64,000 nucleotides of DNA, from contig JAUVXU010000005.1 in NCBI GenBank assembly GCA_030603445.1, positions 1-64,000 of the forward strand, given 5' to 3'. This document shows, one piece after another, positions 1 to 64,000 of this stretch. Each line of letters opens with the position of its first letter. The first letter of the stretch is position 1. The translations under genes and the position numbers were made by a program. The notes beneath the pieces were generated by a model that was given only the letters and a program-made list of their open reading frames with translations, had not been told where the DNA came from and made no database searches. Source of the stretch: Methanomicrobia archaeon (GTDB lineage: Archaea; Methanobacteriota_B; Thermococci; Methanofastidiosales; NM3).

Positions 1-172
1 CCTTTGCTGCTATCTTGCTATGGAGATGATAAACACCAATCTTGAGCGCGGTATATCCGGTATGATGGGTGGTATCCTAGCAACACGTGGTGCTACATGG
101 GCACTCCTCATGGGAGTCTTGTTCTACCTTGCACTAGCATACGGTACAGACATGAAGACACTAAAAAAGTAG
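1..172 (+). CDS. C-terminal end of a membrane protein (partial)
   Basis: The reading frame enters from outside the window and stops at TAG 170-172, leaving about 56 residues. The visible part is amphipathic (NTNLERGISGMMGG) followed by one strongly hydrophobic segment (about residues 32-48 of the fragment, ALLMGVLFYLALAYG) and a short basic tail (DMKTLKK), so the C-terminus is a membrane helix with a charged end. I do not recognise the family from this fragment. It lies upstream of, and on the same strand as, two small membrane proteins, but a T-rich tract follows its stop, so co-transcription is uncertain. Confidence 0.6.
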   Translation, partial: LCCYLAMEMINTNLERGISGMMGGILATRGATWALLMGVLFYLALAYGTDMKTLKK

Positions 173-177
173 GTTAA

Positions 178-212
178 TACTTACTTTTTCTATTTTTCTT
201 TTTTTTATTTTT
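178..212 (+). terminator. T-rich archaeal-type transcription terminator
   Basis: Directly after the stop codon at 172 there are several runs of 4-8 T residues on the + strand without a clear hairpin, the usual appearance of an archaeal oligo-T terminator. It would end the transcript of the partial gene. The next gene has its own GGTGA ribosome-binding site. Confidence 0.45.
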
Positions 213-260
213 ACGATAACTTTTTAAAATCAATACTGTACTCTTCTATGGTGAATATTA

Positions 261-458
261 ATGAATGAAAAAAAAGCTGTAGGCATTCTCCTGATAGTAA
301 TATTCATATTTATATACATCTTTAGGAACATGCAAAGCATGGTCTCTGAAAATGTTTTAGACCTATTTATTATAGGATTCTTTTTGATTTTGATATTCTT
401 ATGGCAGTTCATAAGCCCTAGTCGAGAAAAAAAAGAAATAAAGGAAGGGGAGCAATAA
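261..458 (+). CDS. Small two-helix membrane protein, unknown
   Basis: A 65-residue protein with two predicted membrane helices (about residues 6-21 and 33-51) and a charged C-terminal tail (SREKKEIKEGEQ). The ATG at 261 is preceded by GGTGA at 250-254, 6 nt away, which supports the start. Its stop is only 3 nt from the ATG of the next small membrane protein, so the two are almost certainly co-transcribed and may form one complex. I do not recognise the family. The neighbouring methyl-transfer genes are on the opposite strand and give no direct functional hint. Confidence 0.6.
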   Translation: MNEKKAVGILLIVIFIFIYIFRNMQSMVSENVLDLFIIGFFLILIFLWQFISPSREKKEIKEGEQ

Positions 459-461
459 CTT

Positions 462-752
462 ATGAAAATGCCAAAACAAAAGAAGAAAATCGACTCTAAA
501 ATACTAGAGCGTCTCGTACCTCTAACACTCCTGGCCTTCATTGTAGGGGTTGGGGGAGTATGGGTGATCCACAACTATATTACATCAAATCAACTTGTAA
601 TATTTGCATACATGATTGTGTTTTGGTTTTTGTTCCAGTCAAAATTCGTTGAGATAGTTCGTGGTCCAAAATACTTTGAAAAGAGAAAGGATGAGGCTAA
701 AAGAAAAACAGAAGAAACTAAGAAGAAATACGGCGGGAAGCCCCACTCTTAA
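462..752 (+). CDS. Small membrane protein with basic C-terminal tail, unknown
   Basis: A 96-residue protein: a lysine-rich N-terminus, two hydrophobic segments (about 20-37 and 44-58) and a highly charged, probably helical, lysine/glutamate-rich C-terminal tail from about residue 65. GGGGAG lies about 8 nt upstream of the ATG. It starts 3 nt after the preceding small membrane protein, with which it forms a two-gene unit. Its end overlaps the end of the convergent coiled-coil gene by 4 nt. Function unknown; the pair could be accessory subunits of a larger membrane complex encoded upstream of the window (inference only). Confidence 0.6.
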   Translation: MKMPKQKKKIDSKILERLVPLTLLAFIVGVGGVWVIHNYITSNQLVIFAYMIVFWFLFQSKFVEIVRGPKYFEKRKDEAKRKTEETKKKYGGKPHS

Positions 753-1087
753 GATTCTAATTCCTTTTTTATCTTTTCTAACATTTCCATCATTTCTAAT
801 ATAGACTTAGCATGTTTTGGTTGTGTATCTTTAAACGCAATATAAAGAGAGTTTAACGCCTCTTTTGAATTCTCAATTCTTATTGAAAAGCTTATAGTTG
901 CGCCTTGTTCCAGCAGCTTTTTCTTTTTGCTTAAAAGCTCTCGCTCTCGTTCCTTGATGCCTGCTTTTTGCATACTTCCTCTAATAAGGGTGCCATAGCT
1001 ATTTTCACTTAACAGTTCATTTGCCAGCTCCGTCTTCTTTTTCAATTCTTCAAGTTGTTCATCGATCTCTTCAATGGTATCATACAT
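749..1087 (-). CDS. Coiled-coil protein co-transcribed with the corrinoid activator
   Basis: A 112-residue, charged, largely helical protein. Residues 5-30 and 45-63 have heptad-like leucine/lysine patterns typical of coiled coils. There is no membrane segment and no cysteine. Its GGTGAT ribosome-binding site overlaps the stop codon of the RACo-like gene just upstream, and only 8 nt separate the two reading frames, so translation is probably coupled. I do not recognise a named family. Being tied to the corrinoid activator suggests a role as adaptor or assembly factor for that protein or for the methyltransferase, but this is inferred only from position. Confidence 0.6.
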   Translation of the reverse strand: MYDTIEEIDEQLEELKKKTELANELLSENSYGTLIRGSMQKAGIKERERELLSKKKKLLEQGATISFSIRIENSKEALNSLYIAFKDTQPKHAKSILEMMEMLEKIKKELES

Positions 1088-1095
1088 ATTATCAC

Positions 1096-2982
1096 CTATT
1101 TGGGGGGCAGAGGGGTGTATACGTTCTTCATTACATTTTTGAACAAAGATAAGTCACTATGCGGGAAGTTCATAGCTGAAACAAACTGATCCTGGAAAGA
1201 ATCATGTGTCGCAAGCTCGATGTAATTAAGATTTTTTAAGATGTCTTTTTCTTCTTCCCGTTTATCCTTTGAAATAAGTGAAACACGTGCTCCGGATCCG
1301 GCAGCATTTCCAACAGATTTAACCTTATTCATTGGTATCTCGGGAAGGAGGCCTATTGTCATGGCATTGGTAATATCAATGTAACTCCCAAAAGCCCCTG
1401 CAATAAGTACGCGGTCTATATTCTTGGCAGTGATGCCTTTAATTTCCATTAGAATTGATGTACCGGCATAAATTGCGGATTTTGCCAATTGTACCTCTCT
1501 GAGATCGTCTGAGGTAATAACAATGTCTCTCTTTATACCAGTATTGCGTGCCCACTCAAGCACAAATTCATAACCTTGATCTCCCTCTCGAATCCTATCA
1601 TTCTCATCTTCCAACTCTTCCCTTATCCTTCCTGTAACATCAATAACAGCAGCCTTCAACATTTCTGCAACAACGTCTATGATTCCTGACCCACAAATTC
1701 CAATCGGTTTTATGTTTCCAATGGTCTCATAGCTTACCTTAAGGCTTCCTCTTTTAATTTTAACGCGTTCAATAGCTCCATTAGCAGCACGCATCCCAAA
1801 CTTTATGCTTGATCCCTCAAGTGCAGGTCCTGCAGCTGCAGAACAGCATATCATTTCATCTTCATTGCCAAGCACAATCTCGCCATTTGTTCCAATATCA
1901 ATGGCCAATGTCATCTCAGGACTTTTGTGAATATCACAAGATAAGATAACACCAACATGATCAGAACCTACAAATCCTGCAACCACAGGAAGCATATGGC
2001 AATTCCCAAGTGGATTAATAGATATGCCAATATCTTTTGCCATAAAATCGATAGGTTGCTTTACAACAGGGCAATAAGGTGCAAGGGATAAGTATTTTGG
2101 ATATATCCCCAAGAATATGTGGTGCATAGCTGTATTTCCTACAATAGTTACCTCTGCAATGGATTCTATAGGTATACCGGCTTTTTCACATCCCTCAGAT
2201 ATTATCTTATTTACCCCTTCTACTACAAGATTTGAAAGCTTTTGCAGGTTTTCTGGTTTGAATGAATACGAGATGCGTGCCATTAGGTCATCGCCATAGG
2301 GTATCTGTGGATTCATCATTGACCCAACGCCTACTATTTCTCCATTGCTCAGGTCCATTACATATGCCACCATCGTTGTTGTGCCAATATCCACGGCCGC
2401 CCCATATGTATTTTTAACAGAACTGTCATTTATCGCCACTACATGGTTCTTGTACATTGTAACTGAAACATCATACTTGTTATCGCGTATCAAGATTGGC
2501 AGTTGTCTTAATGTAGAAATATCCATTGTTATCGTTTCATGGCCACTATTATCTGCCAATGCATCTTCCAATCTATACCAATCACATTTGCTGTCCTCTA
2601 AGGAGGGGGATGGTAACACGGCTGAAAATACTTTTATCAATGGATTTACAATAACCGGTGCTTCAGCACCTTCGATAAGAATCTTTTGTTTTCCAAGTCT
2701 GCTTTCCTCAGGAATATCAATAATGCAGTCACCCTTGATTATGGCCTTGCAGGAAAGGCGGGCTCCAGCAGCAAGCTCTTCTTCTGAAAGTTTCTTACGT
2801 TCGCTTGTTGTGATATCTCCCAATACACCTTCTTTAAGATATATTTTGCATTTTCCACACGTGCCCTTGCCACCGCAAGGAGCATCTAGGCTCTCCCCTG
2901 CATCGTTGGCAGCTTCTAAAACCAACAACCCCTTGTCAACTTTAATTTTCTTGCCAGAAGGTTCAAATACTACTGTAACCAT
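1096..2982 (-). CDS. Corrinoid-protein reductive activator with N-terminal 2Fe-2S ferredoxin (RACo/ASKHA family)
   Basis: A 628-residue protein of the reductive activator of corrinoid proteins family. Residues 1-90 form a plant-type 2Fe-2S domain with the cysteine pattern C36-GGKGT-C42-GK-C45 and a distal C78. The rest is a linker plus an actin/hexokinase-like ATPase (ASKHA, DUF4445) with phosphate-binding glycine motifs (VDIGTTTMVAY, IDIGTNGEIVLG, ICGSGIID, IAGAFGSYID). Such proteins spend ATP to reduce inactive Co(II) corrinoid to Co(I). The ATG at 2982 has GGTGA 4 nt upstream and is preferred to an in-frame TTG 24 nt earlier. It lies downstream of a fused methyltransferase/corrinoid gene, its likely substrate, and upstream of the coiled-coil gene. 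A TATA-like TTTTTATATG near 3014 suggests its own promoter. Confidence 0.9.
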   Translation of the reverse strand: MVTVVFEPSGKKIKVDKGLLVLEAANDAGESLDAPCGGKGTCGKCKIYLKEGVLGDITTSERKKLSEEELAAGARLSCKAIIKGDCIIDIPEESRLGKQKILIEGAEAPVIVNPLIKVFSAVLPSPSLEDSKCDWYRLEDALADNSGHETITMDISTLRQLPILIRDNKYDVSVTMYKNHVVAINDSSVKNTYGAAVDIGTTTMVAYVMDLSNGEIVGVGSMMNPQIPYGDDLMARISYSFKPENLQKLSNLVVEGVNKIISEGCEKAGIPIESIAEVTIVGNTAMHHIFLGIYPKYLSLAPYCPVVKQPIDFMAKDIGISINPLGNCHMLPVVAGFVGSDHVGVILSCDIHKSPEMTLAIDIGTNGEIVLGNEDEMICCSAAAGPALEGSSIKFGMRAANGAIERVKIKRGSLKVSYETIGNIKPIGICGSGIIDVVAEMLKAAVIDVTGRIREELEDENDRIREGDQGYEFVLEWARNTGIKRDIVITSDDLREVQLAKSAIYAGTSILMEIKGITAKNIDRVLIAGAFGSYIDITNAMTIGLLPEIPMNKVKSVGNAAGSGARVSLISKDKREEEKDILKNLNYIELATHDSFQDQFVSAMNFPHSDLSLFKNVMKNVYTPLPPK

Positions 2983-3028
2983 GAGTTCACCATAAAAGTC
3001 TAACAAGAAGCATATAAAAATTTAATTA

Positions 3029-3076
3029 TTAAAAAAGAGAAAAGAGAAAATAAGAAAAAAGAAAGAGAAAAGAAAA
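3029..3076 (-). terminator. Polypyrimidine terminator after the methyltransferase gene
   Basis: On the minus strand the stop codon of the corrinoid methyltransferase is followed by about 45 nt consisting almost only of T and C, with several T runs. This matches an archaeal oligo-T terminator and separates the methyltransferase from the activator gene, which has a TATA-like element shortly after. Confidence 0.5.
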
Positions 3077-4828
3077 TTAGTAGGAAGAGTGTATCTCATC
3101 CCTGATTTCTTTCCATTTCTTACCTGATTTAACTGCCTTAAGAACAGAATCGCCAACTTCGGGGCCGTCAGCGTAAATTGCATAGTCCATTGTTTCTGCA
3201 AAAGTAGTATCGACTGAACCACCAGCAACTACGAAAGGAATATCCAATTTTTCTTCTGACATTGCCTTTGCTATCTTCGGGAAAGCTCCCCTTGTTGATG
3301 TCATAAGGGAAGTACCAGACACTACATCAGGTTTTTCTTTCTTTACACTTTCAAGTACTTTTTCAGGCTTGACAGACTTTCCAAGATCTATTACCTCGTA
3401 TCCTTTTGCCTCAAGGATCGTAGACACGATGTTCTTTCCTATCTCGTGTACGTCACCATCAGCAACGTGCATGATTATCTTGCCTTTCTTCTTAATTCCA
3501 CCAAGTGATCCTTTGCAGTGATTGATACCTGCCTGCATTGCCCCACTGGCAAGTAAAATCTCTGGTACGAAGACATAGCCTCCATCGTAGAGCTTGGCAA
3601 CTCCAATCGCACCTGCAAGAAGTGCTTCTTCAACAATCTTCACAGGATCGTACCCAGCTTCTAAAAGCTCAAGTGTCATTTTCGAAGATGTTTCCTTGTC
3701 TCCATCCATGACCACTTGTGTAAGCTCCTTGAGCTTTGCGTCGTCTGGAAGGAATTCTGCGACTATCTCCTTTTTAGGTCTTCTCTTCTTCTTCTTCTTC
3801 TCGTGTGGTTTTGTAGCTTCCACAAGTGCCTTGATGTTCTCAATAGGCGTATAAGGTGGAGTACCGCAAGCTGGACAGAGTATATTCACACCATCCCTTA
3901 TGTTCTCCAAACCTTCTTTATATACGAGTTCAGGTGAACCAAGCATCATGACACGGACCGTCTCAAGGGATCCCATGAGCCCCATTCTCTTCCCAATGGT
4001 TCTGTAAGCGTCAATTGTCACACATCCCGGAGCTTCGAATGAGAAAGTATCAAAGCCTGTATCTGGGGCGTGCATCAAGAAAGGCGCGGTGTTACCACAG
4101 ATGTGCAAGTATGAAGGAGTATCTTTAATCGCACGAGTAAAGCGCTTGTAAACAGGTACCATTAGTGTACTAAAGGATTCTGGAGAAAGAAGATCACCAG
4201 AGGCTGTTGGATCAGGCATATAAATTGAGTCTGCCCCATGATTATCAATAGCATCGCGTGCTATATCTATCAAAAGATCGTTGACTACATCCAAACACTG
4301 CGTAAACTTTTCTGGATTTGTCTTTGACATCTCAAGTAAAGGTTCTACTCCCCATAAATGTCCGGCAACTGTTATATGTCCTGTGAGCACACGACCGCAG
4401 CTCACTGTGTCCCCATAATTCTCTGACAATATGTCAAGACAACCTTGTATCATTGGGTTTCTACCATTGTCAAGAGCGTTCTCAGGTATATTACAATCGT
4501 CTGGATCCTTTCCTGCCCAAATGTGCTTTATAACTGAAGGATGTCTATCCTTTGTACCGAGATCTATAATGTCAGTTCCACCTATCGCGGATACTTCGCT
4601 TACTAGATCGTTGTGGCTGATAATACTATCAAGACCGCACACTTCATAACGTCCGGCTTGGAATTTTGCCAACACTTCAGGTTTCAATTGGCAGTCTGGC
4701 CAGGATACTCCAGTAGCTTCCATTAAAGGAACAACAAAATTTGAAAGTATTGCTGCAGACGTACGGTCTGTATTACCGTTTTGAAGGGCTGTCAAAAATC
4801 TCCTTTTTGGTGTCATTTCACGTACCAT
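3077..4828 (-). CDS. Fused methyltransferase-corrinoid protein (methylated-thiol/methanol-type methyl transfer)
   Basis: A 583-residue two-part enzyme. Residues 1-340 have the uroporphyrinogen-decarboxylase fold of MtaA/MtbA/CmuA-type methyltransferases, with the zinc ligand set H242-x-C244 and a later cysteine in C318-PA-C321. A lysine-rich linker (343-354) joins a corrinoid module: a helical cap (about 360-445) and a Rossmann B12 domain with the cobalt-ligand motif D459-x-H461-x-x-G464. The protein should hold the methyl group on cobalt and move it between substrate and coenzyme M. The ATG has AAGGAGG 7 nt upstream. Family knowledge: CmuA has this order, and fused proteins of this kind are described for methylated-thiol metabolism in Methanofastidiosa. 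Substrate is inferred; methanol, methylamine or a methoxylated compound remain possible. Confidence 0.88.
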   Translation of the reverse strand: MVREMTPKRRFLTALQNGNTDRTSAAILSNFVVPLMEATGVSWPDCQLKPEVLAKFQAGRYEVCGLDSIISHNDLVSEVSAIGGTDIIDLGTKDRHPSVIKHIWAGKDPDDCNIPENALDNGRNPMIQGCLDILSENYGDTVSCGRVLTGHITVAGHLWGVEPLLEMSKTNPEKFTQCLDVVNDLLIDIARDAIDNHGADSIYMPDPTASGDLLSPESFSTLMVPVYKRFTRAIKDTPSYLHICGNTAPFLMHAPDTGFDTFSFEAPGCVTIDAYRTIGKRMGLMGSLETVRVMMLGSPELVYKEGLENIRDGVNILCPACGTPPYTPIENIKALVEATKPHEKKKKKRRPKKEIVAEFLPDDAKLKELTQVVMDGDKETSSKMTLELLEAGYDPVKIVEEALLAGAIGVAKLYDGGYVFVPEILLASGAMQAGINHCKGSLGGIKKKGKIIMHVADGDVHEIGKNIVSTILEAKGYEVIDLGKSVKPEKVLESVKKEKPDVVSGTSLMTSTRGAFPKIAKAMSEEKLDIPFVVAGGSVDTTFAETMDYAIYADGPEVGDSVLKAVKSGKKWKEIRDEIHSSY

Positions 4829-4859
4829 ATTTTTTCCTCCTTAGAGATATTAACAAAAG

Positions 4860-4910
4860 GATTTCTATAATAGAAATCTTTCGAATTAATTTAACATTTA
4901 TAAATTATAA
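4860..4910 (-). promoter_or_regulatory. Promoter of the methyltransferase gene with a hairpin/operator-like palindrome
   Basis: On the minus strand an AT-rich TATA-like stretch (TTTATAATTTATAAATG, about 4896-4912) is followed about 25 nt later by a perfect inverted repeat, GATTTCTA-TAA-TAGAAATC (4860-4878), and then by the AAGGAGG site. The inverted repeat would sit at the predicted transcription start, a usual place for an archaeal repressor site; it could also form a short hairpin in the leader. Inference from spacing only. Confidence 0.4.
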
Positions 4911-5019
4911 AAAGGTTTGTATGGACATAATATCCAGGTGCACCATAAATTTTTTCGTGTAGCGATATTTGATTATCTTTTCCAAAAAGAAAGATAAATA
5001 TTACTTATTTAAAAATAGT

Positions 5020-5688
5020 TTATTTTGACACCAACACAGCATCATCTATACATAAATGCCCACAATCGTTCTCCCAAACAATTCTTTTTTTAACTATTTC
5101 AATTTTTTTTCTAAATATGGGTGCATCAGTGACAAAACTCTCATATTCGCCGCCTTCACCTGCAAGGTTTACGCCATAGCGCTTATGTGCCTTAATTAGC
5201 ATTTCACACACTTCTTCATCAATTGTTCTTCCTAAAAGCTCTTTTCCAAGGCCCCATGCATATACACCAATTATCATGACATCCATCATGCCAGAAACAT
5301 CCTTAAGAACTGTGCGCTCATCGCATTGCCATAACGGAGCAACGCATTTTAATCCAAGCTCATCGCATATCCTCTTGATTCGTTCGTACTGGTATTTTGA
5401 CTTTATTGCGCCGCTGCATACTCCTTCAACATCCATAGTTTCAAGCGCAGATCTTAGGTCGTTTAACTCCTTCTCCTTTTCACCTTTCGTGATGACCTCG
5501 ATATGTTCTAAACCCATGGACTCTGTTTGAAGCCTGGCCCATTTGACATTGGGGTAATGAAACATATAGGAATCATCTCGCTTTGGGATCATTGTTAGCA
5601 CTTTTGAGAAGGAAATTCCTTGCTCCATTGCAAGACAAAGTGAATAAATCGAATCCTTGCCTCCACTAGAAAGTTGCACAAACCCCAT
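5020..5688 (-). CDS. dph6: Diphthine-ammonia ligase (Dph6 family)
   Basis: A 222-residue PP-loop ATP pyrophosphatase. The PP-loop SGGKDS is at residues 8-13, followed by the downstream family signature with GVYAWGLGKELLGR and GEGGEYES. Dph6 catalyses the last, ATP-dependent amidation of diphthine on translation elongation factor 2. The length is typical. There is no ribosome-binding site; a TATA box (ACTTATAAAATAT) lies about 27 nt upstream of the ATG, so the mRNA is probably leaderless. The divergent DGGGP synthase gene appears to share that same TATA element. Confidence 0.85.
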   Translation of the reverse strand: MGFVQLSSGGKDSIYSLCLAMEQGISFSKVLTMIPKRDDSYMFHYPNVKWARLQTESMGLEHIEVITKGEKEKELNDLRSALETMDVEGVCSGAIKSKYQYERIKRICDELGLKCVAPLWQCDERTVLKDVSGMMDVMIIGVYAWGLGKELLGRTIDEEVCEMLIKAHKRYGVNLAGEGGEYESFVTDAPIFRKKIEIVKKRIVWENDCGHLCIDDAVLVSK

Positions 5689-5706
5689 TGTAAGAAGTAA
5701 GAGGCA

Positions 5707-5721
5707 AATATTTTATAAGTG
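5707..5721. promoter_or_regulatory. Single TATA element serving two divergent leaderless genes
   Basis: The 53-bp gap between Dph6 (ATG ends at 5688) and DGGGP synthase (ATG at 5742) has only one TATA-like box, AAATATTTTATAAGTG, centred near 5715. It is about 27 nt from either start codon and reads as a TATA box on both strands. Confidence 0.5.
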
Positions 5722-5741
5722 TTTGGTGGTTATCAAATCTT

Positions 5742-6566
5742 ATGCAGGCAAAGGGTTTGATACTACTAATACGGCCGCTTAATGCCATAGTGGCATCGTT
5801 TGCAGTTCTCCTTGCTGCATTCATGACACATGAAATGAATTACAAAGCTATATTGGCCATCGCCTCCGTGATCTTCATATCTGCTGGCGGAAATAGCATT
5901 AATGATTATTTTGACTATGAGATAGACAAGATAAACAAACCAAAAAGGCCTCTGCCGGCAAACCTTATTTCATTAAGAGAAGCATTTCATTTCTCTATTT
6001 TCATGTTTGCAATAGGCGTTTTCATTGCTTTTTTCATTAATATTGCCTGTTTTATCATTGCAATAGGATCCTCAATGCTGCTATACTATTATGCTAAAGT
6101 GCTCAAGAACGCAGGCTTTCCAGGAAACTTATCTATAGCTGGATTAACAAGTATGGCAATTATCTATGGCGGGTTATCTGTCGCAGGGATAGACGAGATA
6201 ATCTTTGTTGCGCTATTTGCATTTCTTATAAACCTTGGGCGAGAGATAATAAAAGATGTAGAGGATTACGAGGGGGATATTGCGTGCGGGGCGCATACAC
6301 TTGCTATAAATCTAGGGATACAAAGGGCATTATTAATTGGGATAATACCCCTTATAGCAATCATGATCTCAACACCAATGCCGTTCATATTAGGTATGTA
6401 CAATAAATATTATATGATAATTATGGCAATTGGGGTTGATATGCCTTTAATATATTGTATAACTAAAATAGCATCCTCCCCAACATCAAAAACTGCAGAA
6501 GAAGTAAAAAAAATACTCAAGATTATAATCATTTTAGGCATTTTAGGTCTGTATATTGGAAGTTAA
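5742..6566 (+). CDS. Digeranylgeranylglyceryl phosphate (DGGGP) synthase, UbiA family
   Basis: A 274-residue integral membrane prenyltransferase with about eight or nine hydrophobic segments. It carries both aspartate-rich UbiA motifs: N54-D55-xx-D58-xxx-D62 in NDYFDYEID, and REIIKDVEDYEGD near residue 165. DGGGP synthase adds the second geranylgeranyl chain to glycerol-1-phosphate, a core step in archaeal ether-lipid synthesis. The length and the KPKRPLP segment after motif 1 fit this subfamily better than ubiquinone-type UbiA. Probably leaderless from the shared TATA box. The next gene follows after 9 nt, suggesting an operon. Confidence 0.88.
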   Translation: MQAKGLILLIRPLNAIVASFAVLLAAFMTHEMNYKAILAIASVIFISAGGNSINDYFDYEIDKINKPKRPLPANLISLREAFHFSIFMFAIGVFIAFFINIACFIIAIGSSMLLYYYAKVLKNAGFPGNLSIAGLTSMAIIYGGLSVAGIDEIIFVALFAFLINLGREIIKDVEDYEGDIACGAHTLAINLGIQRALLIGIIPLIAIMISTPMPFILGMYNKYYMIIMAIGVDMPLIYCITKIASSPTSKTAEEVKKILKIIIILGILGLYIGS

Positions 6567-6575
6567 AGTGATGCA

Positions 6576-7031
6576 ATGAATAACATATATATCTACATGT
6601 CTTTTCTACTAACCCATTTTGTTCTTGGCAGAAAAATATCTATCCCCTACGCCTTGGCACTTGGTGAAAACGCATATGCAATAACAGCCACAGCATTCAT
6701 CCTTGATATTATTCAGATACCAATATTCCTATATTTGTACACTCATTCATCAAAAATAGGCATAATAAACAAAGGAAGAGATCGTATCATCAGCCGCTCA
6801 AAGAATATGGAGCACTCACGACTCGTTATATTTGCAAAGAAGATGGGAAAAGTAGGCATAATAGCACTAGCGGCCATGCCCATCCAAGGGGGAGGCATGT
6901 GGAGTGGTGTCCTTCTAGCGCATGTGTTGAATCTAAAAAGATGGCAGACCTATCTTCTCCTTTCAATCGGAAGCTTTGTGGGGTGCATTATTATCTCGGT
7001 CGGGGTGTCACGCATCTTATCACTAATATAA
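6576..7031 (+). CDS. Putative small multidrug export protein (COG2426 type membrane protein)
   Basis: A 151-residue membrane protein with about four hydrophobic segments, and the basic loop and glycine-rich region (MPIQGGGMWSGVLLAHVLNL) characteristic of the archaeal Sm_multidrug_ex family. The name is historical; a transport substrate has not been firmly established for the family. It begins 9 nt after the DGGGP synthase gene and is probably co-transcribed with it. GTGAT upstream of the ATG is a weak ribosome-binding site. It ends 2 nt before the end of the convergent endonuclease Q gene. Confidence 0.7.
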   Translation: MNNIYIYMSFLLTHFVLGRKISIPYALALGENAYAITATAFILDIIQIPIFLYLYTHSSKIGIINKGRDRIISRSKNMEHSRLVIFAKKMGKVGIIALAAMPIQGGGMWSGVLLAHVLNLKRWQTYLLLSIGSFVGCIIISVGVSRILSLI

Positions 7032-7033
7032 CA

Positions 7034-8314
7034 CTACTTGATTATATGCACGTCCTCATAATCCATCGTGGTACCGATGCGAAGAGTGCCATATTCCCCA
7101 TCATAACCTGCAGGATAAAAACAAAATTCACCACGCTTAACAGAGAGTATATTTTCTAGCAACTTATCATCAACTATACCAGAAAGCTTTCTTCTGATGG
7201 CGTTTTGGCTCTCAAACCAAAGATCGCACTCATCGATAATAGATGTTATCTTGATGTAGTTATTGTATACTTTTTTCGAAGAAACACTAATTATGCCCAA
7301 TGAATACGCGATGATCTCCGTTAGCGGCACCATGTGTACAAAAGGTTTTTTTGGTTTGACGTCATCTGGGTCACGCCCCTCTCCCTGGATAGCAGATAGC
7401 TGCAAAGCGCGTTCTATGACGCCTATTGTTAGCTGTTTGCCACAAATAGGGCATTTTGCATCAGGAGGAGTGTTTTTAGGCGAAAAAATGCAGTAGTGCC
7501 CTTCGTGCCCCTTTCTCCCGCCACGATGCCCAGTCAAAAAATAGCGGCCTTCAACAGGATTGAACTCTGCAGTGCCCAGAATATGATTCTTCCTCAAGGC
7601 CGAGAGTATGGAAGGATAGTCTTTACGCGTAGATACTGAAGTAAACTCCCTTCCCATCCTATTCAAAGCAGGGGAGTGTGCATCACTATTTGATATAAGT
7701 GACATTCTATCAAATTCCGGTATAAGGGATAATACCTGCGGATCTGCTGAAAGGCCTGTTTCTATAATAGAGATACGTTCAGCCGACTCCCCATAAAAAT
7801 CCTGTAATGAGTCAATTGGGGCCTTTGAACCAAAAACACCTTCAGGGGTCATTACATGGGCAGGGACAACTTCTATAAAATCATCGATGTCTAGTAGAGT
7901 TTCTATCTTCTTACTTACATCAAATTTATCCTTGCAACACAAGAAAGGCCGTCCTACTGTATTTTTCATTCCCCAAGCTTCAAGCTGCAAGACAGCTTTG
8001 TCAACAGCATCAAATGATGGAAAAAGCAATACTGTATGTACTCCCTTTCTCCTGGGCCCTATATCTGCAGTAAGGATTATCTCTGTTTGCAAAACGTATG
8101 AAACAGGGCTGCCCTCAGCATAAGAGAACAGGCCTGTGTGCTCTTCTTGTAATGTATCGCGCAACTTGTTAAGCCATGCAGGATACAAGCAGTCCCCTGT
8201 TCCTACCACGTGAATCCCTTTTAACGGCATGTTTCTCTCAACATCATCAAATGATGTCTTGCCAACGCCACCTGCATATCCTGAGTGTGAATGTAAATCC
8301 AGATGCAAATCCAT
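7034..8314 (-). CDS. Endonuclease Q family protein (PHP domain)
   Basis: A 426-residue protein with an N-terminal PHP metallo-phosphoesterase domain (DLHLDLHSHSGYAGG at residues 2-16; later D/H clusters such as VVPAHVMTPEGVFGSK and LISNSDAHSP) and a C-terminal zinc-binding part (C-x-F...CPICGKQLTIGV). Endonuclease Q nicks DNA 5' of deaminated bases (uracil, hypoxanthine) and abasic sites and occurs in Thermococcales and some methanogens. GAGG lies 8 nt upstream of the ATG. Length and both domains fit the family. The gene stands alone, divergent from the pyruvate-kinase-C-like gene. Confidence 0.85.
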   Translation of the reverse strand: MDLHLDLHSHSGYAGGVGKTSFDDVERNMPLKGIHVVGTGDCLYPAWLNKLRDTLQEEHTGLFSYAEGSPVSYVLQTEIILTADIGPRRKGVHTVLLFPSFDAVDKAVLQLEAWGMKNTVGRPFLCCKDKFDVSKKIETLLDIDDFIEVVPAHVMTPEGVFGSKAPIDSLQDFYGESAERISIIETGLSADPQVLSLIPEFDRMSLISNSDAHSPALNRMGREFTSVSTRKDYPSILSALRKNHILGTAEFNPVEGRYFLTGHRGGRKGHEGHYCIFSPKNTPPDAKCPICGKQLTIGVIERALQLSAIQGEGRDPDDVKPKKPFVHMVPLTEIIAYSLGIISVSSKKVYNNYIKITSIIDECDLWFESQNAIRRKLSGIVDDKLLENILSVKRGEFCFYPAGYDGEYGTLRIGTTMDYEDVHIIK

Positions 8315-8518
8315 TCCATTACCTCTAATAGGCCTACCTTAAGATTAGCCATTATTGACCTAAGATTACCTAAACGGGTTTTTAGAAATGTAAGAAACCC
8401 TTATAGTGTAGGCCATAATGGTCTTTTTTATCATAGTTTATATACTTTAAGCCATTTTAAGCAAAAAAGCATATACTAAGACACAATAATTAAATAAAAT
8501 AAGCGTGAACAAAATAAT
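8315..8518. promoter_or_regulatory. Divergent intergenic region with direct repeats and a TATA box
   Basis: This 204-bp region separates endonuclease Q from the + strand gene at 8519. It holds two copies of TAAGATTA (8340-8347, 8361-8368), 21 bp apart; an inverted pair GGGTTT/AAACCC (8376-8402); and a TATA-like AGTTTATATAC (about 8437-8447) for the + strand gene, giving a leader of roughly 50 nt. No coding potential was seen. Confidence 0.4.
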
Positions 8519-9109
8519 ATGACATCAAGCAATATGGATATAATAAAAAATATAACTTACTTTACATCCCCTGGTGAGAAAAACACCAAGTCCTGTATCG
8601 ATATAGCAGTAAATAGGGCCAAAGAGTTGGGGATAACAACATTTCTTGTGGCCACTACTTTTGGGAACACGGCCGAAGCGTTAGCTGATATTGTAGACCC
8701 AAAAGAGAATAATATTGTTGCAGTAACGCATATGGTAGGTTTCAAGAAGCGCGGTGTCGATAGAATGAGTGATGAAGTAAGAAAACGTCTTACAAAACGC
8801 GGCATTAGTATTCTTACAACAGGCCATTCGTTATCTGGCGTAGGGAGAGGAATTAACAATAAATTTGGCTTGCTTTCCCCCCAAGAGCTGATGGCGGCGA
8901 CATTGCGCCTATTCGGCCAAGGAGTAAAAGTATGCATGGAAATCACCATAATGGCAGCAGATGCCGGTTTATTGCCGATGGATGAGGAAATCGTAGTTAT
9001 AGGGGGAACAAAAGGCGGAGCTGATACTGCATGCATAGTCACGCCCGCACATTCTAATGAAGTCTTCAACTTCAAATACCATGAAGTTCTTTGCAAGCCG
9101 CGATTATAG
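8519..9109 (+). CDS. Stand-alone pyruvate kinase C-terminal (alpha/beta) domain protein
   Basis: A 196-residue protein matching only the C-terminal domain of pyruvate kinase: an alpha/beta fold with TKSCIDIAVNRAKELGI near the start, a central loop (ATTFGNTAEA) and a C-terminal strand EEIVVIGGTKGGADTACIV. The catalytic barrel is absent, so it cannot be a kinase. In pyruvate kinase this domain binds allosteric effectors, and stand-alone copies in archaea have no firmly assigned role. Start at ATG 8519, with GTGA about 10 nt upstream; an in-frame ATG at 8534 is possible. It is followed after 10 nt by a metallo-beta-lactamase-fold gene, probably in one operon. Confidence 0.8.
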   Translation: MTSSNMDIIKNITYFTSPGEKNTKSCIDIAVNRAKELGITTFLVATTFGNTAEALADIVDPKENNIVAVTHMVGFKKRGVDRMSDEVRKRLTKRGISILTTGHSLSGVGRGINNKFGLLSPQELMAATLRLFGQGVKVCMEITIMAADAGLLPMDEEIVVIGGTKGGADTACIVTPAHSNEVFNFKYHEVLCKPRL

Positions 9110-9119
9110 GGGGGATACG

Positions 9120-9947
9120 ATGCAAGACATTACAATTACCTGTCTATGTGACAACAATGTTAAGCTCTCAACCAAATATTGGGGAGAACATGGGATATCA
9201 TTTTACATTGAAACACCGTGTTGCAACATACTCTTTGACACAGGCCAGACATACGACGTGCTTTCTCATAATGCAAAAGCACTAGGAAAATCCCTCGATG
9301 AAATTGATAAAATAGTCTTAAGCCATGGACATTATGATCATACAGGGGGTTTAGAAGGAATTCTTGGTATTTGCAGCCCTACTGTGTATGCACATCCCGC
9401 GGTATTTGACAAAAAATTCAAAAAGGGGCAGGGAAGTGAACTTGAATATATAGGGGTGCCCGAAATCAAGGATGCCATAATTTCCAGAGCAGATGTGAAA
9501 CTTACCTCACGAAGCATTGAGTTGACCAAATCTTTATACACCACAGGAGAAATCCCTCGTGCTAATCCTTTAGAAATTGTACCCGAGATTTTTATTAAGG
9601 AGGCTAGTGGTGCGATGGTGCATGATACATTAATAGACGACCAGGCTCTAATCGTGGAAAATAAAGACGAAGCAATTGTCCTTCTTGGGTGCAATCATGC
9701 CGGGCTTATAAACACGATAGAACACTGCAAAAAGATAACTAACGCCACAATTACTAATGTAATGGGTGGAACCCACCTCGCAAATGCTCCTAAAGAACGT
9801 ATGGAGGCAACTTTGCGATATCTTGAACTTGAAGATATAACACTGTATGGATTCCATTGTACAGGCGATAGTGCTTCATATATTCTTAAGAAAAGGCGTA
9901 TGGACGCATACGAGAAAGGCTATGTGGGAATGGTATTTACCATATAG
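9120..9947 (+). CDS. Metallo-beta-lactamase-fold hydrolase (COG1237 type)
   Basis: A 275-residue MBL-fold protein with the metal motif SHGHYDHTGG (HxHxDH, about residues 64-73) and further ligand histidines in LLGCNHAGL and FHCTGDSA. The closest family is the 7,8-dihydropterin-6-methyl-4-(ribofuranosyl)aminobenzene-phosphate-synthase-like group found in methanogens, related by name to tetrahydromethanopterin synthesis, although that biochemical link is not secure. The ATG at 9120 follows GGGGGAT at 5 nt spacing; upstream in-frame ATGs lie inside the preceding gene and have no such site. It is probably co-transcribed with the pyruvate-kinase-C-like gene. Confidence 0.8.
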   Translation: MQDITITCLCDNNVKLSTKYWGEHGISFYIETPCCNILFDTGQTYDVLSHNAKALGKSLDEIDKIVLSHGHYDHTGGLEGILGICSPTVYAHPAVFDKKFKKGQGSELEYIGVPEIKDAIISRADVKLTSRSIELTKSLYTTGEIPRANPLEIVPEIFIKEASGAMVHDTLIDDQALIVENKDEAIVLLGCNHAGLINTIEHCKKITNATITNVMGGTHLANAPKERMEATLRYLELEDITLYGFHCTGDSASYILKKRRMDAYEKGYVGMVFTI

Positions 9948-10015
9948 ATGATACTAACGATTCGGATAAGAAAAGAAGCAGATATTACTTTATAATCATA
10001 AGAAAGGTGGAATAA

Positions 10016-10432
10016 GTGACATATGACGATATAAAAAATATACTGGTTCCCGTTGATGGTTCAAAAAACTCATATAAGGCTATCAAGTATGCATCTAAAC
10101 TTTCCAAAAGTGCATATACCTCTACATTACTCCTAAATGTCATTGACACAGATAAGCAAGGGATGGACGACAAAGAGCAAACATTTTTACAAAAGGCTTA
10201 CGCCATATTAAAAGAAGCAAAAAACGAGGCCAACAAGTATGATATAGACACAAGGACAAAGACTGCTTTTGGGATAGTTCCCGAGACTATAGTGCGTGTT
10301 GCAAAAGAAGAAAACATTGATCTTATTGTCATGGGCACGCGAGGGCAATCCACCTATACGCACTTAATGATGGGGCATGTTTCAGAAATAGTTGCCGAAA
10401 GGGCCCATTGCCCTGTCCTTCTCGTAAGATAG
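10016..10432 (+). CDS. UspA-type universal stress protein
   Basis: A 138-residue single-domain universal stress protein. It opens with the usual strand KNILVPVDGSKNSYKAIKYA and ends with the nucleotide-binding loop VMGTRGQSTYTHLMMGHVSE followed by CPVLLVR. The G-x2-G-x9-G pattern indicates the ATP-binding class, though His replaces the usual Ser/Thr after the last glycine. The GTG start at 10016 has GGTGG 5 nt upstream; the first ATG, two codons later, would be too close to that site. It stands alone between the MBL gene and a convergent small membrane gene. Confidence 0.88.
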   Translation: MTYDDIKNILVPVDGSKNSYKAIKYASKLSKSAYTSTLLLNVIDTDKQGMDDKEQTFLQKAYAILKEAKNEANKYDIDTRTKTAFGIVPETIVRVAKEENIDLIVMGTRGQSTYTHLMMGHVSEIVAERAHCPVLLVR

Positions 10433-10433
10433 T

Positions 10434-10688
10434 TCACTTATTTTTATCCTGATATCTCCTTGAGAGTTTTATTGGCAACTGGGAATAATATGCAATAAAA
10501 TAAAAAAAGGGGATAATAAAAGCCCACGCTAGGAGAATATACCAGCAATATCCATAAGACTTGGCATTAAAAACCCAGTACAGCCAAAAAATAGAAAGTA
10601 AAAGCACAAATGATGCAACTACGACGCGAAACCATAGGTCAAGCATTTCTTTGTAGTATGGGCGAGTCCCTTTATCAGCCATCACCAT
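10434..10688 (-). CDS. Small two-helix membrane protein, unknown
   Basis: An 84-residue protein with two aromatic-rich membrane helices (about residues 20-41 and 47-67) and a basic C-terminus (KLSRRYQDKNK), which suggests a short cytoplasmic tail. There are two nearby ATGs (10688 and 10682); neither has a good ribosome-binding site, but AT-rich sequence upstream allows a leaderless start. It ends 1 nt from the end of the UspA gene. I do not recognise the family. Confidence 0.6.
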   Translation of the reverse strand: MVMADKGTRPYYKEMLDLWFRVVVASFVLLLSIFWLYWVFNAKSYGYCWYILLAWAFIIPFFYFIAYYSQLPIKLSRRYQDKNK

Positions 10689-10883
10689 ATAATAAAAATA
10701 GGATTATTTTAAAGTATTGTTATACCTTTATTAATAAATTTTAACTTCCAAATGCTTTGTTGCATAATTCAGCATAGTAGGGGAAAAATTTATAAAAGAA
10801 AATTTTTTCGGTAGTTATGACTACAAGAGTTCAGTAGCAGATTCGAAGTAGTTTAAAATCCCATAAGACAAGGGGGTATACAA
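10689..10883. promoter_or_regulatory. Divergent intergenic region with TATA box
   Basis: This 195-bp AT-rich gap carries a TATA-like AAAATTTATAAAAG (about 10786-10799) for the + strand winged-helix gene, giving a leader of roughly 60 nt that ends with the AGGGGGT ribosome-binding site at 10871-10877. No gene was seen. Confidence 0.45.
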
Positions 10884-11405
10884 TTGCCAGACCAGTATAT
10901 GTATCTAAATATACTTTCCATATTAAAAGAAGAAAACGACAAGAACCCTTCATATTTTTATGGTTCAAGTAATCTACGAGCTAAATTAGATACAACAATC
11001 GATAAAATACGCCCATATGCTGAAAAATTGGAAATTCATGGATATGTCGACAAGGAGAATGGATTTAATTCTACATTTATCCTAAAGATACGGAAAAAAG
11101 GCATTCATGCATTGGAATTGGGAAAAGTTGACATAAAAAAGGCATGCAAACAACATACTGAAAATAAACTAAAGATACTTGAAATACTAAAAAGAGAACA
11201 TGATGCCGGAAAAGACATATATTTTGTTCCTGAAAGGATAATAAGAAAGGAACTCGGCATTGAGTTAATTGAATGTAATCTCTTAACAGATGAACTATTA
11301 TACTATGATTTCATAAATAAAATAAGCTTAACATCCCCTCACTTTACAATACAGATAACCAAAACTGGAATTGAATATCTAAAACTACACAGACAAGATA
11401 AATAA
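10884..11405 (+). CDS. Possible duplicated winged-helix DNA-binding protein
   Basis: A 173-residue soluble protein in two similar halves. Each half has a helical segment (LNILSILKEEND... and LKILEILKREHD...), a tentative recognition-helix region and a C-terminal wing ending in a strand plus KKGIHAL or KTGIEYL. This looks like tandem winged-helix domains of an archaeal transcription factor, but no metal or ligand site is visible. A TTG start at 10884 is supported by AGGGGGT 6 nt upstream; ATG at 10899 has no site. It stands alone before a tRNA gene on the other strand. Confidence 0.55.
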   Translation: MPDQYMYLNILSILKEENDKNPSYFYGSSNLRAKLDTTIDKIRPYAEKLEIHGYVDKENGFNSTFILKIRKKGIHALELGKVDIKKACKQHTENKLKILEILKREHDAGKDIYFVPERIIRKELGIELIECNLLTDELLYYDFINKISLTSPHFTIQITKTGIEYLKLHRQDK

Positions 11406-11455
11406 CAGCATTCCAGAACAGATGCATTCTAAAAAAAGTTCATAGGATTGAAAGG

Positions 11456-11529
11456 CGGACCCGAGGGGATTCGAACCCCCGATCTACAGCTTAGGAGGCT
11501 GTCGCCCTATCCAGCTAGGCTACGGGCCC
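11456..11529 (-). tRNA. tRNA-Arg (CCT anticodon)
   Basis: The minus strand folds as a cloverleaf: acceptor stem GGGCCCG/CGGGTCC, anticodon arm ACAGC-CTCCTAA-GCTGT with anticodon CCT (reads AGG, arginine), and T-arm GGGGG-TTCGAAT-CCCCT. The discriminator is G and the 3' CCA is not encoded (CC followed by T). No intron is present. The downstream PIN-ATPase gene ends 8 nt from its 5' end. Confidence 0.95.
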
Positions 11530-11536
11530 ACAAGTC

Positions 11537-13330
11537 TCAAACAAGTGTTGCATATATAAATTTTTTCATATTCTTGGCACTTGCAAGCATAGACCCAAAA
11601 TCACTCTTTTTCTCAATTTTCACTAGCCCTTTTTTGCTAGTCGTTGACGTGAACATTTCCTTGCCATCAAGGAAAAAACGCATGGTCTTGTTCGCATACT
11701 TCCTATCAACAGCCAAGTGGATATACTTCTTTAGTGCCTTTACGTGCACTGGTATCTCTTCAGACTGGTTGGGGTGTTCCTCAACAACGTCGATCTTGAT
11801 GTCCATCTTATTTTCAATCTTTGAGATTACCTTCCCTTTCTTCCCAATGATATAAGGCACATCGTATGGGTCGGCATGGACGATCGCCCTGTTAGGGCCA
11901 TTCATTTCAACATGTATGTCTGCATTAGGGACGATACGCATGATCTCATCCTCTAGTGCCTGAATTTTATGGCGGCTTGCAGGAGTGCTGCGCTGCTTAT
12001 TAACTTCCATTACCACAACCTGTTCCCCAAATGTATAAATCTCAAACTGAAGCTCATGTGTATCAAAGTTATAAACCTCTATAACAGGACGCGCAAGATC
12101 GGCCACAGACATTCCAGAAGGGGTTTTTACCTTGAACTCCAACATGAATATCTCTTTGATCTCCCCTCCCTCTATATGTATAACTGTGTCAACTATCTGG
12201 GGTATCATGCCAAGTTCTATACGGCCGATAAATCTTTGTATGGCATCGATTGTTCGTGTTGCATGCACCACCCCTATCATGCCAACGCCTGCAAGACGAA
12301 GGTCAGAGAAAACCAAAAAGTCACCTGTTTTTCGCATCTCATCAAAAATAGTGAAATCCGGGCGTACCAATAGGAGGATGTCTCCTGTCTTCGCCATATC
12401 CCCTGAGAGCGCAGTATACTGTGTTATTTCTTCAGAAACCTGCAAATCCCTGGGTTTCTCCATTGTCTTAACTATCTTGCCTTGGCTATTGTAATACTCA
12501 GCTATTGCCTGGACAAATGTGGACTTTCCTGCACCAGGGGCACCTGAAACAAGTATCCCCTCTGCTACTTTCAAGCGTTCCTTAAGTTTGGAAGATACGT
12601 CATACTCCTCCAGCTTGACTTTCTTCACAGGACGCGCAGCAGTTATCTCAAATCGGTCTGAGAAAGGTGGTTTTGTTATAGCTATCCTATATTCCCTCAA
12701 CTGGACAATCGTCGCACCTGGTTCGTCCAGTTCAATAAAGCAGTCCCGGGTATTTTTGGCGCGTTCTATTATATCTATTGCAATTTCCTCTAGTTCCTTC
12801 TCATCCAATATCCGTGTTGATTTTACAACTTCTACTGCACCAGGCCTCCCTTTCTTTGAGAAGACCGGTATGCCTGCCTTTAGATGCGCAGACATCGTGG
12901 TTTCATCAAAAAAATCTTCGATCTTACTATCGGTAAGACCATATGGTTCAAGAAATATTGTGTTTATTCCCTTTGACATTGCAACATGAGCTTGTATTTT
13001 ATCCCCAGTTACCAGATGTGCATCAAAATCAGAAGCAACTAAACGTATTAGTTCGTCTATCTCCCCTTCTCTTGCAAGCCTAATCTCATTTATTGACGGA
13101 CGCCTGCCATGAAACGAGAGCGGTATACTTTTCTGTGTTGTATAATTTCGTATCTCAAGCAGTTCCTTTAATCCTGAAACACCTGCGGATTTTCCTACAT
13201 TTGCTTGGTGTTCTATCTCTGCAACTACGGCTTCAGGAATTATTATTTCTTGGATCTCATGTGTAGTTAGGTATGTGTAGAACCTACCATCTACAACAAC
13301 GGAGGTATCAGGTACAACTATCATCATCAT
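11537..13330 (-). CDS. PIN domain-PilT-like ATPase-KH domain protein (COG1855)
   Basis: A 597-residue archaeal protein. The N-terminal PIN nuclease domain (about 1-145) has the acidic residues of VVPDTSVVVDGR, EAVVAEIE and DFDAHLVTGDK. The middle is a PilT/VirB11-like ATPase with Walker A GAPGAGKST (about 264-272), an Asp-box (VRPDFTIFDEMRKTGD) and ERTGE-like VHATRTIDAIQR. The C-terminal part is a KH RNA-binding domain with YIIGKKGKVISKIE. The set suggests ATP-driven RNA processing, but the cellular substrate is not known. GGAG sits 5 nt before the first ATG. It is a single-gene unit. Confidence 0.88.
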   Translation of the reverse strand: MMMIVVPDTSVVVDGRFYTYLTTHEIQEIIIPEAVVAEIEHQANVGKSAGVSGLKELLEIRNYTTQKSIPLSFHGRRPSINEIRLAREGEIDELIRLVASDFDAHLVTGDKIQAHVAMSKGINTIFLEPYGLTDSKIEDFFDETTMSAHLKAGIPVFSKKGRPGAVEVVKSTRILDEKELEEIAIDIIERAKNTRDCFIELDEPGATIVQLREYRIAITKPPFSDRFEITAARPVKKVKLEEYDVSSKLKERLKVAEGILVSGAPGAGKSTFVQAIAEYYNSQGKIVKTMEKPRDLQVSEEITQYTALSGDMAKTGDILLLVRPDFTIFDEMRKTGDFLVFSDLRLAGVGMIGVVHATRTIDAIQRFIGRIELGMIPQIVDTVIHIEGGEIKEIFMLEFKVKTPSGMSVADLARPVIEVYNFDTHELQFEIYTFGEQVVVMEVNKQRSTPASRHKIQALEDEIMRIVPNADIHVEMNGPNRAIVHADPYDVPYIIGKKGKVISKIENKMDIKIDVVEEHPNQSEEIPVHVKALKKYIHLAVDRKYANKTMRFFLDGKEMFTSTTSKKGLVKIEKKSDFGSMLASAKNMKKFIYATLV

Positions 13331-13419
13331 TAAATCTCCAAATGGGCTTAAAAATCTATGTTATCATAATATTAGTATTTATATGAGGTTGTGACAAATA
13401 CATTCTGGGGAGGACAAAA

Positions 13420-14115
13420 GTGCGACTTATTATGGAAAATATCACATATAACGCAGGACATAATAGTATAGTTGATAACGTTTCACTGTCCTTTGATAAA
13501 AACAAGCTCTATGTTATAGTTGGGCCATCGGGTGCTGGGAAAACTACCCTCCTTACATTGCTTAACGGCATCATTTCCCCGACACGAGGCAGTATTCTGT
13601 TCAATGGAGAAAACATATTCACTTATGATGCTCCTTCCTACCGTTCCCGTGTATGCCTCCTCTTTCAAGAACCGCTGCTTATATCAGGCAATGGGTTGGA
13701 CAATCTGATGCTCCCATTTAGTTTCAAGTCGAACGTTAAGAAAACACCAAGCCATGAGGACGTGCAAAAAGCAATATCATCATGTGCGCTTACAGATAAC
13801 TACTTAGAGAAGGATATATGGACATACTCCGGCGGAGAAAAACAACGATTAAGCCTTGCAAGAACCCTTCTGCTAGACCCTAATGTGTTTTTGCTCGACG
13901 AACCTACATCAGCACTTGACGCGACATCAGAAAAACAAATAATAAAAACGCTAGAACACCTGAAAGACAATCGCATAATAATATGTGTAAGCCACTCCCG
14001 CCAGCTCATAAGCAAGGCAGATACTATCATCTTCATCAAGGAAGGGAAAATAAACCATATTTCTAATAGTATAGAACACGAATCAATAGAACGGTTCCTG
14101 GAGGGATCAAAATAG
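13420..14115 (+). CDS. ABC transporter ATPase (FetA/YbbL-like)
   Basis: A 231-residue ABC ATPase with Walker A GPSGAGKTT (about residues 33-41), signature YSGGEKQRLSLARTL, Walker B VFLLDEPTSALD and the switch histidine in CVSHSRQL. The partner is the permease whose reading frame overlaps its stop, of the FetB/UPF0014 type, so the pair is a likely FetAB-like exporter; in bacteria FetAB is linked to iron export, and the substrate here is not shown. A GTG start at 13420 follows GGGGAGG at 6-7 nt spacing. An inferred ribosome-binding site for the permease lies inside its last codons. Confidence 0.85.
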   Translation: MRLIMENITYNAGHNSIVDNVSLSFDKNKLYVIVGPSGAGKTTLLTLLNGIISPTRGSILFNGENIFTYDAPSYRSRVCLLFQEPLLISGNGLDNLMLPFSFKSNVKKTPSHEDVQKAISSCALTDNYLEKDIWTYSGGEKQRLSLARTLLLDPNVFLLDEPTSALDATSEKQIIKTLEHLKDNRIIICVSHSRQLISKADTIIFIKEGKINHISNSIEHESIERFLEGSK

Positions 14116-14909
14116 CTGAAACGATAGTCGACATCTCCTTCCTTGGCCTTATTCTGGCATATTCCCTCATTAGCCTTGTCATATTTCTTGTAAAAATAAA
14201 GCATTTAGCTTTAGTGCGTGACATGATAATTTCTTTGATTCGGATGTCTGTGCAGCTTATCGCAGCAGGCATCGTGCTTCAAGTTGTCTTCGATATTAGT
14301 GCATGGTACATCGTGATAGGAATAGTGATTTATATGCTTATCATGGCGTCTCACATAGTATTTTCAAGGGTACATGCAAGAACCCCGCATCTGCAAAGAA
14401 ACATCCTTATCTCCGTCGTCTTTGGTTCTGGAAGCGTGTTGGTATTTATCGTTATAGCCATTGTAGGACAAGAGCCCTGGTACGATCCACACTATATAAT
14501 ACCTTTAGGAGGAATGATAATAGGCAATGCGATGAATGGATGTGCGCTTGCCTTTGAAAGATTTCATTCTTCCATACAAAAAGAAAAGAAGAAAATCCTT
14601 ACGCTCCTTGCACTAGGTGCAACATACCAGGAAGCCACGTCCTCGAACTTTAAGGAGGCATTTAAGGCATCATTTCTGCCACAATTAATAACAATGTCTG
14701 CTATGGGCATAGTAGCTCTTCCCGGAATGATGACAGGACAAATCTTATCTGGAACAGAACCCCTTGTTGCAATCAAGTACCAAATATCAATTATGATATG
14801 TATCGTAAGCAGCAATGCGCTTGTTGCATATAGCATCCTTTACCTGGAGAACAAGGAATTATTTACCTCATTCCACCAGCTGATATCTTCAGAACCAAAA
14901 AAATCATGA
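14112..14909 (+). CDS. ABC exporter permease (FetB/UPF0014 family), apparent ATA start
   Basis: A membrane protein of about 265 residues when started at ATA 14112, close to the family's usual length of about 260. The family's first membrane helix (SFLGLILAYSLISLVIFLV) and the conserved segment after it (LVRDMIISLIRMSVQL) are present, but the frame has no ATG, GTG or TTG between an in-frame stop at 14067 and GTG 14214, which lies after helix 1. GGAGGGATCAAA stands just upstream of ATA 14112, and the ATAG overlaps the TAG of the ATPase gene as in ordinary coupled starts. About seven helices follow, with the FetB-like cytoplasmic segment around residues 150-185. CTG 14154 or a sequencing error are alternatives. 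Confidence 0.8.
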   Translation: MAETIVDISFLGLILAYSLISLVIFLVKIKHLALVRDMIISLIRMSVQLIAAGIVLQVVFDISAWYIVIGIVIYMLIMASHIVFSRVHARTPHLQRNILISVVFGSGSVLVFIVIAIVGQEPWYDPHYIIPLGGMIIGNAMNGCALAFERFHSSIQKEKKKILTLLALGATYQEATSSNFKEAFKASFLPQLITMSAMGIVALPGMMTGQILSGTEPLVAIKYQISIMICIVSSNALVAYSILYLENKELFTSFHQLISSEPKKS

Positions 14910-14985
14910 AAAGTCTTATAAAATAATAGTAAAAAACATAGAGAAACGCTAGAAATTATATTAATATTTATTTAAGGTGATTCAT

Positions 14986-16590
14986 GTGAGTGAACTATTT
15001 TGGGCAGACAAATCAGCGCAACAGGTGATTGATCGTGACCCTGACTGCGATCTTTACGTTACAGAATGCGGTCTTGGGGCATCTGGAATCCCGCATGTTG
15101 GAAGTGTTGGTGATGGCATCAGGTCTTATGTGGTAGCACTTGCTATCAAAGACAAGGAAAAAAAGTCTATATTCCAAGCTTATTCGGACGATCGTGACGG
15201 ATTGAGAAAAATACCATATGGATTCCCATCGTCGCTTAAAGAGTATGTTGGAAATCCAGTTTCACACATTCCGGATCCTTTCGGATGCCATAAATCGTTT
15301 GGGGAGCATATCTCTTCGCTATTAACGGATGCATTTGACAAGATCGAATTAGAATACAAATTCCAGTCCAGTGACGAAGCATACAATAAAGGTTTGTTTG
15401 ATGACGAGATAGCAACCCTGATGAGGCGCTACAAGGAGGCAGGCGCCATAATAAAAGAAGTAACAGGACAGGAGAAATACTTAACACAATATCCTTACTT
15501 TGCTATTTGTAAAGAATGCGGCAAAATATATACAACACGCGTAACAGAATTTAACGAAAATAAGAATACGGTAAAATATGTCTGTGATGGGGAGTTTATC
15601 GGGAAAAACTCAACTAATGGGGAGGACATTATAGTCAAGGGATGCGGATATGAAGGCATCGCGCCACTGCGTAATGGAAAACTAGCCTGGAAAGTAGAGT
15701 TTGCTGCAAGATGGAATGCTTTTAATGTTGCATTTGAAGCTTTTGGGAAAGACATTCTTGAATCAGTAAAAGTAAATGATATAATTGGAGAAAAGATACT
15801 ATCCTACAAACGCCCTGTACATGCTTTCTATGAAATGTTCGTCGAACGCGGGGGCAGCAAGATATCAAAATCCAAAGGAAATGTATTCACCCCACAGCGA
15901 TGGCTAAACTATGGGCCCAAAGAATCATTGATACTGTTAATGCTTAAGCGCCTGGCCTATTCTCGTGTCGTGGACCTAGAAGAGATACCAAAGCTAACAG
16001 ACGAAGTGAGCTATCTCCAAGATATCTACTTTAATAAAGTAAATATCAAGAACGAGAAAGAAAGAAAACATTTGAAAAGACTGTATGAATACGTAAAGTT
16101 TCTTAAAATTCCCTCTACCCCAGAACTAAGCGTTCCTTATATGGTAATAGTTAATATCTCGTCCGTTCTGCCTGAAGAGATCCCCAACAGGGATGATGTC
16201 ATAATATCTATCCTTCAAAACGCAGGAAAGATACCGCAAGATATACCAGATATTCAGAAGGCTCAGCTTAGCGCCCGTATATGTCACATAACAGCATGGT
16301 TAAAAGATGCAGGGGAAAGCATTCAAAAAGAGAAAGTAAAACTTGATGAGAATGAACGTTTGGCCCTAAACATGCTTTGCGAAAATATGGGGGAAGATAT
16401 GGATGGTGAAAGTATACAAAATCTTATATTTTCCACTGCGCAAGATAATGGTATAAAACCCGCCAATTTCTTCAAACTGATTTATACCATCTTACTTGGT
16501 GTTGCAAGAGGGCCGCGAGCAGGGAATCTCATAAAAACCATAGGTGTAAAAAGAGTAAAAGAGATATTAAAAATAGAGTTAGAGGCCTAA
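14986..16590 (+). CDS. lysS: Lysyl-tRNA synthetase, class I
   Basis: A 534-residue class I LysRS, the archaeal-type enzyme unrelated to the common class II form. It carries the HIGH-like motif GIPHVGSVGD (about residue 27), a zinc-ribbon-like C-x-x-C region (CKECGK ... CGYEGI) and the KMSKS-like loop KISKSKGN (about residue 290). The all-helical C-terminal part binds the anticodon. A GTG at 14986 has GGTGA 5 nt upstream; a GTG nine bases earlier would overlap that site, so the later start is preferred. Its 3' end overlaps the convergent MBL gene by 12 nt. Confidence 0.95.
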   Translation: MSELFWADKSAQQVIDRDPDCDLYVTECGLGASGIPHVGSVGDGIRSYVVALAIKDKEKKSIFQAYSDDRDGLRKIPYGFPSSLKEYVGNPVSHIPDPFGCHKSFGEHISSLLTDAFDKIELEYKFQSSDEAYNKGLFDDEIATLMRRYKEAGAIIKEVTGQEKYLTQYPYFAICKECGKIYTTRVTEFNENKNTVKYVCDGEFIGKNSTNGEDIIVKGCGYEGIAPLRNGKLAWKVEFAARWNAFNVAFEAFGKDILESVKVNDIIGEKILSYKRPVHAFYEMFVERGGSKISKSKGNVFTPQRWLNYGPKESLILLMLKRLAYSRVVDLEEIPKLTDEVSYLQDIYFNKVNIKNEKERKHLKRLYEYVKFLKIPSTPELSVPYMVIVNISSVLPEEIPNRDDVIISILQNAGKIPQDIPDIQKAQLSARICHITAWLKDAGESIQKEKVKLDENERLALNMLCENMGEDMDGESIQNLIFSTAQDNGIKPANFFKLIYTILLGVARGPRAGNLIKTIGVKRVKEILKIELEA

Positions 16591-17385
16591 TGCATCTTTT
16601 CTGTCGAAAAGAAATGAACGCACCAGATTTAGCTTGGATAATTTACCCCTGGAGAGGAAAGTTATAATTTCCTCTTTCCCTAAAACCTTGTCACGTATTG
16701 TTTTTTCATCAAGGCCGCCATCATGCATCTCCAAGACTGTTTTTCCAAGTTCCATCAGATTATCGATCTTTTGTTTTAGAACTTCCTTTGGTTCATGAAA
16801 CGGTCCTCCATGACCGGGGAATATGATATCTATCTTAAAATGCGATATTTTTTTTAACGATGCAATAGCCTTCCATATATTTACTTCATCACTGACCCAT
16901 GTTGTAGTTCCGGCAAGAACGAGATCCCCTGAAAAAATATAACGCAATGAGGGAACGTAATAACATACATGGTCATCACAGTGCCCCGGAGTATGTACCA
17001 TCTCCAATGATAATTCCTCGCCTTCAAGTTTTCCTGGAAAAATAGATGAATGGAACGGGGGCACATTTCCTGTCATCATACGTAAAAAAAATGGGAGGGG
17101 CTCTATTGAAGCAGCCTTTCTTACGCCTTCTTCACTCCCATATATCTTTGAATTATATAGTTCCATTATCTTTGCATTATTCCCAATATGGTCATGGTGC
17201 GCATGAGTGAAACAAACAGCTTTTGGAGGGGATATAGATGAGCAAAGTTCTCTATTTCCTACAATGCCTGAATCTATAAGAAACCCATCTATCTGATAAC
17301 ATTTTGCACTGAAGAGCTTTTTTGATAACAATGTCTTGGTTGTACAAAAAGAAGTTACATTGTCATAATTTACAATAGTCAACAT
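16579..17385 (-). CDS. Metallo-beta-lactamase-fold hydrolase (glyoxalase II-like)
   Basis: A 268-residue MBL-fold protein with FTHAHHDHIGN (HxHxDH, about residues 59-67), HTPGHCDDHVCYY, FSGDLVLAG and FPGHGGPF, the full dinuclear metal site of the glyoxalase II/RNase Z-like superfamily. It ends with a helical domain (about 195-268). The substrate cannot be told from the sequence; such proteins hydrolyse thioesters, lactones or phosphodiesters. The likely promoter is TTTATAAATG-like sequence around 17408-17420 in the gap shared with the PEP carboxykinase gene. Confidence 0.8.
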   Translation of the reverse strand: MLTIVNYDNVTSFCTTKTLLSKKLFSAKCYQIDGFLIDSGIVGNRELCSSISPPKAVCFTHAHHDHIGNNAKIMELYNSKIYGSEEGVRKAASIEPLPFFLRMMTGNVPPFHSSIFPGKLEGEELSLEMVHTPGHCDDHVCYYVPSLRYIFSGDLVLAGTTTWVSDEVNIWKAIASLKKISHFKIDIIFPGHGGPFHEPKEVLKQKIDNLMELGKTVLEMHDGGLDEKTIRDKVLGKEEIITFLSRGKLSKLNLVRSFLFDRKDALGL

Positions 17386-17498
17386 AATTCCTAAATTAGG
17401 ACTATTTAGTTTATAAATGTTATTATATCAACCAATAAACTTTATAAAGGAGGATATGTCTTATCAGATTGCAATAAAGATTATACAATTCATTGATT

Positions 17499-19289
17499 AT
17501 GCAGATGGAGAGACAAAGTATGAGAAAAGTAATAAGAAATCCGGATGATGAATTTTTCAAAGAATACCTAAAACCATATTACGTACGTACAAAGGACGGA
17601 CAGTACCTAGTTTCATGTAATCAGGCAGGCAGGCGCCCAGACAGAGCTTTCTACATGATACCAGAGGGCTATAAGTTAGGATACGGCCAAAAACAATTTT
17701 CTAAAGATGTAGGCCAAGCCATTTACAAAATAGCAATGGACTATCTTGACACTGTGGATATTTTGGTACAAGACGCAATACAAGGGGAGGAACCATACAA
17801 AACGGGCATCCAAATAACAACTAGTATTGATTGCCCACACTCTGCATATATATCATGGATAGGAAAACACATGGTATACCATCACGATGACAAAACGAAA
17901 TTATCCTGCTTTAACTTCATAATACCTGAAGAACTGCCAGAAGAGTATGCATCTCGCATACGAGAAGTCTGGCCAGAATACGATGCGTCTGTCCCTCTAA
18001 CACTATACGACCTAACTGAGACGGATAAAGACATCAGAAAAGTGGTCTCCATACGCGTAGACTACTTTGGTGGCGCATATAAAAAACCGAATCTAACGCT
18101 TGTGTGGAACAGAGGCGAGGCAGATGGCCTGATATCTTATCATGGGGGATGCACTCAAAGCCGCGTTATAAAAGGGCTTAGCGGTACTGGAAAGACAACA
18201 CTCACCGTTGGACCCCAACTTGAACAAGACGATGCATTACTTGGAAAAATATATTATAATGGGGCAAAAAAAGCGGAAAAGATATCCCTTATAGGATTGG
18301 AGGCTGCAAGCTTTGCAAAATCAGAAGGCCTCTCTTCAAAGAGCCCAGAATGGTCGGGCCTTATGCGCGCCCATGAAACATGCGTTATTGCAATGAACAT
18401 AGACTGTGAAAACGTATATTATGATTACGAAATGGTTGGCAGGCACAAGATAAAGGTTCCCCGTGTAGAGGAAGGAAAGGAACCAGGTGCTTTGCTAACA
18501 AAGGAGTACACGCTATCTGGTACCCGAAATGGAAGATTTATCTTTGACTTCTCAGCTCTAAATCCAGAGTGGAACGAGAAAGAGAAGTGGCTAAAGTGCG
18601 AAGCTCTCGTATTCAAGCGCTTCAACACCATGGAACCGATATTTAGGGTAGTAGACCCCAGAATGGCAGTCGCGCTTGACAGTGCTTGTGAGTCTATAAT
18701 AACATCTGCAGTATCCGGCAAGAAAGCAGGAGCAAAAGTGCGCTCATACGCTGCAACAGACTTTATGGCACGAGAACAAACGCAACAAGCTCTTCTGAAA
18801 TGGAAGGTGTATGAAGATCTTGATATATCACTTAACGGGAACCTTGTTTTCTTCATTATGAACTCTGGTTATGTTGGCAGAAACGACATCAAGGGAAATA
18901 CCCGAAAAGATGCACAAGGCAATGAACTAGGTGAAAAAATAACAGTCGAGGATTCAAAAAGACTCCTTGAGCTTGTGGATAATAATAGCATTGAAGAATG
19001 GATCCGAACACCTATTTTCGGCCATCTGGTGCCAAATCCAGAAGAGCTTGATGAAAAGCATGGCATGAAAAACTTCTCAACAAGATTCAATCTGCTTAAT
19101 CATTACACCTCTGAAGAACTGCTTGCATTTGCCCGACAGGATATTGAAGAGCGCACAACATTCCTAAAAGCCACTTTTGGTGGACAGGAAAACGAAGAAA
19201 AGCTCAAGTCCGTCATAGAATACTGGAACAACATAGTACTTCCGGACAAACGAGAAGTAGAGAAGTTTTATAAGAAATACTATAAATAA
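17499..19289 (+). CDS. Divergent phosphoenolpyruvate carboxykinase (ATP-type)
   Basis: A protein of about 596 residues related to ATP-dependent PEP carboxykinase, which interconverts oxaloacetate and PEP in gluconeogenesis. The kinase-1 loop GLSGTGKTTLT is clear (about residues 226-236), as are FNTMEPIFRVVDPRMA and conserved arginine/lysine positions. It is about 60 residues longer than the usual 530-540. The region after the P-loop lacks the classical NIEGGCYAK motif, showing GLEAASFAKSEG instead, with an insertion around 300-350. So it is a distinct subfamily. The start is uncertain: ATG 17499, 17505 or 17520 (GGAG 9 nt upstream). A TATA box (CTTTATAAAG, about 17439) allows a short leader. 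A strong terminator hairpin follows. Confidence 0.8.
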   Translation: MQMERQSMRKVIRNPDDEFFKEYLKPYYVRTKDGQYLVSCNQAGRRPDRAFYMIPEGYKLGYGQKQFSKDVGQAIYKIAMDYLDTVDILVQDAIQGEEPYKTGIQITTSIDCPHSAYISWIGKHMVYHHDDKTKLSCFNFIIPEELPEEYASRIREVWPEYDASVPLTLYDLTETDKDIRKVVSIRVDYFGGAYKKPNLTLVWNRGEADGLISYHGGCTQSRVIKGLSGTGKTTLTVGPQLEQDDALLGKIYYNGAKKAEKISLIGLEAASFAKSEGLSSKSPEWSGLMRAHETCVIAMNIDCENVYYDYEMVGRHKIKVPRVEEGKEPGALLTKEYTLSGTRNGRFIFDFSALNPEWNEKEKWLKCEALVFKRFNTMEPIFRVVDPRMAVALDSACESIITSAVSGKKAGAKVRSYAATDFMAREQTQQALLKWKVYEDLDISLNGNLVFFIMNSGYVGRNDIKGNTRKDAQGNELGEKITVEDSKRLLELVDNNSIEEWIRTPIFGHLVPNPEELDEKHGMKNFSTRFNLLNHYTSEELLAFARQDIEERTTFLKATFGGQENEEKLKSVIEYWNNIVLPDKREVEKFYKKYYK

Positions 19290-19314
19290 GCCCATAAAAG
19301 GGCTTATTTTATTA
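19285..19314. terminator. Hairpin terminator between convergent genes
   Basis: A perfect 9-bp stem, AATAAGCCC (19285-19293) and GGGCTTATT (19300-19308), with a 6-nt loop, is followed by TTATTATT on the + strand. It begins within the last codons of the PEP carboxykinase gene and can work for both convergent transcripts. Confidence 0.75.
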
Positions 19315-19329
19315 TTAAAAAAAGAGATA

Positions 19330-20289
19330 TCATCCTCTTGCAACGAGCATGACTATGTAAATCCCATACATCACAAGAAGTATTATCCCTTTTGGTCTTT
19401 CGATTATATTCTTTTTTCCAAGGTATGTTAGACCTAATAACAGCATTGTAGCAATGACAACAAGACTTAGGTCTATTAACAATGTAGAGGGAATAAGCAA
19501 TGGATGCACTATACTTGTGCACCCTAACACCCAGAGGATATTAAAGATATTAGAACCGACAATATTTCCAATAGCAATATCTGAATTGTTGTTGTACACG
19601 GCAATAATTGACGTCGTCAACTCAGGGAGTGATGTGCCAAACGCAACTATAGTTGAACTTATTAGTATCTCTGAAATTGAAAAATGGCGCGCCAAACTTA
19701 CTGCATTATCCACTATTAACTCTCCCCCGATATACAATCCACTTATCCCAACGAGAATATATAACACAGCAGTATATCTGCTAGTGTAGCTCTCAAGTAT
19801 CGTCTCTTCTACAAACTCGTCTTGCGAACGTGCCAATACAAGAAAAAGGAACAAAAAAAAGACGCACAAAAGCAATACTCCGTCAAGACGGGAAATAAAG
19901 TTGTCTTGGGATGCCAAAATGATAGTATCGCTTGCCAAGATTAGCAGCAAGATGGATGAAAAAAGTGCATAGGGAATATCTCGTCTTTTTGCGTATATAT
20001 TAATCTCAAGAGGGATAATTAGTGCAGTGAGTCCTACAACAAGTAATATGTTGGCCATATTGCTCCCGATGATATTTCCTACTGCAATGTCTGTGGAACC
20101 CTTTAAGGCGGATGTAATATTCACAACGAACTCGGGAAGGGATGTGCCAAACGCAACTATTGTTAATCCTATTACAAAGAATGAAACACCATATCGGCGT
20201 GCAAGTGATGTAGCCCCCTTAACCAGCACATCCGCACCCTTAACCAACAGGATGAAACCTATTACCATCAACAATATCTCAAGATACAT
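19330..20289 (-). CDS. Calcium/sodium antiporter (CaCA family)
   Basis: A 319-residue membrane protein with ten helices in two inverted halves, each carrying an ion-binding alpha repeat: GTSLPEFVVN with GNIIGSNMANIL (first half) and GTSLPELTTS with GNIVGSNIFNIL (second half). These are the hallmark motifs of K+-independent Na+/Ca2+ exchangers such as YrbG and MJ0091. It exchanges Ca2+ or a related cation for Na+ or H+; the actual ion is inferred. A TATA-like stretch lies upstream of the ATG. It faces the PEP carboxykinase gene across a shared terminator. Confidence 0.9.
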   Translation of the reverse strand: MYLEILLMVIGFILLVKGADVLVKGATSLARRYGVSFFVIGLTIVAFGTSLPEFVVNITSALKGSTDIAVGNIIGSNMANILLVVGLTALIIPLEINIYAKRRDIPYALFSSILLLILASDTIILASQDNFISRLDGVLLLCVFFLFLFLVLARSQDEFVEETILESYTSRYTAVLYILVGISGLYIGGELIVDNAVSLARHFSISEILISSTIVAFGTSLPELTTSIIAVYNNNSDIAIGNIVGSNIFNILWVLGCTSIVHPLLIPSTLLIDLSLVVIATMLLLGLTYLGKKNIIERPKGIILLVMYGIYIVMLVARG

Positions 20290-20458
20290 TTTTTATACCT
20301 CTAAAATATGGGGCAAATACCTATAAAAAGTTTTCAACTTTTCGTGCAAATAGCTCCCTTTCGAAAATATGGAATATTTGATTAATAGAATTATCCACTA
20401 AATGCAGTTACACTTATTAACCAAACAATATTTAAACCTCCATGTTACAACACCTCTA

Positions 20459-21997
20459 ATGAGTAAAAGAAATATAACTTCCATAATAATCGATAAAATA
20501 TCTAATACGAACATTAGGCTTCCTCATTCATGGGGAATTATCGTAGTGCTCGGCTTATTGTTTTCATTTTTTTACGTAATTCGTCCTGTGTTCCATGGCC
20601 TGGTGATATCCCTCTATAGATCCCCACTTGTCATGCTTTTGCTCTTGACAATTATTTTTATGATCATTATACATTACGTGCTACTTTTTGCTACCAACAA
20701 GGCAAGGGATAGTGACACAAAAAAGTATATTCAATTGCAAAAGACAGGAAGAGTCATAACAATTTGTATTATGATCATAGTTATATGCATAATTCCATTA
20801 TACCTTTACAGCGGTTACTACATGGACCGTGCACTATATGAGAACACAGAATACATTCCAATTGATGATCTTCCAGAAACGGCTACCATAAGATTTCTTC
20901 CATTCTCTGTGGCGGAGCGTTACTCACTTGATGTTTTCGCAGATCCGCAATTCACTTTGGGTGATGGCGATCTGATTAAAGAAGGAGAACATCTTCTATG
21001 GAGATTCCCAATAATTCCAGAAGGTGCGCTACTATACTTTACTAAAAAACCCCAAGGAATAATATCCATAAATGCGGATACTAGCAGCAAAAAGACTGAA
21101 ACTATCCTAGTAGATATGGAAGTCGGAGAAGGTATCGGCATCACTGATAACATATCATGGAAAATTTACAAAAAAGACATGTTTTGTGACATAGCAGACA
21201 TCTACTATCAGGATGATCTAATAATTGTTTCAATCATAAAGTACAAATTCAAACTCATAGGAAGATATCCTTACTTTGGGGGCGTATACACCATCGACTA
21301 TGATGGGAACATTGAATTTTTCTCCCCCGAGGAAGCTGCAAATCAACCATGGGGGAAGAGGATATATCCTGAGTCCCTCGCACGAAAGCAGGTTGAAGTT
21401 GTAAACACGCGCAATGGGCTCCTAAATATGTGGATATACCACAAAGAGATGATAGAGATACAAGATGTGTATAGTGGAGGAAATAGGCAGCCATTTTTAC
21501 TTGACACAGACAGTGGTATGACATGGATGACTGCTGTGGAGCCGCGAGGGAGGAGCTTTGGCCTCTATGAAATATTTTTCCAGGATGCTGTAAATGGGAA
21601 AATATACACCTACAGCGTATCAGAGGATAATCTTACCGGCCCCCGTTATTCGGTTGACTATGTAAAAAAGACATTCCCTAACTTTGATTGGTTCTCGTTC
21701 CACATCTCCGAACCCAGGCCAATTATTCATGACGGGGAACTATACTGGCTTGTGTCCATTGTACCAAACGACTCCGCCGGTGTAACAAAACAATGTGTTG
21801 TCAATGCCAAAACGAGCGAGGTTACCTCTTTTGATGCCGATGAGGAAGTAATAGCCTTTTTTGAGGGCGAAGTTATCTTGCCACCTAGCGAGGATAATAC
21901 ATTAGAGTACATAAAACAAAAAATTCAGGCTTTAGAGAGCCTGCTTGATGAACTTAAGGCACTTCTTGTAAAATTCGAGGAGGAGAACCCGCAATAA
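20459..21997 (+). CDS. Large membrane-anchored extracytoplasmic protein, unknown
   Basis: A 512-residue protein if started at ATG 20459. That start lies about 27 nt after a TATA-like AATATTTAAACC (20427-20438), consistent with a leaderless mRNA, so an earlier in-frame ATG at 20402 is less likely. Three hydrophobic segments occupy residues 23-45, 55-80 and 99-120. A domain of about 360 residues follows, rich in aromatic and beta-strand patterns (repeated tracts such as DNISWKIYKKD, YFGGVYTIDYDGN, GELYWLVSIVP), and a C-terminal coiled coil (residues 478-510). I do not recognise the family. The topology suggests a sensor or envelope protein with an outside beta-rich domain. Confidence 0.6.
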   Translation: MSKRNITSIIIDKISNTNIRLPHSWGIIVVLGLLFSFFYVIRPVFHGLVISLYRSPLVMLLLLTIIFMIIIHYVLLFATNKARDSDTKKYIQLQKTGRVITICIMIIVICIIPLYLYSGYYMDRALYENTEYIPIDDLPETATIRFLPFSVAERYSLDVFADPQFTLGDGDLIKEGEHLLWRFPIIPEGALLYFTKKPQGIISINADTSSKKTETILVDMEVGEGIGITDNISWKIYKKDMFCDIADIYYQDDLIIVSIIKYKFKLIGRYPYFGGVYTIDYDGNIEFFSPEEAANQPWGKRIYPESLARKQVEVVNTRNGLLNMWIYHKEMIEIQDVYSGGNRQPFLLDTDSGMTWMTAVEPRGRSFGLYEIFFQDAVNGKIYTYSVSEDNLTGPRYSVDYVKKTFPNFDWFSFHISEPRPIIHDGELYWLVSIVPNDSAGVTKQCVVNAKTSEVTSFDADEEVIAFFEGEVILPPSEDNTLEYIKQKIQALESLLDELKALLVKFEEENPQ

Positions 21998-22000
21998 GGA

Positions 22001-22040
22001 TGACGAATGAGCTCATTCGTCACTCCTAATATATTTTTTT
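22001..22040. terminator. Palindromic hairpin terminator
   Basis: A perfect inverted repeat, TGACGAATGAG (22001-22011) joined to CTCATTCGTCA (22012-22022), begins 3 nt after the stop of the large membrane protein. It is followed by an AT stretch and a run of seven T (about 22033-22039). It reads as a strong terminator; being a gapless palindrome it could also bind a dimeric protein. Confidence 0.7.
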
Positions 22041-22296
22041 AAGCAAACTATATTTGGAAATTTATTGAATACAAAACTTGGAAAAGAATTACAACGATTG
22101 TATTGAATGAAAGTAATTGATTAACGTATGATAATAAAAATATACATAATAATTTTTAAAATCACTTAAATTAGATAACAAGTAGACATATATGTGCCCC
22201 TTCATTTCCTGTGGAATATTATTCTGTTATCAATTGCCGATAAATCGATAACAATTCAACAAACACTAAAACATATAATATGCCTGTGCAAATAAT
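22041..22296. other. AT-rich intergenic region, no gene seen
   Basis: About 255 bp between the terminator of the + strand gene and the 3' end of the minus-strand peptidase gene. It is very AT-rich with short A and T runs. I found no coding frame with a start site, no tRNA-like fold and no repeat. Confidence 0.5.
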
Positions 22297-22857
22297 CTAC
22301 CCAATATCCTTCAATGAAGTATATATAGAATTGAGCCTTTTGTAAAAACCTGTTGTATGCAACGAGCGCTGCAAGTAAAGGTCAGGATGATAATAATCCA
22401 AATGATGGCAAAACTCATGAAGCAATGTGTTAAGCAGTGTCTTGAAGGCAACGCCTCTGCCTGTTGCTGTATAAGCATAAAGGGCTATTTTTTTCTTTTT
22501 GGGGTAATACCTGCCGTGTACAGATGCCATGATCCTCTTTTTGCCTGTAGAGGGATTAATAGATTTTCGTGAAGGGCGATTTTCCCTTACCTCCAAGACT
22601 GCAGAATCCGCCATTCCAAAAGATTTGCACAAAATATTTAGTAAATTTTGGCCAGAAAATGATATTAAGTCGTTAGATCGTGCATCAACAGCCTCACCAA
22701 AACATCTGACAGCATCTATTGTGGCGTCATCCGGGGCGTATATTACAGTGTAGCTATTTGATTTTTTATACGGGTCCCGAGAAGCAGGGCCCCTCTTTAT
22801 GCGCTTTAATGCAACTTTTCCACATTTATTATCCTTTTGTAAAAAAAACAGCTTCAC
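22297..22857 (-). CDS. Putative zinc metallopeptidase-like protein (HEFCHH motif)
   Basis: A 186-residue soluble, basic protein with the zinc signature LLHEFCHHLDYYH (HExxH plus a following histidine, about residues 140-152) near the C-terminus, as in SprT-like and other small gluzincin proteins. The N-terminal half shows no recognisable motif. A GTG start at 22857 follows GGGAT. The gene overlaps the end of the DUF89 gene upstream by 29 nt, so the two are co-transcribed and translationally linked. A protease function is inferred from the motif; the substrate is unknown. Confidence 0.6.
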   Translation of the reverse strand: MKLFFLQKDNKCGKVALKRIKRGPASRDPYKKSNSYTVIYAPDDATIDAVRCFGEAVDARSNDLISFSGQNLLNILCKSFGMADSAVLEVRENRPSRKSINPSTGKKRIMASVHGRYYPKKKKIALYAYTATGRGVAFKTLLNTLLHEFCHHLDYYHPDLYLQRSLHTTGFYKRLNSIYTSLKDIG

Positions 22858-23689
22858 CTATATCCCTACCTAGTTCCCGTGCAATTTCCGTACATTTTAT
22901 CATAAGTAAAAAGAATATATTCTTTTTGTCAGATAGCATCTCCCAGTTTGCCTGGCCTTTGCTAATGACAACATCGTATTGCTTCAAAAGCATGTCAAAC
23001 TCAGGTGATTGACGCGCGATGCCTGTGTTAGGCACACCAGTATCAATATTTAATATCCTTACCGAAGACAACTTCGTTATACCTGCCATCTCAACATCCT
23101 CATACATTGCATCGTTTATCCAAGGCCCGCCCTTTATAGCAAATGTTATAGGCCCGATGCCATACTCAGAAGTAATATGCTCTATCAAAAGCCTGTCAAA
23201 CACAACTTCGCCACAATTGTCTGCCAAGAATAGCAACGACTTTGCAGTGGCGAGTTGCTGTGCAAATAAACTTAGAGTATCTTTTGGGATATTCCATGTA
23301 TGCATTCTAGAAAGGGTCTCATCCAAATCAAAAGTATGCTCACAGCCAAAGTCTATGACATTTCCGGCTATGGAAAAGCGAATAGCCATCTCAAGAGGGG
23401 AATCGCTTTTTTCTATAAGAATTTTTGAGTTGTGATAATATTTTAGCGCGTTCTCATTGTATGTGCGCTTAATAGCCGCATATGGGTCATGGACCCCAAG
23501 CGTCTCGCGTATAACACGATGTACATCATTAGATATTTCTGGTGGAGTGACATCTAAACTAGCGCTGCCAAGTATGCCGCACACAGATTTTATGACCCTA
23601 TTTTGCATCTCCATATCTGCATGCGCTATGGTGCATACTTCTATTGCCTGATTAAGAAAACATCCAAAACAGCGCGGCGTTATCTTCAT
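22829..23689 (-). CDS. DUF89 damage-control phosphatase-like protein (copy 1)
   Basis: A 286-residue protein of the DUF89/ARMT1-like, metal-dependent phosphatase family (COG1578 in archaea). The N-terminus has the family CxxC (ITPRCFGCFLNQ). The core has LADNCGEVVFDRLLIE, the D-N-x-G-E metal motif, then FAIKGGPWINDAMYEDV and VISKGQANWEML. Family members hydrolyse damaged or misplaced phosphometabolites, and archaeal ones have no settled substrate. ATG 23689 is chosen because the family signature begins right after it; an in-frame ATG at 23728 is possible. A paralogue lies at 26606-27469 in the same metal-related neighbourhood. Confidence 0.82.
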   Translation of the reverse strand: MKITPRCFGCFLNQAIEVCTIAHADMEMQNRVIKSVCGILGSASLDVTPPEISNDVHRVIRETLGVHDPYAAIKRTYNENALKYYHNSKILIEKSDSPLEMAIRFSIAGNVIDFGCEHTFDLDETLSRMHTWNIPKDTLSLFAQQLATAKSLLFLADNCGEVVFDRLLIEHITSEYGIGPITFAIKGGPWINDAMYEDVEMAGITKLSSVRILNIDTGVPNTGIARQSPEFDMLLKQYDVVISKGQANWEMLSDKKNIFFLLMIKCTEIARELGRDIGEAVFFTKG

Positions 23690-23750
23690 GCTAGTGGATT
23701 TAAGAGAATTTGATAAAAACATTTCCATAAAAAAAAGGAAAGGAGAAAAT

Positions 23751-24536
23751 TCAATCTATGTTCTCCAAAATTTTATCAACTATATCTGCAACATGAGATT
23801 CCTCATAAGTCCCTATACTGCCTGTATCTGCCAGATGCGATATTTCCGGATCAAGAGGAATTATTCCAAGGAACGGGACATCGGCTCTTTCTGCTAGTTT
23901 GCTGCCATTACTTTTACCAAAAATCTCCAACTTCTTGCCACAGTCAGGACATATTGCATAAGCCATATTTTCGATAAGCCCAATTATTTTTACATTCATT
24001 GTTTTTGACATGCTAATTGCTTTCCTGACAATTTCAAATGCAAGCTGCTGTGGGGATGTTACAATAACTACCCCACTGAGCTTTATATTTTGCATTACAG
24101 TAAGTGGCGCATCACTTGTTCCTGGGGGCAAATCAATAATAAGATAATCCAATTCACCCCATTCTATATCGCTGATAAACTGCCTTATGGCATTTGATAT
24201 CATTGGCCCGCGCCATATGACAGCAGAACTGTTATCGCTTAGTACTAAACTAAGTGACATTATCTTTATTCCTTCCTTTGACAGCGGGGGTAAAATGCCC
24301 TCATCGCTTTTTCCTAGAATGCCATCAACACCATACATACGCGGAACACTTGGCCCTGTTATATCTGCATCAAGAATTCCCACCTTGTATCCTTTTTTTG
24401 CTAGTGAACTAGCAAGCAATGCTGTAACAAGCGATTTTCCGACGCCCCCCTTCCCGCTAGCAACAGCGATCTTATACTTTATCTTTTCCATTTTCTTTTC
24501 AATAACCTTGTTTTGTTCTAGGAGTTTCTCGTTCAT
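23751..24536 (-). CDS. Mrp/NBP35-type Fe-S cluster carrier ATPase
   Basis: A 261-residue P-loop ATPase with the deviant Walker A GKGGVGKS (about residues 28-35), switch LDADITGPS, Walker B-like DYLIIDLPPGTSD and the C-terminal cluster-binding CPDCGK (CxxC). Mrp/ApbC proteins bind and transfer 4Fe-4S clusters to apoproteins. Length is typical. The start is ATG 24536, preceded by AAGGTAAT; a TTG just before it is possible. The promoter (TTTATAAATG, about 24582) lies next to a perfect 22-bp palindrome at 24595-24616, so control by the divergently encoded DtxR-like regulator is likely. DUF89 copy 1 lies 61 nt downstream. Confidence 0.9.
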   Translation of the reverse strand: MNEKLLEQNKVIEKKMEKIKYKIAVASGKGGVGKSLVTALLASSLAKKGYKVGILDADITGPSVPRMYGVDGILGKSDEGILPPLSKEGIKIMSLSLVLSDNSSAVIWRGPMISNAIRQFISDIEWGELDYLIIDLPPGTSDAPLTVMQNIKLSGVVIVTSPQQLAFEIVRKAISMSKTMNVKIIGLIENMAYAICPDCGKKLEIFGKSNGSKLAERADVPFLGIIPLDPEISHLADTGSIGTYEESHVADIVDKILENID

Positions 24537-24594
24537 CAATGTATTACCTTCTTTTTACATTTTTACCTTATATTATACAGAAACATTTATAAAT

Positions 24595-24616
24595 TTTATG
24601 AATATATATTCATAAA
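24595..24616. promoter_or_regulatory. 22-bp palindrome upstream of the Mrp gene (candidate operator)
   Basis: A gapless perfect palindrome whose core is TGAATATATATTCA (24599-24612), extended on both sides by TTTA/TAAA. The same 14-bp core recurs at 25357-25370 directly before the DUF134 gene. It borders the TATA box of the minus-strand Mrp gene. The DtxR-type regulator encoded at 24781 is the obvious candidate ligand (inference). Confidence 0.6.
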
Positions 24617-24780
24617 GGTGGGGTGTTCTCCAAAATCTACAATATATATCTGCTTGGCATGATAGTAACCCCTGTAGTAATATCATCCCACCTTCTCAGC
24701 TCTATTTTATGTAAATGTGGCACAATTAATAAATATTCCCCTGCCAATTAAGTAGTTAACAAATACAAAATGATGATAAT
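24617..24780. other. Divergent spacer between Mrp and DtxR genes
   Basis: About 165 bp. It holds an 8-bp inverted pair, AAGGTGGG (24615-24622) and CCCACCTT (24687-24694), 64 nt apart, and a TATA-like TTAATAAATA near 24726-24735 that would give the DtxR gene a leader of about 25 nt. No open reading frame was seen. Confidence 0.4.
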
Positions 24781-25260
24781 ATGCTAAATGAAAAACGCAA
24801 AGAAGTGTATAGCAGGAAATTAGAGGATTATTTAGAGGCTATTTTAGCTATCATTAATGAAAAAGGGTACGCTAGGACAAAGGATGTTTCCATTGCACTT
24901 AAAGTAACACCAGCTAGTGTTGCCGAGATGTTTGGAAAACTACATGAAGAAAAACTGGTTGTGTACAGGAAGTACGAAGGCGTTACCTTAACAGAAAAAG
25001 GCAGGGAAATTGCATCATCTGTACAAAACAGGCACACCATACTGCAAAAGTTTCTTGAAATAATAGAAGTGCCGCCAGACATTGCAAACAATGATGCATG
25101 CATAATGGAACATCACTTGCATCCAATCACAATTGAACAGTTAAATAAACTTATTGTATTTGTCGAAAGCGCCCCTGAAAGCCCAAAATGGTTGGAACAT
25201 TACAAGATATTTTGCAAGACAGGAAAACATGACTGCAAAAAGCACAGCAAAAAAGATTAA
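24781..25260 (+). CDS. DtxR/MntR-family metal-dependent transcriptional regulator
   Basis: A 159-residue regulator. Residues 10-70 form the winged helix (EDYLEAILAIINEKGYARTKDVSIALKVTPASVAEMFGKL), followed by the dimerisation and metal-binding part with GVTLTEKG, NRHTILQKFLEI and D-A-C-IMEHHLHP, which supplies the usual Cys/Glu/His ligands. There is no SH3-like third domain, so it is the short MntR-like form; a Cys/His/Lys-rich tail (CKTGKHDCKKHSKKD) is an extra possible metal site. It should repress targets when bound to Fe2+ or Mn2+. Neighbouring genes share a palindrome that fits a dimeric regulator. Confidence 0.88.
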   Translation: MLNEKRKEVYSRKLEDYLEAILAIINEKGYARTKDVSIALKVTPASVAEMFGKLHEEKLVVYRKYEGVTLTEKGREIASSVQNRHTILQKFLEIIEVPPDIANNDACIMEHHLHPITIEQLNKLIVFVESAPESPKWLEHYKIFCKTGKHDCKKHSKKD

Positions 25261-25340
25261 AACTACCAAAATAAACAATATAGCATAGAAACTTATTACT
25301 TTTTATTTTTCTGTAGATTCGTGCCTTTGTGGAAAACAAA

Positions 25341-25370
25341 ACCTTTTAAATAGTAATGAATATATATTCA
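25341..25370 (+). promoter_or_regulatory. Promoter of the DUF134-NifX operon with palindrome overlapping the start site
   Basis: A TATA-like CCTTTTAAATAG (about 25341-25352) lies about 27 nt before the ATG at 25375, implying a leaderless message. The palindrome TGAATATATATTCA (25357-25370) sits exactly between TATA box and start, where bound protein would block RNA polymerase. The core is identical to the one at 24599-24612. Confidence 0.6.
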
Positions 25371-25374
25371 GAAT

Positions 25375-25845
25375 ATGGCTAGGCCAAAAAAACACAAGCA
25401 CCTCTGCTACAATCCAGACGTGTATTACTTCAAGCCGCGAGGCGTGCCCCTGCTAGAGCTTAAGGAAGTATGTATAAATCATGAAGAATACGTAGCATTA
25501 AGGCTCAAAGATTATGATAAAAAAGACCAAAAAGAGGCAAGCAAGATGCTAGATGTATCCCAGCCAACCTTTCATCGTATTTACTCTGGGGCCAGAGAAA
25601 AAATATCAAAAGCCATTGTAGAAGGAATGGCAATACGAATAGAAGGCAATCCATTGCAAATACCGCCAAATTCGAGGCAAGGCAATCCTAAACATAATAT
25701 TGGGTGCAGCGAAAATATTCTATCGCAGTATATGTGCCTTAAATGTGGTTATGAGGTGTCTTCTGCAGATGAGATGGATCTCATGCAGATAAAATGCCCT
25801 AAATGCGATGAGACAATGATATGTAAGAAAAGAAACGTGAGATGA
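25375..25845 (+). CDS. DUF134 predicted DNA-binding protein with C-terminal zinc ribbon
   Basis: A 156-residue protein of the DUF134 family (COG1342). The N-terminus MARPKKHKHLCYNPDVYYFKPRG and the following helix-turn-helix (QKEASKMLDVSQPTFHRIYSGAREKISKAI, about residues 53-83) are characteristic. The C-terminal 45 residues carry a zinc ribbon, C-LK-C ... C-PK-C. DUF134 genes often neighbour NifX/NifB-type and MinD-like Fe-S genes, as here. It is probably a regulator or structural DNA-binding protein for this operon. It starts the operon and is followed by NifX-like genes at 4 nt spacing. Confidence 0.82.
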   Translation: MARPKKHKHLCYNPDVYYFKPRGVPLLELKEVCINHEEYVALRLKDYDKKDQKEASKMLDVSQPTFHRIYSGAREKISKAIVEGMAIRIEGNPLQIPPNSRQGNPKHNIGCSENILSQYMCLKCGYEVSSADEMDLMQIKCPKCDETMICKKRNVR

Positions 25846-25849
25846 TAAT

Positions 25850-26212
25850 ATGAAAATAGCATTTTCGACAATGGGCAACGATATGGATGGTGCTGTTGAA
25901 TCAAGATTTGGTAGATGTGCCAATTTCTTGATATATGACACAGAATCTAATAATTTTTCCGTATATAAAAATGAGTCTAGTACCGCCCGAGGCGGTGCTG
26001 GTATTAAAGCAGCTGAACAGATAGTTAATCTGGGCGCAATTGCAATAGTTACTGGCAATGTTGGGCCTAATGCACATCAGGCACTTAGTGCTGCTGGTGT
26101 GAAAATCGTCCAAAGCTCTTGCTCATCAATACAAGATGAATTAAAAAAATATCTGGCAAATGAATCAAAAACGTATGATTCCCCTTCAGTGGAATCACAC
26201 CACGGTGTTTAG
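25850..26212 (+). CDS. NifX/NifB-type dinitrogenase iron-molybdenum cofactor-binding domain protein (copy 1)
   Basis: A 120-residue single-domain protein of the NifX/NafY/C-terminal-NifB family. It begins MKIAFSTMGNDMDGAVESRFGRCANFLIYD and contains GAGIKAAEQIVNLGAIAIVTGNVGPNAHQAL. Family members bind and ferry metal clusters such as FeMo-cofactor precursors. No nitrogenase gene is in the window, and free-standing copies are widespread in methanogens without nitrogen fixation. It starts 4 nt after DUF134 and is followed 16 nt later by a second copy. A HH near the C-terminus (VESHHGV) is a possible extra metal ligand. Confidence 0.85.
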   Translation: MKIAFSTMGNDMDGAVESRFGRCANFLIYDTESNNFSVYKNESSTARGGAGIKAAEQIVNLGAIAIVTGNVGPNAHQALSAAGVKIVQSSCSSIQDELKKYLANESKTYDSPSVESHHGV

Positions 26213-26228
26213 AAGAGAGGTAATTAAA

Positions 26229-26588
26229 ATGAAGATAGCTATACCTACCATGGGAATGAACGGGATAGATGAAGTTGTTGGACAACATTTCGGCAGCTCC
26301 CCGACATACACGATATATGATACAGAAACAAATCAGGCTGAATCGATGCCAAATACTTCCCGCCATGTTGGCGGGCAAGGTTATCCCCCTGAACTATTAC
26401 ACAGTTTAGGTGTCAATGTATTAATATGCAAAGGATTAGGGATTAAAGCAGTAGAGATGTTCAAAGCGTTTGAAATTGATGTTTTAGTGGGTGCACAAGA
26501 CACTGTAAGGGACACTATTGAATTATGGAAAAAAGGCGTATTAGAAACTGCTTCTCTAGATAATGCGTGCAAGGGCCACCAACATTGA
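26229..26588 (+). CDS. NifX-type metal-cofactor-binding protein (copy 2)
   Basis: A 119-residue paralogue of the preceding gene, beginning MKIAIPTMGMNGIDEVVGQHFGSSPTYTIYD and containing SLGVNVLICKGLGIKAVEMF; it ends in the metal-ligand-like CKGHQH. It has GGTAAT 8 nt upstream of ATG 26229; an earlier in-frame ATG lies inside the previous gene and would add an unrelated 23-residue extension. Role as for copy 1: carrier or scaffold for an iron-sulfur-type cofactor (family knowledge), with the true client unknown. Confidence 0.85.
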   Translation: MKIAIPTMGMNGIDEVVGQHFGSSPTYTIYDTETNQAESMPNTSRHVGGQGYPPELLHSLGVNVLICKGLGIKAVEMFKAFEIDVLVGAQDTVRDTIELWKKGVLETASLDNACKGHQH

Positions 26589-26605
26589 CACTATGAGGAA
26601 TCTAT

Positions 26606-27469
26606 GTGAGAGCAAATCTTGAGTGTATCCCCTGTTTTCAACGACAAGCCATAGATGCACTAAATATGGCTTGTGCAGAAGAATCTACAAAATGCAGGAT
26701 ACTTAAAAAAGTAATACTGAAATTACTTGATGCAAGATGGGATGCCACTCCCCCCCACCTTGCTCAAATAGCGCATTCTATTGTGCGGCAGGAATTGGGT
26801 GTAGATCCATATCAGCAGGTAAAAAAAGAAAGCAACGATGCAGTATTACGCATGTATGAAAAACTAAAGTCATTGATCAATTCTTCACAAGACCCCTTAT
26901 CTACTGCAGCAAGAATTGCAGTAGCAGGAAATATAATGGATTTTGGCCCTTCTTCATCATTTGATTTTAAAGCTACAGTAGATGAATGCTTAACAGATGA
27001 TTTTGCAATTGATAATATCAAGGAATTAAAAGAAAAACTTGCAACATCCTTCTCCATATTATATATATCTGACAATGCTGGCGAGATAGTGTGTGACAAG
27101 CTATTGATAGAAACGATATTAGACAACTATAATATAAAATCTATAGTTTTTGTTGTTAAGGGGGGGCCTATCCTAAATGATACAACTGAAATAGATGCAC
27201 GATATGTGGGCCTTGATAAGATAAGAGAGGTATCTTTTCTCTGTGTAAGTAATGGTGACCCAAATACCGGGATATCCAGGGACTCTGCAGAATTTAAAAA
27301 TATTTTAAACGATTTTGATATTGTAATATCAAAAGGGCAGGGAAATTATGAAATGCTTAGCGATAATAAAGATATTTTCTTCTTATTAAAGGTAAAATGC
27401 CCTCTTATTGCAAGAGATGCTTGTGCGCCACTAGGTTCTATGATATGTGGCATTAATTCAAGTATTTGA
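26606..27469 (+). CDS. DUF89 damage-control phosphatase-like protein (copy 2)
   Basis: A 287-residue paralogue of the 22829-23689 protein. It shares the N-terminal CIPCFQRQAID, the core ISDNAGEIVCDKLLIE, VVKGGPILNDTTEIDA and VISKGQGNYEML motifs. GTG 26606 has GAGG 7 nt upstream. It sits between a NifX-like gene and a MinD-like ferredoxin ATPase, with its stop inside the next reading frame, so it is clearly part of the same operon. The pairing of two DUF89 copies with Fe-S genes suggests a job linked to a phosphorylated cofactor or metal-cluster precursor (inference). Confidence 0.85.
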   Translation: MRANLECIPCFQRQAIDALNMACAEESTKCRILKKVILKLLDARWDATPPHLAQIAHSIVRQELGVDPYQQVKKESNDAVLRMYEKLKSLINSSQDPLSTAARIAVAGNIMDFGPSSSFDFKATVDECLTDDFAIDNIKELKEKLATSFSILYISDNAGEIVCDKLLIETILDNYNIKSIVFVVKGGPILNDTTEIDARYVGLDKIREVSFLCVSNGDPNTGISRDSAEFKNILNDFDIVISKGQGNYEMLSDNKDIFFLLKVKCPLIARDACAPLGSMICGINSSI

Positions 27470-28325
27470 GACAGGCGATATTATTAAAATAGCTATAGTT
27501 AGTGGAAAGGGCGGAACAGGTAAAACTACTTTATCCGTAAATTTGATATCTGCATTAGGCAAGGGCACGCTCGTAGATTGTGATGTAGAGGAGCCTGATG
27601 CCCATCTATATCTTGATGTTGATCTAAAAAAAATACATGATGCAACAGTGTCTTGTCCATCTATCGATGAATCTTTATGTACTTTTTGCGGAGCATGCTC
27701 TAACTTTTGCAGAGCAAACGCTTTGGCAGTTCTCCCCTCTTCTGTACTAGTATTTCCCAATATATGCAATGGTTGCGGAGGGTGCGTCTTAGTTTGTGAA
27801 AAGAAGGCCATAACAGAGATTTCGCGCCCTATTGGCATTGTAGAATATGGTAAAAAAGGCAATATTGAGTTTTATAGTGGACTTTTAAATATTGGTGAGG
27901 CAAAAGCCCCGCCCCTAATAAAATGTGTCAAATCCTTTGCAGATGATAAACTAATAATATATGATTCACCACCAGGGAGTTCATGCCCCGTTGTTGAGAC
28001 TGTAAATGGTTGTGATTATGTGGTTGCGGTCACAGAACAAACTCCTTTTGGATTACATGACTTGAAGATGATTGTTGGTTTGCTACGCCAAATGAACATC
28101 CCTTTTGGCGTGGTCATAAACAAATTTGGCATAGGAAACAAAGAAGTAGAGGAATATCTTTCAAATGAGAATATAAAATTGCTTGTCACAATCCCCAATA
28201 GCAGGGAAATTGCGATACTGGGATCACAAGGAATTTTGTTATGTGAATCAGATGCAAAATGGGCAACTTTCTTTCAAGATATGTTTGATGTTATTGTCGC
28301 AGAGGTAAGCAAATGCAAGAAATAG
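27447..28325 (+). CDS. MinD-superfamily ATPase with inserted ferredoxin domain (copy 1)
   Basis: A P-loop ATPase of the Mrp/MinD family with a 2x4Fe-4S ferredoxin inserted after strand 2 (COG1149 type). It has Walker A GKGGTGKTT, VDCDVEEPDAHLY, the cluster motifs C-TF-C-GA-C-SNF-C and C-NG-C-GG-C-VLV-C, then IIYDSPPGSSCPVVE. Such paired proteins occur near NifX and Mrp genes in anaerobes and probably handle Fe-S clusters. The only standard start is GTG 27447, inside the DUF89 gene; it adds 12 residues before the usual MKIAIVSGKGG. An ATT at 27483, preceded by GGCGAT, would give exactly that canonical N-terminus. It overlaps the next gene by 13 nt. Confidence 0.85.
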   Translation: MALIQVFETGDIIKIAIVSGKGGTGKTTLSVNLISALGKGTLVDCDVEEPDAHLYLDVDLKKIHDATVSCPSIDESLCTFCGACSNFCRANALAVLPSSVLVFPNICNGCGGCVLVCEKKAITEISRPIGIVEYGKKGNIEFYSGLLNIGEAKAPPLIKCVKSFADDKLIIYDSPPGSSCPVVETVNGCDYVVAVTEQTPFGLHDLKMIVGLLRQMNIPFGVVINKFGIGNKEVEEYLSNENIKLLVTIPNSREIAILGSQGILLCESDAKWATFFQDMFDVIVAEVSKCKK

Positions 28326-29173
28326 TCATAATTAGTGGAAAAGGCGGCACTGGCAAAACTTCGATAGTGCTGGCATTTGCATCAATCGCAAAAAACATGA
28401 TGTTAGCAGATTGTGATGTTGACGCATCGAATCTCCACGTGGTCTTGTGCCCCGAAGAAATACATAAAGAACCCATCGTGGGTTCGTATAATGCAGTAAT
28501 ATCAAAAGAACTTTGTTGTAAATGCGAATTGTGCATCGAAAACTGCAATTTTAACGCAATAAATACTGATTACGATGTTAAACAGGAACTATGTGAAGGT
28601 TGTGGTGTGTGTGAATATGTTTGTCCTGAAAAAGCCATACATTTAGAGCCGCATATAGCAGGCACGCTTATGCTTTCAAAAACTCGTAATGGCCTTTTAT
28701 CCCACGTAAATATGGGTTATGGAGAGGAAGGATCTGGCAAGCTCATAACAGCCATACGATCGCAAGCAAGAAAAACAGCTAAGAGTAATAAATCCAACAT
28801 TATTTTGATAGATGGCCCGCCAGGGATAGGGTGTCCCACCATAGCTTCTGTAACAAATACTAATTTAGCTATAATTGTGTGCGAGCCCTCTCTTTCTGGA
28901 AAATGGAATTTGGAGCGGGCAATAGAACTTGTATCACAGTTAAATGTCAAATGTGCGGTCTGCATAAATAAGTATGATATAAATAATACTATTACTGGGG
29001 AGATATATGATTTATGCGAATCTAAAAATGTGCCTATAATTGGCAAAATACCCTATGATCTAGTTATGGTTAGGGCCATAACAGAAAGAAAAAGTATTAT
29101 TGAGATAAACGATGACACCATTAGCCCCATAATGTATGATATATGGGAAAAGACAATGGCTCTGCTCCAATAA
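28313..29173 (+). CDS. MinD-superfamily ATPase with inserted ferredoxin domain (copy 2)
   Basis: A 286-residue paralogue of the preceding protein: EIVIISGKGGTGKTS at the start, ADCDVDASNLHVVL, ferredoxin motifs C-CK-C-EL-C-IEN-C and C-EG-C-GV-C-EYV-C, and LIDGPPGIGCPTIA. The two presumably form a heterodimer, as the adjacent pairs in other anaerobes are thought to do. GAGGTAAG lies just before the ATG. It ends the operon that starts at DUF134. The convergent NreA gene ends 63 nt downstream. Confidence 0.87.
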   Translation: MQEIVIISGKGGTGKTSIVLAFASIAKNMMLADCDVDASNLHVVLCPEEIHKEPIVGSYNAVISKELCCKCELCIENCNFNAINTDYDVKQELCEGCGVCEYVCPEKAIHLEPHIAGTLMLSKTRNGLLSHVNMGYGEEGSGKLITAIRSQARKTAKSNKSNIILIDGPPGIGCPTIASVTNTNLAIIVCEPSLSGKWNLERAIELVSQLNVKCAVCINKYDINNTITGEIYDLCESKNVPIIGKIPYDLVMVRAITERKSIIEINDDTISPIMYDIWEKTMALLQ

Positions 29174-29236
29174 AATCTATATCTTCCTTTTTTTGATATA
29201 ATCTCCATCTATGTGGGCAATAAACATAGCAGGCCT

Positions 29237-30469
29237 CTACATCCATTCATCTAAAACTTTCTGCCTTGAAGTAAAATTCAAAAGCTGGGAAGATTTTAAA
29301 TATGTGGTGCCTGGCACTACTAATATCTTTGAGAGTGCCTCAAAAGCCTCTTCTATTGAATCATATATTTCGGGCTTTTTACAAAGCGCATCCCTAAGTA
29401 TGGTGCGTACTCTCCATACACCGATTGGTGTATGGTATGATGGGTCCACCTCCATTATAACAAAACAGGTGGCCTGTCTCTTTATATCTGAAAGATATTC
29501 TGTCACAGGGAGGCGCCCTGTATAGTACGCCCCTGTTATTACGTCTGCATATGTCTTTCGCCCCTTATAATATTCCCAGTCGGAGATTATGCGTGGGACC
29601 CTGCTCTTACCTGAGAAGAGGGAACCTGGGATCCAGCATTCGAGAAACTCATATGACCATATGCCTGGCACAAATATTGCAACAAGGGTATTTCCTATGT
29701 CTTTAGAATAGAAGACCCTGCATTCGGAAATAGAAGGGTATGTCTTTATAGATTCAATTGTTTCCTTAGATAAAATATCATCAGTTGCTGTTATAGACCA
29801 CCTGGTTGGGACGAATTTACGTTTTTTTTGCTCACCCAATATCCCTGCCGACAACAGCTTGGATATATGAGAAACTTCAACCCCCTTGTCATAAAGCATC
29901 TTCACACCTTCTTTTGCTGCCATATCGTCATTATACGCCGCATCAATTGAGCGCGGGATATGTGGATTTTGCGCCAAATCAAGATTCTTTAGCATTTCAC
30001 TAGGACCAAATGGAGGAGAAAACTCTGAGAACTTAAGGGAGAAATGAGGTTTTTTCTTAAGTTCTAGCTCTGTATCGACAGGTCTATCCGACATTACAAT
30101 ATCTTGCATAAGCAAAACTCTGCGAGTCGGATCCCTGGCTGCATCCACATATAATGACTCCTTAGAACGCACCAGAGTTGCCCGAAACCCAACAATCTCC
30201 TCAAGCGGTTTTCCATACCAAGATTCAGGAAGATCCATCTCCGATGTATCGCCGATTATAGGTGGGACAAGTGGCCCGATATAAACTTTAGGATAATTCC
30301 AGCTTCCAACAAATATTGATGAGGGGGAAGAACCGAATATATTTTGTGAAAGCATAGGAAGGATCTTGGACCTTGTCCTTATCCTTTCAAGGATTGGACA
30401 CGTGGGGCGCCCGCATAGATGCTTATTGCCTTTGCATACGTCGCACATGCCTAATCCATTCTTTTGCAT
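29237..30469 (-). CDS. NreA-type archaeal DNA repair protein
   Basis: A 410-residue protein of the archaeal Nre family (COG1602). The N-terminus has the zinc-like motif CDVCKGNKHLCGRPTCP (residues 9-25). The core contains FVGSWNYPKVYIGPL and the C-terminal half RWSITATDD and the conserved WEYYKGRKTYAD. The last residues, QKVLDEWM, match a PCNA-interacting PIP box (Q-xx-L-xx-W). Haloarchaeal NreA takes part in repair of mitomycin-type damage and binds PCNA. No ribosome-binding site is visible; an AT-rich upstream stretch suggests a leaderless or short-leader mRNA. The internal ATG at residue 8 is an alternative start. Confidence 0.88.
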   Translation of the reverse strand: MQKNGLGMCDVCKGNKHLCGRPTCPILERIRTRSKILPMLSQNIFGSSPSSIFVGSWNYPKVYIGPLVPPIIGDTSEMDLPESWYGKPLEEIVGFRATLVRSKESLYVDAARDPTRRVLLMQDIVMSDRPVDTELELKKKPHFSLKFSEFSPPFGPSEMLKNLDLAQNPHIPRSIDAAYNDDMAAKEGVKMLYDKGVEVSHISKLLSAGILGEQKKRKFVPTRWSITATDDILSKETIESIKTYPSISECRVFYSKDIGNTLVAIFVPGIWSYEFLECWIPGSLFSGKSRVPRIISDWEYYKGRKTYADVITGAYYTGRLPVTEYLSDIKRQATCFVIMEVDPSYHTPIGVWRVRTILRDALCKKPEIYDSIEEAFEALSKILVVPGTTYLKSSQLLNFTSRQKVLDEWM

Positions 30470-30552
30470 AATACTATTGCTAGAAAAGTAATATAATTAA
30501 GCATTTCGATAGTTTTAAATAAATCATAATATAATTAATACCGGGGAAGTTT

Positions 30553-31743
30553 ATGATTCCGTGGAAAGACCTCTATTCTGAAAGAGTAAGAGACATTAAG
30601 GCATCTGATATAAGAGAATTATTAAAACTCACAAAGCGTCCTGAAATTATATCCTTCGCAGGAGGCCTCCCTAACCCGAAATCCTTTCCGGTCGAAGACA
30701 TATATCGCATATCACAAAGCATTTTATTGAACAATAGTGATGAAGCACTTCAATATACTACAACAGAAGGTTACATTGAATTGAGGAAGTTCCTTGCAAC
30801 AAGGGAACGAAATGTTGGAGTTGATGCAACTGAGGAAAACATACTAATTACAAGCGGGAGCCAACAAGGTTTAGAGTTGATTACAAAGGCGTTTATCAAC
30901 CCAAAAGATACCGTTTTTATAGAAGAACCCAGTTATCTTGGCGGGATCTCTGCCTTCAAGCTGTTTCAAGCATCTTTTAAAACGATACCTCTTGAAAATG
31001 ATGGTGCGCGACTTGATATATTGCGTGAAAAGCTAAAAAAGGCCAAGGACCGACCTAAGTTCTTCTATATTATCCCAACATTCCAGAATCCATCAGGAAT
31101 CACATACTCTATGGAAAAAAGAAAAGAATTAGCAGAGATAGCACAAGAACATGATCTTATTATCATAGAAGACAATCCTTATGCAAAACTGAGATTTGAG
31201 GGAGAAAACATTCGGTCTTTTAAGGCCATAGCCCCTGACAACACCCTCTACCTGTCCACTTTCTCAAAAATACTGTCCCCCGGCTTTAGGATGGCATGGG
31301 TATGCGCTCCAAAAGAGGTAATCAGAAAGCTTGTTATCGTCAAACAGGCCACAGACTTGTGTTCAAGCTCCTATATCCAGATGATCACGTATCAGCTTCT
31401 ACGCAGGGGGCTTATAGATAGGCATACTCCCTGGATAGCAGAAATGTACAAGGAAAAAAGAGATATTATGCTTAGGGCCCTAGAAGAGCACTTTCCGCCC
31501 GGAGTTACTTGGACGCGGCCAGAAGGAGGAATGTTTATTTGGATCACTCTTCCTGAGTACATGAACGCTAAACTTATGCTTAATGATGCACTAAAACAAA
31601 ATGTAGCATACGTGCATGGCGGGGCGTTTTATATCAAAGGGGGATATAATCACATGCGCCTAACATTTGCGTATATGGATAACGATAAGATAGAAGAAGG
31701 AATAAAACGTCTTGGTTCTGTTATCAAAACATATATGCATTAA
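30553..31743 (+). CDS. PLP-dependent aminotransferase (2-aminoadipate/aromatic type)
   Basis: A 396-residue fold-type I aminotransferase of the group containing LysN, ARO8 and the MocR-type domains. It has ITSGSQQGLELITKAF, FYIIPTFQNPSGITYS, IIEDNPYAKLRF and the lysine-bearing STFSKILSPGFRMAW. Substrate specificity (2-aminoadipate, aromatic or branched-chain acids) cannot be read from the sequence. GGGGAAG lies 5 nt before ATG 30553. It is divergent from NreA; its stop abuts the end of the convergent IscU-linked gene. Confidence 0.85.
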   Translation: MIPWKDLYSERVRDIKASDIRELLKLTKRPEIISFAGGLPNPKSFPVEDIYRISQSILLNNSDEALQYTTTEGYIELRKFLATRERNVGVDATEENILITSGSQQGLELITKAFINPKDTVFIEEPSYLGGISAFKLFQASFKTIPLENDGARLDILREKLKKAKDRPKFFYIIPTFQNPSGITYSMEKRKELAEIAQEHDLIIIEDNPYAKLRFEGENIRSFKAIAPDNTLYLSTFSKILSPGFRMAWVCAPKEVIRKLVIVKQATDLCSSSYIQMITYQLLRRGLIDRHTPWIAEMYKEKRDIMLRALEEHFPPGVTWTRPEGGMFIWITLPEYMNAKLMLNDALKQNVAYVHGGAFYIKGGYNHMRLTFAYMDNDKIEEGIKRLGSVIKTYMH

Positions 31744-32247
31744 TTAAGTGTACATGCTTCCGCCGTCTGTATATAATATTAACTTGTCTAGCTCCTTAGT
31801 CAATCTCTTATCAAGATTTTTTTGTTTTTTTGAAATGGCGGCCATATTATTATTAGAAAATATTATGGGGCCTTCAAGTACACTTTTAAATGCATCATCA
31901 ACAGGTTGTGGGTCGACAGATTCTATCTCGCCGAGAAGCTCTTTGGAAAGCTCCCCCTTTGTAGTTATGTCTTGTCGTATCTTGCGCATAAGAGGCACTG
32001 ATAGATTTCTCCATCCAAACGATATCATTCCTTTGGAAATGAATATTTCGCCTTTGGTCTTACCAGCAACTGAAACAGATTTATAAGGGGACGTATGATG
32101 TGTTTTTATCTGCCAGATAGACTTATCCTTTTGGATAAACGCAACTGTACGCCCTCTTGCGTCCCTCTCAAGAGCAACATGCCATCCCATAGGATCCTTA
32201 TTGTATTTGGCGATAACCTCTTGAAGCACGTTCTTTGAAGACATCAT
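31744..32247 (-). CDS. Uncharacterised protein coupled to iscU
   Basis: A 167-residue soluble protein with no motif I recognise. The N-terminal half looks like mixed beta strands (WHVALERDARGRTVAFIQKDKSIWQIKTHH), the C-terminal half is helical and ends in a charged tail. It contains no cysteine, so it is not a cluster scaffold. Its ATG overlaps the TAA stop of iscU in TAATG, so it is translated with the Fe-S machinery and probably helps it, perhaps as an IscX/frataxin-like accessory (position-based inference). Homologues would have to be collected to judge this. Confidence 0.6.
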   Translation of the reverse strand: MMSSKNVLQEVIAKYNKDPMGWHVALERDARGRTVAFIQKDKSIWQIKTHHTSPYKSVSVAGKTKGEIFISKGMISFGWRNLSVPLMRKIRQDITTKGELSKELLGEIESVDPQPVDDAFKSVLEGPIIFSNNNMAAISKKQKNLDKRLTKELDKLILYTDGGSMYT

Positions 32248-32621
32248 TATTGTTTTTCCTTATATTTCTCAATTGCCTGTTTGAATGCATCTGGGGCCAA
32301 TAGTGAACAGTGGACTTTCTTTTCGGGTAGCCCGCCTATGACATCTACGACAACATCGCTAGTAACCTTAAGTGCTTCTTCAATGGTCTTTCCCTTTATA
32401 AGTTCAGTGAACAAAGAGGATGTGGCAATTGCTGCACCACAGCCAAATGTCTTAAACTTTACATCGTTTACCTTGCCATCTTTAAGCTTAATGTAAAGGG
32501 TCAGCATATCCCCGCACACGGGGCTTCCTACAGTTTCCACAATATCTGCGTCTTCTAGTTCACCCACATTTCGTGGATTTTCAAAATGGTCTATAACTTT
32601 CTCGTTGAATTCAAAACCCAT
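32247..32621 (-). CDS. iscU: Iron-sulfur cluster scaffold IscU
   Basis: A 124-residue IscU/NifU-N scaffold. The three cluster-binding cysteines are C36 (SPVCGD), C61 (FGCGAAIA) and C105 (VHCSLLAPD), with the conserved Asp at 38. It receives sulfur from IscS, encoded 3 nt upstream, and assembles 2Fe-2S/4Fe-4S clusters for transfer to apoproteins. The HCS-L-L motif and the length are typical of the archaeal and epsilon-type scaffold. It is the second gene of an iscS-iscU-unknown operon. Confidence 0.95.
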   Translation of the reverse strand: MGFEFNEKVIDHFENPRNVGELEDADIVETVGSPVCGDMLTLYIKLKDGKVNDVKFKTFGCGAAIATSSLFTELIKGKTIEEALKVTSDVVVDVIGGLPEKKVHCSLLAPDAFKQAIEKYKEKQ

Positions 32622-32624
32622 TTT

Positions 32625-33800
32625 CTATTCCTCCTTCCATAATGATGACATGTCCCTAAGTCTTTGCACCATAGGGGGTATTTTGTCTAAAATATAAGAT
32701 ATTTCATCTTGAGTGTTGTATCTACTCAAAGAGAAACGTAATGACCCTAGTGCCATGATATCAGGAATTTTCATTGAGAGAAGTACGTGCGAAGCAGTAA
32801 AGTTTTTTGATGAACATGCAGATCCTGTCGAAGCTGCGATGCCTGTCCTATCTAATGATAGTACCAATGCCTCCCCCTCGACCGCCTCAAATGAAATGTT
32901 AACATTGTTACAAAGCCGCTTTGTTGGATGGCCATTAAGCTTAGTCTTTGGAACTGAATCCAAAATTTCCTTTATCAAGGAATCCCTTAATTTAGTCATT
33001 GATATGATATCTTTATCCAAATGAGTAGAGATTAGTTCACATGCTTTTCCAAAACCCACTATGCCTGGGATGTTTTCAGTTGATGATCGAAGGCCGCGCT
33101 CATGGCCGCCCCCATATATTATAGGTTGTATGGGTGTTCCTTCTCTCACGTACAATGCCCCTATGCCTTTTGGGCCGTGGACCTTATGGCCTGAAATTGA
33201 AAGGAGATCTATATTATTATACTCCACATCAATAGGTATCTTTCCAAACGACTGTACGGCATCTGTATGAAACAGTGCGCCATGTTCATGCGATAATGCA
33301 CCAATCTCCCGTATAGGTTGTATGGTGCCAACTTCATTATTGGCATGCATAATAGACACTAGAACGGTCTTATCGGTCATGGCGCCATCAAGATCATCCA
33401 AGGACACTATCCCCATCTTATCAACAGGCAAATACGTGACCTCAAATCCGATCGTTTCTAAAAATTCACAGGTCTCAAGTACTGCGGGATGTTCAATCGA
33501 TGATGTGATAATATGATTTCCCCTACTTTTATTCTTTAGCATTACACCCTGAAGAGCAATGTTATTTGATTCTGTGCCACCTGCTGTAAAGTATACTTCT
33601 TTTGGCATTGCTCCAACAGCCGTAGCAACTTTCCTACGCGATGATTCAAGTGCATCTGTGGCTTCTTTGCCAAAACTATGCAAACTTGATGCATTTCCAT
33701 ATTTTACATCAAAAAAAGGCAACATAGCATTTATGACTTTCCTATCAACTGCCGTTGTCGCACTATTGTCAAGATATATTCTATCTATCTCGCTTGTCAT
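32625..33800 (-). CDS. iscS: Cysteine desulfurase IscS/NifS
   Basis: A 391-residue PLP enzyme that removes sulfur from cysteine for cluster assembly. It has YLDNSATTAVDRKV at the start, the PLP lysine in SISGHKVHGPKG (about residue 204) and the catalytic cysteine in STGSACSSK (about residue 326). It is followed by iscU at 3 nt. Its promoter region in the gap to DTD2 holds an inverted repeat (33883-33901). Most methanogens lack IscS and use other routes, so its presence is of some interest. Confidence 0.93.
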   Translation of the reverse strand: MTSEIDRIYLDNSATTAVDRKVINAMLPFFDVKYGNASSLHSFGKEATDALESSRRKVATAVGAMPKEVYFTAGGTESNNIALQGVMLKNKSRGNHIITSSIEHPAVLETCEFLETIGFEVTYLPVDKMGIVSLDDLDGAMTDKTVLVSIMHANNEVGTIQPIREIGALSHEHGALFHTDAVQSFGKIPIDVEYNNIDLLSISGHKVHGPKGIGALYVREGTPIQPIIYGGGHERGLRSSTENIPGIVGFGKACELISTHLDKDIISMTKLRDSLIKEILDSVPKTKLNGHPTKRLCNNVNISFEAVEGEALVLSLDRTGIAASTGSACSSKNFTASHVLLSMKIPDIMALGSLRFSLSRYNTQDEISYILDKIPPMVQRLRDMSSLWKEE

Positions 33801-34041
33801 ATTAATAGAATATAAAACATCTGCTTTTAAAAGTTATCCTGGTCTTGAAGGGAATATTTTATTATCTAAAGAATGAGATAGATGTTTTCATCGTGAAAAC
33901 AATATCATTTCAAATAAGATTTTTTAGTCTCAAACTTCTAAATTTAAGTTGATTTGAATAAAAAATAACAAAGAAATATTTTTACAAAGAAACTAGTTGT
34001 TGCAAAATCATTATAAATATAATATTTCAGACATGGTCCTA
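33801..34041. promoter_or_regulatory. iscS/DTD2 divergent promoter region with inverted repeats
   Basis: An AT-rich gap. It contains TGTTTTCA-TCG-TGAAAACA (33883-33901), a perfect 8-bp inverted repeat with a 3-nt spacer, and a looser pair TTCAAAT/ATTTGAA (33910-33916 and 33953-33959). A TATA-like TTATAAATATAATA (34010-34023) precedes the DTD2 gene. The first repeat is about 85-100 nt upstream of iscS and could be an operator or a small hairpin. Confidence 0.4.
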
Positions 34042-34839
34042 ATGATACTCATAGCTGCATCGCTACAAGACCCGGCAGGCATGAACATTGCAAAAAACCT
34101 ACAAGAACATTTTGATTTTGAGAAAGAAAACGATAAAACATTTGTCCATGGGACAGACGATGTCAAGCTGGCTTTAATATCTCAAAAGACCATTTTTGCA
34201 GATTATCTTGAAAAAAACTATGAAAATGTTGAATGTATCTTTTTCATAACCAGACACTCCTCCAAAGAAGAAATACCCACTCTTACCGTACACGCGCCAG
34301 GCAATTTCAAGGATGCCCTTTTCGGGGGAAAAGAAAGGCAACTATGTATAGCTAATCCTATTGCCCAAAAACTTGCTATAAACTGTATGAACAAATTGAA
34401 GATAAACGATGATTTACCATACAATGTATCGCTTGAAGCAACGCACCATGGGCCAATCACAAGTGTTCCAACATCCTTCTTTGAGATAGGGAGCACGCCT
34501 AAACAGTGGAAGGACGAGAAAGCAGGCAATGTTGTTGCAACAGCCACCATGGAAGCAATAAAATACAAAAAGTTCAACTATCCAATTGCAGCAGGGTTTG
34601 GGGGCGGGCATTATTCCCAAAAGCTTACAGAAGTAGTGCTATGCACCCAATGGTCCATAGGACACATCATTCCAAAATACATATTTCCCATCACAAAAGA
34701 GATTGCCTCACAAACATTAAAGCACAATAATGGGGGAATAGATGTTATATGTGATTGGAAAGGAACGCCACAGCGCTCCCATTACAAAGAACTATTTGAA
34801 TCATTAGGAAGCAAGTTCATGAAAACAAAAGATTTTTAA
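34042..34839 (+). CDS. dtd2: D-aminoacyl-tRNA deacylase (DTD2/GEK1 family)
   Basis: A 265-residue protein of the archaeal/plant D-aminoacyl-tRNA deacylase family (COG1650). It shows the N-terminal MILIAASLQDPAGMNI, FFITRHSSKEEIPTLTVH, THHGPITSVPTSFFEIGS and AGFGGGHYSQKLTE, which carry the conserved His/Glu residues of the metal-dependent active site. It cleaves D-amino acids from mischarged tRNAs. The start is placed at ATG 34042, since the family sequence begins there and a TATA box lies about 25 nt upstream; ATG 34033 is three codons earlier. Confidence 0.9.
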   Translation: MILIAASLQDPAGMNIAKNLQEHFDFEKENDKTFVHGTDDVKLALISQKTIFADYLEKNYENVECIFFITRHSSKEEIPTLTVHAPGNFKDALFGGKERQLCIANPIAQKLAINCMNKLKINDDLPYNVSLEATHHGPITSVPTSFFEIGSTPKQWKDEKAGNVVATATMEAIKYKKFNYPIAAGFGGGHYSQKLTEVVLCTQWSIGHIIPKYIFPITKEIASQTLKHNNGGIDVICDWKGTPQRSHYKELFESLGSKFMKTKDF

Positions 34840-34962
34840 AGTGAGTTTTGTAAAAAACACTGTTTTTATCTCTTGGATGAAATAAAAACCTTTAAATACT
34901 ATAAATTAAAATTATAATCAATATTTATAAAATTTTATCACACGATTATTGGAGGGAAAAAC

Positions 34963-36084
34963 GTGAAATCATTGATAGAAGATGCTGTTGCACGTGCTTC
35001 GCAAGCCGAAACTGCCCTGGGTTATGATAATATCTTAGCTAATGATGAAGGGCTTGAGGAAGTAATTAAAAAATGTCAGGCCAAAATCAAGGTTATTGGT
35101 GTAGGCGGTGCTGGATGTAATGCCATCACTAGGCTAATAGAAGTTGGTGTTGAAGGCAGTGAGGACATTGCCGTTAACACTGATGCACAAGACTTGAAAA
35201 AATGTAAAGCAAATAAGAAGATCCTGATAGGAATAGACATCACGAAAGGACTTGGCGCAGGAAACGACCCAACTATTGGAGAACAAGCAGCACGAGAAGA
35301 CGAACGTATAATCAGAGAAGCCATTGACAAATCAGACATGGTCTTCATAACTTGCGGATTAGGGGGCGGAACAGGTACTGGGGCCGCACCTACAATTGCA
35401 GAATTGGCAAAAAAGAGCGGTGCACTAACAGTAAGCATAGTTACCCTCCCATTTACAGTAGAAGGAATACGACGCCAGAGAAATGCAGAAAAAGGCCTTG
35501 AAAACCTCCGAAAATCATCTGACACTGTTATTGTGATTCCAAATGACAAACTATTAGAACTTGCACCTGGCCTTCCAATCGGCGCAGCTTTCAAGGTATC
35601 TGATGATATACTCATACAGTCAGTAAGAGGAATAACTGACCTTATTACAAAGGCAGGACTTATAAACCTAGATTTTGCTGATGTTAGATCCGTTATGCGC
35701 GACGGAGGCGTCGCAATGATAGGAATGGGTGAATCGGACACAGAGAACAGAGCTCTTGAAGCGGTAGAAGAAGCACTCAACTCCCCTCTTATAGATGTGG
35801 AGATTACAGGTTCACGTGGTGCCCTAATTAATATTACGGGATCAAATGATTTAAAACTAGAAGAGGCAGAAAGAATTGTTGAAGCAGTTTCGAACGAACT
35901 TGATCCTGAGGCACAAGTTATATGGGGGGCACAAATAGATGAATCATTAAAAGGAACGATTCGTGTATTGCTTGTTCTCTCTGGAGTAAACTCCCCCTAC
36001 ATACTTGGTCCACGCGAAACTGAAATGATTTTTGGTGACGACAGAGAAAGAGGAAATGTAAATATCGGTATTGACTTCATATAA
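34963..36084 (+). CDS. ftsZ: Cell division GTPase FtsZ
   Basis: A 373-residue tubulin-like GTPase. It has IKVIGVGGAGCNAI (about 40-53), the tubulin signature GLGGGTGTGAAP (about 131-142) and the catalytic NLDFADV. It forms the division ring at midcell. The C-terminal tail is short and lacks a classical bacterial FtsZ peptide. GTG 34963 follows GGAGGG at 6 nt spacing. It leads the SecE-NusG-ribosomal protein run; secE begins 25 nt after the ftsZ stop, so they are probably co-transcribed, as in many Euryarchaeota. Confidence 0.96.
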   Translation: MKSLIEDAVARASQAETALGYDNILANDEGLEEVIKKCQAKIKVIGVGGAGCNAITRLIEVGVEGSEDIAVNTDAQDLKKCKANKKILIGIDITKGLGAGNDPTIGEQAAREDERIIREAIDKSDMVFITCGLGGGTGTGAAPTIAELAKKSGALTVSIVTLPFTVEGIRRQRNAEKGLENLRKSSDTVIVIPNDKLLELAPGLPIGAAFKVSDDILIQSVRGITDLITKAGLINLDFADVRSVMRDGGVAMIGMGESDTENRALEAVEEALNSPLIDVEITGSRGALINITGSNDLKLEEAERIVEAVSNELDPEAQVIWGAQIDESLKGTIRVLLVLSGVNSPYILGPRETEMIFGDDRERGNVNIGIDFI

Positions 36085-36109
36085 AATACTGCTTCAGAGG
36101 ATGATACCA

Positions 36110-36301
36110 ATGGAAAATAATAAAAAAAGAGTTTCACAGTATTTACATAGTTACAAAAAAGTACTTAAACTAACCAAAAAACCAGATAGAAAAGAATTTA
36201 AACAGATAGCAAAAATATGTGCCATAGGCATTTCCATGGTAGCTGTAATAGGGTTTATTGTAAAGATATTATCTTCCTTAATTCAAGGAACAACTTTTTA
36301 A
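36110..36301 (+). CDS. secE: Protein translocase subunit SecE (Sec61 gamma)
   Basis: A 63-residue protein with an amphipathic basic helix (residues 5-36, with the LKLTKKPDRKEFKQIAK signature of SecE/Sec61-gamma) and one membrane helix (about 37-57). It clamps the two halves of SecY. Start chosen at ATG 36110, with GGATGAT upstream; earlier in-frame codons overlap the end of ftsZ. The nusG gene follows after 11 nt. Confidence 0.93.
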   Translation: MENNKKRVSQYLHSYKKVLKLTKKPDRKEFKQIAKICAIGISMVAVIGFIVKILSSLIQGTTF

Positions 36302-36312
36302 GAGTGACCAGC

Positions 36313-36783
36313 ATGAAATCAGAATATTCGCTTTTTATTTTAAAAACAACTATGAACCAAGAACGCAATGTAGCTACGCTTTTAGAGGAAAAAGTAAAAA
36401 ATAAAGGGATAAAAGTATCCTCCCTTTTATCACCGGAAAGTTTAAAAGGGTATATATTCATTGAAGCCAACGATGAAGGCGCAGTACAAGAGGCAATAGA
36501 AGGCATAAAGCACGTTAGAGGCATACTCCCTGGCAACGTGCCCTATGAAGAAGTTGATAGCTTCTTTGAAGAGAAACCTGCCACAGAAGGGATAAAAACT
36601 GGTGACATCATTGAACTTGTTGCTGGGCCATTCAAGGGAGAGAAGGCAAAGGTCATACGTCTTGATGAAGGCAAAGATGAACTTACTGTCGAACTTCTGG
36701 AAGTCACTATACCCATACCTGTTACTGTGAATGGAAGTTATGTGCGTATCATAGAGAAAAAGAATAGAGAAGAAAGAATATAA
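36313..36783 (+). CDS. spt5: Transcription elongation factor Spt5 (NusG)
   Basis: A 156-residue protein with the NGN domain (about 1-88) and a C-terminal KOW domain (GDIIELVAGPFKGEKAKVI, about 96-114). With Spt4 it binds RNA polymerase and increases processivity. Start at ATG 36313, just after the stop of secE; an upstream in-frame codon would read through secE. Gene order secE-spt5-L11 is standard in archaea. Confidence 0.95.
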   Translation: MKSEYSLFILKTTMNQERNVATLLEEKVKNKGIKVSSLLSPESLKGYIFIEANDEGAVQEAIEGIKHVRGILPGNVPYEEVDSFFEEKPATEGIKTGDIIELVAGPFKGEKAKVIRLDEGKDELTVELLEVTIPIPVTVNGSYVRIIEKKNREERI

Positions 36784-36799
36784 CAAATAGGTGAGAGAT

Positions 36800-37270
36800 A
36801 TGGCGCAGTCGGTAAAGGCACTAGTAGATGGAGGAAAAGCTTCCGCAGGCCCACCATTAGGACCTGCTCTTGGGCCACTTGGTGTCCCAGTTCCAAAAGT
36901 TGTGCAGGCGATAAACGAAAAAACAAAAGATTTTAAGGGGATGAAAGTCCCAGTTACTATCACAGTTGATGATAAGAGAAACTTTGAGATAACCGTTGGT
37001 ACACCACCTACAACCGCTCTTTTGAAAAAAGAGCTAGGAATAGAGAAAGGACCACAAAACCCTGGTTCTGAAGTAGCAGGCAACTTAAACTTTGAACAAG
37101 CCATCAAAGTTGCAAAAATGAAAAAAGATAATATACTCTCTATGGACCTAAAAAACGCAACCAAAGAAATATTAGGTTGTGGTGTCCCTATGAATCTTAC
37201 AGTTGATAATAAATCAATAAAAGAAGTACAAAAAGAGATTGACGAAGGAAAATACGACAAGTACTTCTAA
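36800..37270 (+). CDS. rpl11: Ribosomal protein uL11
   Basis: A 156-residue ribosomal protein of the GTPase-associated centre. It has the KALVDGGKASAGPPLGPALG N-terminal and KKDNILSMDLKNATKEILG C-terminal signatures. GGTGA lies 5 nt before ATG 36800, ruling out the GTG at 36791, which overlaps that site. It is in the Spt5-L11-L1-L10-L12 operon. Confidence 0.97.
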   Translation: MAQSVKALVDGGKASAGPPLGPALGPLGVPVPKVVQAINEKTKDFKGMKVPVTITVDDKRNFEITVGTPPTTALLKKELGIEKGPQNPGSEVAGNLNFEQAIKVAKMKKDNILSMDLKNATKEILGCGVPMNLTVDNKSIKEVQKEIDEGKYDKYF

Positions 37271-37314
37271 GCATTTTAGAATATCTTCCTCAATGCTATA
37301 TGGAGGTGTAAACC

Positions 37315-37947
37315 ATGAACAAAGCACTAGCACGAGGGGTGAAGGAGGCAAAGGAAATCACTAAGCCGCGAAACTTCACGCAAAGCATTGAATTGATAGC
37401 GAACCTGAAAGAAATTGATATCAAGAAACCGGAAAACAAGATCCGACAGGAAATTATCCTCCCTCAGGGGAGAGGAAAACCTGTGAAGATAGCAGTGATT
37501 GCAGAGAGGGAAGTAGCACTCAACGCTAAAGAACTCGGACTTGATGTCATCGAAGATCTAAAAGAATTCGCTAGCAACAAACGCGAAGCGCGTAAGTTTG
37601 TCAATAATCATGATTTCTTTATATCCCAGATGGACCTAATGCCACAAGTGGGAAAGCTTCTTGGCCCAATTCTTGCCCCGAGGGGTAAGATGCCAAAACC
37701 AATGCTCCCAACAGCCCCGTTAGAAGGTTTAATAAAAAATCTTGAAAAAACAGTGAAAATTGATATGAAAAAAGCACCTGTAGTTCAAGTGCTTATTGGA
37801 ACAGAAGCTATGTCCGATGAGGACCTGGTAGAGAACGCAATGGCCATTATAAATGTCATTGAGCGCAAATATGAGCGCGGGCTTGCACATATCAAGTCCA
37901 TATATATCAAAACAACTATGGGCAAACCAGTGAAATTGGGAGTGTGA
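37315..37947 (+). CDS. rpl1: Ribosomal protein uL1
   Basis: A 210-residue L1-stalk protein with IRQEIILPQGRGK, GPILAPRGKMPKPM and the C-terminal IKSIYIKTTMGKPVKLG. In archaea L1 also represses its own operon by binding its mRNA; whether the leader here has the L1-site fold was not established. GGAGGTGTAAACC stands before the ATG. Confidence 0.97.
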   Translation: MNKALARGVKEAKEITKPRNFTQSIELIANLKEIDIKKPENKIRQEIILPQGRGKPVKIAVIAEREVALNAKELGLDVIEDLKEFASNKREARKFVNNHDFFISQMDLMPQVGKLLGPILAPRGKMPKPMLPTAPLEGLIKNLEKTVKIDMKKAPVVQVLIGTEAMSDEDLVENAMAIINVIERKYERGLAHIKSIYIKTTMGKPVKLGV

Positions 37948-37951
37948 AGAG

Positions 37952-38953
37952 ATGGCATACATAGCTTCCTGGAAAAAAGATGAAGTTTCAGAACTAAAAG
38001 AACTTCTAGAATCATATCCTGTCATTGGTATAGTTGATATCTCCGGAATTGCTGCTAAGCAATTACAGATCATGAGAAGAGAATTTCATGATAGCATCGT
38101 TATAAGGGCTGCAAGAAATACTCTACTCAAAGTTGCATTGGAGAGTTCCGATAAAGAAGAGATACAAAAACTCTCTGAATATGTGCAAAGTGGATCCTCA
38201 ATAGCACTTACTACTATAAATCCTTTCTTAATGTACAAAAAGTTTGAGAAAGGAAAAACGAATGCTCCTGCAAAAGGAGGAGAAATCTCACCAAAAGACA
38301 TAGTCATACAAAAAGGAGATACAGGATTCCCACCAGGGCCACTTGTAGGGGAAATGCAAAGAATAGGTATACCTGCGGCTATAGAAAAGGGAAAAATAGT
38401 AGTTAAGAAAGATCATGTTCTTCTAAAAACTGGAGACGTTATCCTCCCCGAAGTAGCTGCTATACTTAACAAACTTGAGATTGAACCTTTGGAAGTAGGA
38501 TTAAATCTCTTTGCTGCATGCGAAGAAGGATTCGTATTCACGACAAAGGATCTTGAAATCGATGAAGAACTTGTGAAGTGCCAATATGGGCAAGCCTATG
38601 CCAATGCATTCAATCTAGCAATCAATGCAGCCATACCAATAGCTGAAACGATAGAAATACTACTTGCGCTTGCATATAGCAACACACGTAATCTATCTGT
38701 TAATGCAGCTATAGTTAATGAGGTAAGCCTGCCTGTGTTAATAGCAAAAGGATATGCGGAAATGCTTTCGCTTGCACGGGCAGTTGGCAAAGATGCATTA
38801 GATGATGAACTCATTGCAAGTACATGCGCAGTAACAGCTGCGCCTGTTATTGATAATTCATCTAAAGAAGAAAGTTCCAATGAAGAGGAACCTAAAGATG
38901 AGGGTCCTTCAGAAGAGGACACTATGGGTGGGCTTGGCTCACTATTCGGATAA
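37952..38953 (+). CDS. rpl10: Ribosomal protein uL10 (P0)
   Basis: A 333-residue P0-type stalk base. The rRNA-binding N-terminal domain (about 1-110) is followed by an archaeal insertion, the long helical spine that binds several L12 dimers, and a charged Glu/Ser/Asp tail ending GGLGSLFG. That tail is nearly the same as the end of L12 and recruits elongation factors. It begins 4 nt after L1. Confidence 0.96.
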   Translation: MAYIASWKKDEVSELKELLESYPVIGIVDISGIAAKQLQIMRREFHDSIVIRAARNTLLKVALESSDKEEIQKLSEYVQSGSSIALTTINPFLMYKKFEKGKTNAPAKGGEISPKDIVIQKGDTGFPPGPLVGEMQRIGIPAAIEKGKIVVKKDHVLLKTGDVILPEVAAILNKLEIEPLEVGLNLFAACEEGFVFTTKDLEIDEELVKCQYGQAYANAFNLAINAAIPIAETIEILLALAYSNTRNLSVNAAIVNEVSLPVLIAKGYAEMLSLARAVGKDALDDELIASTCAVTAAPVIDNSSKEESSNEEEPKDEGPSEEDTMGGLGSLFG

Positions 38954-38984
38954 ACAAAGTAAATGTTAATTTGGAGGTATAAAA

Positions 38985-39296
38985 ATGGAATATGTATACG
39001 CTACAATGATTTTGCATGCTGCCGGGAATGAAGTCACTGAAGAGAATGTCAAAAAAATCCTTAAAGCTGCAAATGTTAAAGTTGATGAATCAAGGGTAAA
39101 GGCCTTAATTGCCGCCCTTGAGAATGTCGATATAGAAGAAGCTATTAAGTCTGCCGCAATTCCTACTGCTGCTGCCGCACCTGTTGCTGCTGCCGCATCT
39201 GCTGCTGAGGAAGAATCTGCAGCTGCTGAGGAAGAAAAGGAAGAAGAAGCTTCAGAAGAAGAAGCTCTTGAAGGACTTGGCTCACTATTCGGATAA
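38985..39296 (+). CDS. rpl12: Ribosomal protein P1 (archaeal L12)
   Basis: A 103-residue acidic stalk protein: helical dimerisation domain ([26 protein letters not shown]), an alanine-rich hinge and a glutamate-rich tail ending GLGSLFG, matching L10. GGAGGTATAAAA precedes the ATG. It is the last gene of the operon and is followed by a clear hairpin terminator. Confidence 0.96.
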
Positions 39297-39298
39297 AT

Positions 39299-39331
39299 AA
39301 GAAAGGATTTCACTTCCTTTCTTGTTTTTTT
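39299..39331. terminator. Hairpin terminator after the ribosomal operon
   Basis: A 9-bp stem, AAGAAAGGA (39299-39307) and TCCTTTCTT (39315-39323), with a 7-nt loop, is followed by a G and a run of seven T. More T runs continue to about 39360. It lies between convergent genes rpl12 and glmS and may serve both. Confidence 0.8.
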
Positions 39332-39370
39332 ATTATTTTTTGTTAATTTTTCTTATTTTTATAAAACCAA

Positions 39371-41107
39371 TTATTTTACTGTTACACTCTTTGCCAGATT
39401 GCGCGGCTTGTCTATTGGAAGCCCCTTTTCTTTAGCAATATAATAAGAGAATAGCTGGCCGATTATAGTGGCCGCGATAGGAAAAGCGCTCATTGTTCCT
39501 AAAGAAAGCAGGAAATCTGGTGAAAAATTTGGATTATCGGCAATCATGATGACATTCGCCCCCCTTACCTCGACCTCCTCTATGTTAGACAACATATCGT
39601 AATCAGGACCCTGGATAAATGCAAAGACAATTACCCCTTCCTCAATTAAGGCTATAGTGCCATGCTTAAGCTCACCGCCCATCATGCCCTCGGCATGTAT
39701 GTAACTTATCTCTTTTAGCTTGAGGGCCACTTCCCTTGATACAGGATACGAAATGCCTCTTCCAATAATATAAATATCGTGCGTATCCTTCATGGTACGT
39801 GCAAGCTCCATTACATATGCTTCTGATGATTCAATTACTTTTGATATGTCATCAGGAATAGTAGAGAGATCTGTCTCAAATCCCATAAGTTGTGCTAATC
39901 TAAGCAGCGCGATTACCTGGTTGGTGTAGGTCTTAGTAGAAGCAACACATATTTCCTGGCCAGCAAGTATCTCAATAGAAAAGTCGGAGAGGCGTTGTAT
40001 CGTAGAATGTGGAACGTTAACTATGGATGCCACCTTTGCGCCTTTGGAACGGGCATGCTTCACAGCTTTTACAACATCCATTGTTTCGCCACTTTGGGAT
40101 ATTGCTATCACAAGGGCATGCTCATCTGCCAACATGTAATTGTGGAACTCGGATGCTATTAAAGTGTGCGCCTCCACACCGATGGAGTTTAGGATATATA
40201 CCCCTATTAAGGATGCATGATATGACGTTCCTGCTGCAACAAAGAGTATACGATCAATTGAACGGGCAATGGTGGCTAATTCATTCATATTTTTTGATTG
40301 TTCTCCCTCTAGTGATGCAAGTAATCGCCTGGCAGCAGCAGGCTGCTCGTGTATCTCTTTTATCATGTAGTGCTCAAATGATGCATCCTTCTCAACAGTG
40401 CCTGTCCAAGTAACTTCTGTCACTTGCTTTTGGATAGGGCCCTTTGCAGAGAAGAATTCGTAAGAGTCTGGAGATATAATGGCATATTCATCATCATCAA
40501 AAAACACTGCCTTCGGGCTCTTGTCTGAAAAGGCGTATATGTCTGATGCCACGATAAATCCGTCATCTAATATTCCTAGGACTAGTGGCGAGTCGCGCTT
40601 AAATGCATAAATCCTTTGTTCCTCTTTGTGCAACAAAAGCACAGCAAACGTCCCTTGTGCAACGCCCATAAAAGAGCGTATGGCATCAACAATGCTTAAT
40701 CCACTTTGTATCTCATAAGCTATATAATGCGCAATTACCTCTGTGTCGGTCTTGGAAACAAATTCAATTCCTGATATAGACAATTTTTTCTTAAGTTCTT
40801 TGTGATTTTCTATTATCCCATTATGCACAAGAAAAATTGAGCCATCAAATGAAGCATGTGGATGAGCATTTTCTTTTGTCACTTTTCCATGTGTTGCCCA
40901 CCTCGTGTGACATATTGCGGCGTTAGTTGCAACTAAAGGCAGCATTGCCATAAATGGGCTTATATGGCCAATATCTTTGTATATGTCACCTTCCATAGTA
41001 GCAACCCCTACAGAATCGTATCCTCTGTATTCCAATCGTTTGAGGGCATTTACAGTATCAGTTATAACGAATTTTTCATTGCTTATTTGTCCTACAATTC
41101 CGCACAT
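39371..41107 (-). CDS. glmS: Glutamine-fructose-6-phosphate aminotransferase GlmS
   Basis: A 578-residue two-domain enzyme making glucosamine-6-phosphate. The N-terminal glutaminase begins with the catalytic Cys right after Met (MCGIVGQI) and has the CHTRWATHGKVT, HNGIIENH and SKTDTEVIAHY motifs. Two SIS sugar-isomerase domains follow, with VAAGTSYHASLIG, AISQSGETMDVVKA and the C-terminal DKPRNLAKSVTVK. The product feeds the amino sugars of archaeal glycans; the neighbouring MraY/AglH-type gene fits that use. GGTGCG lies 5 nt before the ATG. Confidence 0.95.
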   Translation of the reverse strand: MCGIVGQISNEKFVITDTVNALKRLEYRGYDSVGVATMEGDIYKDIGHISPFMAMLPLVATNAAICHTRWATHGKVTKENAHPHASFDGSIFLVHNGIIENHKELKKKLSISGIEFVSKTDTEVIAHYIAYEIQSGLSIVDAIRSFMGVAQGTFAVLLLHKEEQRIYAFKRDSPLVLGILDDGFIVASDIYAFSDKSPKAVFFDDDEYAIISPDSYEFFSAKGPIQKQVTEVTWTGTVEKDASFEHYMIKEIHEQPAAARRLLASLEGEQSKNMNELATIARSIDRILFVAAGTSYHASLIGVYILNSIGVEAHTLIASEFHNYMLADEHALVIAISQSGETMDVVKAVKHARSKGAKVASIVNVPHSTIQRLSDFSIEILAGQEICVASTKTYTNQVIALLRLAQLMGFETDLSTIPDDISKVIESSEAYVMELARTMKDTHDIYIIGRGISYPVSREVALKLKEISYIHAEGMMGGELKHGTIALIEEGVIVFAFIQGPDYDMLSNIEEVEVRGANVIMIADNPNFSPDFLLSLGTMSAFPIAATIIGQLFSYYIAKEKGLPIDKPRNLAKSVTVK

Positions 41108-41417
41108 ATTCGCACCTTAATAAAACGTATGTTTATGTATCTAAAATATCAATCAAACACTACATATATGTAGATGTAGCTATATTTTAATCTTTTCAGT
41201 TGAAACGATTATTTTCATGCATATATAATTAAACTATTAGGAGTTTAATCTGATTTAAATAAAACAAACGATTCCAAACAGTATATTGTGATATATTATT
41301 TAATATTTTTTGAAAAAAATAATAGAACAATTAATAAAAACCACAAACACAAAGATAATTTATATTACTACTTGATACTGGTGCAACGAAATATTAAGGG
41401 GGAAAAAACACGCAACG
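41108..41417. other. AT-rich intergenic region with a hairpin
   Basis: About 310 bp upstream of glmS and downstream of the AglH-like gene (both on the minus strand). It has an 8-bp inverted repeat, ATTAAACT (41228-41235) and AGTTTAAT (41242-41249), with a 6-nt loop. No convincing gene or RNA was seen. Confidence 0.4.
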
Positions 41418-42347
41418 TCACATTGCAAATGCCACAATCATGCTCACTATTCCAAAAAGTGCGCCTATACACCATATTATAAATACAAGCTGTGGTTCTT
41501 TTAAGTTAAAATGTCCTGTTAATAGATTAGCCAAAGAATTGTATGGGGGGGGCGTCAGATATCCTGCCTCATCCACTTTCGTAGGCCCAAATTTTACCCC
41601 TACAAAACGCACCCTAAACTTCAGGAAAAATTCAAATATCTGTGGAAATAACAATATTATCCCAAAAATTACATGCCCGCTGATTATAGAAGCAGCGCCT
41701 ATTGCGCCCCCTATAAGGAGCGTTCCAGTATCGCCGGGAAACACCTTGGCCGGATACCGATTGAAATATAAAAATGCAACCAGTGCAAGGCAAAGAGGCG
41801 CAGACAATGCCACCAAAGGCGTGCTGTTAATAATAAATCCATCTGCAACAAGAAAAGCTGTTGATATAACTCCTAACCCTATGGCCTCCCCATTGAATCC
41901 TTCCAGGATGTTTGTAAGATTTGATGCTGCAGTCATTCCAATTAACACTGCGGCAACATATAAGGCCCCATAAGGTATTTCAAAGACTACAAGGTCCAAA
42001 CTGCCATCCTTTATGTAAAAAAGGGGCAATGCCGAAAACATAAGCAAAAGTAGCTTTGTACGCTGACGTAATACACGTTTATCATCAATAATTCCAATGA
42101 AAAAGACTATGGACAACGAAGTTAATGCTACTAGTGCATATGACTTTTGCAGGAGTGCAAATATTGCCAAATAACCACAAGCAATTCCAAGGAAAATTGC
42201 AATTCCGCCCATTTCTGGAATCCTTGGCCTAGAAAGCTTATGCCTGTCTATGCCAACTACTCCCCATTTCTTGAAAAGAGTGATGTGAACGCATGTAGCA
42301 ACAATCGTTACAATAAAAGATAGTGCAGATGCCACTGCTATTTCCAT
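41418..42347 (-). CDS. UDP-GlcNAc-1-phosphate:polyprenyl phosphate transferase (MraY/AglH type)
   Basis: A 309-residue membrane enzyme with about ten helices. Family motifs: RHKLSRPRIPEMGG (about 37-50), IGIIDDK (catalytic aspartates), NLTNILEGFNGEAIGLG and KVFPGDTGTLLIGG. It transfers an amino-sugar-1-phosphate from UDP to a dolichol-type lipid carrier, the first step of N-glycan or other envelope glycan synthesis. Methanogens with pseudomurein have related enzymes too, so the glycan is not fixed by sequence alone. The only neighbouring sugar-pathway gene is glmS, upstream of which it does not share a promoter. Confidence 0.88.
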   Translation of the reverse strand: MEIAVASALSFIVTIVATCVHITLFKKWGVVGIDRHKLSRPRIPEMGGIAIFLGIACGYLAIFALLQKSYALVALTSLSIVFFIGIIDDKRVLRQRTKLLLLMFSALPLFYIKDGSLDLVVFEIPYGALYVAAVLIGMTAASNLTNILEGFNGEAIGLGVISTAFLVADGFIINSTPLVALSAPLCLALVAFLYFNRYPAKVFPGDTGTLLIGGAIGAASIISGHVIFGIILLFPQIFEFFLKFRVRFVGVKFGPTKVDEAGYLTPPPYNSLANLLTGHFNLKEPQLVFIIWCIGALFGIVSMIVAFAM

Positions 42348-42491
42348 GTCTTCGCGTATGAAATACGCATATTAATAGTTTACGACATTTTTTTGAGAAA
42401 TCCCACGAACTTTAGTTGTAAGAGTACATCATTTTGGTAAAATATGTGATATGCATAAAATCATGCTTTCATAAGCATGCTAGGATTCGGT

Positions 42492-42569
42492 ATGATCTAT
42501 AGCATTTATAGAGGAGAACTTTCTTTTATCCTAACTGCAATAGGAATCCTTATAGCAGATGTTTTTTAA
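42492..42569 (+). CDS. Possible 25-residue hydrophobic small ORF
   Basis: ATG 42492 to TAA 42567-42569 reads MIYSIYRGELSFILTAIGIL and five more residues, a single hydrophobic segment with a polar start. AGGATTCGG precedes the ATG. It ends 25 nt before the HAD phosphatase gene. Without comparison this may be chance in AT-rich DNA. Confidence 0.2.
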   Translation: MIYSIYRGELSFILTAIGILIADVF

Positions 42570-42594
42570 ATATTCAATATGCAGGAGACTCAAT

Positions 42595-43248
42595 ATGGTA
42601 AACAGCTATGATACATTCATCTTTGATTTAGACGGGACCTTGGTCACATTGGAGATTGACTTTTCGGCCTTAAAGAAAGAACTAGGAGAACTACTCGCAT
42701 CCTACGGATTTCCTAAAGAGAAAATCCTGTGGAAGAAAAGCACCATAGAGTCATTGGAACTATTTAAAAAAGAGATGGAAACACTATCACTTGACAGTAA
42801 AACTGCTATGGACAAGGTAAGGTCTCGCATATATAAATATGAAGTGGAGATGGCATCTAGGACGATGCCAATAGATGGTGCCACTAACATCCTTGAATAC
42901 TTGAAAAAAAAAGGATACAAGATTGCAATTGTTACCAGAAATAACAGAAGAGCTGCGAAAATATCAATAAAAAACGCATGCATATCACAATATATTGATG
43001 TTGTCGTAGCAAGAGAGGATGTGACGAATATGAAACCAGACCCGGAACAGTTCGAGACAGCATTGCAAGCTCTTGGGAGCTTACCCAAAAATTCCGTTGT
43101 AGTGGGAGACTTTATTTTTGAGATAACAGCAGGAAAGAAGTTGGGATGTTTTACAATAGGTGTGCTTACAGGAAACGGAGATAAAGAATTATTGAAGGGT
43201 GCAGATAATATAATTTCCTCTGTTGCCGAACTTAGAATGCTCTTTTAA
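42595..43248 (+). CDS. HAD-superfamily hydrolase (phosphoglycolate phosphatase-like)
   Basis: A 217-residue HAD hydrolase with motif I FIFDLDGTLV, motif II IVTRNN, motif III lysine in MKPDPEQ, and motif IV VVVGDFIFEITAGKKLG, where the second acidic residue is Glu rather than the usual Asp. A helical cap (about 20-85) follows motif I. It dephosphorylates a small phosphometabolite; the substrate is unknown. GGAG lies about 7 nt before ATG 42595, so an earlier in-frame ATG at 42559 is unlikely. It stands alone, divergent from the MraY/AglH-type gene. Confidence 0.85.
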   Translation: MVNSYDTFIFDLDGTLVTLEIDFSALKKELGELLASYGFPKEKILWKKSTIESLELFKKEMETLSLDSKTAMDKVRSRIYKYEVEMASRTMPIDGATNILEYLKKKGYKIAIVTRNNRRAAKISIKNACISQYIDVVVAREDVTNMKPDPEQFETALQALGSLPKNSVVVGDFIFEITAGKKLGCFTIGVLTGNGDKELLKGADNIISSVAELRMLF

Positions 43249-43490
43249 CTTCTGCAAAAATATACAAAACGCATGCCCTAAAAACCTTTATGAAAAAGGA
43301 GAAAACCAGTTCATCCACAAAATAGTGGTAAATATGGGGCTAGTGCCAATCTCATATCACATATTGATAAAATATATCTAATATTTACGCCATATAATCA
43401 AACTATAACAAGTTTTTTAAACAATATGATATATAAATTATAAAAACATTTAAAAAATGTATATTTCATTGCAAAAAAAGGTGACTTGAA
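43249..43490. promoter_or_regulatory. Upstream region of the 43491 aminotransferase gene
   Basis: A 240-bp AT-rich gap. It ends with a TATA-like ATAAATTATAAAAAC (about 43433-43447), an inverted repeat ACATTT/AAATGT (about 43446-43460) and the AAAGGTGACTT ribosome-binding site just before ATG 43491. No gene was seen in it. Confidence 0.4.
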
Positions 43491-44543
43491 ATGTCTGTTT
43501 ATGAACTTATAGATAAGATATCAAAAATACAAGCTGAAGGCAAGCCCCTAATCAGATTGGATATAGGTCAGCCAGACCTTCCTGTTCCGTTGAAAGTGAA
43601 AGAAGCAACTAAACAAGCCATTGATGATAATAAAACAGGATACACCCATTCCAAAGGAATACCCCAATTACGCGAAAAGATAGCGAAAAATCATAATGTG
43701 CCTGAGGAAAACGTGATAATAACAGCAGGAGGAAAGTTCCCAATATATGCAGCCTTAGAACAGGTAAAAGGAAATATCACTCTTGTTAGACCATGTTGGG
43801 GCGCCTACACTTTGATGCTCAAAAAGCTATCAAAAACCTATGATACGATAGAAACGACTTTTGAGTCAGGATTCCAAGCAGACCTGCACCAGATTAAAGA
43901 CACAGAGATGGTTGTTATCAACTATCCAAACAATCCAACAGGTGTTGGGATCTCACGAGAAAAACTAAAAGAGCTTGCTGATATGTCAAATGATGCGTCT
44001 TTTACAGTATTATCTGATGAAGTGTACACAAAGATGACATTCAAAGATGCACCTTCTATCACAGAGTATGATTGTAACTATATCACTATTGGTTCATTCT
44101 CAAAGACATTTTCAATGACTGGTTATAGGATAGGGTATGCCATAGGAGAACCTAATGTTATCAAGAAGATCCAGGAATTCCAGCAGCTTACCACAACAAG
44201 CCCGCCAGAATTTGCCCAATATGCCGCATTGTTTGCTATGGACATTATAGATGAAACATCGTCGTTTATCAGCCAATTTTACAAAAAACGAAGAGACGAG
44301 GCACTAGGCCTGCTCAATGATTCAGGATTTGAAGTAGTTCCGTCAGATGGAACATTCTATCTTTTCCCCCGTTTCAAGGGAAATGCTGATGAGTTTGCCA
44401 TGAAACTTCTCGATATGGGCGTTTCGGTCCTTCCTGGGTCCCCATTCGGCCCATATGAGAATCATTTCAGGATATCGCTCGTATCAGAGGAGATGGAAAA
44501 AGCAGTTGGCAAGATGGAAAAAGTCAGGAAAATGTTAGAATAG
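43491..44543 (+). CDS. PLP-dependent aminotransferase (aspartate/aromatic class I)
   Basis: A 350-residue fold-type I aminotransferase. It has LDIGQPDLPVP, GYTHSKGIPQLREKI, NYPNNPTGVGIS, LSDEVYTKM, the PLP lysine in GSFSKTFSMTGYRIGY and an arginine in HFRISLVSE for the substrate carboxylate. It is about 30-40 residues shorter than most class I enzymes, mainly at the N-terminus. Donor and acceptor cannot be told from sequence. GGTGACTTGAA precedes the ATG. Confidence 0.85.
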   Translation: MSVYELIDKISKIQAEGKPLIRLDIGQPDLPVPLKVKEATKQAIDDNKTGYTHSKGIPQLREKIAKNHNVPEENVIITAGGKFPIYAALEQVKGNITLVRPCWGAYTLMLKKLSKTYDTIETTFESGFQADLHQIKDTEMVVINYPNNPTGVGISREKLKELADMSNDASFTVLSDEVYTKMTFKDAPSITEYDCNYITIGSFSKTFSMTGYRIGYAIGEPNVIKKIQEFQQLTTTSPPEFAQYAALFAMDIIDETSSFISQFYKKRRDEALGLLNDSGFEVVPSDGTFYLFPRFKGNADEFAMKLLDMGVSVLPGSPFGPYENHFRISLVSEEMEKAVGKMEKVRKMLE

Positions 44544-44648
44544 CAACTTTTTCTGCCCCTTCTGCTTTTCTTTCTTTAGATTTTTTACAAATCTATATTT
44601 ACCCTATTTTTTTCTACAATTGGGAAAAAAGGCATAAAATAGATCTTA

Positions 44649-45761
44649 CTAAAGGCTATCCAACAGATGCATCAAGATTATCCTACATTCTCGAACTTCA
44701 TCTAACTTATGATCTAGTATTCCCTCTTTTATCAAGGATTCCTCAAGCACGTCAAATTCACGTTTCAGGGAAAAGTAATCCTCGGGAGAAGCATTTGCAA
44801 GTTTCAAGAAGAAGAGCTCAAGTTCTTTTTCTATGCTCTTGTTTTCAGTGATATGTGATGAAAATGATGTATGGTGTACTTCCTTAGAAGATGCATCCTC
44901 TTTAATAGATTTTTCCTCTATACGCGATGAAAATGCTTGTTCCACTAAAATGCCCTCGTCTGTTTTAGTCCGGAGATAGTAATACTTTCCCACAAGAATT
45001 ATAGTGAAAATAGATAAGAGAATATAAAATCCATTATGAATTCCCCAATGCAGTTCCATATATGGGCCAACATAATAACAACCCGTAGCAACAATTATCC
45101 AACCTATAATCTTGCCAAGATATGTCCATGACGAAGTTAAGGCTTTTCCAAACATCCTGGCCTTAGTCATGCTAACATATAACAAAATTGCAAAGATTAT
45201 AACTGGAACATTTACCCCTATCCCAAAAATAATTGGGAAAACTATACCGCTTGATGATGAGATGGCAAGCGGCATTAAAAGACCAAAGAACAGCATCCCG
45301 GAATATGGACAAAAAGCAAATGCGAATAACATTCCTAAAAGCAATGCGCCAATACCGCCCTTCGAAGAAAGCGATGCAGAAAACCTTTGTGTAAGGTTAC
45401 TGCCAAATGATATGTCAAACTCAAATAACCCGGCAAACCACAAACCTATAAATATCAGCACCGGCCCAATTACCATATTTCCATATGTCTGTGTATCGCG
45501 GGCAAAAGACCCCACTACCTGCCCCGCAGATATCATTATTGCGCCAATCACAAAATAAGTCACAATTCTTCCTATGCTAAATAGAAAACCTGCATAAAGT
45601 GCCTTGGATGGATTATTGGCATCATGGGCAATATAACTTATTGCTGCTACGTTCGCAGCAAATGTACATGGACTAATAGCAGTGGCTAGCCCTATGAAGA
45701 ATGATGATATAAACGGCATATTAGTATTGTTTGCAATTTGTTCAATGAATTCTGGTATCAC
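44649..45761 (-). CDS. CcdA/DsbD-type transmembrane electron carrier
   Basis: A 370-residue protein. Residues 15-260 hold about six to seven membrane helices with the two conserved cysteines, C32 in AISPCTF and C151 in FAFCPYSG, that carry electrons across the membrane by thiol-disulfide exchange. A cytoplasmic helical domain of about 100 residues (LELFFLKLANASPEDYFSLKREFDVLEESLIKEG) follows and is unusual for CcdA. It is the last gene of the redox/permease cluster and overlaps the preceding gene by 4 nt. It would pass electrons from cytoplasmic thioredoxins to the extracytoplasmic CxxC proteins encoded next to it (inference). Confidence 0.82.
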   Translation of the reverse strand: MIPEFIEQIANNTNMPFISSFFIGLATAISPCTFAANVAAISYIAHDANNPSKALYAGFLFSIGRIVTYFVIGAIMISAGQVVGSFARDTQTYGNMVIGPVLIFIGLWFAGLFEFDISFGSNLTQRFSASLSSKGGIGALLLGMLFAFAFCPYSGMLFFGLLMPLAISSSSGIVFPIIFGIGVNVPVIIFAILLYVSMTKARMFGKALTSSWTYLGKIIGWIIVATGCYYVGPYMELHWGIHNGFYILLSIFTIILVGKYYYLRTKTDEGILVEQAFSSRIEEKSIKEDASSKEVHHTSFSSHITENKSIEKELELFFLKLANASPEDYFSLKREFDVLEESLIKEGILDHKLDEVRECRIILMHLLDSL

Positions 45762-46471
45762 AGCAATTCCTCTAGGTAATTTTTGAAGTATTCTGTATAA
45801 CTTTGTTTACTAGAAACACGCCTGAACAGATTATACGTGGGATTATGAACTATTGTATCATCAGGGAATATTTCTAGTACAAATACTGATGAGCCATAAA
45901 CGTTGAGCTCGTTGACTATAGTACTGTTTTTTGGATCCTCATAATTTAGGCTGTCATATGTTATTGTGCCATTGGAGAATTCGTCAGGAAAATAGGTGAT
46001 AATAGTATAATATGCATATTCCCCTGCAAGTATACAAGAAGTGCACTGATGTGTTGCATGGAAATGATACACTTTTATAATTTTACTAGGTGTTGTTGTC
46101 GTTGGTGGAAGTGTTGTTGTGGGTGCTAGAGTAGTTGTAGGCACTGGGGTCGTGGTTGGTGGAGGTAATGTTGTAGGTGCGGGAGTTGTAGTTGGTGGAA
46201 GTGTGGTAGGTGCCAGAGTAGTTGTAGGTACTGGTGTTGTAGTTGGCGGGGGTAATGTAATATCTGGTTCACTTGAACCTGTGTTTGCAATTAAAGAGTA
46301 TGATACAAAGGCGATTACAATTATCCCAAGGATTAAGAGGATGCCTCGTGAACTCACAGACCTATTATTTTTTAGAACATTTTCTTTATCAGTAGAACTA
46401 ATCTTGTGGTGAGGAATAAAATCATCCTCTTTGTAAATGCCCCTACCAGGAATTCCCTTATCACTATCCAT
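45758..46471 (-). CDS. Membrane-anchored CxxC protein with Thr/Pro-rich stalk
   Basis: A 237-residue protein: cytoplasmic N-terminus (1-42), one membrane helix (43-62), a stalk of TTTP/APTTLPP repeats (about 72-129) and an extracytoplasmic domain starting KVYHFHATHQCTSC (C143, C146). The CxxC at a predicted strand-helix junction and the overall length fit a thioredoxin-like fold. The same domain pattern (HxT-x2-CxxC, later YF-x-DE and ITY-x-S) is found in the neighbouring 46480-46947 gene, so they are paralogues. I do not recognise a named family. It overlaps the CcdA-like gene and would be its natural redox partner outside the membrane. Confidence 0.75.
   Translation of the reverse strand: MDSDKGIPGRGIYKEDDFIPHHKISSTDKENVLKNNRSVSSRGILLILGIIVIAFVSYSLIANTGSSEPDITLPPPTTTPVPTTTLAPTTLPPTTTPAPTTLPPPTTTPVPTTTLAPTTTLPPTTTTPSKIIKVYHFHATHQCTSCILAGEYAYYTIITYFPDEFSNGTITYDSLNYEDPKNSTIVNELNVYGSSVFVLEIFPDDTIVHNPTYNLFRRVSSKQSYTEYFKNYLEELL
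46087..46260. repeat. Internal tandem repeats encoding the Thr/Pro stalk
   Basis: The stalk-coding DNA is made of short repeats of GTTGTAG/GGTGGA-type units. A unit of about 49 bp (46119-46167) recurs almost unchanged at 46209-46257, indicating a recent duplication. Stalk length is therefore likely to vary between strains. Confidence 0.7.
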
Positions 46472-46479
46472 TATGCCAC

Positions 46480-46947
46480 TTATCCTAACAAAACTAATTT
46501 TTCGTCAAGCAAATCTCTAAAATAGTTTAGAAATACGCCTTTATCATCAGAATACTCCCACGATTTTTTCACTTCTTCGATATGCTGCTTTCCACCATAA
46601 ATCACATTCAAATACAAAGAGGTATAGCAGGAATTATAAATCTTAGAAACATCATCTGTTGATTTATCATCAAGATTATACGAAGCATATGTTATTTTCT
46701 CTGACTTGAGCTCATCTTCAAAATAGAAAAATATCGTTTCGTATGTCCATTTTTCTATATTATAGCATGCTTCACAACGTTTTGTTTCATGAAAATATGC
46801 TATATCTATCCTTTTTATGGAAGAATCTACAGTTGGGGGTGGCTTTGTATCGTTTGAAGATACTATGCACATACTAACTGAAGTTGCCATAAGGACCAGT
46901 GCTATCACAAATATTGTGAATTGTTTATTAAATTGTTTAAATATCAT
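46480..46947 (-). CDS. Signal-anchored CxxC protein, paralogue of 45758-46471
   Basis: A 155-residue protein: a hydrophobic signal/anchor (about 9-27), a short proline linker and a domain with RIDIAYFHETKRCEACYN (C58, C61) and IFFYFEDELKSEKITYASYN. It shares this pattern with the larger Thr/Pro-stalk protein next door. A thioredoxin-like extracytoplasmic oxidoreductase is the likely role. ATG 46947 is preferred; a TTG at 46986 would start inside the previous gene without a ribosome-binding site. It ends 8 nt before the paralogue. Confidence 0.72.
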   Translation of the reverse strand: MIFKQFNKQFTIFVIALVLMATSVSMCIVSSNDTKPPPTVDSSIKRIDIAYFHETKRCEACYNIEKWTYETIFFYFEDELKSEKITYASYNLDDKSTDDVSKIYNSCYTSLYLNVIYGGKQHIEEVKKSWEYSDDKGVFLNYFRDLLDEKLVLLG

Positions 46948-46969
46948 GTAAAAACCAAAAAAGGGAGAG

Positions 46970-47218
46970 TTACATTCTTTCCTCAACCATTTTTTTCAGA
47001 TTTTCAAACGTTGGGACTTGGCCTGTCGCAAGAATCTCACCTTTAAATACAATTGCAGGCGTCATCATAACGCCATATTTATCTGCTTCTTCGGAAAATA
47101 TATTGTATTTAGCCATGTTGATGCCTAATGTTCCTGCGACCATCTGGGCCATTTCTGCTGTTTTTTTGCACCTAACACAAGGAGGTTCCGGTCCAAATAC
47201 TTTTATTTCTTCTACCAT
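46970..47218 (-). CDS. Small thioredoxin/glutaredoxin-like redox protein (CVRC)
   Basis: An 82-residue protein with KVFGPEPPCVRC at the start (C14, C17) and the cis-Pro region MTPAIVFKGEILATGQVP. It belongs to the archaeal small redox-active disulfide proteins (MTH895-like). It could reduce the CcdA-like protein or the permease. Third of three such proteins in the operon. Confidence 0.85.
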   Translation of the reverse strand: MVEEIKVFGPEPPCVRCKKTAEMAQMVAGTLGINMAKYNIFSEEADKYGVMMTPAIVFKGEILATGQVPTFENLKKMVEERM

Positions 47219-47236
47219 TTTTTCACCTCATATAAC

Positions 47237-47491
47237 CTATAAGCCTGCTTCGAAAAATGCGTTGCGCAATGATTGTTCACTGGGGCATACTCCAATGATC
47301 CGAATGTCCTTATCTATGATTATTGCCGGTGTTGTTTCAAGACCGTACTCCTTAGTTTTTTCATTTACTCCCTTGTAGATAATGAACTCTGCCTTTCCAT
47401 CGTAGTCTCCCTTGACCTTATCTATTAGCTTTAGCATCATTCTCCCGCCTGAACACGGCGGTTCAGAGGCAAATATCTCAACTTTTATCAT
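47237..47491 (-). CDS. Small thioredoxin-like protein lacking the second active-site cysteine (CSGG)
   Basis: An 84-residue protein with the same fold pattern as its neighbours (VEIFASEPPCSGG ... TTPAIIIDKDIRIIGVCPS) but only the first cysteine of CxxC (C13; Gly at the fourth position). It can form mixed disulfides or bind a metal/thiol but not cycle through an internal CxxC disulfide, unless the C-terminal Cys in GVCPS takes part. GGGGGTAAAAA precedes the ATG; it overlaps the CAGC copy by 14 nt. Confidence 0.8.
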   Translation of the reverse strand: MIKVEIFASEPPCSGGRMMLKLIDKVKGDYDGKAEFIIYKGVNEKTKEYGLETTPAIIIDKDIRIIGVCPSEQSLRNAFFEAGL

Positions 47492-47753
47492 TTTTTACCC
47501 CCATTTCCATCAAAGCTGCAGCTATTGTGTCATAACTTGGACACAGCCCCATCATTTCAATCCGCCCTTCCTCTATTATTGTTGCAGGTACGTACGTAAT
47601 CTTATATTGCACAAATTCATCACACATGCCTATGTGTTTTATCACTTTTACTTCTGGGAAGTTCTCCTGTACCTTATCCGCCAGTTCTAAAAGAGCCACA
47701 CATCCTGCACAGGGGGGTTCAGCCGTAAACACTTCGAGTTTTACCAATTTCAT
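47478..47753 (-). CDS. Small thioredoxin-like protein (CAGC)
   Basis: A 91-residue protein with KLEVFTAEPPCAGC (C15, C18), the cis-Pro strand TYVPATIIEEGRIEMMGLCPS and an extra cysteine in HIGMCDEF. It is the first of three related small redox proteins after the permease gene, 76 nt away. Its partner in the neighbourhood is likely the permease or the overlapping CSGG copy. Confidence 0.85.
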   Translation of the reverse strand: MKLVKLEVFTAEPPCAGCVALLELADKVQENFPEVKVIKHIGMCDEFVQYKITYVPATIIEEGRIEMMGLCPSYDTIAAALMEMGVKNDKS

Positions 47754-47829
47754 GCATCTCCTTTTTGTATTATATTAACAGATTATAATACTCTTAAGTA
47801 TTAATATGTTTCTCCTTATATTATCTATT

Positions 47830-48867
47830 TTAAAGTGCTCCATAGACTAAGCCTGAAGTTGTTGCAAATACGACAACAAGCGTCACATAGACAATTGTTT
47901 TTTTTGTGCCCATTACCTGCCTTATAGCAAGCATATTTGGCAATGACAATGCAGGTCCGGCTAGCAATAATGCCAGTTCTGGGCCCTTGTTCATCCCGAG
48001 GCTAGTAAGAGATTCTACGATCGGGACCTCTGTTAACGTAGCAAAATACATAAATGCCCCAACAATAGAAGCAGTGAGGTTTGAAATCAAAGAGTTCGAA
48101 CCAACATAGCGTGCAACGTACTCTGGCGGCATGAATTCCTTGATAAGGCCTGCTGTAAAAACCCCGATTAAAAGTAAGGGAAATATCATCTTAAATAGAG
48201 AAAATGTTTCTTCTCCCCACTGCTTAGATTCCTCCTTGCTAAGCCAAAAGTATGTGATGAGCGCTATTATAGAAACAAGCGCCAGTACAATTGGTATTTT
48301 AAAATTATTAGATATGGCAGCTGTTCCAACTAATAGCACAAATACTAAGTTAACAAACAATAGGACTGCCTTTTTTTCTGTTATGCCTCCAGAAGATGCA
48401 ATCTTAGGTGTGTTTTTTTCCACCTCATCCTTTTTTTCAAAAATAAATTCCATGATGAGCCCAATTATTATTGCCATTCCTATAGCAGCTACTGCACGTG
48501 CCAATCCAATATTATATCCCAAAACTTTTGCAGTAAGTGATATTGCCAGGATGTTTATTGCAGGCCCAGAGTAAAGGAATGTTGTTGCTGGACCAATTCC
48601 TGCGCCACGCTTAGAAATGCCTGCAAAAAGTGGTATTACGGTGCATGAGCAGGCTGCAAGTATGCAGCCAGATATTGAGGAGACCCCATATGATATGTAT
48701 CTTTTTGTGCCATATCCGAAATATTTCATCACAGCCTGTTTAGATATAAAAACAGCAATAGCGCCTGCTATAAAAAAAGCGGGGACAAGGCAAGTAAGCG
48801 TATGTGCAGATAGGTATTCTATAAGTTCATTTATACCAGATTCTACTCCACGATAAAGGTAGTCCAT
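47830..48867 (-). CDS. Permease of the COG0701/ArsP type
   Basis: A 345-residue membrane protein with about eight helices in two halves. The first half has AACSCTVIPLFAGISKRGAGIGPATTFLYSGPAINI, with the CSC pair (C73, C75) typical of the family; the second half repeats the pattern in FATLTEVPIVESLTSLGMNKGPELALLLAGPALSLPN. Relatives export organoarsenicals (ArsP) or metals. An ArsR regulator lies upstream and three thioredoxin-like genes downstream. The 136-bp gap to arsR holds its own TATA-like TTTATAAATC-type sequence and a motif shared with the arsR promoter. Confidence 0.82.
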   Translation of the reverse strand: MDYLYRGVESGINELIEYLSAHTLTCLVPAFFIAGAIAVFISKQAVMKYFGYGTKRYISYGVSSISGCILAACSCTVIPLFAGISKRGAGIGPATTFLYSGPAINILAISLTAKVLGYNIGLARAVAAIGMAIIIGLIMEFIFEKKDEVEKNTPKIASSGGITEKKAVLLFVNLVFVLLVGTAAISNNFKIPIVLALVSIIALITYFWLSKEESKQWGEETFSLFKMIFPLLLIGVFTAGLIKEFMPPEYVARYVGSNSLISNLTASIVGAFMYFATLTEVPIVESLTSLGMNKGPELALLLAGPALSLPNMLAIRQVMGTKKTIVYVTLVVVFATTSGLVYGAL

Positions 48868-48895
48868 TCAACTGTCTCCTAAGGATATATAAGTA

Positions 48896-48907
48896 ATTAG
48901 TTATATA
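48896..48907. promoter_or_regulatory. Candidate ArsR operator upstream of the permease gene
   Basis: ATTAGTTATATA, part of a looser inverted repeat with the following ACTGAT. The identical 12-mer occurs at 49299-49310 upstream of the arsR-like gene. Shared position before the two transcripts of one regulatory unit suggests an ArsR binding site. Confidence 0.45.
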
Positions 48908-49003
48908 CTGATATTTGATTTATAAATCTTTCTATAAAATATATCCTATAAAAATACAAGTAGTCTTCTTAATGACAAATAGATAAAAACAGATTGTAGT
49001 AAA

Positions 49004-49279
49004 CTACCGTACGTAGTTAGACATTATATCAAGAAGGGAGTATATATCATCAGAAGTGGTAAAATATAAGATTTTTTTGCCATCTCGCCTGTAATCAATC
49101 AATCCTGCCTCCCGCAAGACACGCAAATGCTGGGAAACGTTAGACTGTGATGTGCCAATATAAGGGACAATCTCGCAAACACATCTCTCTCCTTTTCGTA
49201 AGAATTCCAAAATCTTTATCCTGTTCTCATCACTTAAAGCTTTGAAAAGATATGCCAAATAACGTACATTCGCACCCAT
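49004..49279 (-). CDS. ArsR/SmtB-family metal(loid)-responsive repressor
   Basis: A 91-residue winged-helix regulator. The helix-3 metal site ERCVCEIV (C33, C35) matches the ELCVCD motif for As(III)/Sb(III)-type sensors, and the DNA-recognition helix GTSQSNVSQHLRVLREAGLI is typical. It should release DNA when it binds a metalloid or metal. It is upstream of the permease and redox genes on the same strand. A third cysteine for a three-coordinate site is not obvious in the sequence. Confidence 0.88.
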   Translation of the reverse strand: MGANVRYLAYLFKALSDENRIKILEFLRKGERCVCEIVPYIGTSQSNVSQHLRVLREAGLIDYRRDGKKILYFTTSDDIYSLLDIMSNYVR

Positions 49280-49298
49280 TAGATTATCTTTTACATAT

Positions 49299-49310
49299 AT
49301 TAGTTATATA
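49299..49310. promoter_or_regulatory. Candidate ArsR operator upstream of the arsR gene
   Basis: A second exact copy of ATTAGTTATATA, 20 nt upstream of the arsR ATG. It overlaps an AT-rich stretch that could be the promoter, consistent with autoregulation (inference). Confidence 0.45.
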
Positions 49311-49382
49311 ATTTGTTGTTAAAAACTAAAGGCTATTATAATAGCAAAAAACATGAAAAAAGGAAATAAATATGAATTAATG

Positions 49383-49700
49383 TTACTTTTCATTGTCTTT
49401 TTTCCATGAATGGATAGCTTTAATCAAAGCCTTACGAGACCACACTTCCTCGGGGAATCCCCTCATAAGCATAAGCACGGATATTGCTTCAACTATTTCC
49501 TCTTCACATGCGCCAGCATCCATGGCCCTCTTAACATGGTAATCAATGCATGTTTCACAGCGATTAATAATAGATATTACTATAGCGATTAGTTCTTTTG
49601 TCTTTAAATCCAGTACAGTAGATTCGTTCATTACACTACGTACCATAGTGTCATATGTGTTCCACAACTTAGCATAATGTTTCTCTATAAGTGATGGCAT
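49383..49700 (-). CDS. AhpD/carboxymuconolactone decarboxylase-like protein
   Basis: A 105-residue all-helical protein with the AhpD redox motif CETCIDYH (C48, C51, H55). Such proteins act as disulfide reductases or peroxidase partners; true carboxymuconolactone decarboxylase activity is unlikely. GAGGTGTAAAG precedes the ATG. It is upstream of arsR by 103 nt and may be part of the redox neighbourhood, though with its own promoter. Confidence 0.85.
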   Translation of the reverse strand: MPSLIEKHYAKLWNTYDTMVRSVMNESTVLDLKTKELIAIVISIINRCETCIDYHVKRAMDAGACEEEIVEAISVLMLMRGFPEEVWSRKALIKAIHSWKKDNEK

Positions 49701-49917
49701 ACTTTACACCTCTTATGGCATATTATCACTTAAATAAAATAAAGTTTCCTATAAGCACTTATGACAAAGCGAGCAATACTATGGGGCGAGAAGAAAGAGA
49801 ATAAATAAGATATGTCCACCAAACTTATGCTTTCTTGGCCTATGCATAATAATTAAATAGTTTGAAAAGCTAAAAGTTTCACTATTAAGTCTTTTTCAAT
49901 TCTATGAGGGGGGAATT

Positions 49918-50847
49918 ATAGATACTAGTCCAAGTTATCTAAAGCTACAGGAAAATGGGGAGCTTCAAAAACGTGTAAGAAAATTGTACTCCAAACTTGA
50001 ATCCTGTTCACTTTGCCCCCGAAAATGTTTAGTAAATAGAATGGAAGGCGAAAAAGGCGCTTGCAATTCAGGCATGCATCTTAAAGTATCAGATCATTTC
50101 CCTCATTTCGGAGAAGAAACCCCTCTAGTGGGCAACAAAGGCTCAGGAACGATATTTTTGTCACATTGTAACTTAAAATGTGTTTATTGCCAAAACTATA
50201 GAATAAGCCAAGATGGAGAGGGAACTACCACGACACCCGGGCAAGTTGCCGATATGATGATAAAACTACAAGAAAGCGGTTGTCACAACATAAATCTCGT
50301 TTCCCCTACACAATATACTCCTCAACTTATTGAAGCCCTCGACTACGCCATAGCAGAAGGATTGCATATCCCTCTTGTATGGAACAGCGGCGGATACGAA
50401 AGCGTGGACACCTTAAAACTATTATCAGGAATTGTTGATGTTTATCTTCCAGATATTAAATATGGCTCCAATGAAGCAGGACAAAGATATTCTAACGCCC
50501 CAGGTTACTTTGACGTATGTAAAGATGCATTATTTGAGATGTATAGCCAAGTAGGGGATCTTAAAATGAAAAGAGGAATAGCTTACCGTGGGATGATAAT
50601 ACGGCATCTGGTCCTTCCAAACAACTGCGCCGCAAGTGAAAATGTATTGCCATTTCTTGCATCCATGTCAAAAAACAGCTATGTGAACATTATGGGGCAA
50701 TATCGCCCATATGCAGATGCATTTAAGTTTGAGGAACTTAAAAGATGCCCTACAAGATATGAAATATCCAAAGTCCATAAAATAGCGCGAACTTTAGGTT
50801 TAGTACGGGGTTTCCAAAAAACGTGGAGCAGTAATCTGTGTCATTAA
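49918..50847 (+). CDS. Radical SAM protein (PflA-like, COG1313), apparent ATA/ATT start
   Basis: A protein of about 309 residues if started at ATA 49918. The N-terminal cysteine motif CSLCPRKC and the radical SAM motif CNLKCVYC are clear. Homologues begin with a conserved segment like PSYLKL-x4-GEL-x-R before the first Cys motif; here it is encoded (SPSYLKLQENGELQKRVRKL) but the frame has no ATG, GTG or TTG from its upstream stop at 49858 to TTG 49984. GAGGGGGG stands right before ATT 49915/ATA 49918. It resembles activases of glycyl radical enzymes, but no glycyl radical enzyme gene is in the window. Confidence 0.8.
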   Translation: MDTSPSYLKLQENGELQKRVRKLYSKLESCSLCPRKCLVNRMEGEKGACNSGMHLKVSDHFPHFGEETPLVGNKGSGTIFLSHCNLKCVYCQNYRISQDGEGTTTTPGQVADMMIKLQESGCHNINLVSPTQYTPQLIEALDYAIAEGLHIPLVWNSGGYESVDTLKLLSGIVDVYLPDIKYGSNEAGQRYSNAPGYFDVCKDALFEMYSQVGDLKMKRGIAYRGMIIRHLVLPNNCAASENVLPFLASMSKNSYVNIMGQYRPYADAFKFEELKRCPTRYEISKVHKIARTLGLVRGFQKTWSSNLCH

Positions 50848-50976
50848 TGGCAAATTCCCACTTTCATTGGGAATGATCAAAAATCTTGCACCAAACTCCG
50901 CTAAAAAACAATGCCGACCCTTTAACTAATTGCAAAAGTAGAAAGTTATATAATCTTGTATATAAATCTAATAGCA

Positions 50977-51618
50977 ATGATTTTTGGAAAAAAAGAGGAT
51001 GATGTATTAAAGGCCCTTGACGAACATATGTACCTCGTGGAAAAATGCCTAAACACATTTTCAAAAGGGATGGAATCTTATTTAAAAGAAGACTTGCAAG
51101 CATGCGCGAATGTTAGAAAAAATATCATCGAATACGAGCACAAAGCAGATATTAAACGCAGGGAAGTACAGATGAAACTATATGAGGGCGCATTTATGCC
51201 ATTATACCGTGATGATATATATAGCTTCATGGATGCACTAGACGACGTTGCGGACAAGACAAAGAATCTCATAAACACCATTGTACTTGAAAAGCCGCTC
51301 ATACCCCGTTTCCTTGTATCAGAATTTTTAGAACTGACAGAAAACACTATAGCACCTTTCGTGAACTTGAAAAAGGCAATAGAAAGTTTCAAGAGCGATA
51401 GGAAAAACATCCTGGCAGAAGCTGAGGAAGTAGAAAAGAAAGAACACCTTGTAGATAAAATAGAATATATGGTAAGAAAGAAAATATTTGAAAGTGAACT
51501 TCATCTTTCCGAAAAGATGGCTTTGCGCGATTTTGCCATGAATGTCGCAAACATATCTGATAAGATTGAGGACTGTTCTAACCTCTTAGAGATAATGGCT
51601 GTTAAACGGCAGCTATAG
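50977..51618 (+). CDS. DUF47 family protein (PhoU-like, phosphate-transport associated)
   Basis: A 213-residue all-helical protein of the DUF47/TIGR00153 family (residues such as EHKADIKRREVQMKLYEGAFMPLYRDDIYSFMDALDDVADKTKN). In many archaea it neighbours Pit-type phosphate transporters and regulates them; no transporter is adjacent here. Start chosen at ATG 50977, about 30 nt after a TATA-like GTTATATAATC, so probably leaderless; an in-frame TTG at 50956 lies within the promoter. Its 3' end overlaps the convergent cofC by 17 nt. Confidence 0.85.
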   Translation: MIFGKKEDDVLKALDEHMYLVEKCLNTFSKGMESYLKEDLQACANVRKNIIEYEHKADIKRREVQMKLYEGAFMPLYRDDIYSFMDALDDVADKTKNLINTIVLEKPLIPRFLVSEFLELTENTIAPFVNLKKAIESFKSDRKNILAEAEEVEKKEHLVDKIEYMVRKKIFESELHLSEKMALRDFAMNVANISDKIEDCSNLLEIMAVKRQL

Positions 51619-52186
51619 GTATCGGGTCAAGTATTTCGAAAAATTTTGTCAGATCTTTATTGCCCACGTGCTCTATAGTCCAACGTATGTCTTCAATCGT
51701 ATCTATATCACGAAATGAGTCTCCTTCTAAAATAGTCAAAGGAAGATTACGGCTTTTCGTCTCTATTTTATGTAAAACAAAGCTGTTTTTTCCAAAATGA
51801 GGCACAAATTCAACATTTCTTGGAATAAAAATTCCACTTGTTCCACCATTGTGAGATTGTGCAATAATAACTCGTTTTTTATCTCCTATCAACCTATCTA
51901 TATCTTCCTTATTTAAAAATGGAAGATCGCATGGCAATATCAAAACATCATCATCTATGCGCTCACGCAATAACATGATTCCTGAATTAATATTTCCCTT
52001 ATCATCATATCCTTTAGTAGGAGAGGGAATAGATTGTGTTAGGACTTCAACTGGATGTCCATCCAGTATATTTATGACGTGTTTAAACATGAAAAGAACA
52101 AGATTTCTACGCTGTTCTAGGGAAAAAAAAGGAGAAAGGCGTGATTTTGCGTTCTTTAGTTTCAACAACACGACGATATGTGTCAT
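51602..52186 (-). CDS. cofC: 2-phospho-L-lactate guanylyltransferase CofC
   Basis: A 194-residue nucleotidyltransferase: KLKNAKSRLSPFFS (substrate/GTP binding), VLILPCDLPFLNKEDI (metal Asp) and DIDTIEDI near the C-terminus. CofC activates 2-phospholactate (or phosphoenolpyruvate) with GTP for coenzyme F420 synthesis. Its presence means the organism makes F420. A TATA box (CTTATATACG, about 52212) lies 26 nt upstream, inside the 3' end of the ECF-type gene, so the mRNA is probably leaderless. Confidence 0.88.
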   Translation of the reverse strand: MTHIVVLLKLKNAKSRLSPFFSLEQRRNLVLFMFKHVINILDGHPVEVLTQSIPSPTKGYDDKGNINSGIMLLRERIDDDVLILPCDLPFLNKEDIDRLIGDKKRVIIAQSHNGGTSGIFIPRNVEFVPHFGKNSFVLHKIETKSRNLPLTILEGDSFRDIDTIEDIRWTIEHVGNKDLTKFFEILDPIPIAAV

Positions 52187-52197
52187 ACGCCAACTAT

Positions 52198-52968
52198 TTA
52201 TGTTCGTATATAAGCTTTTTGTGCAAATGCAAACATCTTAGTTCTAAATACCAACAACCAGGCAACGGCTACCTCAAGAGTCCCCTGAAGCACATTAAGA
52301 CCAAACATTGCATACCATGGGATAAAGTCAATGGCTGCTGCAGTTGGTATATCAAAGAATATAGGAAACGTAAAGTAATAGTTTATTACGGTCGTTGTTA
52401 TGCCGCGCACAAACAATGCCAATACAAGGGCAATTATTATCTTATTTGGGTTGCTGTAAAATGAAATGCCCTGTGATCCATGATTCCTACTAACAAGATA
52501 AAATGCGCTATAGAATGCCACAGTAGAAATAAGTACAATAATCGGAGAGTATAGCTCATTCTCTCTGGCACCGACGAGGTCGTACATTATGCCCATAAGG
52601 GCGATTAAGGATACCATGCTTATAAGTGCAGCAATAACTACCCTCACATCCTTGCGTATATCTTTTTTGAACTTTAGTGACATCAAAGCAGGGGTTATTA
52701 TCATTGGCATTGTTGCTATCCACTTCATTGAAGCGCCCAATACGCCTTCAGGGGCCACAACTGATAATATGAAAAACATACCCACGCATACGGCAAGGGA
52801 TGTTCTAAATCCATACAGGAAAAAAGCTAATAGTACAGGCAAGGCCACGAGATCAATAGATATCCCCCAAGGCGAAACATATCCTAACGGGGGCCTAAGT
52901 ATCTGAAAAATAGCAGTCAATGCCAAAAACATCGCGACTACTGCTATACCCATAGATTTTTTTTGCAT
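52198..52968 (-). CDS. ECF-type transporter substrate-binding membrane subunit, tentative
   Basis: A 256-residue membrane protein with about six to seven helices. It opens with IAVVAMFLALTAIFQILRPPLGYVSPWGISIDLVALPVLLAFFLYG, a pattern seen in ECF S-components for vitamins, and has GASMKWIATMPMIITPAL. The ligand is unknown. ATG 52968 is about 28 nt from a TATA-like TTTTTAATTTAA, so leaderless. No ECF ATPases or T-component are in the window. Confidence 0.6.
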   Translation of the reverse strand: MQKKSMGIAVVAMFLALTAIFQILRPPLGYVSPWGISIDLVALPVLLAFFLYGFRTSLAVCVGMFFILSVVAPEGVLGASMKWIATMPMIITPALMSLKFKKDIRKDVRVVIAALISMVSLIALMGIMYDLVGARENELYSPIIVLISTVAFYSAFYLVSRNHGSQGISFYSNPNKIIIALVLALFVRGITTTVINYYFTFPIFFDIPTAAAIDFIPWYAMFGLNVLQGTLEVAVAWLLVFRTKMFAFAQKAYIRT

Positions 52969-53093
52969 AGAAAGAAGTAATAAGGTTAAATTAAAAAGTT
53001 TTAGGTAACAAATCAAAAATGAGTAATATAAATATAGATATTCATTATTTATTTATGCCAAAGAAAAGGATTATATATTCAAATTAAAAACAT

Positions 53094-53564
53094 ATGAAAG
53101 GTATTCTAATGGAAGTTGAGGGAAGAAGCACATATGCATTTGAGGAAGGAGAAATATCTATCTCAATAAAGGAGGGCGAAAAGAAAAATATCTGCCCCCA
53201 TTTTGCCAAGGTCCTTGAAAAACATAGTATAGTTACAATATCCATACTTACAAGTGCGATGTTACGCAAGAAGATCATGGAAGAGAGGGCACAGCCATTG
53301 CCCACAAAGTTGCAGGAAGATTTTTATGAAACCGCAGAATTCACTTTTGAAAAATTAGCAGGACTAAACAACGATGAATCTAACAAAGTACGCGCCTTGG
53401 TAAAGGACCTCTTGCGACTTCGTATGGGGAAAATTCATAAAATAGTATTGCAAACAAAAGAACCCAAGATTTCTCTAGAACCAGTAGAAAGATTATTTTA
53501 CCGTAAAATAAAAACACTTATCGCAGAGACCGAGGCATTAGATGGAGGGAACAAAAAATGGTAG
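53094..53564 (+). CDS. GINS complex protein (archaeal Gins51/15-like)
   Basis: A 156-residue replication factor. It has a small N-terminal beta-type region (about 1-40) and a helical part with RALVKDLLRLRMGKIHKIVLQ, the typical GINS A-domain end. It lies directly upstream of mcm, with an overlap of 7 nt, as archaeal gins genes often do. GINS joins MCM and the GAN/RecJ nuclease in the replicative helicase. ATG 53094 is about 22 nt downstream of a TATA-like TTATATATTC, suggesting a leaderless message. Confidence 0.72.
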   Translation: MKGILMEVEGRSTYAFEEGEISISIKEGEKKNICPHFAKVLEKHSIVTISILTSAMLRKKIMEERAQPLPTKLQEDFYETAEFTFEKLAGLNNDESNKVRALVKDLLRLRMGKIHKIVLQTKEPKISLEPVERLFYRKIKTLIAETEALDGGNKKW

Positions 53565-55606
53565 TGGATTTTGATATTATTATTAACGGGTTCAGGGATT
53601 TTATAGAAACCTATCCAGATATAGCAAATCCAAAGTACAAGCATTTGCTAGAGGAAATGGAGCTAACCGGCAAAAGAAGCCTCATAATAGATTGTGATGA
53701 TCTCATAACATATAACCAGGAACTCTACACTGAACTTGTTAATAGTCCTATAGAAGTGATTTCCATTGCCGAACAAGTGCTTCATGAGATTCTTCAGGAA
53801 ATGGGACAAATATCTCTCCATATCAGACCTACAAATCTTGATTCGACCCTGAAAAAAGGGATACGTAATATCCGTGCAGATGATATCCATAAATTAATTG
53901 AGATAAACGCTATTGTTGGCAGGGCCTCTGAAGTGAAACCCGAGATTGTAGAAGCAGTATTCGAATGTGAGCGATGCGGCGAAATAATATTTATTGTACA
54001 AGGATCCAATATATTCAAGAAACCAACTGCCTGCACAAATCCAGCCTGTGGAAAATCTGGCCCTTTCAAATTATTAGAAGATCAATCGAAGTTCATGGAC
54101 TGGCAGTCGATAAAAGTCCAGGAACGCCCTGAATCCCTCAGAGGAGGCAGAATGCCGCAGCATATAAACTGTCTATTAAGAGATGATATCGTTGATAAGG
54201 CGACTGCAGGGTCACGCGTAATAATCACAGGCATTCTCAAAACATTCCAGGACAGCCAACTCCGTGTTATGAAGACCACATTTTCAAAATACCTCGATGT
54301 AATGTCAATAGAAATATTAGAAAAGGATGTGGACGACACCACCATAACAGAAGAGGATGAAGTACGTATCTTGGAACTTTCCTCAGACCCGGAAATAGTG
54401 CAAAAGATAGTAGGTTCCATTTCCCCTTCCATATATGGGCATACTGACGTGAAGGAGGCTATTGCACTCCAGCTCTTTGCAGGTGTTGTTCGTGAGCTTC
54501 CTGATGGGACCAGGCTGCGTGGAGACTCAAATATACTGTTGATAGGTGATCCGGGTGTAGCTAAGTCCCAAATTCTCCAGTATGTTGCTAGGTTGGCTCC
54601 AAGAAGTGTCTATACCTCTGGAAAAGGCACTTCAAGTGCTGGCTTGACCGCTGCTGTGGTGCGTGATGAAACAACAGGTGGTTGGGCCCTAGAAGCTGGT
54701 GCACTCGTCCTTGCAGACGGAGGAATTGCCTGTATAGACGAGATAGACAAAATGTCAAAAGATGACCGTTCATCCGTACATGAGGCCATGGAACAGCAAA
54801 CAATAAGCATTGCAAAAGCAGGTATCGTGGCAACGCTCAACGCCCGTGCCTCTATTATTGCCGCTGCAAATCCCAAATTAGGCAGGTTTGATAATTATAA
54901 GAACGAACTTGAGCAAATAGATCTGCCTCCATCGCTGCTCTCTCGTTTTGACCTCATCTTCATATTAAAAGACATTCCAAATGAAGCTGATGATAGCAAG
55001 ATTGCAACGCATATACTAGAAAGCCATAGAGGTGTAGAAGATTGTATAATTCCAATAATAGATCCTGATTTTATGTTGAAGTATATTTCCTATGCGAAAA
55101 AAAATATTGAACCAGAACTCACTAAAGATGCAGCAGATAAACTCCACAAATTCTACATTAGCCTTAGGCATCAGGGCACTGAAAGCGGTGCAGTTCCCAT
55201 AACAGCTAGACAGCTAGAAGCACTTATTCGTCTATCAGAATCTCGCGCGCGCATGCGCCTATCTACTATTGTAACAGTAGAGGATGCTGAAGCCACCGTC
55301 ACACTATATCGCAGTGTCATCGAGAAGGTAATGAGGGACAAGGAGTCTGGTGAAATAGATGTGGATATACTAATGACGGGAAAGGCCGCCTCACAACGAC
55401 AAAAAATAATCAAAGTGTTTGAGATAATAGAAGAAATTGAAAAAGAACATGACGAGGGTGCGCCGTACGAGGAAGTAGTAAAAAAAGCAAAAGAGATGGG
55501 GATAAGCAAGGAATTTGTCATTAGAACTCTAGAAGAGCTCAAACGCACAGGAGAAATATTTGAACCAAGGGCGAGTGTCTTAAAGACCGTGAAAGCTAAT
55601 TTTTAG
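53558..55606 (+). CDS. mcm: Minichromosome maintenance helicase MCM
   Basis: A 682-residue replicative helicase. The N-terminal domain has a zinc site, C-ER-C ... C-TNPA-C. The AAA+ core carries Walker A GDPGVAKSQ, the helix-2 insert, sensor and Walker B GGIACIDEIDKM, an arginine finger in SLLSRFDL and the C-terminal winged helix (EYEEVVKKAKEMG-like). GGAGGG precedes the ATG. It overlaps the GINS gene by 7 nt. Its 3' end overlaps the convergent Rpp21 gene by 11 nt. Confidence 0.96.
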   Translation: MVVDFDIIINGFRDFIETYPDIANPKYKHLLEEMELTGKRSLIIDCDDLITYNQELYTELVNSPIEVISIAEQVLHEILQEMGQISLHIRPTNLDSTLKKGIRNIRADDIHKLIEINAIVGRASEVKPEIVEAVFECERCGEIIFIVQGSNIFKKPTACTNPACGKSGPFKLLEDQSKFMDWQSIKVQERPESLRGGRMPQHINCLLRDDIVDKATAGSRVIITGILKTFQDSQLRVMKTTFSKYLDVMSIEILEKDVDDTTITEEDEVRILELSSDPEIVQKIVGSISPSIYGHTDVKEAIALQLFAGVVRELPDGTRLRGDSNILLIGDPGVAKSQILQYVARLAPRSVYTSGKGTSSAGLTAAVVRDETTGGWALEAGALVLADGGIACIDEIDKMSKDDRSSVHEAMEQQTISIAKAGIVATLNARASIIAAANPKLGRFDNYKNELEQIDLPPSLLSRFDLIFILKDIPNEADDSKIATHILESHRGVEDCIIPIIDPDFMLKYISYAKKNIEPELTKDAADKLHKFYISLRHQGTESGAVPITARQLEALIRLSESRARMRLSTIVTVEDAEATVTLYRSVIEKVMRDKESGEIDVDILMTGKAASQRQKIIKVFEIIEEIEKEHDEGAPYEEVVKKAKEMGISKEFVIRTLEELKRTGEIFEPRASVLKTVKANF

Positions 55607-56195
55607 CTTTGTTAATGGCGTTTAAAATATCGCTGACCTTTACACCAGGCATCTCGACGGATTCGCGCTTGAAAAAGGCGTTCAAGCTATCCTCCACATC
55701 CACAAAACGTATGCCTGTAAGGCATTCCTTTAGCAATGGAAATTTTTCTTCAGGATAAAAGAAAAAATCACCAGTTATTGATATGTCATTTATCCTGTCG
55801 CCGCTATAAGAGAGTGACACGCACAAAAGCCCGCCCTTCGCTTTGTATTCTGCATAATGCTTAGTAGTACTGTTGCGATGTATTTTTTCTTTTCTAAAAG
55901 GAATACGCTTGATATTTCCACATTCCATGCAAGTTATTATGGTGCGATCATTTCTAGTGCGTATACGCGCAGTTTTACCTGGAACAAGGGGTATGTTACA
56001 CGATTTGCAAAACATCCTTTTCTGCAATCTAGAAGGGGACACTTTGTGCTTCCTAGAAATATTTCGGGCAATCTCAATGTAGCGCCTGGATCTCTCGGGA
56101 TGATTATCAAGGGATTTGATTGCCAACTCAAAAAGAGCGTTTATATGGCTTGTCGCAATTCTCTGTCTGCCCTTCCTTAATCTCTTCCACATCAT
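55596..56195 (-). CDS. RNase P protein 4 (Rpp21) fused to a lipoate-ligase accessory (LplB-like) domain
   Basis: A 199-residue protein in two parts. Residues 1-110 are the archaeal RNase P subunit Rpp21/Rpr2: helical start, then a zinc ribbon CKSCNIPLVPG ... ITCMECGNIKRIPFRKE. Residues 113-199 match the small C-terminal/accessory domain of archaeal lipoate-protein ligase (LplB type): YKAKGGLLCVSLSYSGDRI, the hallmark ITGDFFFYPEEKFPLL, and a C-terminal helix VKVSDILNAINKA. The frame is continuous with no Met or ribosome-binding site between them, so it is a true fusion in this sequence. Rpp21 helps tRNA 5' processing; the role of the second domain here is unknown. Confidence 0.8.
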   Translation of the reverse strand: MMWKRLRKGRQRIATSHINALFELAIKSLDNHPERSRRYIEIARNISRKHKVSPSRLQKRMFCKSCNIPLVPGKTARIRTRNDRTIITCMECGNIKRIPFRKEKIHRNSTTKHYAEYKAKGGLLCVSLSYSGDRINDISITGDFFFYPEEKFPLLKECLTGIRFVDVEDSLNAFFKRESVEMPGVKVSDILNAINKAKN

Positions 56196-56246
56196 ATCAA
56201 AGAATAGAAAAATTAGATAATATATAAAACTATGTTTATATCACCA

Positions 56247-56861
56247 TTATTTTGTGTATATCACATGATTTAAGACAGACCATGCTACAAGCTCTTGCTG
56301 AAAAATAGAGTACTGTTCATAAGGCAGTTTAGTTTTGAAATCGCCATGGGAAAAACCTCCTATGACTACGACCGCATTGTCTGTTGATTCGTAAGCTTCA
56401 CCATGAAAATTCATGACCTTTACATCAAATCCAGAAGAGATGTCATTTAACAGCTCCAAAAGGGTCTTTTTCTCTATACGTAAGAGTTCATGGCCCCCTG
56501 CATCGATTCGCCCCTTCTCAAAGAGCTGCTCCATAAGCCCAACGAATCGGTGGTATGATTTAGGCACTTTCCATAGAGGCGACATATATATCACTTCATC
56601 GTTGCGTGTATGTATGTAGACCTCCAGTTCTCCTTTCTTGTTTAAGGGGGATTCCATTGCACAAAGCAGGCAGATATGGACAATGTCCGGGCGTCCACGA
56701 CGGTATGCATCAGGCAATGCCTGCATAGCGCGATGGTAATAATTACTGTCAAGCAGGGCAAAAGGTTTTTTCTTAAGCTTTAATTTACGAAGGGAAGAAT
56801 GGCCGCGGATTTGGTGGGGAACAAGCTCCAGCTCGCTTTCGGCAATGACAATTTTAAGCAT
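56247..56861 (-). CDS. nep1: rRNA pseudouridine N1-methyltransferase Nep1/Emg1
   Basis: A 204-residue SPOUT-class methyltransferase that methylates a pseudouridine in 16S rRNA helix 35 and assists small-subunit assembly. It has LKIVIAESELELVP at the start, ALLDSNYYHRAM, RRGRPDIVHICLL, and the knot region VVVIGGFSHGDF. ATG 56861 is used because the family sequence starts there; a TATA-like TTTATATAATT is about 28 nt upstream, so leaderless. Earlier in-frame ATGs would add unrelated residues. Confidence 0.9.
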   Translation of the reverse strand: MLKIVIAESELELVPHQIRGHSSLRKLKLKKKPFALLDSNYYHRAMQALPDAYRRGRPDIVHICLLCAMESPLNKKGELEVYIHTRNDEVIYMSPLWKVPKSYHRFVGLMEQLFEKGRIDAGGHELLRIEKKTLLELLNDISSGFDVKVMNFHGEAYESTDNAVVVIGGFSHGDFKTKLPYEQYSIFQQELVAWSVLNHVIYTK

Positions 56862-56934
56862 ATGTACTTGCCACAGAAAAATTATATAAATCTTTGGAAA
56901 AATAGTAATGTACGTTAAATAGGATGGTGAACTG

Positions 56935-57150
56935 ATGAGAGTAAAAACACTGATTGGTAAAAAAGTATATGATTCAGATGCAAATAACATAGGAAAGATC
57001 GTTGATGCAGAGTTTGATGAGGAAACCTATGCGATTACCACAATAGAAATAAGCCATAAATTGTTAAAAAAGATACATGTTGATGTAAACAATATAGCCA
57101 AGCTAGGGGACAGTGTCTTCCTTAAGGTGCAACGGTCGGATATAGAATAG
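56935..57150 (+). CDS. PRC-barrel domain protein
   Basis: A 71-residue single PRC-barrel: TLIGKKVYDSDANNIGKIVDAEFDEETYAITTIEI and a LGDSVFLK strand. PRC-barrels bind RNA processing factors or photosystem proteins; in archaea small ones have undefined roles. GGTGAACTG precedes the ATG. It overlaps the convergent membrane-anchored gene by 29 nt. Confidence 0.85.
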   Translation: MRVKTLIGKKVYDSDANNIGKIVDAEFDEETYAITTIEISHKLLKKIHVDVNNIAKLGDSVFLKVQRSDIE

Positions 57151-57673
57151 TTACCTTATAGATGCACCAAAGCCATGAGTCGGGCCCATATTTATCCTCA
57201 AGAGTTCCTGAAGGGTCGTAGATGACAAGTTTCATCGGTCCGCCAGCACTAGGTTTATTTGAAAAACTTATTGCAAGTTCGCTGTCCTGGTAGCCTATTA
57301 CCAATAATAAAACATCCTTGTATTCCACCATATCAGTATAGGGTATGTTTACAGTTCTGCCTTGGATATTTGTAAATATAACAGACAGCTCATCCTTTGA
57401 TTCATCTTCAGACAGCTTTAGGAATGTCTCAATAAAATCATAGATATAAACACATTTGTAGATATGGTTTTGATGCTGCCATACGTCGTATATAGGAATA
57501 TCTAGTGTATCACATTGTTTTTCTATCTCATCCATTGTTATGCGCATCTCACTAGGAGGAGTTTGTAAGACTATTATAGAAGATTGTTGAGGCGCGTATA
57601 CAAATGAAAAAATTACAACGCCCATTAACAATAGTATAACCATCAAAAAAGGAAACTTAAACAGGGACCTCAT
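57122..57673 (-). CDS. Membrane-anchored protein with a sulfite-oxidase-like small domain, tentative
   Basis: A 183-residue protein with an N-terminal signal/anchor (about 8-26) and an outside domain. The C-terminal half (FTNIQGRTVNIPYTDM, SNKPSAGGPMKLVIYDPSG, WLWCIYKVTIL) has a weak likeness to the oxidoreductase molybdopterin-binding domain (sulfite oxidase type) but lacks a clear Cys for molybdenum at the expected place. It may be a small cofactor-free relative. No other molybdoenzyme gene is present nearby. Confidence 0.5.
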   Translation of the reverse strand: MRSLFKFPFLMVILLLMGVVIFSFVYAPQQSSIIVLQTPPSEMRITMDEIEKQCDTLDIPIYDVWQHQNHIYKCVYIYDFIETFLKLSEDESKDELSVIFTNIQGRTVNIPYTDMVEYKDVLLLVIGYQDSELAISFSNKPSAGGPMKLVIYDPSGTLEDKYGPDSWLWCIYKVTILYPTVAP

Positions 57674-57710
57674 TCTATTCCCATTCTAATGTGCTACTAT
57701 AAAAACGTTA

Positions 57711-58325
57711 TTACATCATGCATAGTATATCAAATATTATCGATGTGGACCAGTGCAGCAAAAATGATGGCAAAATGCTCCTTGACTCTCTGTCAACATG
57801 GCCAAACGCCAGCCCTGCAAAGAAAGAATAAAACACTTCATTTATGGGTTTTCCAATATGAACATATGTGTATGGGAGCGCTTGAATAAGTATTGCCCAA
57901 CGGCCTGATCTCTTAAGCCCGGACATCATAAAACCCCTAAAGAAAAATTCAGTGGAAAGCATCAAAACACCGACTAATAGCTCCCAGTAAATAAATTCAT
58001 GCCAAGACCCAAAAACAAAACGGGGGTAGTAAAGTCTGAAAGCCTCCATTCGGGACCCTACAAGCATGAAGGGAATTGCTATTAGGAAAAGAATAATAAA
58101 ATAACGTTTTACTAATGCCTTATCCCCGAGAGAAAGGCCGTATGAAGCAAGTTTCTTTCTCAATAATAACAATATCCCTACAGGGATTATTAGATAAAAA
58201 ACAGCTTCTTTGCATATGAAACCCTTGAATGTATAAGAATGCAATGACCGATTAACATACAGCAATGCTAAAGATGCTGCCAAGAAAAAGAAGAATTCAT
58301 AAGTCTTCCCATTTTTCATAAACAT
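57711..58325 (-). CDS. CPBP-family intramembrane metalloprotease (CAAX-like)
   Basis: A 204-residue membrane protein with about six helices. The family motifs are TEFFFRGFMMSGLKR (E-xxx-R), the histidine in PYTYVHIGKP and a second His in SFLLHWSTS. Such proteins cleave within membranes or assist in self-immunity and lipoprotein processing; the substrate here is unknown. The first of the E-E-xxx-R glutamates is Thr, which is sometimes tolerated. The ATG at 58325 or 58319 may serve as the start. Confidence 0.75.
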   Translation of the reverse strand: MFMKNGKTYEFFFFLAASLALLYVNRSLHSYTFKGFICKEAVFYLIIPVGILLLLRKKLASYGLSLGDKALVKRYFIILFLIAIPFMLVGSRMEAFRLYYPRFVFGSWHEFIYWELLVGVLMLSTEFFFRGFMMSGLKRSGRWAILIQALPYTYVHIGKPINEVFYSFFAGLAFGHVDRESRSILPSFLLHWSTSIIFDILCMM

Positions 58326-58491
58326 AGGGCATCAAGATATTATAAAAACATTTGCAGTAATTAGCAAAATAAGGCAACTCATGCGCTTTATTTTAGGTCC
58401 AATTAAGAGATAAAATATAGGATGTTACGACCTTAATTTTCTAAAGTGATACCAAAAGAATTAATAGGGCTTTTATATGTAGTATTGTACA

Positions 58492-59247
58492 ATGGAAGAT
58501 GAGAAATACGAGAGCGGCTTTGTTGACAAGATACTTGGCGATATATTTTATACAACTACGCAAAAAATCCGAGATGAGATAACCAATATAGCACATGTAG
58601 ATAAAAATACACATATACTTAATGTAGCATGCAGAAGCGGAGAAACAGCATTTTTCTTGGCAAAAGAGTTTGGATGCGATGTCATTGGAATTGATTTTTT
58701 TGCTGCCCATATTAAAGAAGCAGAAAAGATTGCACGCAGGGAAAAACTCACAAAAAAAGTAACTTTCAAGAAATGTCATGCTGAAAATATCCCCTTTGAT
58801 GAGAATACTTTTGATCTTGTAATCCTAGAACGTTCCTTATCCTGCTACTATAATAAACCAAAGATTATTGAAGAATGTGTAAGGGTGTTGAAAAAAGGGG
58901 GAATATTCGCAATGGCCGACTTCACGGTAGACCATATATCTGAAGAAGACAAAAATGAACTAAAGGAACTTACCTGCCTTGCAACAGCCTTATCAAACAC
59001 AGAATATATGGAGCTGATGAAAAACCAGCACCTTACAGACATTAAAAACATTTCAAAAGAAGACATTGCTGAAAAAAACACAAAGATATTAATGCAAAAA
59101 TGGAAGAAGATTCGCCTATTCTCAAACATTTTCCTCAAAGTATCATCAGTAGATGCAGGAAAATTCGAGATCATAATGCGAAAAGGCGAAAAGATAATAA
59201 AAGAACGTAGGCTTGGATATATGCTCTTTTATGGCAAAAAAGCCTAA
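58492..59247 (+). CDS. Class I SAM-dependent methyltransferase
   Basis: A 251-residue methyltransferase of the UbiE/Methyltransf_11 type: motif I ILNVACRSGETAFFLA, VIGIDFFAAHIKEAEKIA, motif II FDENTFDLVILE and motif III VLKKGGIFAMAD. In motif I the usual GxGxG is ACRSG. The substrate is unknown. It is probably leaderless from a TATA-like TTTTATATG about 20 nt upstream. It overlaps the next gene's end by 4 nt (convergent). Confidence 0.8.
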   Translation: MEDEKYESGFVDKILGDIFYTTTQKIRDEITNIAHVDKNTHILNVACRSGETAFFLAKEFGCDVIGIDFFAAHIKEAEKIARREKLTKKVTFKKCHAENIPFDENTFDLVILERSLSCYYNKPKIIEECVRVLKKGGIFAMADFTVDHISEEDKNELKELTCLATALSNTEYMELMKNQHLTDIKNISKEDIAEKNTKILMQKWKKIRLFSNIFLKVSSVDAGKFEIIMRKGEKIIKERRLGYMLFYGKKA

Positions 59248-60296
59248 AGAATCTCTTTTTCAACTAGTATTCGATTGTGGATTGGGTATTCCTTAACTAT
59301 GGAGAATTCTAAGTCTTTATCTTCCAGTATATCCTTTAGCTCTTCAGTAGCAGCCCAGCTTGTCAACACCTTTGTCCCACATACCATGACCATGTCGTCG
59401 TCACGCTCGAAATACTCATTTATGGCGTCTATAACTTGATTCCGTTTTGGTAGTGTAAATGCCTCTATCTCTCCTCGAACTATCAAACCGTCCTCATCCA
59501 CATCCTCATACTTCGCTTTTACATTGTTTGCGCGGCGCTTGAGACGTTCGCGCAGCTGTACTCCATCCTTAAATCCAGAAGAACAGTAGTGCACCGACAA
59601 ATCCAAATCCTGTGTTTCCTTTATTACCTCAAGTGCTATCTCTTCGCTTCCAAGGACTGAATTGGAGTTATCGGAAAATCTCATTCCAAGCTTTCTAAGA
59701 GCAGATGCATTTGTCTCAGAATACTCAAGTTCGTTGATGTTAAGAAATTTTACCCCTATATTATCCAGATAAGCTGCAAATTCGAGTATTTCCTCCTTCT
59801 TATCAGGTATAACAGGTATCTCTGCACCCACATCAAGATCATATGCCAGCGCTAGATCCAATTTACCCCAATTTTCCTTTTTAGGATGGAACCTTATCTC
59901 ATCTATGACATTTTCAAGATAACCTAGCGCCATTTTATCCACTAACGTGCCAGATGTGTAAAGGTGAATGTGGTGGTCCTTAAATGTGTCTTTTAAAAGT
60001 GTGGCATATGTTATAGTATCATCAAGGACCATGATGGGGTCTCCCCCGGTTATTCCGGTCCCCATGGCCCCGCTCTTGTATGCCTCATCGATTATTTCAT
60101 CCTTATTTGTTATCCTGCGCTCGTTGGCCCATGTATCCCAACTGCCTTTTCTCTTCTTTGAAAGTGGACAATAATAACAGTCCTCAAGGCATATACCATT
60201 CATGAACAGGACAAGTTTTGCACCCTTTGCACACTGCATGCATCCTTTGGGAAGTGTCCCATTGTATGTCCCTTCAGGAAAAGCTTCCATATGCAT
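59244..60296 (-). CDS. Radical SAM protein (COG2108 type)
   Basis: A protein of about 350 residues. It has the N-terminal GTLPKGCMQCAKGAKLVLFMNG, a family signature, and the SAM cluster motif CLEDCYYC (C-xxx-C-xx-C), with GITGGDPIMV as the SAM-binding GGEP-like strand. The C-terminal 110 residues form a small alpha/beta extension. The function is not established for the family. ATG 60296 or 60290 is the likely start; a TATA-like TTATTTAAATC (about 60317) suggests leaderless initiation. Confidence 0.8.
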   Translation of the reverse strand: MHMEAFPEGTYNGTLPKGCMQCAKGAKLVLFMNGICLEDCYYCPLSKKRKGSWDTWANERRITNKDEIIDEAYKSGAMGTGITGGDPIMVLDDTITYATLLKDTFKDHHIHLYTSGTLVDKMALGYLENVIDEIRFHPKKENWGKLDLALAYDLDVGAEIPVIPDKKEEILEFAAYLDNIGVKFLNINELEYSETNASALRKLGMRFSDNSNSVLGSEEIALEVIKETQDLDLSVHYCSSGFKDGVQLRERLKRRANNVKAKYEDVDEDGLIVRGEIEAFTLPKRNQVIDAINEYFERDDDMVMVCGTKVLTSWAATEELKDILEDKDLEFSIVKEYPIHNRILVEKEIL

Positions 60297-60348
60297 ATAC
60301 AAACATAAAAAGATTTAAATAAGTTTTCTGTACAGACTGATACTGCGT

Positions 60349-60421
60349 GCCCTCGTGGTCTAGTGGATACGATGTTAGCTTGCGGAGCTGAAGATCCCGA
60401 GTTCGAATCTCGGCGAGGGCG
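60349..60421 (+). tRNA. tRNA-Arg (GCG anticodon)
   Basis: A cloverleaf: acceptor stem GCCCTCG/CGAGGGC, anticodon arm TTAGC-TTGCGGA-GCTGA with anticodon GCG (reads CGC/CGT, arginine), and T-arm CCGAG-TTCGAAT-CTCGG. Discriminator G; 3' CCA not encoded (CC then T). No intron seen. Confidence 0.95.
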
Positions 60422-60512
60422 CCTTTCTAAGATTATTTAATAGAAACGTTGCATAGCATAATGCTCGCGCTGGCAAAGGTAAAGGATTTCTTATAAACAG
60501 ATTTTATAAAAA
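60422..60512. other. AT-rich spacer after tRNA-Arg
   Basis: About 90 bp between the tRNA and the small minus-strand reading frame. No structure or gene was seen. Confidence 0.4.
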
Positions 60513-60668
60513 CTAGATAGCAGCTTTCTTTAGATCTGTATTTTTTAAAATATCGGGCTGGATATCTGAAACAATATCCAAAGAAATTATCTCTTTGCTA
60601 GAAGAGATTACATCTTTATCATGTTTATCCAACTTCATCATGTAGTCCATGCCCATGCTCTGCACCAT
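60513..60668 (-). CDS. Possible 51-residue acidic protein
   Basis: An open frame of 51 codons (ATG 60668, TAG 60513-60515) encoding a Met/Asp/Lys-rich, Cys-free, soluble protein starting MVQSMGMDYMMKLDKHDKDV. No ribosome-binding site is seen, but many genes here are leaderless. No family recognised. It would fill most of the 480-bp gap between tRNA-Arg and the EamA transporter, which otherwise holds nothing clear. Confidence 0.35.
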   Translation of the reverse strand: MVQSMGMDYMMKLDKHDKDVISSSKEIISLDIVSDIQPDILKNTDLKKAAI

Positions 60669-60901
60669 AAAAAAAATACTATATCAATTACTTCATTTTC
60701 ATACATTATATAATAACCTTTTCCCTTATCTTAAGTTATAATATGTAAAGATGAAATAGAAGCGCCTTCTGCTTAGCTCCTCAAAAACGTTTAAAAGATG
60801 GTGGTACAAACTAAAGATAGAATTCTTTTAACTCATGGATGCTAGATATATCTCTTAGTAGGTCCAGATTAGAATATGTAACAAATTCTGGTGAAACCCA
60901 T
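60669..60901. other. Upstream region of the EamA transporter gene
   Basis: About 230 bp of AT-rich sequence with no clear gene. TTATAATATG-like sequence around 60735-60745 may be a TATA element for the transporter. The reading frame of the transporter is open from 60839, but its ribosome-binding site supports a later start. Confidence 0.35.
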
Positions 60902-61780
60902 ATGGAATCGAAGGAAAGCCTTATTGGGGTAATATACACGCTCGTGGCTGTGGTACTTTGGAGCATTATTGGGCTATTTGTGCGCCAGATACCAGAAATT
61001 GGGCCTGGATTAAACGTGTTTTACAGATTTGTATTTGCAACAGCGGCATTATTTCTATACGCACTGTCCCAAGGAAAACTAAATACTCTGCGCATCAAAA
61101 AGAGGGAACTGCCACAATTGATCATTCCTGGTTTTTTATTATCCTTTACCATGTATACGTATACAATAGGATTGAAGACAACGACAATCGCAAACACTGT
61201 CTTTTTGCAACAGCTTGCACCAATTTATGTCCTAGTGTTAACTTACCTGTTCCTCGATGAGCGTGTTACAAAGCATACTGCAAGTGCGGTGGGTATAGGC
61301 ATTTGCGGTGGGCTTGTGATACTAGCATTTGACTATGGGTCCGCCGCAATAGGAGGCAGTCACTTCTACGGAGATATCATAGCCACCATATCAGGATTTG
61401 GATGGGCAACCTACACCATATCAATGCGTATATTAGGAAAGAGGCTAGATGGGCTAAAATCTACATTCTGGGTGTTTCTCTTAGGCACAGTAATCATGTC
61501 CCCTTTTAGCATCGAATCTGGCACCCTGACGCCTTTTTCCATGTTCATGCTACTAATCCTCGGAATCCTCTGTACTGCGTTGCCTTTCATATTGTATAAC
61601 ATTGCACTAAGGCACCTGGAAGCAGCCAGAGCCTCCGTGATAGTGCTTCTGGAAGGCGTGATGAGCGGCATATGGGCTTACATCATACTTAATGAAAATG
61701 TAAATTTAGGGACCATCCTTGGAGGCGCACTAATAATTGTCGCCACAGGGATAATCCTTATGGAAAAAAAGAATAAATAA
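60902..61780 (+). CDS. EamA/DMT-superfamily exporter
   Basis: A 292-residue membrane protein with ten helices in two EamA repeats; marks include LVAVVLWSIIGLFVRQIP at the first helix and LGILCTALPFILYNIALRHLEAARAS in the second repeat. Such proteins export amino acids or metabolites. GGTGAAACCCAT precedes ATG 60902, so an upstream ATG at 60839 is less likely. Its stop is followed at 10 nt by the end of the convergent HdrD-like gene. Confidence 0.85.
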   Translation: MESKESLIGVIYTLVAVVLWSIIGLFVRQIPEIGPGLNVFYRFVFATAALFLYALSQGKLNTLRIKKRELPQLIIPGFLLSFTMYTYTIGLKTTTIANTVFLQQLAPIYVLVLTYLFLDERVTKHTASAVGIGICGGLVILAFDYGSAAIGGSHFYGDIIATISGFGWATYTISMRILGKRLDGLKSTFWVFLLGTVIMSPFSIESGTLTPFSMFMLLILGILCTALPFILYNIALRHLEAARASVIVLLEGVMSGIWAYIILNENVNLGTILGGALIIVATGIILMEKKNK

Positions 61781-61790
61781 AAAACATTAT

Positions 61791-62882
61791 TTATTTTTTC
61801 ATTGCTTCCCAGATTATATGCGATATGTCCTCCACAGGGGTATTTATATTCATTTCCTCCTTGACGCCATCAAAATGGTGTAGGCAAAAAGGACAATATG
61901 TCACTATCTTATCTGAATCGCCGGCCTTGTCAAACGACACCGCCGCTATTTTATTCGCAATTTCCGGATAATTGGGTTTTACCCCTGCAGGAGCGCCACA
62001 ACAAAATCGTTCTTTGTTGAACGGCTCAGTAAACTTGAAACCTATTTTTCCAAGCAGTTCTCGCGGAATGTCATACATTGCTACCATTGGGCATGCATCT
62101 TTTACCATTACAGTTCCAGATTCCTTGTTAAACTGAATTTTTCCTTCATCATAAAGATCTTTGAAAAATTCAAGTGCATGCACTACTTCATACTTTGGTT
62201 CCCTGTATAATGTGGGATATACATTTTTTAGAACGCCGTAACAGGAAGGGCATGAAACAAGCAGCCTTTTCACTCCCTGGGATTCTACGTACAATGTATA
62301 CTTCTTTGCAAGCTCCTTTGCCTCGTCCATGTGCCCGTTATCTATCAGAAAAAGACCGCAGCACAGCTCTTCTGACAGTATCTTTGGCTTAATTCCACAT
62401 GAATTTAAGATCCTAATAGTGTCTTGTGCAATTCCTATGTTCTTAAAAGCAACCCAGCACCCCGCCATGTATGCAAGTGATGGATCGTCTGAAAACTCCA
62501 GGTCCTCAGTTACCCAACTTGCTATGCGCCCTTCGTTATCAAGCCCTTTTGGATTATATTTGGTGGATATATTATTTGAGATATGCGACGTTTTTTGTGG
62601 CTCTCTTCCCTGTTTTGCAATAAGGCTTCTCTCGTATTGTATTATGCCTGTTATATCTATGTTAGAAGAGCATACATCATCACATGCCTTACATCTTGTG
62701 CATAAGTAAATTGAGTCCAACTCATCCTTATCCAGTGGTTCGTTGTTCTCCACCTTGGTAAGTAGTTTTATTTTATTATCGGGAGAATATACTTCCTTAT
62801 CAGAAACGACACAAATGGGGCATATCTCCCTGCACTTGTCACACTCTGTGCAAGATTCTATTTGTTCTGTATAATCGGTCAT
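61791..62882 (-). CDS. HdrD-like (CCG-domain) iron-sulfur protein
   Basis: A 363-residue protein. The N-terminus has two 4Fe-4S motifs (C11-TE-C14-DK-C17-REI-C21-P and C-TR-C-KA-C-DDV-C). Then two CCG domains: GCWVAF ... ELCCGLFLI ... SCPSC and KDACPM ... RFCCGAPAG ... YCPFC. This is the layout of HdrD and GlpC-like proteins, whose CCG domains bind the special 4Fe-4S cluster that reduces the CoM-S-S-CoB heterodisulfide. No HdrE or electron partner is encoded next to it, so the disulfide substrate is unproven. GGCGAT precedes the ATG. Confidence 0.8.
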   Translation of the reverse strand: MTDYTEQIESCTECDKCREICPICVVSDKEVYSPDNKIKLLTKVENNEPLDKDELDSIYLCTRCKACDDVCSSNIDITGIIQYERSLIAKQGREPQKTSHISNNISTKYNPKGLDNEGRIASWVTEDLEFSDDPSLAYMAGCWVAFKNIGIAQDTIRILNSCGIKPKILSEELCCGLFLIDNGHMDEAKELAKKYTLYVESQGVKRLLVSCPSCYGVLKNVYPTLYREPKYEVVHALEFFKDLYDEGKIQFNKESGTVMVKDACPMVAMYDIPRELLGKIGFKFTEPFNKERFCCGAPAGVKPNYPEIANKIAAVSFDKAGDSDKIVTYCPFCLHHFDGVKEEMNINTPVEDISHIIWEAMKK

Positions 62883-63015
62883 GATATCGCCAGCTTAAAA
62901 TATCCAATACCTAGCTCTAATATTAGTTTTTATAATTTATAAATAATCCGGTATATCTAGCATTCGCTAAACGTTTATATACTGCCTTCTCTTAAAGAAT
63001 GCAAGGTGAAATTTC

Positions 63016-63507
63016 ATGAAACCATATCCTGTCCTTTTGATAGCAATCGCGCTTTTAGGATGCATCACAGGCGGACCCGGGGGAGAAGTGACTGAGGCAG
63101 GCGAACTTAAAGTATTCACTAATTTATCGGAAGGTTTTAGCATTTCCTACCCCTTATCATGGGATGAGGACATTGAAGGTCAGATACTATTCGAAAAAGA
63201 TGGGTTGCCCGCCTTAGGTATAAAGGAGAGCTTTGTAAAAGACAGGGAAAAAGAGATAGAACGCGTCAAGGAAAACTTCACGGATGATAACAACTACACA
63301 GTGATTAAAACCAGCATAGAATCCTATAATGACATTTCTTTTGAACGGCTTGACATGTGGTACGATGATTCCGAAACAAAGCTTTATGCAATATTACTAA
63401 TTACAATAAATGACAAACACCTCTACCAGTTCCTCTATTTGGGGGAAGATGAAGCATCAACACAGGATGCCGTACTGCTGACAATAGGCACCCTGACATT
63501 CGTATAG
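63016..63507 (+). CDS. Putative lipoprotein, unknown outside domain
   Basis: A 163-residue protein. The N-terminal signal MKPYPVLLIAIALLGC ends in a lipobox-like LLGC (Cys 16), followed by a Gly-rich linker and a domain of about 130 residues starting FTNLSEGFSISYPLSWDED, which resembles PsbP-like/lipoprotein domains with repeated beta strands. GGTGAAATTTC precedes the ATG. Lipid attachment in archaea is inferred. Confidence 0.65.
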   Translation: MKPYPVLLIAIALLGCITGGPGGEVTEAGELKVFTNLSEGFSISYPLSWDEDIEGQILFEKDGLPALGIKESFVKDREKEIERVKENFTDDNNYTVIKTSIESYNDISFERLDMWYDDSETKLYAILLITINDKHLYQFLYLGEDEASTQDAVLLTIGTLTFV

Positions 63508-63560
63508 GCGCATCCGGCTTTAAAGCAGATGTAAAATGTTAGTTATGGAATCTAAAAGAA

Positions 63561-64000
63561 CTATTTTACTTTCCTTAAAACAAAGATATGTCGTTCTAGG
63601 GACTTATGAACACGTACAATTAACTCATGTTCCACAACAAATCCGAATCTGGAAAAATCATAATGAATGGGCAAAACTATCACTGCCCTGTCCTTGCACC
63701 TGTCATATATTGAGAGAAATGATTGTTCATACAACACATCCCTTGAGCCATCCACAACAGTTGATTTCCCATACGGCACATCGGTCACCACAGTTTCAAA
63801 TGTGCAAGGAAATGTTGCATCTATTTGTGTTGCATCGCCTTGGCGTATATCTCCATTTATGCCATAAAATTCTAAATTCCTCTTAGATCCATAGACCATC
63901 TTTTTTTCTATATCAATCCCAAAGACATCGATTCCCATGAGCCCCGCTTCAATTAGAATACCACCAGTTCCACAGAAAGGATCTAGTACCTCCCTTGTGG
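63561..64000 (-). CDS. tRNA (guanine-10-N2)-methyltransferase Trm-G10-like (partial)
   Basis: The 3' part of a minus-strand gene that runs out of the window. About 146 residues are visible: LDPFCGTGGILIEAGLMGIDVFGIDI (SAM-binding), DIRQGDAT and the catalytic TDVPYGK (N-DPPY-type), then LPIHYDFSRFGF. Archaeal Trm-G10 methylates guanosine 10 of tRNA and has an N-terminal THUMP domain, which would lie beyond position 64000. Another N2/N6 methyltransferase of the same class is possible. Confidence 0.78.
   Translation of the reverse strand, partial: TREVLDPFCGTGGILIEAGLMGIDVFGIDIEKKMVYGSKRNLEFYGINGDIRQGDATQIDATFPCTFETVVTDVPYGKSTVVDGSRDVLYEQSFLSIYDRCKDRAVIVLPIHYDFSRFGFVVEHELIVRVHKSLERHIFVLRKVK

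What the first reader, a model, noticed from the sequence alone, without database searches (positions are those of the whole stretch)
749..4828. Self-contained methyl-corrinoid module: fused methyltransferase-corrinoid protein, RACo and a coiled-coil partner
One protein carries both the MtaA/CmuA-type methyltransferase (zinc motif HxC ... C) and the cobalt-binding DxHxxG module. Its likely reductive activator follows, and a coiled-coil protein is translationally coupled to the activator. This is a compact version of systems that usually need three or four genes. It is like the methylated-thiol fusions reported in Methanofastidiosa, but the coiled-coil partner is not part of any description I know.
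Basis: partly seen in the sequence, partly recalled or inferred. Interest (0 to 1): 0.6.

Follow-up and report, generated by a model that had tools for sequence, protein, structure and literature searches.

The report
Methanogen methyl-transfer enzyme, activator, helical partner
An uncultured methane-producing archaeon carries, side by side, a one-piece enzyme that probably strips methyl groups from simple sulfur compounds, the protein that recharges that enzyme's cobalt cofactor, and a small helical protein of unknown role that travels with the recharger in its close relatives; the first two are of known kinds, the third is unexplained.

Summary
In detail: three minus-strand genes. A 583-aa fusion joins an MtaA-type CoM-methyltransferase half and an MtaC-type corrinoid half, with H-x-C...C and DVHEIG motifs. 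Next comes a 2Fe-2S RACo (start better at 2982), then a 112-aa helical protein. The genome has mcrA and belongs to the NM3 family of Methanofastidiosales. Trees put the MT half with MtaA-type enzymes and the corrinoid half as sister of MtaC, where MtsB is reported; neither half groups with CmuA. The genome lacks MtaB, MtmB, MtbB and MttB hits, so a methylthiol:CoM methyltransferase (MtsAB-like) is the best reading, but the substrate is not shown. The fusion is shared with Methanofastidiosia, so it is not new.

'Self-contained' is overdrawn. This RACo is the only one found in a genome with four corrinoid proteins; in Methanofastidiosia its counterpart sits by another cassette. In one relative the RACo-small-gene block is inverted relative to the fusion.

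The small gene is real: it follows RACo in 5 of 5 family genomes, 4-11 nt after its stop, under purifying selection, with no reliable match in 110 other phylum genomes. It has no family or fold match. It is most likely a lineage-specific RACo accessory, inferred from linkage alone.

The parts
3077..4828 (-). 583-aa fusion: MtaA-type methyltransferase half (about residues 1-340), Lys-rich linker (about 341-352), MtaC/MtsB-like corrinoid half (about 360-583)
   Evidence: Pfam/NCBIfam domains; trees; motifs invariant among the relatives aligned
1096..2982 (-). RACo: 2Fe-2S, ATP-dependent corrinoid reductive activator type, 628 aa from the preferred ATG (the ORF list runs to a TTG at 3006)
   Evidence: Fer2 + RACo linker/middle/C-ter; closest solved chain 3zyy_X, E 1.8e-141; start context
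749..1087 (-). 112-aa helical protein of unknown family, probable RACo accessory
   Evidence: orthologues in 5 of 5 family genomes, none at E<=0.001 in 110 others of the phylum; purifying selection; model with four helices; no fold match
2983..3076 (-). T-rich intergenic stretch between fusion and RACo with TATA-like sequence: possible termination plus archaeal promoter
   Evidence: 94 nt, 63% T; T-rich spacers also in the 3 relatives examined; inference only
462..752 (+). 96-aa convergent gene overlapping the coil gene's end by 4 bp; conserved neighbour, role unknown, perhaps not part of the system
   Evidence: beside the coil gene in 5 of 5 family genomes

Best explanation
The 583-aa protein is a one-chain methylthiol:coenzyme M methyltransferase of the MtsA/MtsB type. 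Its MtaA-like zinc half moves a methyl group from methanethiol or dimethyl sulfide to the Co(I) corrinoid of its own C-terminal half, and then from methyl-Co(III) to coenzyme M, feeding Mcr. When Co(I) is oxidised to Co(II), the neighbouring 2Fe-2S RACo restores it with ATP, and very likely does so for the genome's other corrinoid proteins too. The 112-aa helical protein is made in step with RACo and most likely acts as an accessory of RACo (docking, assembly or gating) peculiar to the NM3 family. Shown: domains, motifs, kinship, gene order, purifying selection on the small protein. Inferred: substrate, bifunctionality, shared use of RACo, and any physical contact of the small protein.
For: Domains; MT half inside the clade of MtaA-type enzymes (98/96) and corrinoid half sister of MtaC (100/99). 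PMC9635834 (passages read) says MtsB is sister of MtaC and lists f__NM3 among methyl-dependent methanogens; PMC10418091 (passages read) has one MtaA+MtsA clade. mcrA present; no MtaB, MtmB, MttB or MtbB hit in the own genome. No separate substrate methyltransferase stands beside the fusion. RACo resembles the solved 3zyy (that this is Carboxydothermus RACo is recalled) and, by description, the 2Fe-2S activator MtoD of Methermicoccus, assayed with ATP (PMC8630106, passages read). RACo-coil adjacency 5 of 5, gap 4-11 nt; NM3 versus G004 pS 0.24, pN 0.02; one RACo against four corrinoid proteins.
Against: No authenticated MtsA or MtsB sequence was at hand, so the Mts label rests on the MtaA/MtaC side of the trees and on exclusion. 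The own genome has four stand-alone URO-D methyltransferase-like proteins in two other cassettes that could serve as partner enzymes. The genome is a MAG at 96% completeness, so a missing MtaB or RamA cannot be excluded. The coil gene was not found in Methanofastidiosia (f3), where fusion and RACo are present, so it is not needed for the chemistry. The AlphaFold model of the fusion was poor (mean pLDDT 55.8) and was not used.
Confidence: 0.6

Rival explanations
1. The fusion is only the first methyltransferase plus corrinoid carrier for some other donor (methanol without MtaB, methoxy compounds, methylated thioacids), and a separate MtaA (own C5 359-aa protein) passes the methyl group to coenzyme M.
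For: Own C5 carries a true MtaA by NCBIfam (440.9 bits, cut-off 400); CmuA, same domain order, acts with a separate partner (recalled).
Against: The MT half sits in the MtaA-type clade, not with the divergent C5 MT357 or CmuA; known MtaB, MtmB, MtbB and MttB enzymes were not found in the own genome.
Confidence: 0.25
2. The fusion is a CmuA-type chloromethane methyltransferase.
For: Same domain order; scores above the mtaA_cmuA subfamily cut-off (246.5 versus 235.4).
Against: Only 23% (MT) and 24% (corrinoid) identity to pCMU01 CmuA; CmuA has GNTQDIG where the fusion has GDVHEIG; trees separate both halves.
Confidence: 0.03
3. The small helical protein has nothing to do with RACo function and merely shares its transcript, or serves the convergent 462-752 gene.
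For: No domain or fold match; the 462-752 gene is equally conserved beside it (5 of 5); not found in Methanofastidiosia that have the same RACo type.
Against: 4-11 nt spacing on the RACo strand in 5 of 5, with GGTGA near the RACo stop in 4 of 5 and AGTGATGTGATG in the fifth, G002; block kept intact through an inversion in G001.
Confidence: 0.4
4. The small protein is a corrinoid cap like MtrI, covering the oxidised cobalt.
For: MtrI is also a small four-helix, lineage-limited protein and binds the corrinoid protein MtrA (PMC12774963, passages read).
Against: MtrI uses a Cys as cobalt ligand and has a zinc ribbon (same paper); the window protein has no Cys, and no His is conserved in the five orthologues. 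Its gene goes with RACo, not with the corrinoid gene.
Confidence: 0.08

Closest known systems
Methanofastidiosia fusion orthologues (f3), probably what the literature calls mtsA there
   Same: Same MT-corrinoid order and length (584-586 aa), 48-54% identity, same motifs
   Different: Not next to RACo in the five loci read; no coil gene found
MtsA/MtsB of Methanosarcina barkeri
   Same: MtaA-like and MtaC-like partners; MtsA does both half-reactions (title of Tallant 2001 seen in reference lists)
   Different: Two proteins in a 480 kDa complex (PMC7374477, passage); sequences not compared here
MtsD/F/H of M. acetivorans
   Same: Single fused corrinoid/methyltransferase proteins for methyl sulfides (PMC10762971, passage)
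   Different: Domain order there is corrinoid first as I recall; a protein with that order also exists in the window's genome (C44, 566 aa)
CmuA of Methylorubrum extorquens CM4 (pCMU01)
   Same: Domain order MT then corrinoid
   Different: 23-24% identity, no DxHxxG, different place in the trees
2Fe-2S RACo / MtoD / AcsV
   Same: Fer2, linker, middle, C-terminal domain; 3zyy E 1.8e-141
   Different: Below the AcsV equivalog cut-off (538.8 versus 800); followed by the small helical gene
MtrI of M. mazei
   Same: Small, four helices, lineage-limited, tied to a corrinoid system (PMC12774963, passages)
   Different: Stand-alone gene, Cys ligand and zinc ribbon; none of these here

Membership tests
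MtaA/CmuA methyltransferase subfamily (TIGR01463, PRK06252) | score above curated cut-off | tested here: met
   246.5 against 235.4 and 253.4 against 244
MtaA equivalog (NF040654) | score above curated cut-off | tested here: not met
   232.3 against 400
MtaC equivalog (NF040655, NF040669) | score above curated cut-off | tested here: not met
   199.3 against 420; 201 against 450
CmuA | grouping of both halves with CmuA | tested here: not met
   trees; 23-24% identity, motif differs
MtsA/MtsB methylthiol:CoM methyltransferase | corrinoid half sister of MtaC, MT half in the MtaA-type clade | tested here: met
   100/99 and 98/96; few named references in the trees
MtsA/MtsB methylthiol:CoM methyltransferase | groups with authenticated MtsA and MtsB | not tested
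   no such sequence could be fetched
MtsA/MtsB methylthiol:CoM methyltransferase | activity with methylated thiols and CoM | not testable with these tools
   needs assay
RACo family | RACo linker, middle and C-terminal domains with Fer2 | tested here: met
   all four over Pfam cut-offs
AcsV equivalog (NF040756) | score above curated cut-off | tested here: not met
   538.8 against 800
RamA type | C-terminal 4Fe-4S clusters, no Fer2 | tested here: not met
   Fer2 motif present, no C-terminal cluster motif; separate clade 100/100
Any known family for the 112-aa protein | Pfam, NCBIfam, PDB sequence or fold match | tested here: not met
   best fold E 2.8

The most novel reading that the evidence does not exclude
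The 112-aa protein is a dedicated partner subunit of a corrinoid reductive activator, for instance an adaptor that lets one RACo serve several unlike corrinoid proteins in the NM3 family; I saw no description of such a subunit in the searches made.
Probability: 0.35. Interest if true: 0.65.

Novelty: new variant of a known kind. Interest (0 to 1): 0.42.

Why it matters
How one RACo recognises several different corrinoid proteins is open. If the small protein is a RACo partner, it gives a handle on that question in a methanogen lineage with no isolate that I know of. The fusion itself adds a gene and its context for methyl-sulfide methane formation in the NM3 family, including a genome without a MtaB hit where two of its relatives have one.

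Tried and rejected
AlphaFold model of the fusion: mean pLDDT 55.8 with five rows, not used. Fold search of the small protein: 25 matches, best E 2.8, none at E<=0.001. PDB profile search: 4 matches, best E 0.044, taken as chance. Sensitive Pfam scan of three members: best E 0.012 (spectrin-like), in 1 of 3 members. The profile search for the small protein at E<=1 gave 15 genomes outside the family with weak matches (best E 0.007), taken as chance. Viral contigs: 43 pattern matches, no relative of the fusion. Plasmids: small protein, no match. Rfam on 1-6000: none. The sigma-70 promoter scan was uninformative (9 found, 11.1 expected). CmuA reading rejected. I first took a 642-aa open frame in NM3 for a second MtaA-MtaC fusion; one search lists a separate 350-aa MtaA ORF with its own stop, so that was dropped. 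Adjacency of contigs C5 and C32 of G001 was considered; no end overlap was found, and one search showed a different gene upstream of RACo, so an inversion is the better reading. In one search one row (SA_NM3) was mis-framed; the MT tree was rebuilt. Left out of the trees: the partial G004 fusion and the partial f3 fusions (G012, G013 C51, G015, G017, G018). In the RACo tree 27 of the 30 loci were used; fragments L046, L047 and L049 were left out.

Full report
WHAT IS THERE. The three ORFs are on the minus strand as described. The 583-aa fusion has a URO-D domain (residues 6-340) followed by the two B12-binding domains (367-439 and 449-554). The zinc-type residues H242, C244 and C321 and the cobalt-binding D459-V-H461-x-I-G464 are invariant among the window, two NM3 copies, the G002 copy and the Methanofastidiosia copy L007, and the motifs are present in all 11 archaeal fusions compared. 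A Lys-rich linker joins the halves in the window's family. RACo has Fer2, linker, middle and C-terminal domains, and its best solved relative is 3zyy_X (E 1.8e-141). An ATG at 2982 after GGTGA is a better start than the TTG at 3006. The 112-aa gene begins 8 nt after the RACo stop.

WHERE IT COMES FROM. The window is G000:C27 of a 1.62 Mb, 96% complete genome with mcrA. A genome of the same genus, G003, has a 207,678-base contig matching record RXIG01000001.1, 'archaeon isolate NM3', in length; G002 matches JAHKLV010000042.1, a Methanofastidiosia MAG, in the same way. G013, in another family of the order (f3), has a 10,166-base contig matching PWMA01000046.1, also Methanofastidiosia. So the window lies in the NM3 family of Methanofastidiosales. 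PMC9635834 (passages read) lists f__NM3 among methyl-dependent hydrogenotrophic methanogens.

RELATIVES OF THE FUSION. Among 115 phylum genomes, fusion-type matches occur in the window's family (5 of 5; one, G004, is cut by a contig end) and in f3, where 5 of 10 have a full-length copy at 48-54% identity and 3 more have pieces spanning the domain boundary or split at a stop or contig end (G012, G015, G018); G017 shows only the MT half and G011 no close match. The four f2 genomes have no match; the two f4 genomes match the corrinoid half only; no other genome of the phylum matches at E<=1e-20. NM3 and G001 have two copies each. Three stand-alone methyltransferases (NM3, G004, G010) nest inside the fusion clade in the tree, so they look like fissions.

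TREES. MT half: inside a clade with M. mazei MtaA, own C5 MtaA and own C44 MT340 (98/96), outside CmuA. Corrinoid half: sister to M. barkeri MtaC plus NM3 MtaC (100/99), apart from the CmuA, MttC and own C44/C5 corrinoid domains. These trees hold 27 and 21 rows and only a few named references. [quoted passage not shown] PMC10418091 (passages read) puts MtaA and MtsA in one clade. Both fit an MtsA-MtsB fusion. No authenticated Mts sequence was available, so this stays inference.

SUBSTRATE BY EXCLUSION. MtaB is found in 2 of 21 order genomes (G003, G004) and not in the window's; MtmB and MttB in 0 of 21; MtbB not in the own genome (the only one searched). All four families rang in the M. acetivorans control. 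NM3 has separate mtaA, mtaC, mtaB and a RamA-type activator in a row. The own genome has two other corrinoid cassettes: C5 (corrinoid, a divergent URO-D methyltransferase, an MtaA above the equivalog cut-off) and C44 (corrinoid, two methyltransferases, and a 566-aa fusion with the corrinoid domain first). So the fusion is not the only route, and a helper from those cassettes is possible.

ACTIVATOR. PF14574 gives one hit in the own genome, and PF02310 gives four corrinoid proteins. The RACo tree separates the Fer2 type (15 rows) from the RamA type (12 rows) at 100/100. In the three f3 loci read (L080, L081, L082) the Fer2 RACo follows a corrinoid-MT-MtaA cassette of the C5 kind, not the fusion; coordinates fit the same for five more (G010, G011, G012, G015, G018). 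In the five f3 fusion loci read (L085, L086, L087, L088/L007, L096) no RACo is adjacent. The simplest reading is that one RACo serves all corrinoid proteins and that its place beside the fusion is a family trait. An archaeal 2Fe-2S activator, MtoD, has been assayed with ATP (PMC8630106, passages read).

THE SMALL PROTEIN. It is found in 5 of 5 family genomes and in none of the 110 others at E<=0.001. A three-row profile at E<=1 found weak matches in 15 genomes outside the family, best 0.007. It lies directly after RACo in 5 of 5, at gaps of 4, 8, 8, 8 and 11 nt, and RACo is followed by the small gene and then by the convergent 462-752-type gene in all five. Fusion, RACo and small gene are in line in four genomes; in G001 the block of RACo, small gene and 462-type gene is inverted relative to the fusion and to the next membrane-protein gene. 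Thus the small gene goes with RACo rather than with the fusion. NM3 versus G004: pS 0.24, pN 0.02; the more distant pairs are near saturation (pS 0.65-0.81, pN 0.26-0.47). Identity to the window's copy across the family is 37-44%, against 71-74% for RACo and 75-83% for the fusion. Three-row model: pLDDT 87.5, pTM 0.51, helices 5-27, 31-64, 67-85, 90-111; the conserved G-x-L-x-R-G-S (residues 32-38) lies at the start of helix 2. No family or fold match and no plasmid match. It has no Cys, and no His is conserved in the five, which speaks against an MtrI-like cobalt cap (PMC12774963, passages read).

TRANSCRIPTION. The 94-nt gap between fusion and RACo is 63% T with TTAAAT and TTTATA; gaps in NM3, G002 and G004 are 51-56% T. 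This suggests termination after the fusion and a promoter for RACo plus small gene. It is inference; the sigma-70 scan does not apply to archaea.

LITERATURE. Paper searches turned up no description of a small helical or coiled-coil partner of RACo or RamA; only asked for one, and most listed papers were seen only as listings or abstract starts. PMC10654671 (passages read) reports an mtsA homologue in a Methanofastidiosales MAG. So the fusion should be counted as known in kind.

VERDICT. Fusion and RACo: ordinary for the lineage, with a likely methylthiol role. Small protein: real, conserved, family-limited and unexplained; it is the part worth a bench test.

Noticed in passing
462-752 (+): 96-aa protein with hydrophobic stretches, convergent with the small gene and overlapping its end by 4 bp; beside it in 5 of 5 family genomes; weak matches (E about 1e-4 to 1e-3) inside longer open frames (213-565 aa) of six genomes of family f5 in the same class.
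   Followed up: partly
L018 13783-18257 (own genome C44): Corrinoid protein, two methyltransferases and a 566-aa corrinoid-first fusion, near an aldehyde ferredoxin oxidoreductase-like gene; looks like a second methyl-transfer cluster.
   Followed up: partly
L019 9191-11992 (own genome C5): Corrinoid protein, a divergent URO-D methyltransferase and a true MtaA (440.9 bits, cut-off 400); the same cassette carries RACo in f3.
   Followed up: partly
L084 4033-10045 (NM3): Methanol cluster mtaA, mtaC, mtaB, RamA-type activator and a CobW-family gene; MtaB was not found in the window's genome.
   Followed up: partly
L090, L091, L092: Stand-alone methyltransferases nested in the fusion clade, apparent fissions; in NM3 (L090) beside ABC-2 type transporter genes.
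   Followed up: no
L100 2914-4767: CmuA of pCMU01 has GNTQDIG in place of DxHxxG.
   Followed up: no
L093 3708-5990 (G002): A divergent RACo-like protein directly followed by a response-regulator-domain protein.
   Followed up: no

Follow-up and report, generated by a model that had tools for sequence, protein, structure and literature searches.

A probable archaeal ArsP-ArsEFG arsenic-detoxification operon in a Methanofastidiosales genome

Introduction

ArsEFG is cited, with reference to Chen, Zhang and Rosen in 2019, as a system of resistance to roxarsone and nitarsone, and an operon of this type is known from Shewanella putrefaciens 200. The system is widespread, yet we found few publications on how it works, and ArsG is listed in the literature as an efflux transporter. 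The ArsP permeases of cluster 1 have as their signature a C(S/T)C motif together with an N-terminal HxLxCLVPAFFIAG motif (Yang et al. 2015, PMC4435449).

Here we analyse eight genes within a 64,000-nucleotide stretch of archaeal DNA (hereafter the window), from a genome that belongs to one family (f1) in the order of Candidatus Methanofastidiosum; f3 and f4 denote further families of the same order. We read these genes as an archaeal ArsP plus ArsEFG arsenic-detoxification operon and give this reading, gene identities and role in arsenic handling together, a probability of roughly 0.7. Genome-wide statements on the window genome are based on searches of genome sequences.

Gene content and family assignment

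The first-pass annotation had described eight same-strand genes at 44649-49279, and our check of the window confirmed all eight as open reading frames at these coordinates on the minus strand, in the transcription order arsR, arsP, three arsE-like genes, two arsF copies, and arsG. The first gene, arsR (49004..49279, minus strand), encodes an ArsR/SmtB regulator that scores 95 bits against a cut-off of 55 for NF033788 (HTH_metalloreg) and combines a helix-turn-helix with a CxC metal-site motif, here CVC (C33-x-C35) within ERCVCEI; C33 is kept in 90 of 91 cluster ArsRs and C35 in 31 of the 91. The permease gene that follows (47830..48867, minus strand; COG0701/PF03773, 271 bits against a cut-off of 32) is arsP-like and of the cluster 1 type. 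Its HTLTCLVPAFFIAG segment is the published ArsP cluster 1 N-terminal motif by comparison with PMC4435449, and its CSC motif recurs in 77/77 homologues.

Three small ArsE-like thioredoxins are encoded next, all on the minus strand: the first (47478..47753) has PPCAGC and an extra cysteine in GLCPS, the second (47237..47491) has CSGG and a second conserved cysteine at residue 69 (GVCPS), and the third (46970..47218) has CVRC. All score above the Pfam Thioredoxin_3 (PF13192) cut-off, which bears out the initial description of three small thioredoxin-like proteins, except that the middle one has CSGG and not CxxC. The third finds its best match in the MTH895/ArsE family (TIGR00412), where it stays under the cut-off (45.3 bits against 62), and the other two score 20-25 bits with this model.

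The two outside CxxC proteins had been assigned at first to an unnamed family, a view that is ruled out because both exceed the curated cut-off of 60 bits for ArsF (NCBIfam NF040494). Copy a (46480..46947, minus strand; 70.3 bits) has an N-terminal hydrophobic anchor and a thioredoxin-fold CxxC domain predicted to lie outside, and copy b (45758..46471, minus strand; 71.1 bits) has a transmembrane anchor, a Thr/Pro-rich linker, and a CxxC domain. The open reading frame of copy a spans 46480-46986 and begins with TTG; its start is better set at the ATG at 46947, because this methionine falls in a column kept in 86/90 homologues. The CcdA-like carrier of the first-pass annotation is indeed present and can be named: the last gene, arsG (44649..45761, minus strand), encodes a membrane protein with Cys32 (SPC), Cys151 (FCP), and a C-terminal extension of ~130 aa, which scores 216.3 bits against the curated cut-off of 200 for the ArsG family (NCBIfam NF040495) and 69 bits against 25 for DsbD_2. 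The E-F-G gene order on one strand is present in the window locus.

Promoter and operator candidates

From the first small thioredoxin onward the six genes are tightly packed, with overlaps or gaps of ≤22 bp, and the permease is separated from the first small thioredoxin by 76 bp. The 136-bp gap between arsR and the permease contains a TATA-box-like ATTTATAAAT (48918..48927, minus strand) upstream of the permease and, between this box and the permease start, an imperfect palindromic candidate operator TATATAAGTAATTAGTTATATA (48886..48907, no strand assigned), and for this reason a separate promoter probably drives the permease group. Half of the palindrome is repeated as ATTAGTTATATA 20 bp upstream of arsR (49299..49310, no strand assigned), where it may serve as an autoregulatory half site; this 12-mer has 2 exact matches in the 64-kb window against 0.04 expected. 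A genome-wide search with the 20-mer of the candidate operator returned no other site at ≤3 mismatches, and in relatives a similar sequence, read by eye, lies behind a TATA box, be it that of the permease gene or that of arsF.

A possible accessory gene (49383..49700, minus strand), similar to AhpD/carboxymuconolactone decarboxylase (CMD), lies directly upstream of arsR. A CMD-domain gene is also found inside the cluster in family f4 relatives and is absent from the cluster in G001.

Distribution and arsenic context

We gathered 80 named ArsG loci by similarity to ArsG, a sample that is not an unbiased census, and most of them are from Bacteroidota, with others from Patescibacteria, Dehalococcoidia, Actinomycetota, Bacillota, and archaea, the archaeal loci belonging to Pacearchaeota, Woesearchaeota, Micrarchaeota, Altiarchaeales, Methanophagales, and Methanosarcinales. 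A search of genomes for the same gene set, the check proposed with the first-pass annotation, recovered it widely: ArsR, ArsE, ArsP, ArsF, and ArsG occur together on one strand in 48/56 well-flanked named loci (singly, ArsF in 55, ArsR in 53, ArsE in 52, and ArsP in 51), and because the same families recur together in this way across several phyla, the clustering is more than chance. ArsF lies upstream of ArsG in 77/80 loci, with a gap of ≤45 bp in 70 of the 77. In an independent sample, a family search across the class of a Dehalococcoidia genome (197 genomes), 15 genomes encode an ArsG over the cut-off, and ArsF adjoins it in 15/15.

An architecture specific to the window is ruled out by a tandem ArsF at a Bacteroidales locus (L128) and by consecutive ArsE-like genes, one of them of the CSGG type, at a Dehalococcoidia locus (L085). 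The earlier suggestion of a new metalloid/thiol system is not supported, since the component families are all already named and many bacteria and archaea have the full gene set; the suggested fit with a methylthiol metabolism is likewise unsupported, the same operon being found in many unrelated organisms. The locus is a real, conserved, and functional-looking one.

We infer arsenic as the substrate from the neighbours of the cluster in relatives and from the family names. The argument is drawn from relatives because neither Acr3 nor ArsM can be recognised in the window genome; searches of this and the other f1 genomes gave no real match to either, an absence that is tentative in draft genomes. 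The arsenite pump Acr3 adjoins arsG in seven genomes of families f3 and f4 (G006, G007, G009, G010, G014, G016, and G020), and Acr3 homologues are present in 29/80 named loci. At one of the relatives' loci (L048), a stretch of ~8 kb holds ArsM (315 bits against 263), ArsR, Acr3 (397 against 283), ArsG, ArsF, a second ArsR, an ArsC-like gene (120 bits, under the cut-off of 174), CMD, ArsE, and ArsP. Such neighbours agree with the original idea of metalloid handling under ArsR control, and its more specific form, reduction and export of (methylated) arsenic, fits well both with them and with the naming of ArsP and ArsEFG for organoarsenical resistance. A plasmid search gave distant matches only, and a literature search on MTH895, CcdA, and Methanofastidiosum with arsenic returned nothing useful.

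The same evidence bears on whether this might instead be a soft-metal system (Hg, Cu/Zn, or Se), akin to the SO_0444, SAO, or TSO operons and not directed at arsenic. The permease scores 121 bits with SO_0444 and 110 bits with SaoE, ArsR resembles TsoR, and one small thioredoxin resembles TsoX, but the SO_0444, SaoE, TsoR, and TsoX matches are far under their curated cut-offs (300, 325, 115, and 52, respectively) and the genes found next to the cluster in relatives encode Acr3, ArsM, and an ArsC-like protein. We consider a soft-metal role quite improbable. Under the arsenic reading, a family of Methanofastidiosales in which no Acr3 is recognised would depend on the ArsP-ArsEFG operon for metalloid tolerance.

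Conserved cysteines of ArsE, ArsF, and ArsG

The CxxC of ArsF is kept in 93/93 homologues, of which 90 have a hydrophobic N-terminus, and a lipobox-like cysteine column is occupied in 70/88. An AF2 model of ArsF has a thioredoxin fold with a domain pLDDT of at least 94; its top matches in the PDB are thioredoxin-fold proteins, none at E≤0.001, and a profile match to a thioredoxin has E=1e-4. At the site of the cis-proline before strand 3, position 122 of ArsF is Ser, Thr, or Gln, with Pro in only 1/93. A domain search detected no flavin-enzyme domain in ArsF.

Cys32 of ArsG, in the xPC motif of TM1, is present in 90/90 homologues. Cys151 is found in every true ArsG, the two exceptions being CcdA/DsbD paralogues, although its conservation in the 80-locus set is partly built in, since one search pattern contains AFCP, and was rechecked independently. 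In the 197-genome set, 18/18 ArsG-type proteins (15 over the cut-off and 3 below it) carry AFCP, and 12 CcdA/DsbD-like paralogues carry TPC or SPC, apart from one with ISC, and CP in 0/12. The ArsG profile matches CcdA (5vkv, E=1e-4) over ~215 residues; in this alignment the first cysteines coincide, and the second cysteine of ArsG stands two residues upstream of that of CcdA, ahead of the TM4 proline. The xPC cysteine that is canonical in TM4 of CcdA/DsbD is absent from ArsG, which has CP instead in 18/18. The proposed link between ArsG and CcdA rests on sequence, because Foldseek with the ArsG model (pTM 0.60) found nothing (best E 0.6).

Under the 2019 ArsEFG and NCBIfam assignment, ArsE and ArsF together would form a nitroreductase for aromatic arsenicals, and the aminoaryl product would leave through ArsG, an efflux permease. 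The ArsF and ArsG proteins of the window do exceed the cut-offs of the NCBIfam names, and the listing of ArsG as an efflux transporter points in the same direction. Against the assignment stand the anchored thioredoxin-fold CxxC architecture of ArsF, in which no flavin-enzyme domain is detected, the two conserved cysteines of ArsG and its relationship to the thiol carrier CcdA at E=1e-4, and the commonness of the operon in organisms that we would not expect to meet nitroaryl arsenicals. We regard this assignment as unlikely for the locus described here. The similarity of ArsG to CcdA would also suit a CcdA/DsbD-type pathway, serving envelope thiols in general or the maturation of cytochrome c, that happens to lie beside ArsR and a permease, yet the window genome also encodes a separate DsbD-like protein (L160:3192-4697), in which two thioredoxin domains accompany a canonical SPC/LPC pair, and the linkage of ArsF and ArsG to ArsR and ArsP is kept across phyla, which together make such a pathway very improbable indeed.

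The first cysteine and the cis-proline of ArsE are kept in 89/89 homologues and the second cysteine in 85/89, the 4 exceptions being CSGG proteins (those of the window, G001, G003, and L085) that keep a cysteine near the C-terminus instead. Because CSGG stands in place of CxxC, the product of 47237-47491 is without the resolving cysteine.

Proposed mechanism

We hypothesize that ArsR represses the operon and that As(III) or a trivalent organoarsenical would bind its CVC site, so that the operator located behind the promoter of the permease is freed. ArsP would then export trivalent organoarsenicals, and reduced ArsE thioredoxins in the cytoplasm would pass thiol equivalents through the two ArsG membrane cysteines to the anchored ArsF outside. 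At the outer face ArsF would reduce the arsenical or bind it, such that re-entry or re-oxidation would be stopped. A thiol path from the cytosol to the outside is plausible from the anatomy of the components, and to this extent the full electron path envisaged in the first-pass annotation stands; what does not conform to it is that ArsG is without the TM4 xPC cysteine and ArsF without the cis-proline, and because these are missing, the ArsEFG path may carry electrons or metalloid. Our tentative preference, at somewhat less than an even chance, is for ArsG as a carrier of electrons instead of the arsenical, in a relay that serves reduction of the arsenical outside and is coupled to ArsP export; of the whole scheme this step is the least certain.

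A different use of the same parts would have the ArsE dithiol bind As(III) and hand it over through the two membrane thiols of ArsG to ArsF outside. A CxxC that has lost the cis-proline is reported to become able to bind metals (Su et al. 2007, as cited in PMC2757866 and PMC6210436), and the substitution in ArsF of Ser, Thr, or Gln for Pro would fit such a role; displacement of the TM4 cysteine of ArsG from the CcdA position and the conserved CSGG paralogue of ArsE, which would be unable to cycle as a normal CxxC dithiol, are consistent with it as well. ArsE, however, has a normal thioredoxin cis-proline and CxxC, and we judge the hand-over unlikely. It would place ArsG in a class of its own among membrane thiol carriers, marked by the shift of the TM4 cysteine across the proline and different both from efflux permeases and from ordinary CcdA, in which trivalent metalloid moves between thiols from ArsE through ArsG to ArsF, and would make ArsF without its cis-proline the outside metalloid acceptor, a proposal that we hold to be equally doubtful.

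Alongside the electron relay that we prefer, the family cysteine pattern suggests more generally that the least understood part of the operon moves either thiol electrons or arsenic from one side of the membrane to the other and is not a simple pump. This pattern, consisting of a pair of membrane thiols in ArsG, the TM4 one shifted, an exported CxxC in an ArsF that lacks the cis-proline, a cytosolic dithiol ArsE, and the CSC of ArsP, offers a clear and testable alternative to a nitroreductase with an efflux permease, and what the cysteines of ArsG and ArsF show across the family is worth following.

Comparison with known systems

The window locus shares with the SAO and TSO selenoprotein operons an ArsR-type regulator, a COG0701-type permease, and DsbD-like and thioredoxin-like parts, but its members are all far under the curated cut-offs of those systems. 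ArsG is like CcdA/DsbD (5vkv) in its profile similarity over ~215 residues and in the first membrane cysteine, which stands in SPC, and unlike it in the second, which precedes the TM4 proline (FCP versus TPC). The window permease has both the C(S/T)C and the N-terminal HxLxCLVPAFFIAG motifs of ArsP cluster 1 (PMC4435449) and differs in being coupled to ArsEFG, its transport of organoarsenicals being a prediction. As in the archaeal pairing of a COG0701 permease with a small thioredoxin of the MTH895 type, the permease lies beside small thioredoxins, to which the window adds ArsF and ArsG, a combination that is nevertheless common. With the ArsEFG operon itself the locus has in common ArsF and ArsG over the cut-off, the order arsE-arsF-arsG, and putative ArsR control, and it differs in being archaeal, in having three ArsE-like genes (one with CSGG) whose products fall under the family cut-off, and in having two copies of ArsF.

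A CSGG-type small thioredoxin, in which this motif replaces the active-site CxxC, is conserved between the host family of the window (f1, Methanofastidiosales) and a member of the Dehalococcoidia, with 43% identity between the window protein (47237-47491) and its Dehalococcoidia counterpart (L085:6391-6654). The setting is likewise the same in both, a tandem ArsE-like run following an ArsP-type permease, and this shared arrangement, together with the conservation of the CSGG protein, suggests that the ArsE-like run may have been transferred between these lineages as a whole.

Upstream of arsR, and sharing its strand, lies an AhpD/CMD-like gene (49383-49700, minus strand) at a distance of 103 bp. 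Relatives in family f4 also carry a CMD gene within the cluster, but with low similarity, and none was found near the cluster in genome G001. Two genomes of f3 have an ArsM-family reading frame that is interrupted in each case by a single in-frame TGA (L170, G009:C36:26567-27472; G006:C4:79380-80288), which possibly represents selenocysteine or a broken frame.

Elsewhere, the window's genome encodes a DsbD-like protein (L160:3192-4697, contig G000:C32) that fuses a CcdA domain (SPC/LPC) with two thioredoxin domains, and weak ArsG-model matches of this size recur across the order. It also contains two adjacent half-size PF03773 permease ORFs (∼160 aa each; G000:C45:2899-4013, loci L002 and L161), and similar pairs are present in several relatives from the order and class.

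Follow-up and report, generated by a model that had tools for sequence, protein, structure and literature searches.

A putative AUA start codon in a radical SAM gene and other candidate non-canonical starts in a Methanofastidiosales genus

Where does a gene begin when its conserved N-terminal segment lies ahead of every canonical start codon in its frame? The question is raised by a radical SAM gene in a window of 64,000 nucleotides (the whole stretch of DNA analysed) from an uncultured archaeon that encodes McrA and is presumably a methanogen of the Methanofastidiosales. The frame is open from 49861 to 50847 (328 aa) behind an in-frame TAG at 49858-49860, and its upstream neighbour is divergent (49383-49700, minus strand). 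An earlier note on this DNA had claimed that no ATG, GTG or TTG occurs from this stop to TTG 49984, which sequence and frame check bear out: TTG 49984 is the first canonical codon, and SPSYLKLQENGELQKR is encoded between the two. The note's further claim that a conserved segment precedes the first cysteine motif also stands, given that homologues align upstream of the TTG. The features discussed here are listed in Table 1.

Table 1 Features around the two putative ATA starts of the window
Feature	Position	Strand	Length	Remark
FetA-like ATPase frame (part shown)	13435..14115	+		Stop TAG 14113-14115 overlaps fetB start as ATAG
Shine-Dalgarno GGAGG of fetB	14100..14104	+		7 nt before ATA, E -10.95
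FetB-like permease (UPF0014)	14112..14909	+		Putative start ATA 14112
Mini-ORF ATGAGGGGGGAATTATAG, out of frame	49904..49921	+		TAG overlaps ATA start (ATAG)
Shine-Dalgarno GAGGGGGG of radical SAM gene	49906..49913	+		GAGG ends 8 nt before ATA
Radical SAM gene (PflA-like fold)	49918..50847	+	309 aa	Proposed start ATA 49918-49920
TTG, first canonical in-frame start	49984..49986	+		Rejected as main start

The protein matches the Radical_SAM domain (PF04055) above cut-off. Among 20 aligned homologues, its CX3CX2C motif (CNLKCVYC, with C84, C88 and C91) is invariant, and so is a motif of four cysteines at the N-terminus. It reaches none of the NCBIfam equivalogs, and scores 21 bits against the curated equivalog TIGR02493 (PFLA), for which the cut-off is 231.75. 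An AlphaFold model of the 309-aa protein has a pLDDT of 93.7, and the blocks that hold helices 7-12 and 15-25 are modelled well. Among solved structures, pyruvate formate-lyase activating enzymes come closest to it in fold (best PDB match 3c8f). We take the protein to be of the PflX-like (COG1313) type.

Alignments to homologues from 76 public genomes and from the nearest relatives mostly begin at residues 20-26 of the 328-aa frame, around DTSPSY and upstream of the TTG. About 75 homologues from many phyla share the segment before the TTG, and most of them have a canonical start in or near it. The segment includes Y7, L10 and R19, each at least 90% conserved in the 20-sequence alignment. Three homologues in this alignment have ATG in the same column as ATA 49918, and some homologues begin 3-4 codons further upstream. 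The strong Shine-Dalgarno that the earlier note saw before ATT 49915 and ATA 49918 is present as GAGGGGGG, with both codons 3' of it, but its spacing is right for the ATA and wrong for the ATT: the gap from GGAGG to the start is 6-9 nt in the spacing profile of this genome, and GAGG lies 8 nt from ATA 49918 versus 5 nt from ATT 49915. Its predicted energy is about -7.7 kcal/mol in the GAGG register and -10.4 in a G.U register, with the anti-Shine-Dalgarno assumed to be standard because no 16S rRNA gene was found in the assembly. A Shine-Dalgarno of -7.5 kcal/mol or lower at optimal spacing occurs at 2.9% of random positions, and at 0.27% before an ATH or CTG codon.

The earlier note called the radical SAM gene the second case of a non-standard start in the window, and the window does hold another putative ATA start, that of the FetB-like permease, which is possibly the note's first case. 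The permease matches PF03649 and the FetB model, and its first canonical codon is GTG 14214, from which translation would lack the first membrane segment. The codon at the proposed start of fetB is ATA in three species of one genus, namely this genome (G000), G001 and G002, whose FetB proteins share 64-66% identity, with values of 66% for G001 and 65% for G002, and ATG in the sister genus (G003); a G-rich, Shine-Dalgarno-like stretch precedes the start in all four. The persistence of this ATA in three species argues against both a sequencing error and a pseudogene. Comparison of start codons in relatives, proposed in the earlier note as a check, thus favours a maintained ATA for fetB, in two other species, and not for the radical SAM gene, which starts with ATG in G001.

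The FetA stop and the fetB start overlap by 4 nt in G000 and G002 and also in the G001 sequence, as termination-reinitiation calls for (an upstream stop that overlaps the start or lies a few nucleotides from it). We rejected -1 frameshifting from FetA into FetB, as G001 and G002 read TCG CCA TAG, with no slippery site. For the radical SAM gene no translated upstream gene was found from which ribosomes could reinitiate, only the 5-codon mini-ORF without a Shine-Dalgarno. The first three ATA starts that we found all read ATAG.

In a wider comparison, 826 kb of G000 (about half of the genome) was surveyed against 749 kb of G001, with two Thermococcales (800 and 400 kb, 200 gene pairs) as controls. 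The samples have 39.5% G+C in G000 versus 55% in G001, which belong to the same genus by kinship. A first G000-G001 screen for conserved N-termini before the first canonical start was swamped by shadow ORFs, so a filtered version was used. Six G000 genes have a conserved N-terminus at a non-canonical codon, namely FetB, radical SAM, YdjM-like and PurP (ATA), LplA-like (ATT) and PorC-like (CTG). All six have in-frame stops upstream and most have strong Shine-Dalgarnos; one of -7.5 kcal/mol or lower, at the right spacing, precedes 5 of the 6 (random, 2.9%). The YdjM-like ATA directly follows an in-frame TGA, and ATG is used in relatives aligned over the N-terminus. In PurP, the first canonical codon comes 51 codons after the ATA, and the matches to 16 full-length relatives begin at residue 1-4. 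The LplA-like ATT directly follows a TAA, and the PorC-like CTG has a Shine-Dalgarno of -14.4 kcal/mol and is the residue at which the NCBIfam model begins; in both genes, full matches of relatives begin mostly at residues 1-5. G001 has a lipoprotein with ATC where G000 has ATG, a RACo-like ASKHA protein with ATC behind AAGGAGGT, 41 codons before a canonical start, and three more cases that rest mainly on the Shine-Dalgarno.

A homology screen of G000 without the Shine-Dalgarno filter again found N-termini conserved up to the codon for the ATT (LplA-like), the ATA (YdjM-like), PurP, which entered at ACA, the codon after its ATA, and the CTG (PorC-like). The remaining codons that lined up with canonical starts, such as AAG, AAT, TTT and GCA, were judged by eye and rejected, because a true ATG or GTG aligns better a few codons downstream. 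No convincing non-canonical start was found in the 200 Thermococcales gene pairs, a smaller sample than that of G000. Ab initio enrichment of ATH and CTG codons behind Shine-Dalgarnos is noisy and only suggestive (Fisher P = 0.07 in G000 and 0.09 in G001). As the 826-kb sample has about 780 called genes, the six cases correspond to a rate of about 0.8%, which is a lower bound given that genes without relatives fall outside the test. Two other loci were noted along the way. At L117:13969-14032 a strong Shine-Dalgarno precedes an out-of-frame ATG, whose short ORF overlaps the start of a 411-aa gene. At L129:16316-17209 (minus strand) a long ORF runs for about 50 codons with neither a canonical start nor a near-cognate start behind its Shine-Dalgarno, and is possibly truncated or frameshifted.

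Against this background, four other readings of the radical SAM start can be weighed. The one that fares best, although we consider it unlikely, is recent decay, in which an ATG has mutated to ATA and the gene is silent or becoming a pseudogene. A single transition separates ATA from the ATG that G001 still has, but the frame is full length with its invariant residues intact, fetB has kept its ATA over a long divergence, and PurP, a conserved biosynthetic gene, has the same kind of start. Slightly less probable is an assembly error in the G run. ATG 49904, shortly ahead of a run of six Gs, is out of frame by a single base, and seven Gs would bring it into frame (MRGGIIDTSPSYL...) as an ordinary start, in keeping with the homologues that begin 3-4 codons further upstream. 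However, ATG 49904 has no Shine-Dalgarno of its own (-2.1), the GAGG would fall inside the gene and yet be well spaced for the ATA, and the other five genes, as well as the fetB ATA in three assemblies, would be left unexplained. Just as improbable is translation from TTG 49984, with the conserved upstream segment no longer translated. This codon is the first canonical start and both cysteine motifs lie downstream of it, but its Shine-Dalgarno is weak (-4.35), the frame ahead of it stays open and similar to homologues, and a start there would delete Y7, L10 and R19 together with the confidently modelled helix 7-12 and most of helix 15-25. A start at ATT 49915, likewise an isoleucine codon and directly upstream of the ATA, is the least probable of the four despite the seemingly genuine ATT start of the LplA-like gene, as it falls outside the usual spacing from GAGG.

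Within the ATT/ATA pair at which the earlier note had proposed a non-standard start, homology, Shine-Dalgarno spacing and the want of alternatives thus favour the ATA. We regard ATA 49918 as the probable start because the GAGG spacing fits it, the Shine-Dalgarno at the TTG is weak, ATG 49904 has none and the segment before the TTG is conserved. On sequence evidence, we give a probability of about 0.8 to the reading that the gene is intact, starts at this ATA and takes part in a minor initiation mode of the genus.

How such starts might be accepted is suggested by the initiator tRNA. That of G000 (L188:7263-7340, minus strand; G000:C40:67291-67310) shows the GGG:CCC stem and A1-U72 typical of initiators, but position 33 of its anticodon loop is a C (C33); U33 is found in the elongator Met tRNA. 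By pattern search, initiator C33 occurs in 5 of 5 genomes of the family of G000 (f1) and in 3 of 4 of the neighbouring family (f2), and initiator U33 in f3, one f4 genome and 18 Thermococcales. ATG is used in the genes examined in G003 (fetB) and in several f1 and f2 relatives (YdjM). With start codons surveyed in G000 and G001, the link between C33 and relaxed start choice is a correlation only, and C33 a possible cause.

In E. coli, AUA is a very weak start, which speaks against its use. Here, the GAGG(GGGG) Shine-Dalgarno would place the 30S subunit at AUA 49918, where the initiator Met-tRNA would tolerate a mismatched third base of the codon. AUA, AUU and AUC differ from AUG at the third base only, and CUG at the first only, a pattern that would fit a less strict check of codon-anticodon pairing, offset by strong Shine-Dalgarnos. 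The genus may use AUA, AUU and CUG (G000) or AUA and AUC (G001) as a minor initiation mode, usually behind a strong Shine-Dalgarno and sometimes assisted by termination-reinitiation, as the fetA-fetB overlap would allow. We infer decoding of AUA as methionine, production of the protein in useful amounts and a contribution of C33 to the relaxed start choice. A bolder reading, which we consider less likely than not, is that the clade of methanogens has lowered its start stringency through a eukaryote-like C33 initiator, so that AUA, AUU, AUC and CUG would be regular, maintained starts in about 1% of genes. Loss or oddity of aIF1 was rejected as a cause, as aIF1 is present in G000, is ordinary and itself starts with ATG. 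The aIF1 of S. solfataricus is reported to discriminate against non-canonical starts (cited in PMC6237735), which likewise speaks against the proposed initiation mode.

The archaeal starts given in a 2020 review are AUG, GUG and UUG (PMC7531240), and according to a 2021 review the demonstrated cases of non-canonical translation in archaea concerned elongation and termination only (PMC8211752). Within the open-access literature searched, the presence of several putative AUA starts in a single archaeal genome, with one that is conserved between species, appears to be new, as does the C33 initiator tRNA. Because Prodigal does not consider ATA, ATT or CTG (PMC2848648), genes with such starts are truncated or lost in annotation. 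With canonical codons only, the predicted PurP would be shorter by about 51 residues and the predicted FetB would lack its first membrane segment. A lineage in which conserved AUA starts occur alongside an altered initiator would make start-codon stringency in archaea directly testable.

Rare AUU and CUG starts are known in bacteria, in infC and pcnB of E. coli. As proposed here, a near-cognate codon behind a Shine-Dalgarno is read by the initiator tRNA, but the bacterial examples are single genes, whereas the six candidates proposed here, most of them AUA, come from half of one archaeal genome. In an annotation-based study of 61,358 ancestral bacterial AUG starts, two had switched to CUG and one to AUU, with none listed to AUA (PMC5622118). 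An ATT start has been inferred for the Asgard tubulin AtubA (PMC13394414), which likewise has a conserved N-terminus reachable only from ATT, with a ribosome-binding site at a plausible distance. That case concerns one gene and came to light through a structure model, whereas here a set of candidates from about half of the genome is proposed and the putative fetB start is conserved across species. Archaeal overlapping gene pairs with termination-reinitiation share ATGA overlaps (PMC10666635), and fetA-fetB also overlaps by 4 nt, but as ATAG with a putative AUA start. In the P. abyssi complex, uS9 contacts the phosphate of the U33 that the initiator carries there (PMC7531240). Eukaryotic initiator tRNAs are marked by C33 (PMC9023262), and the clade of G000 shares it in an archaeal setting.
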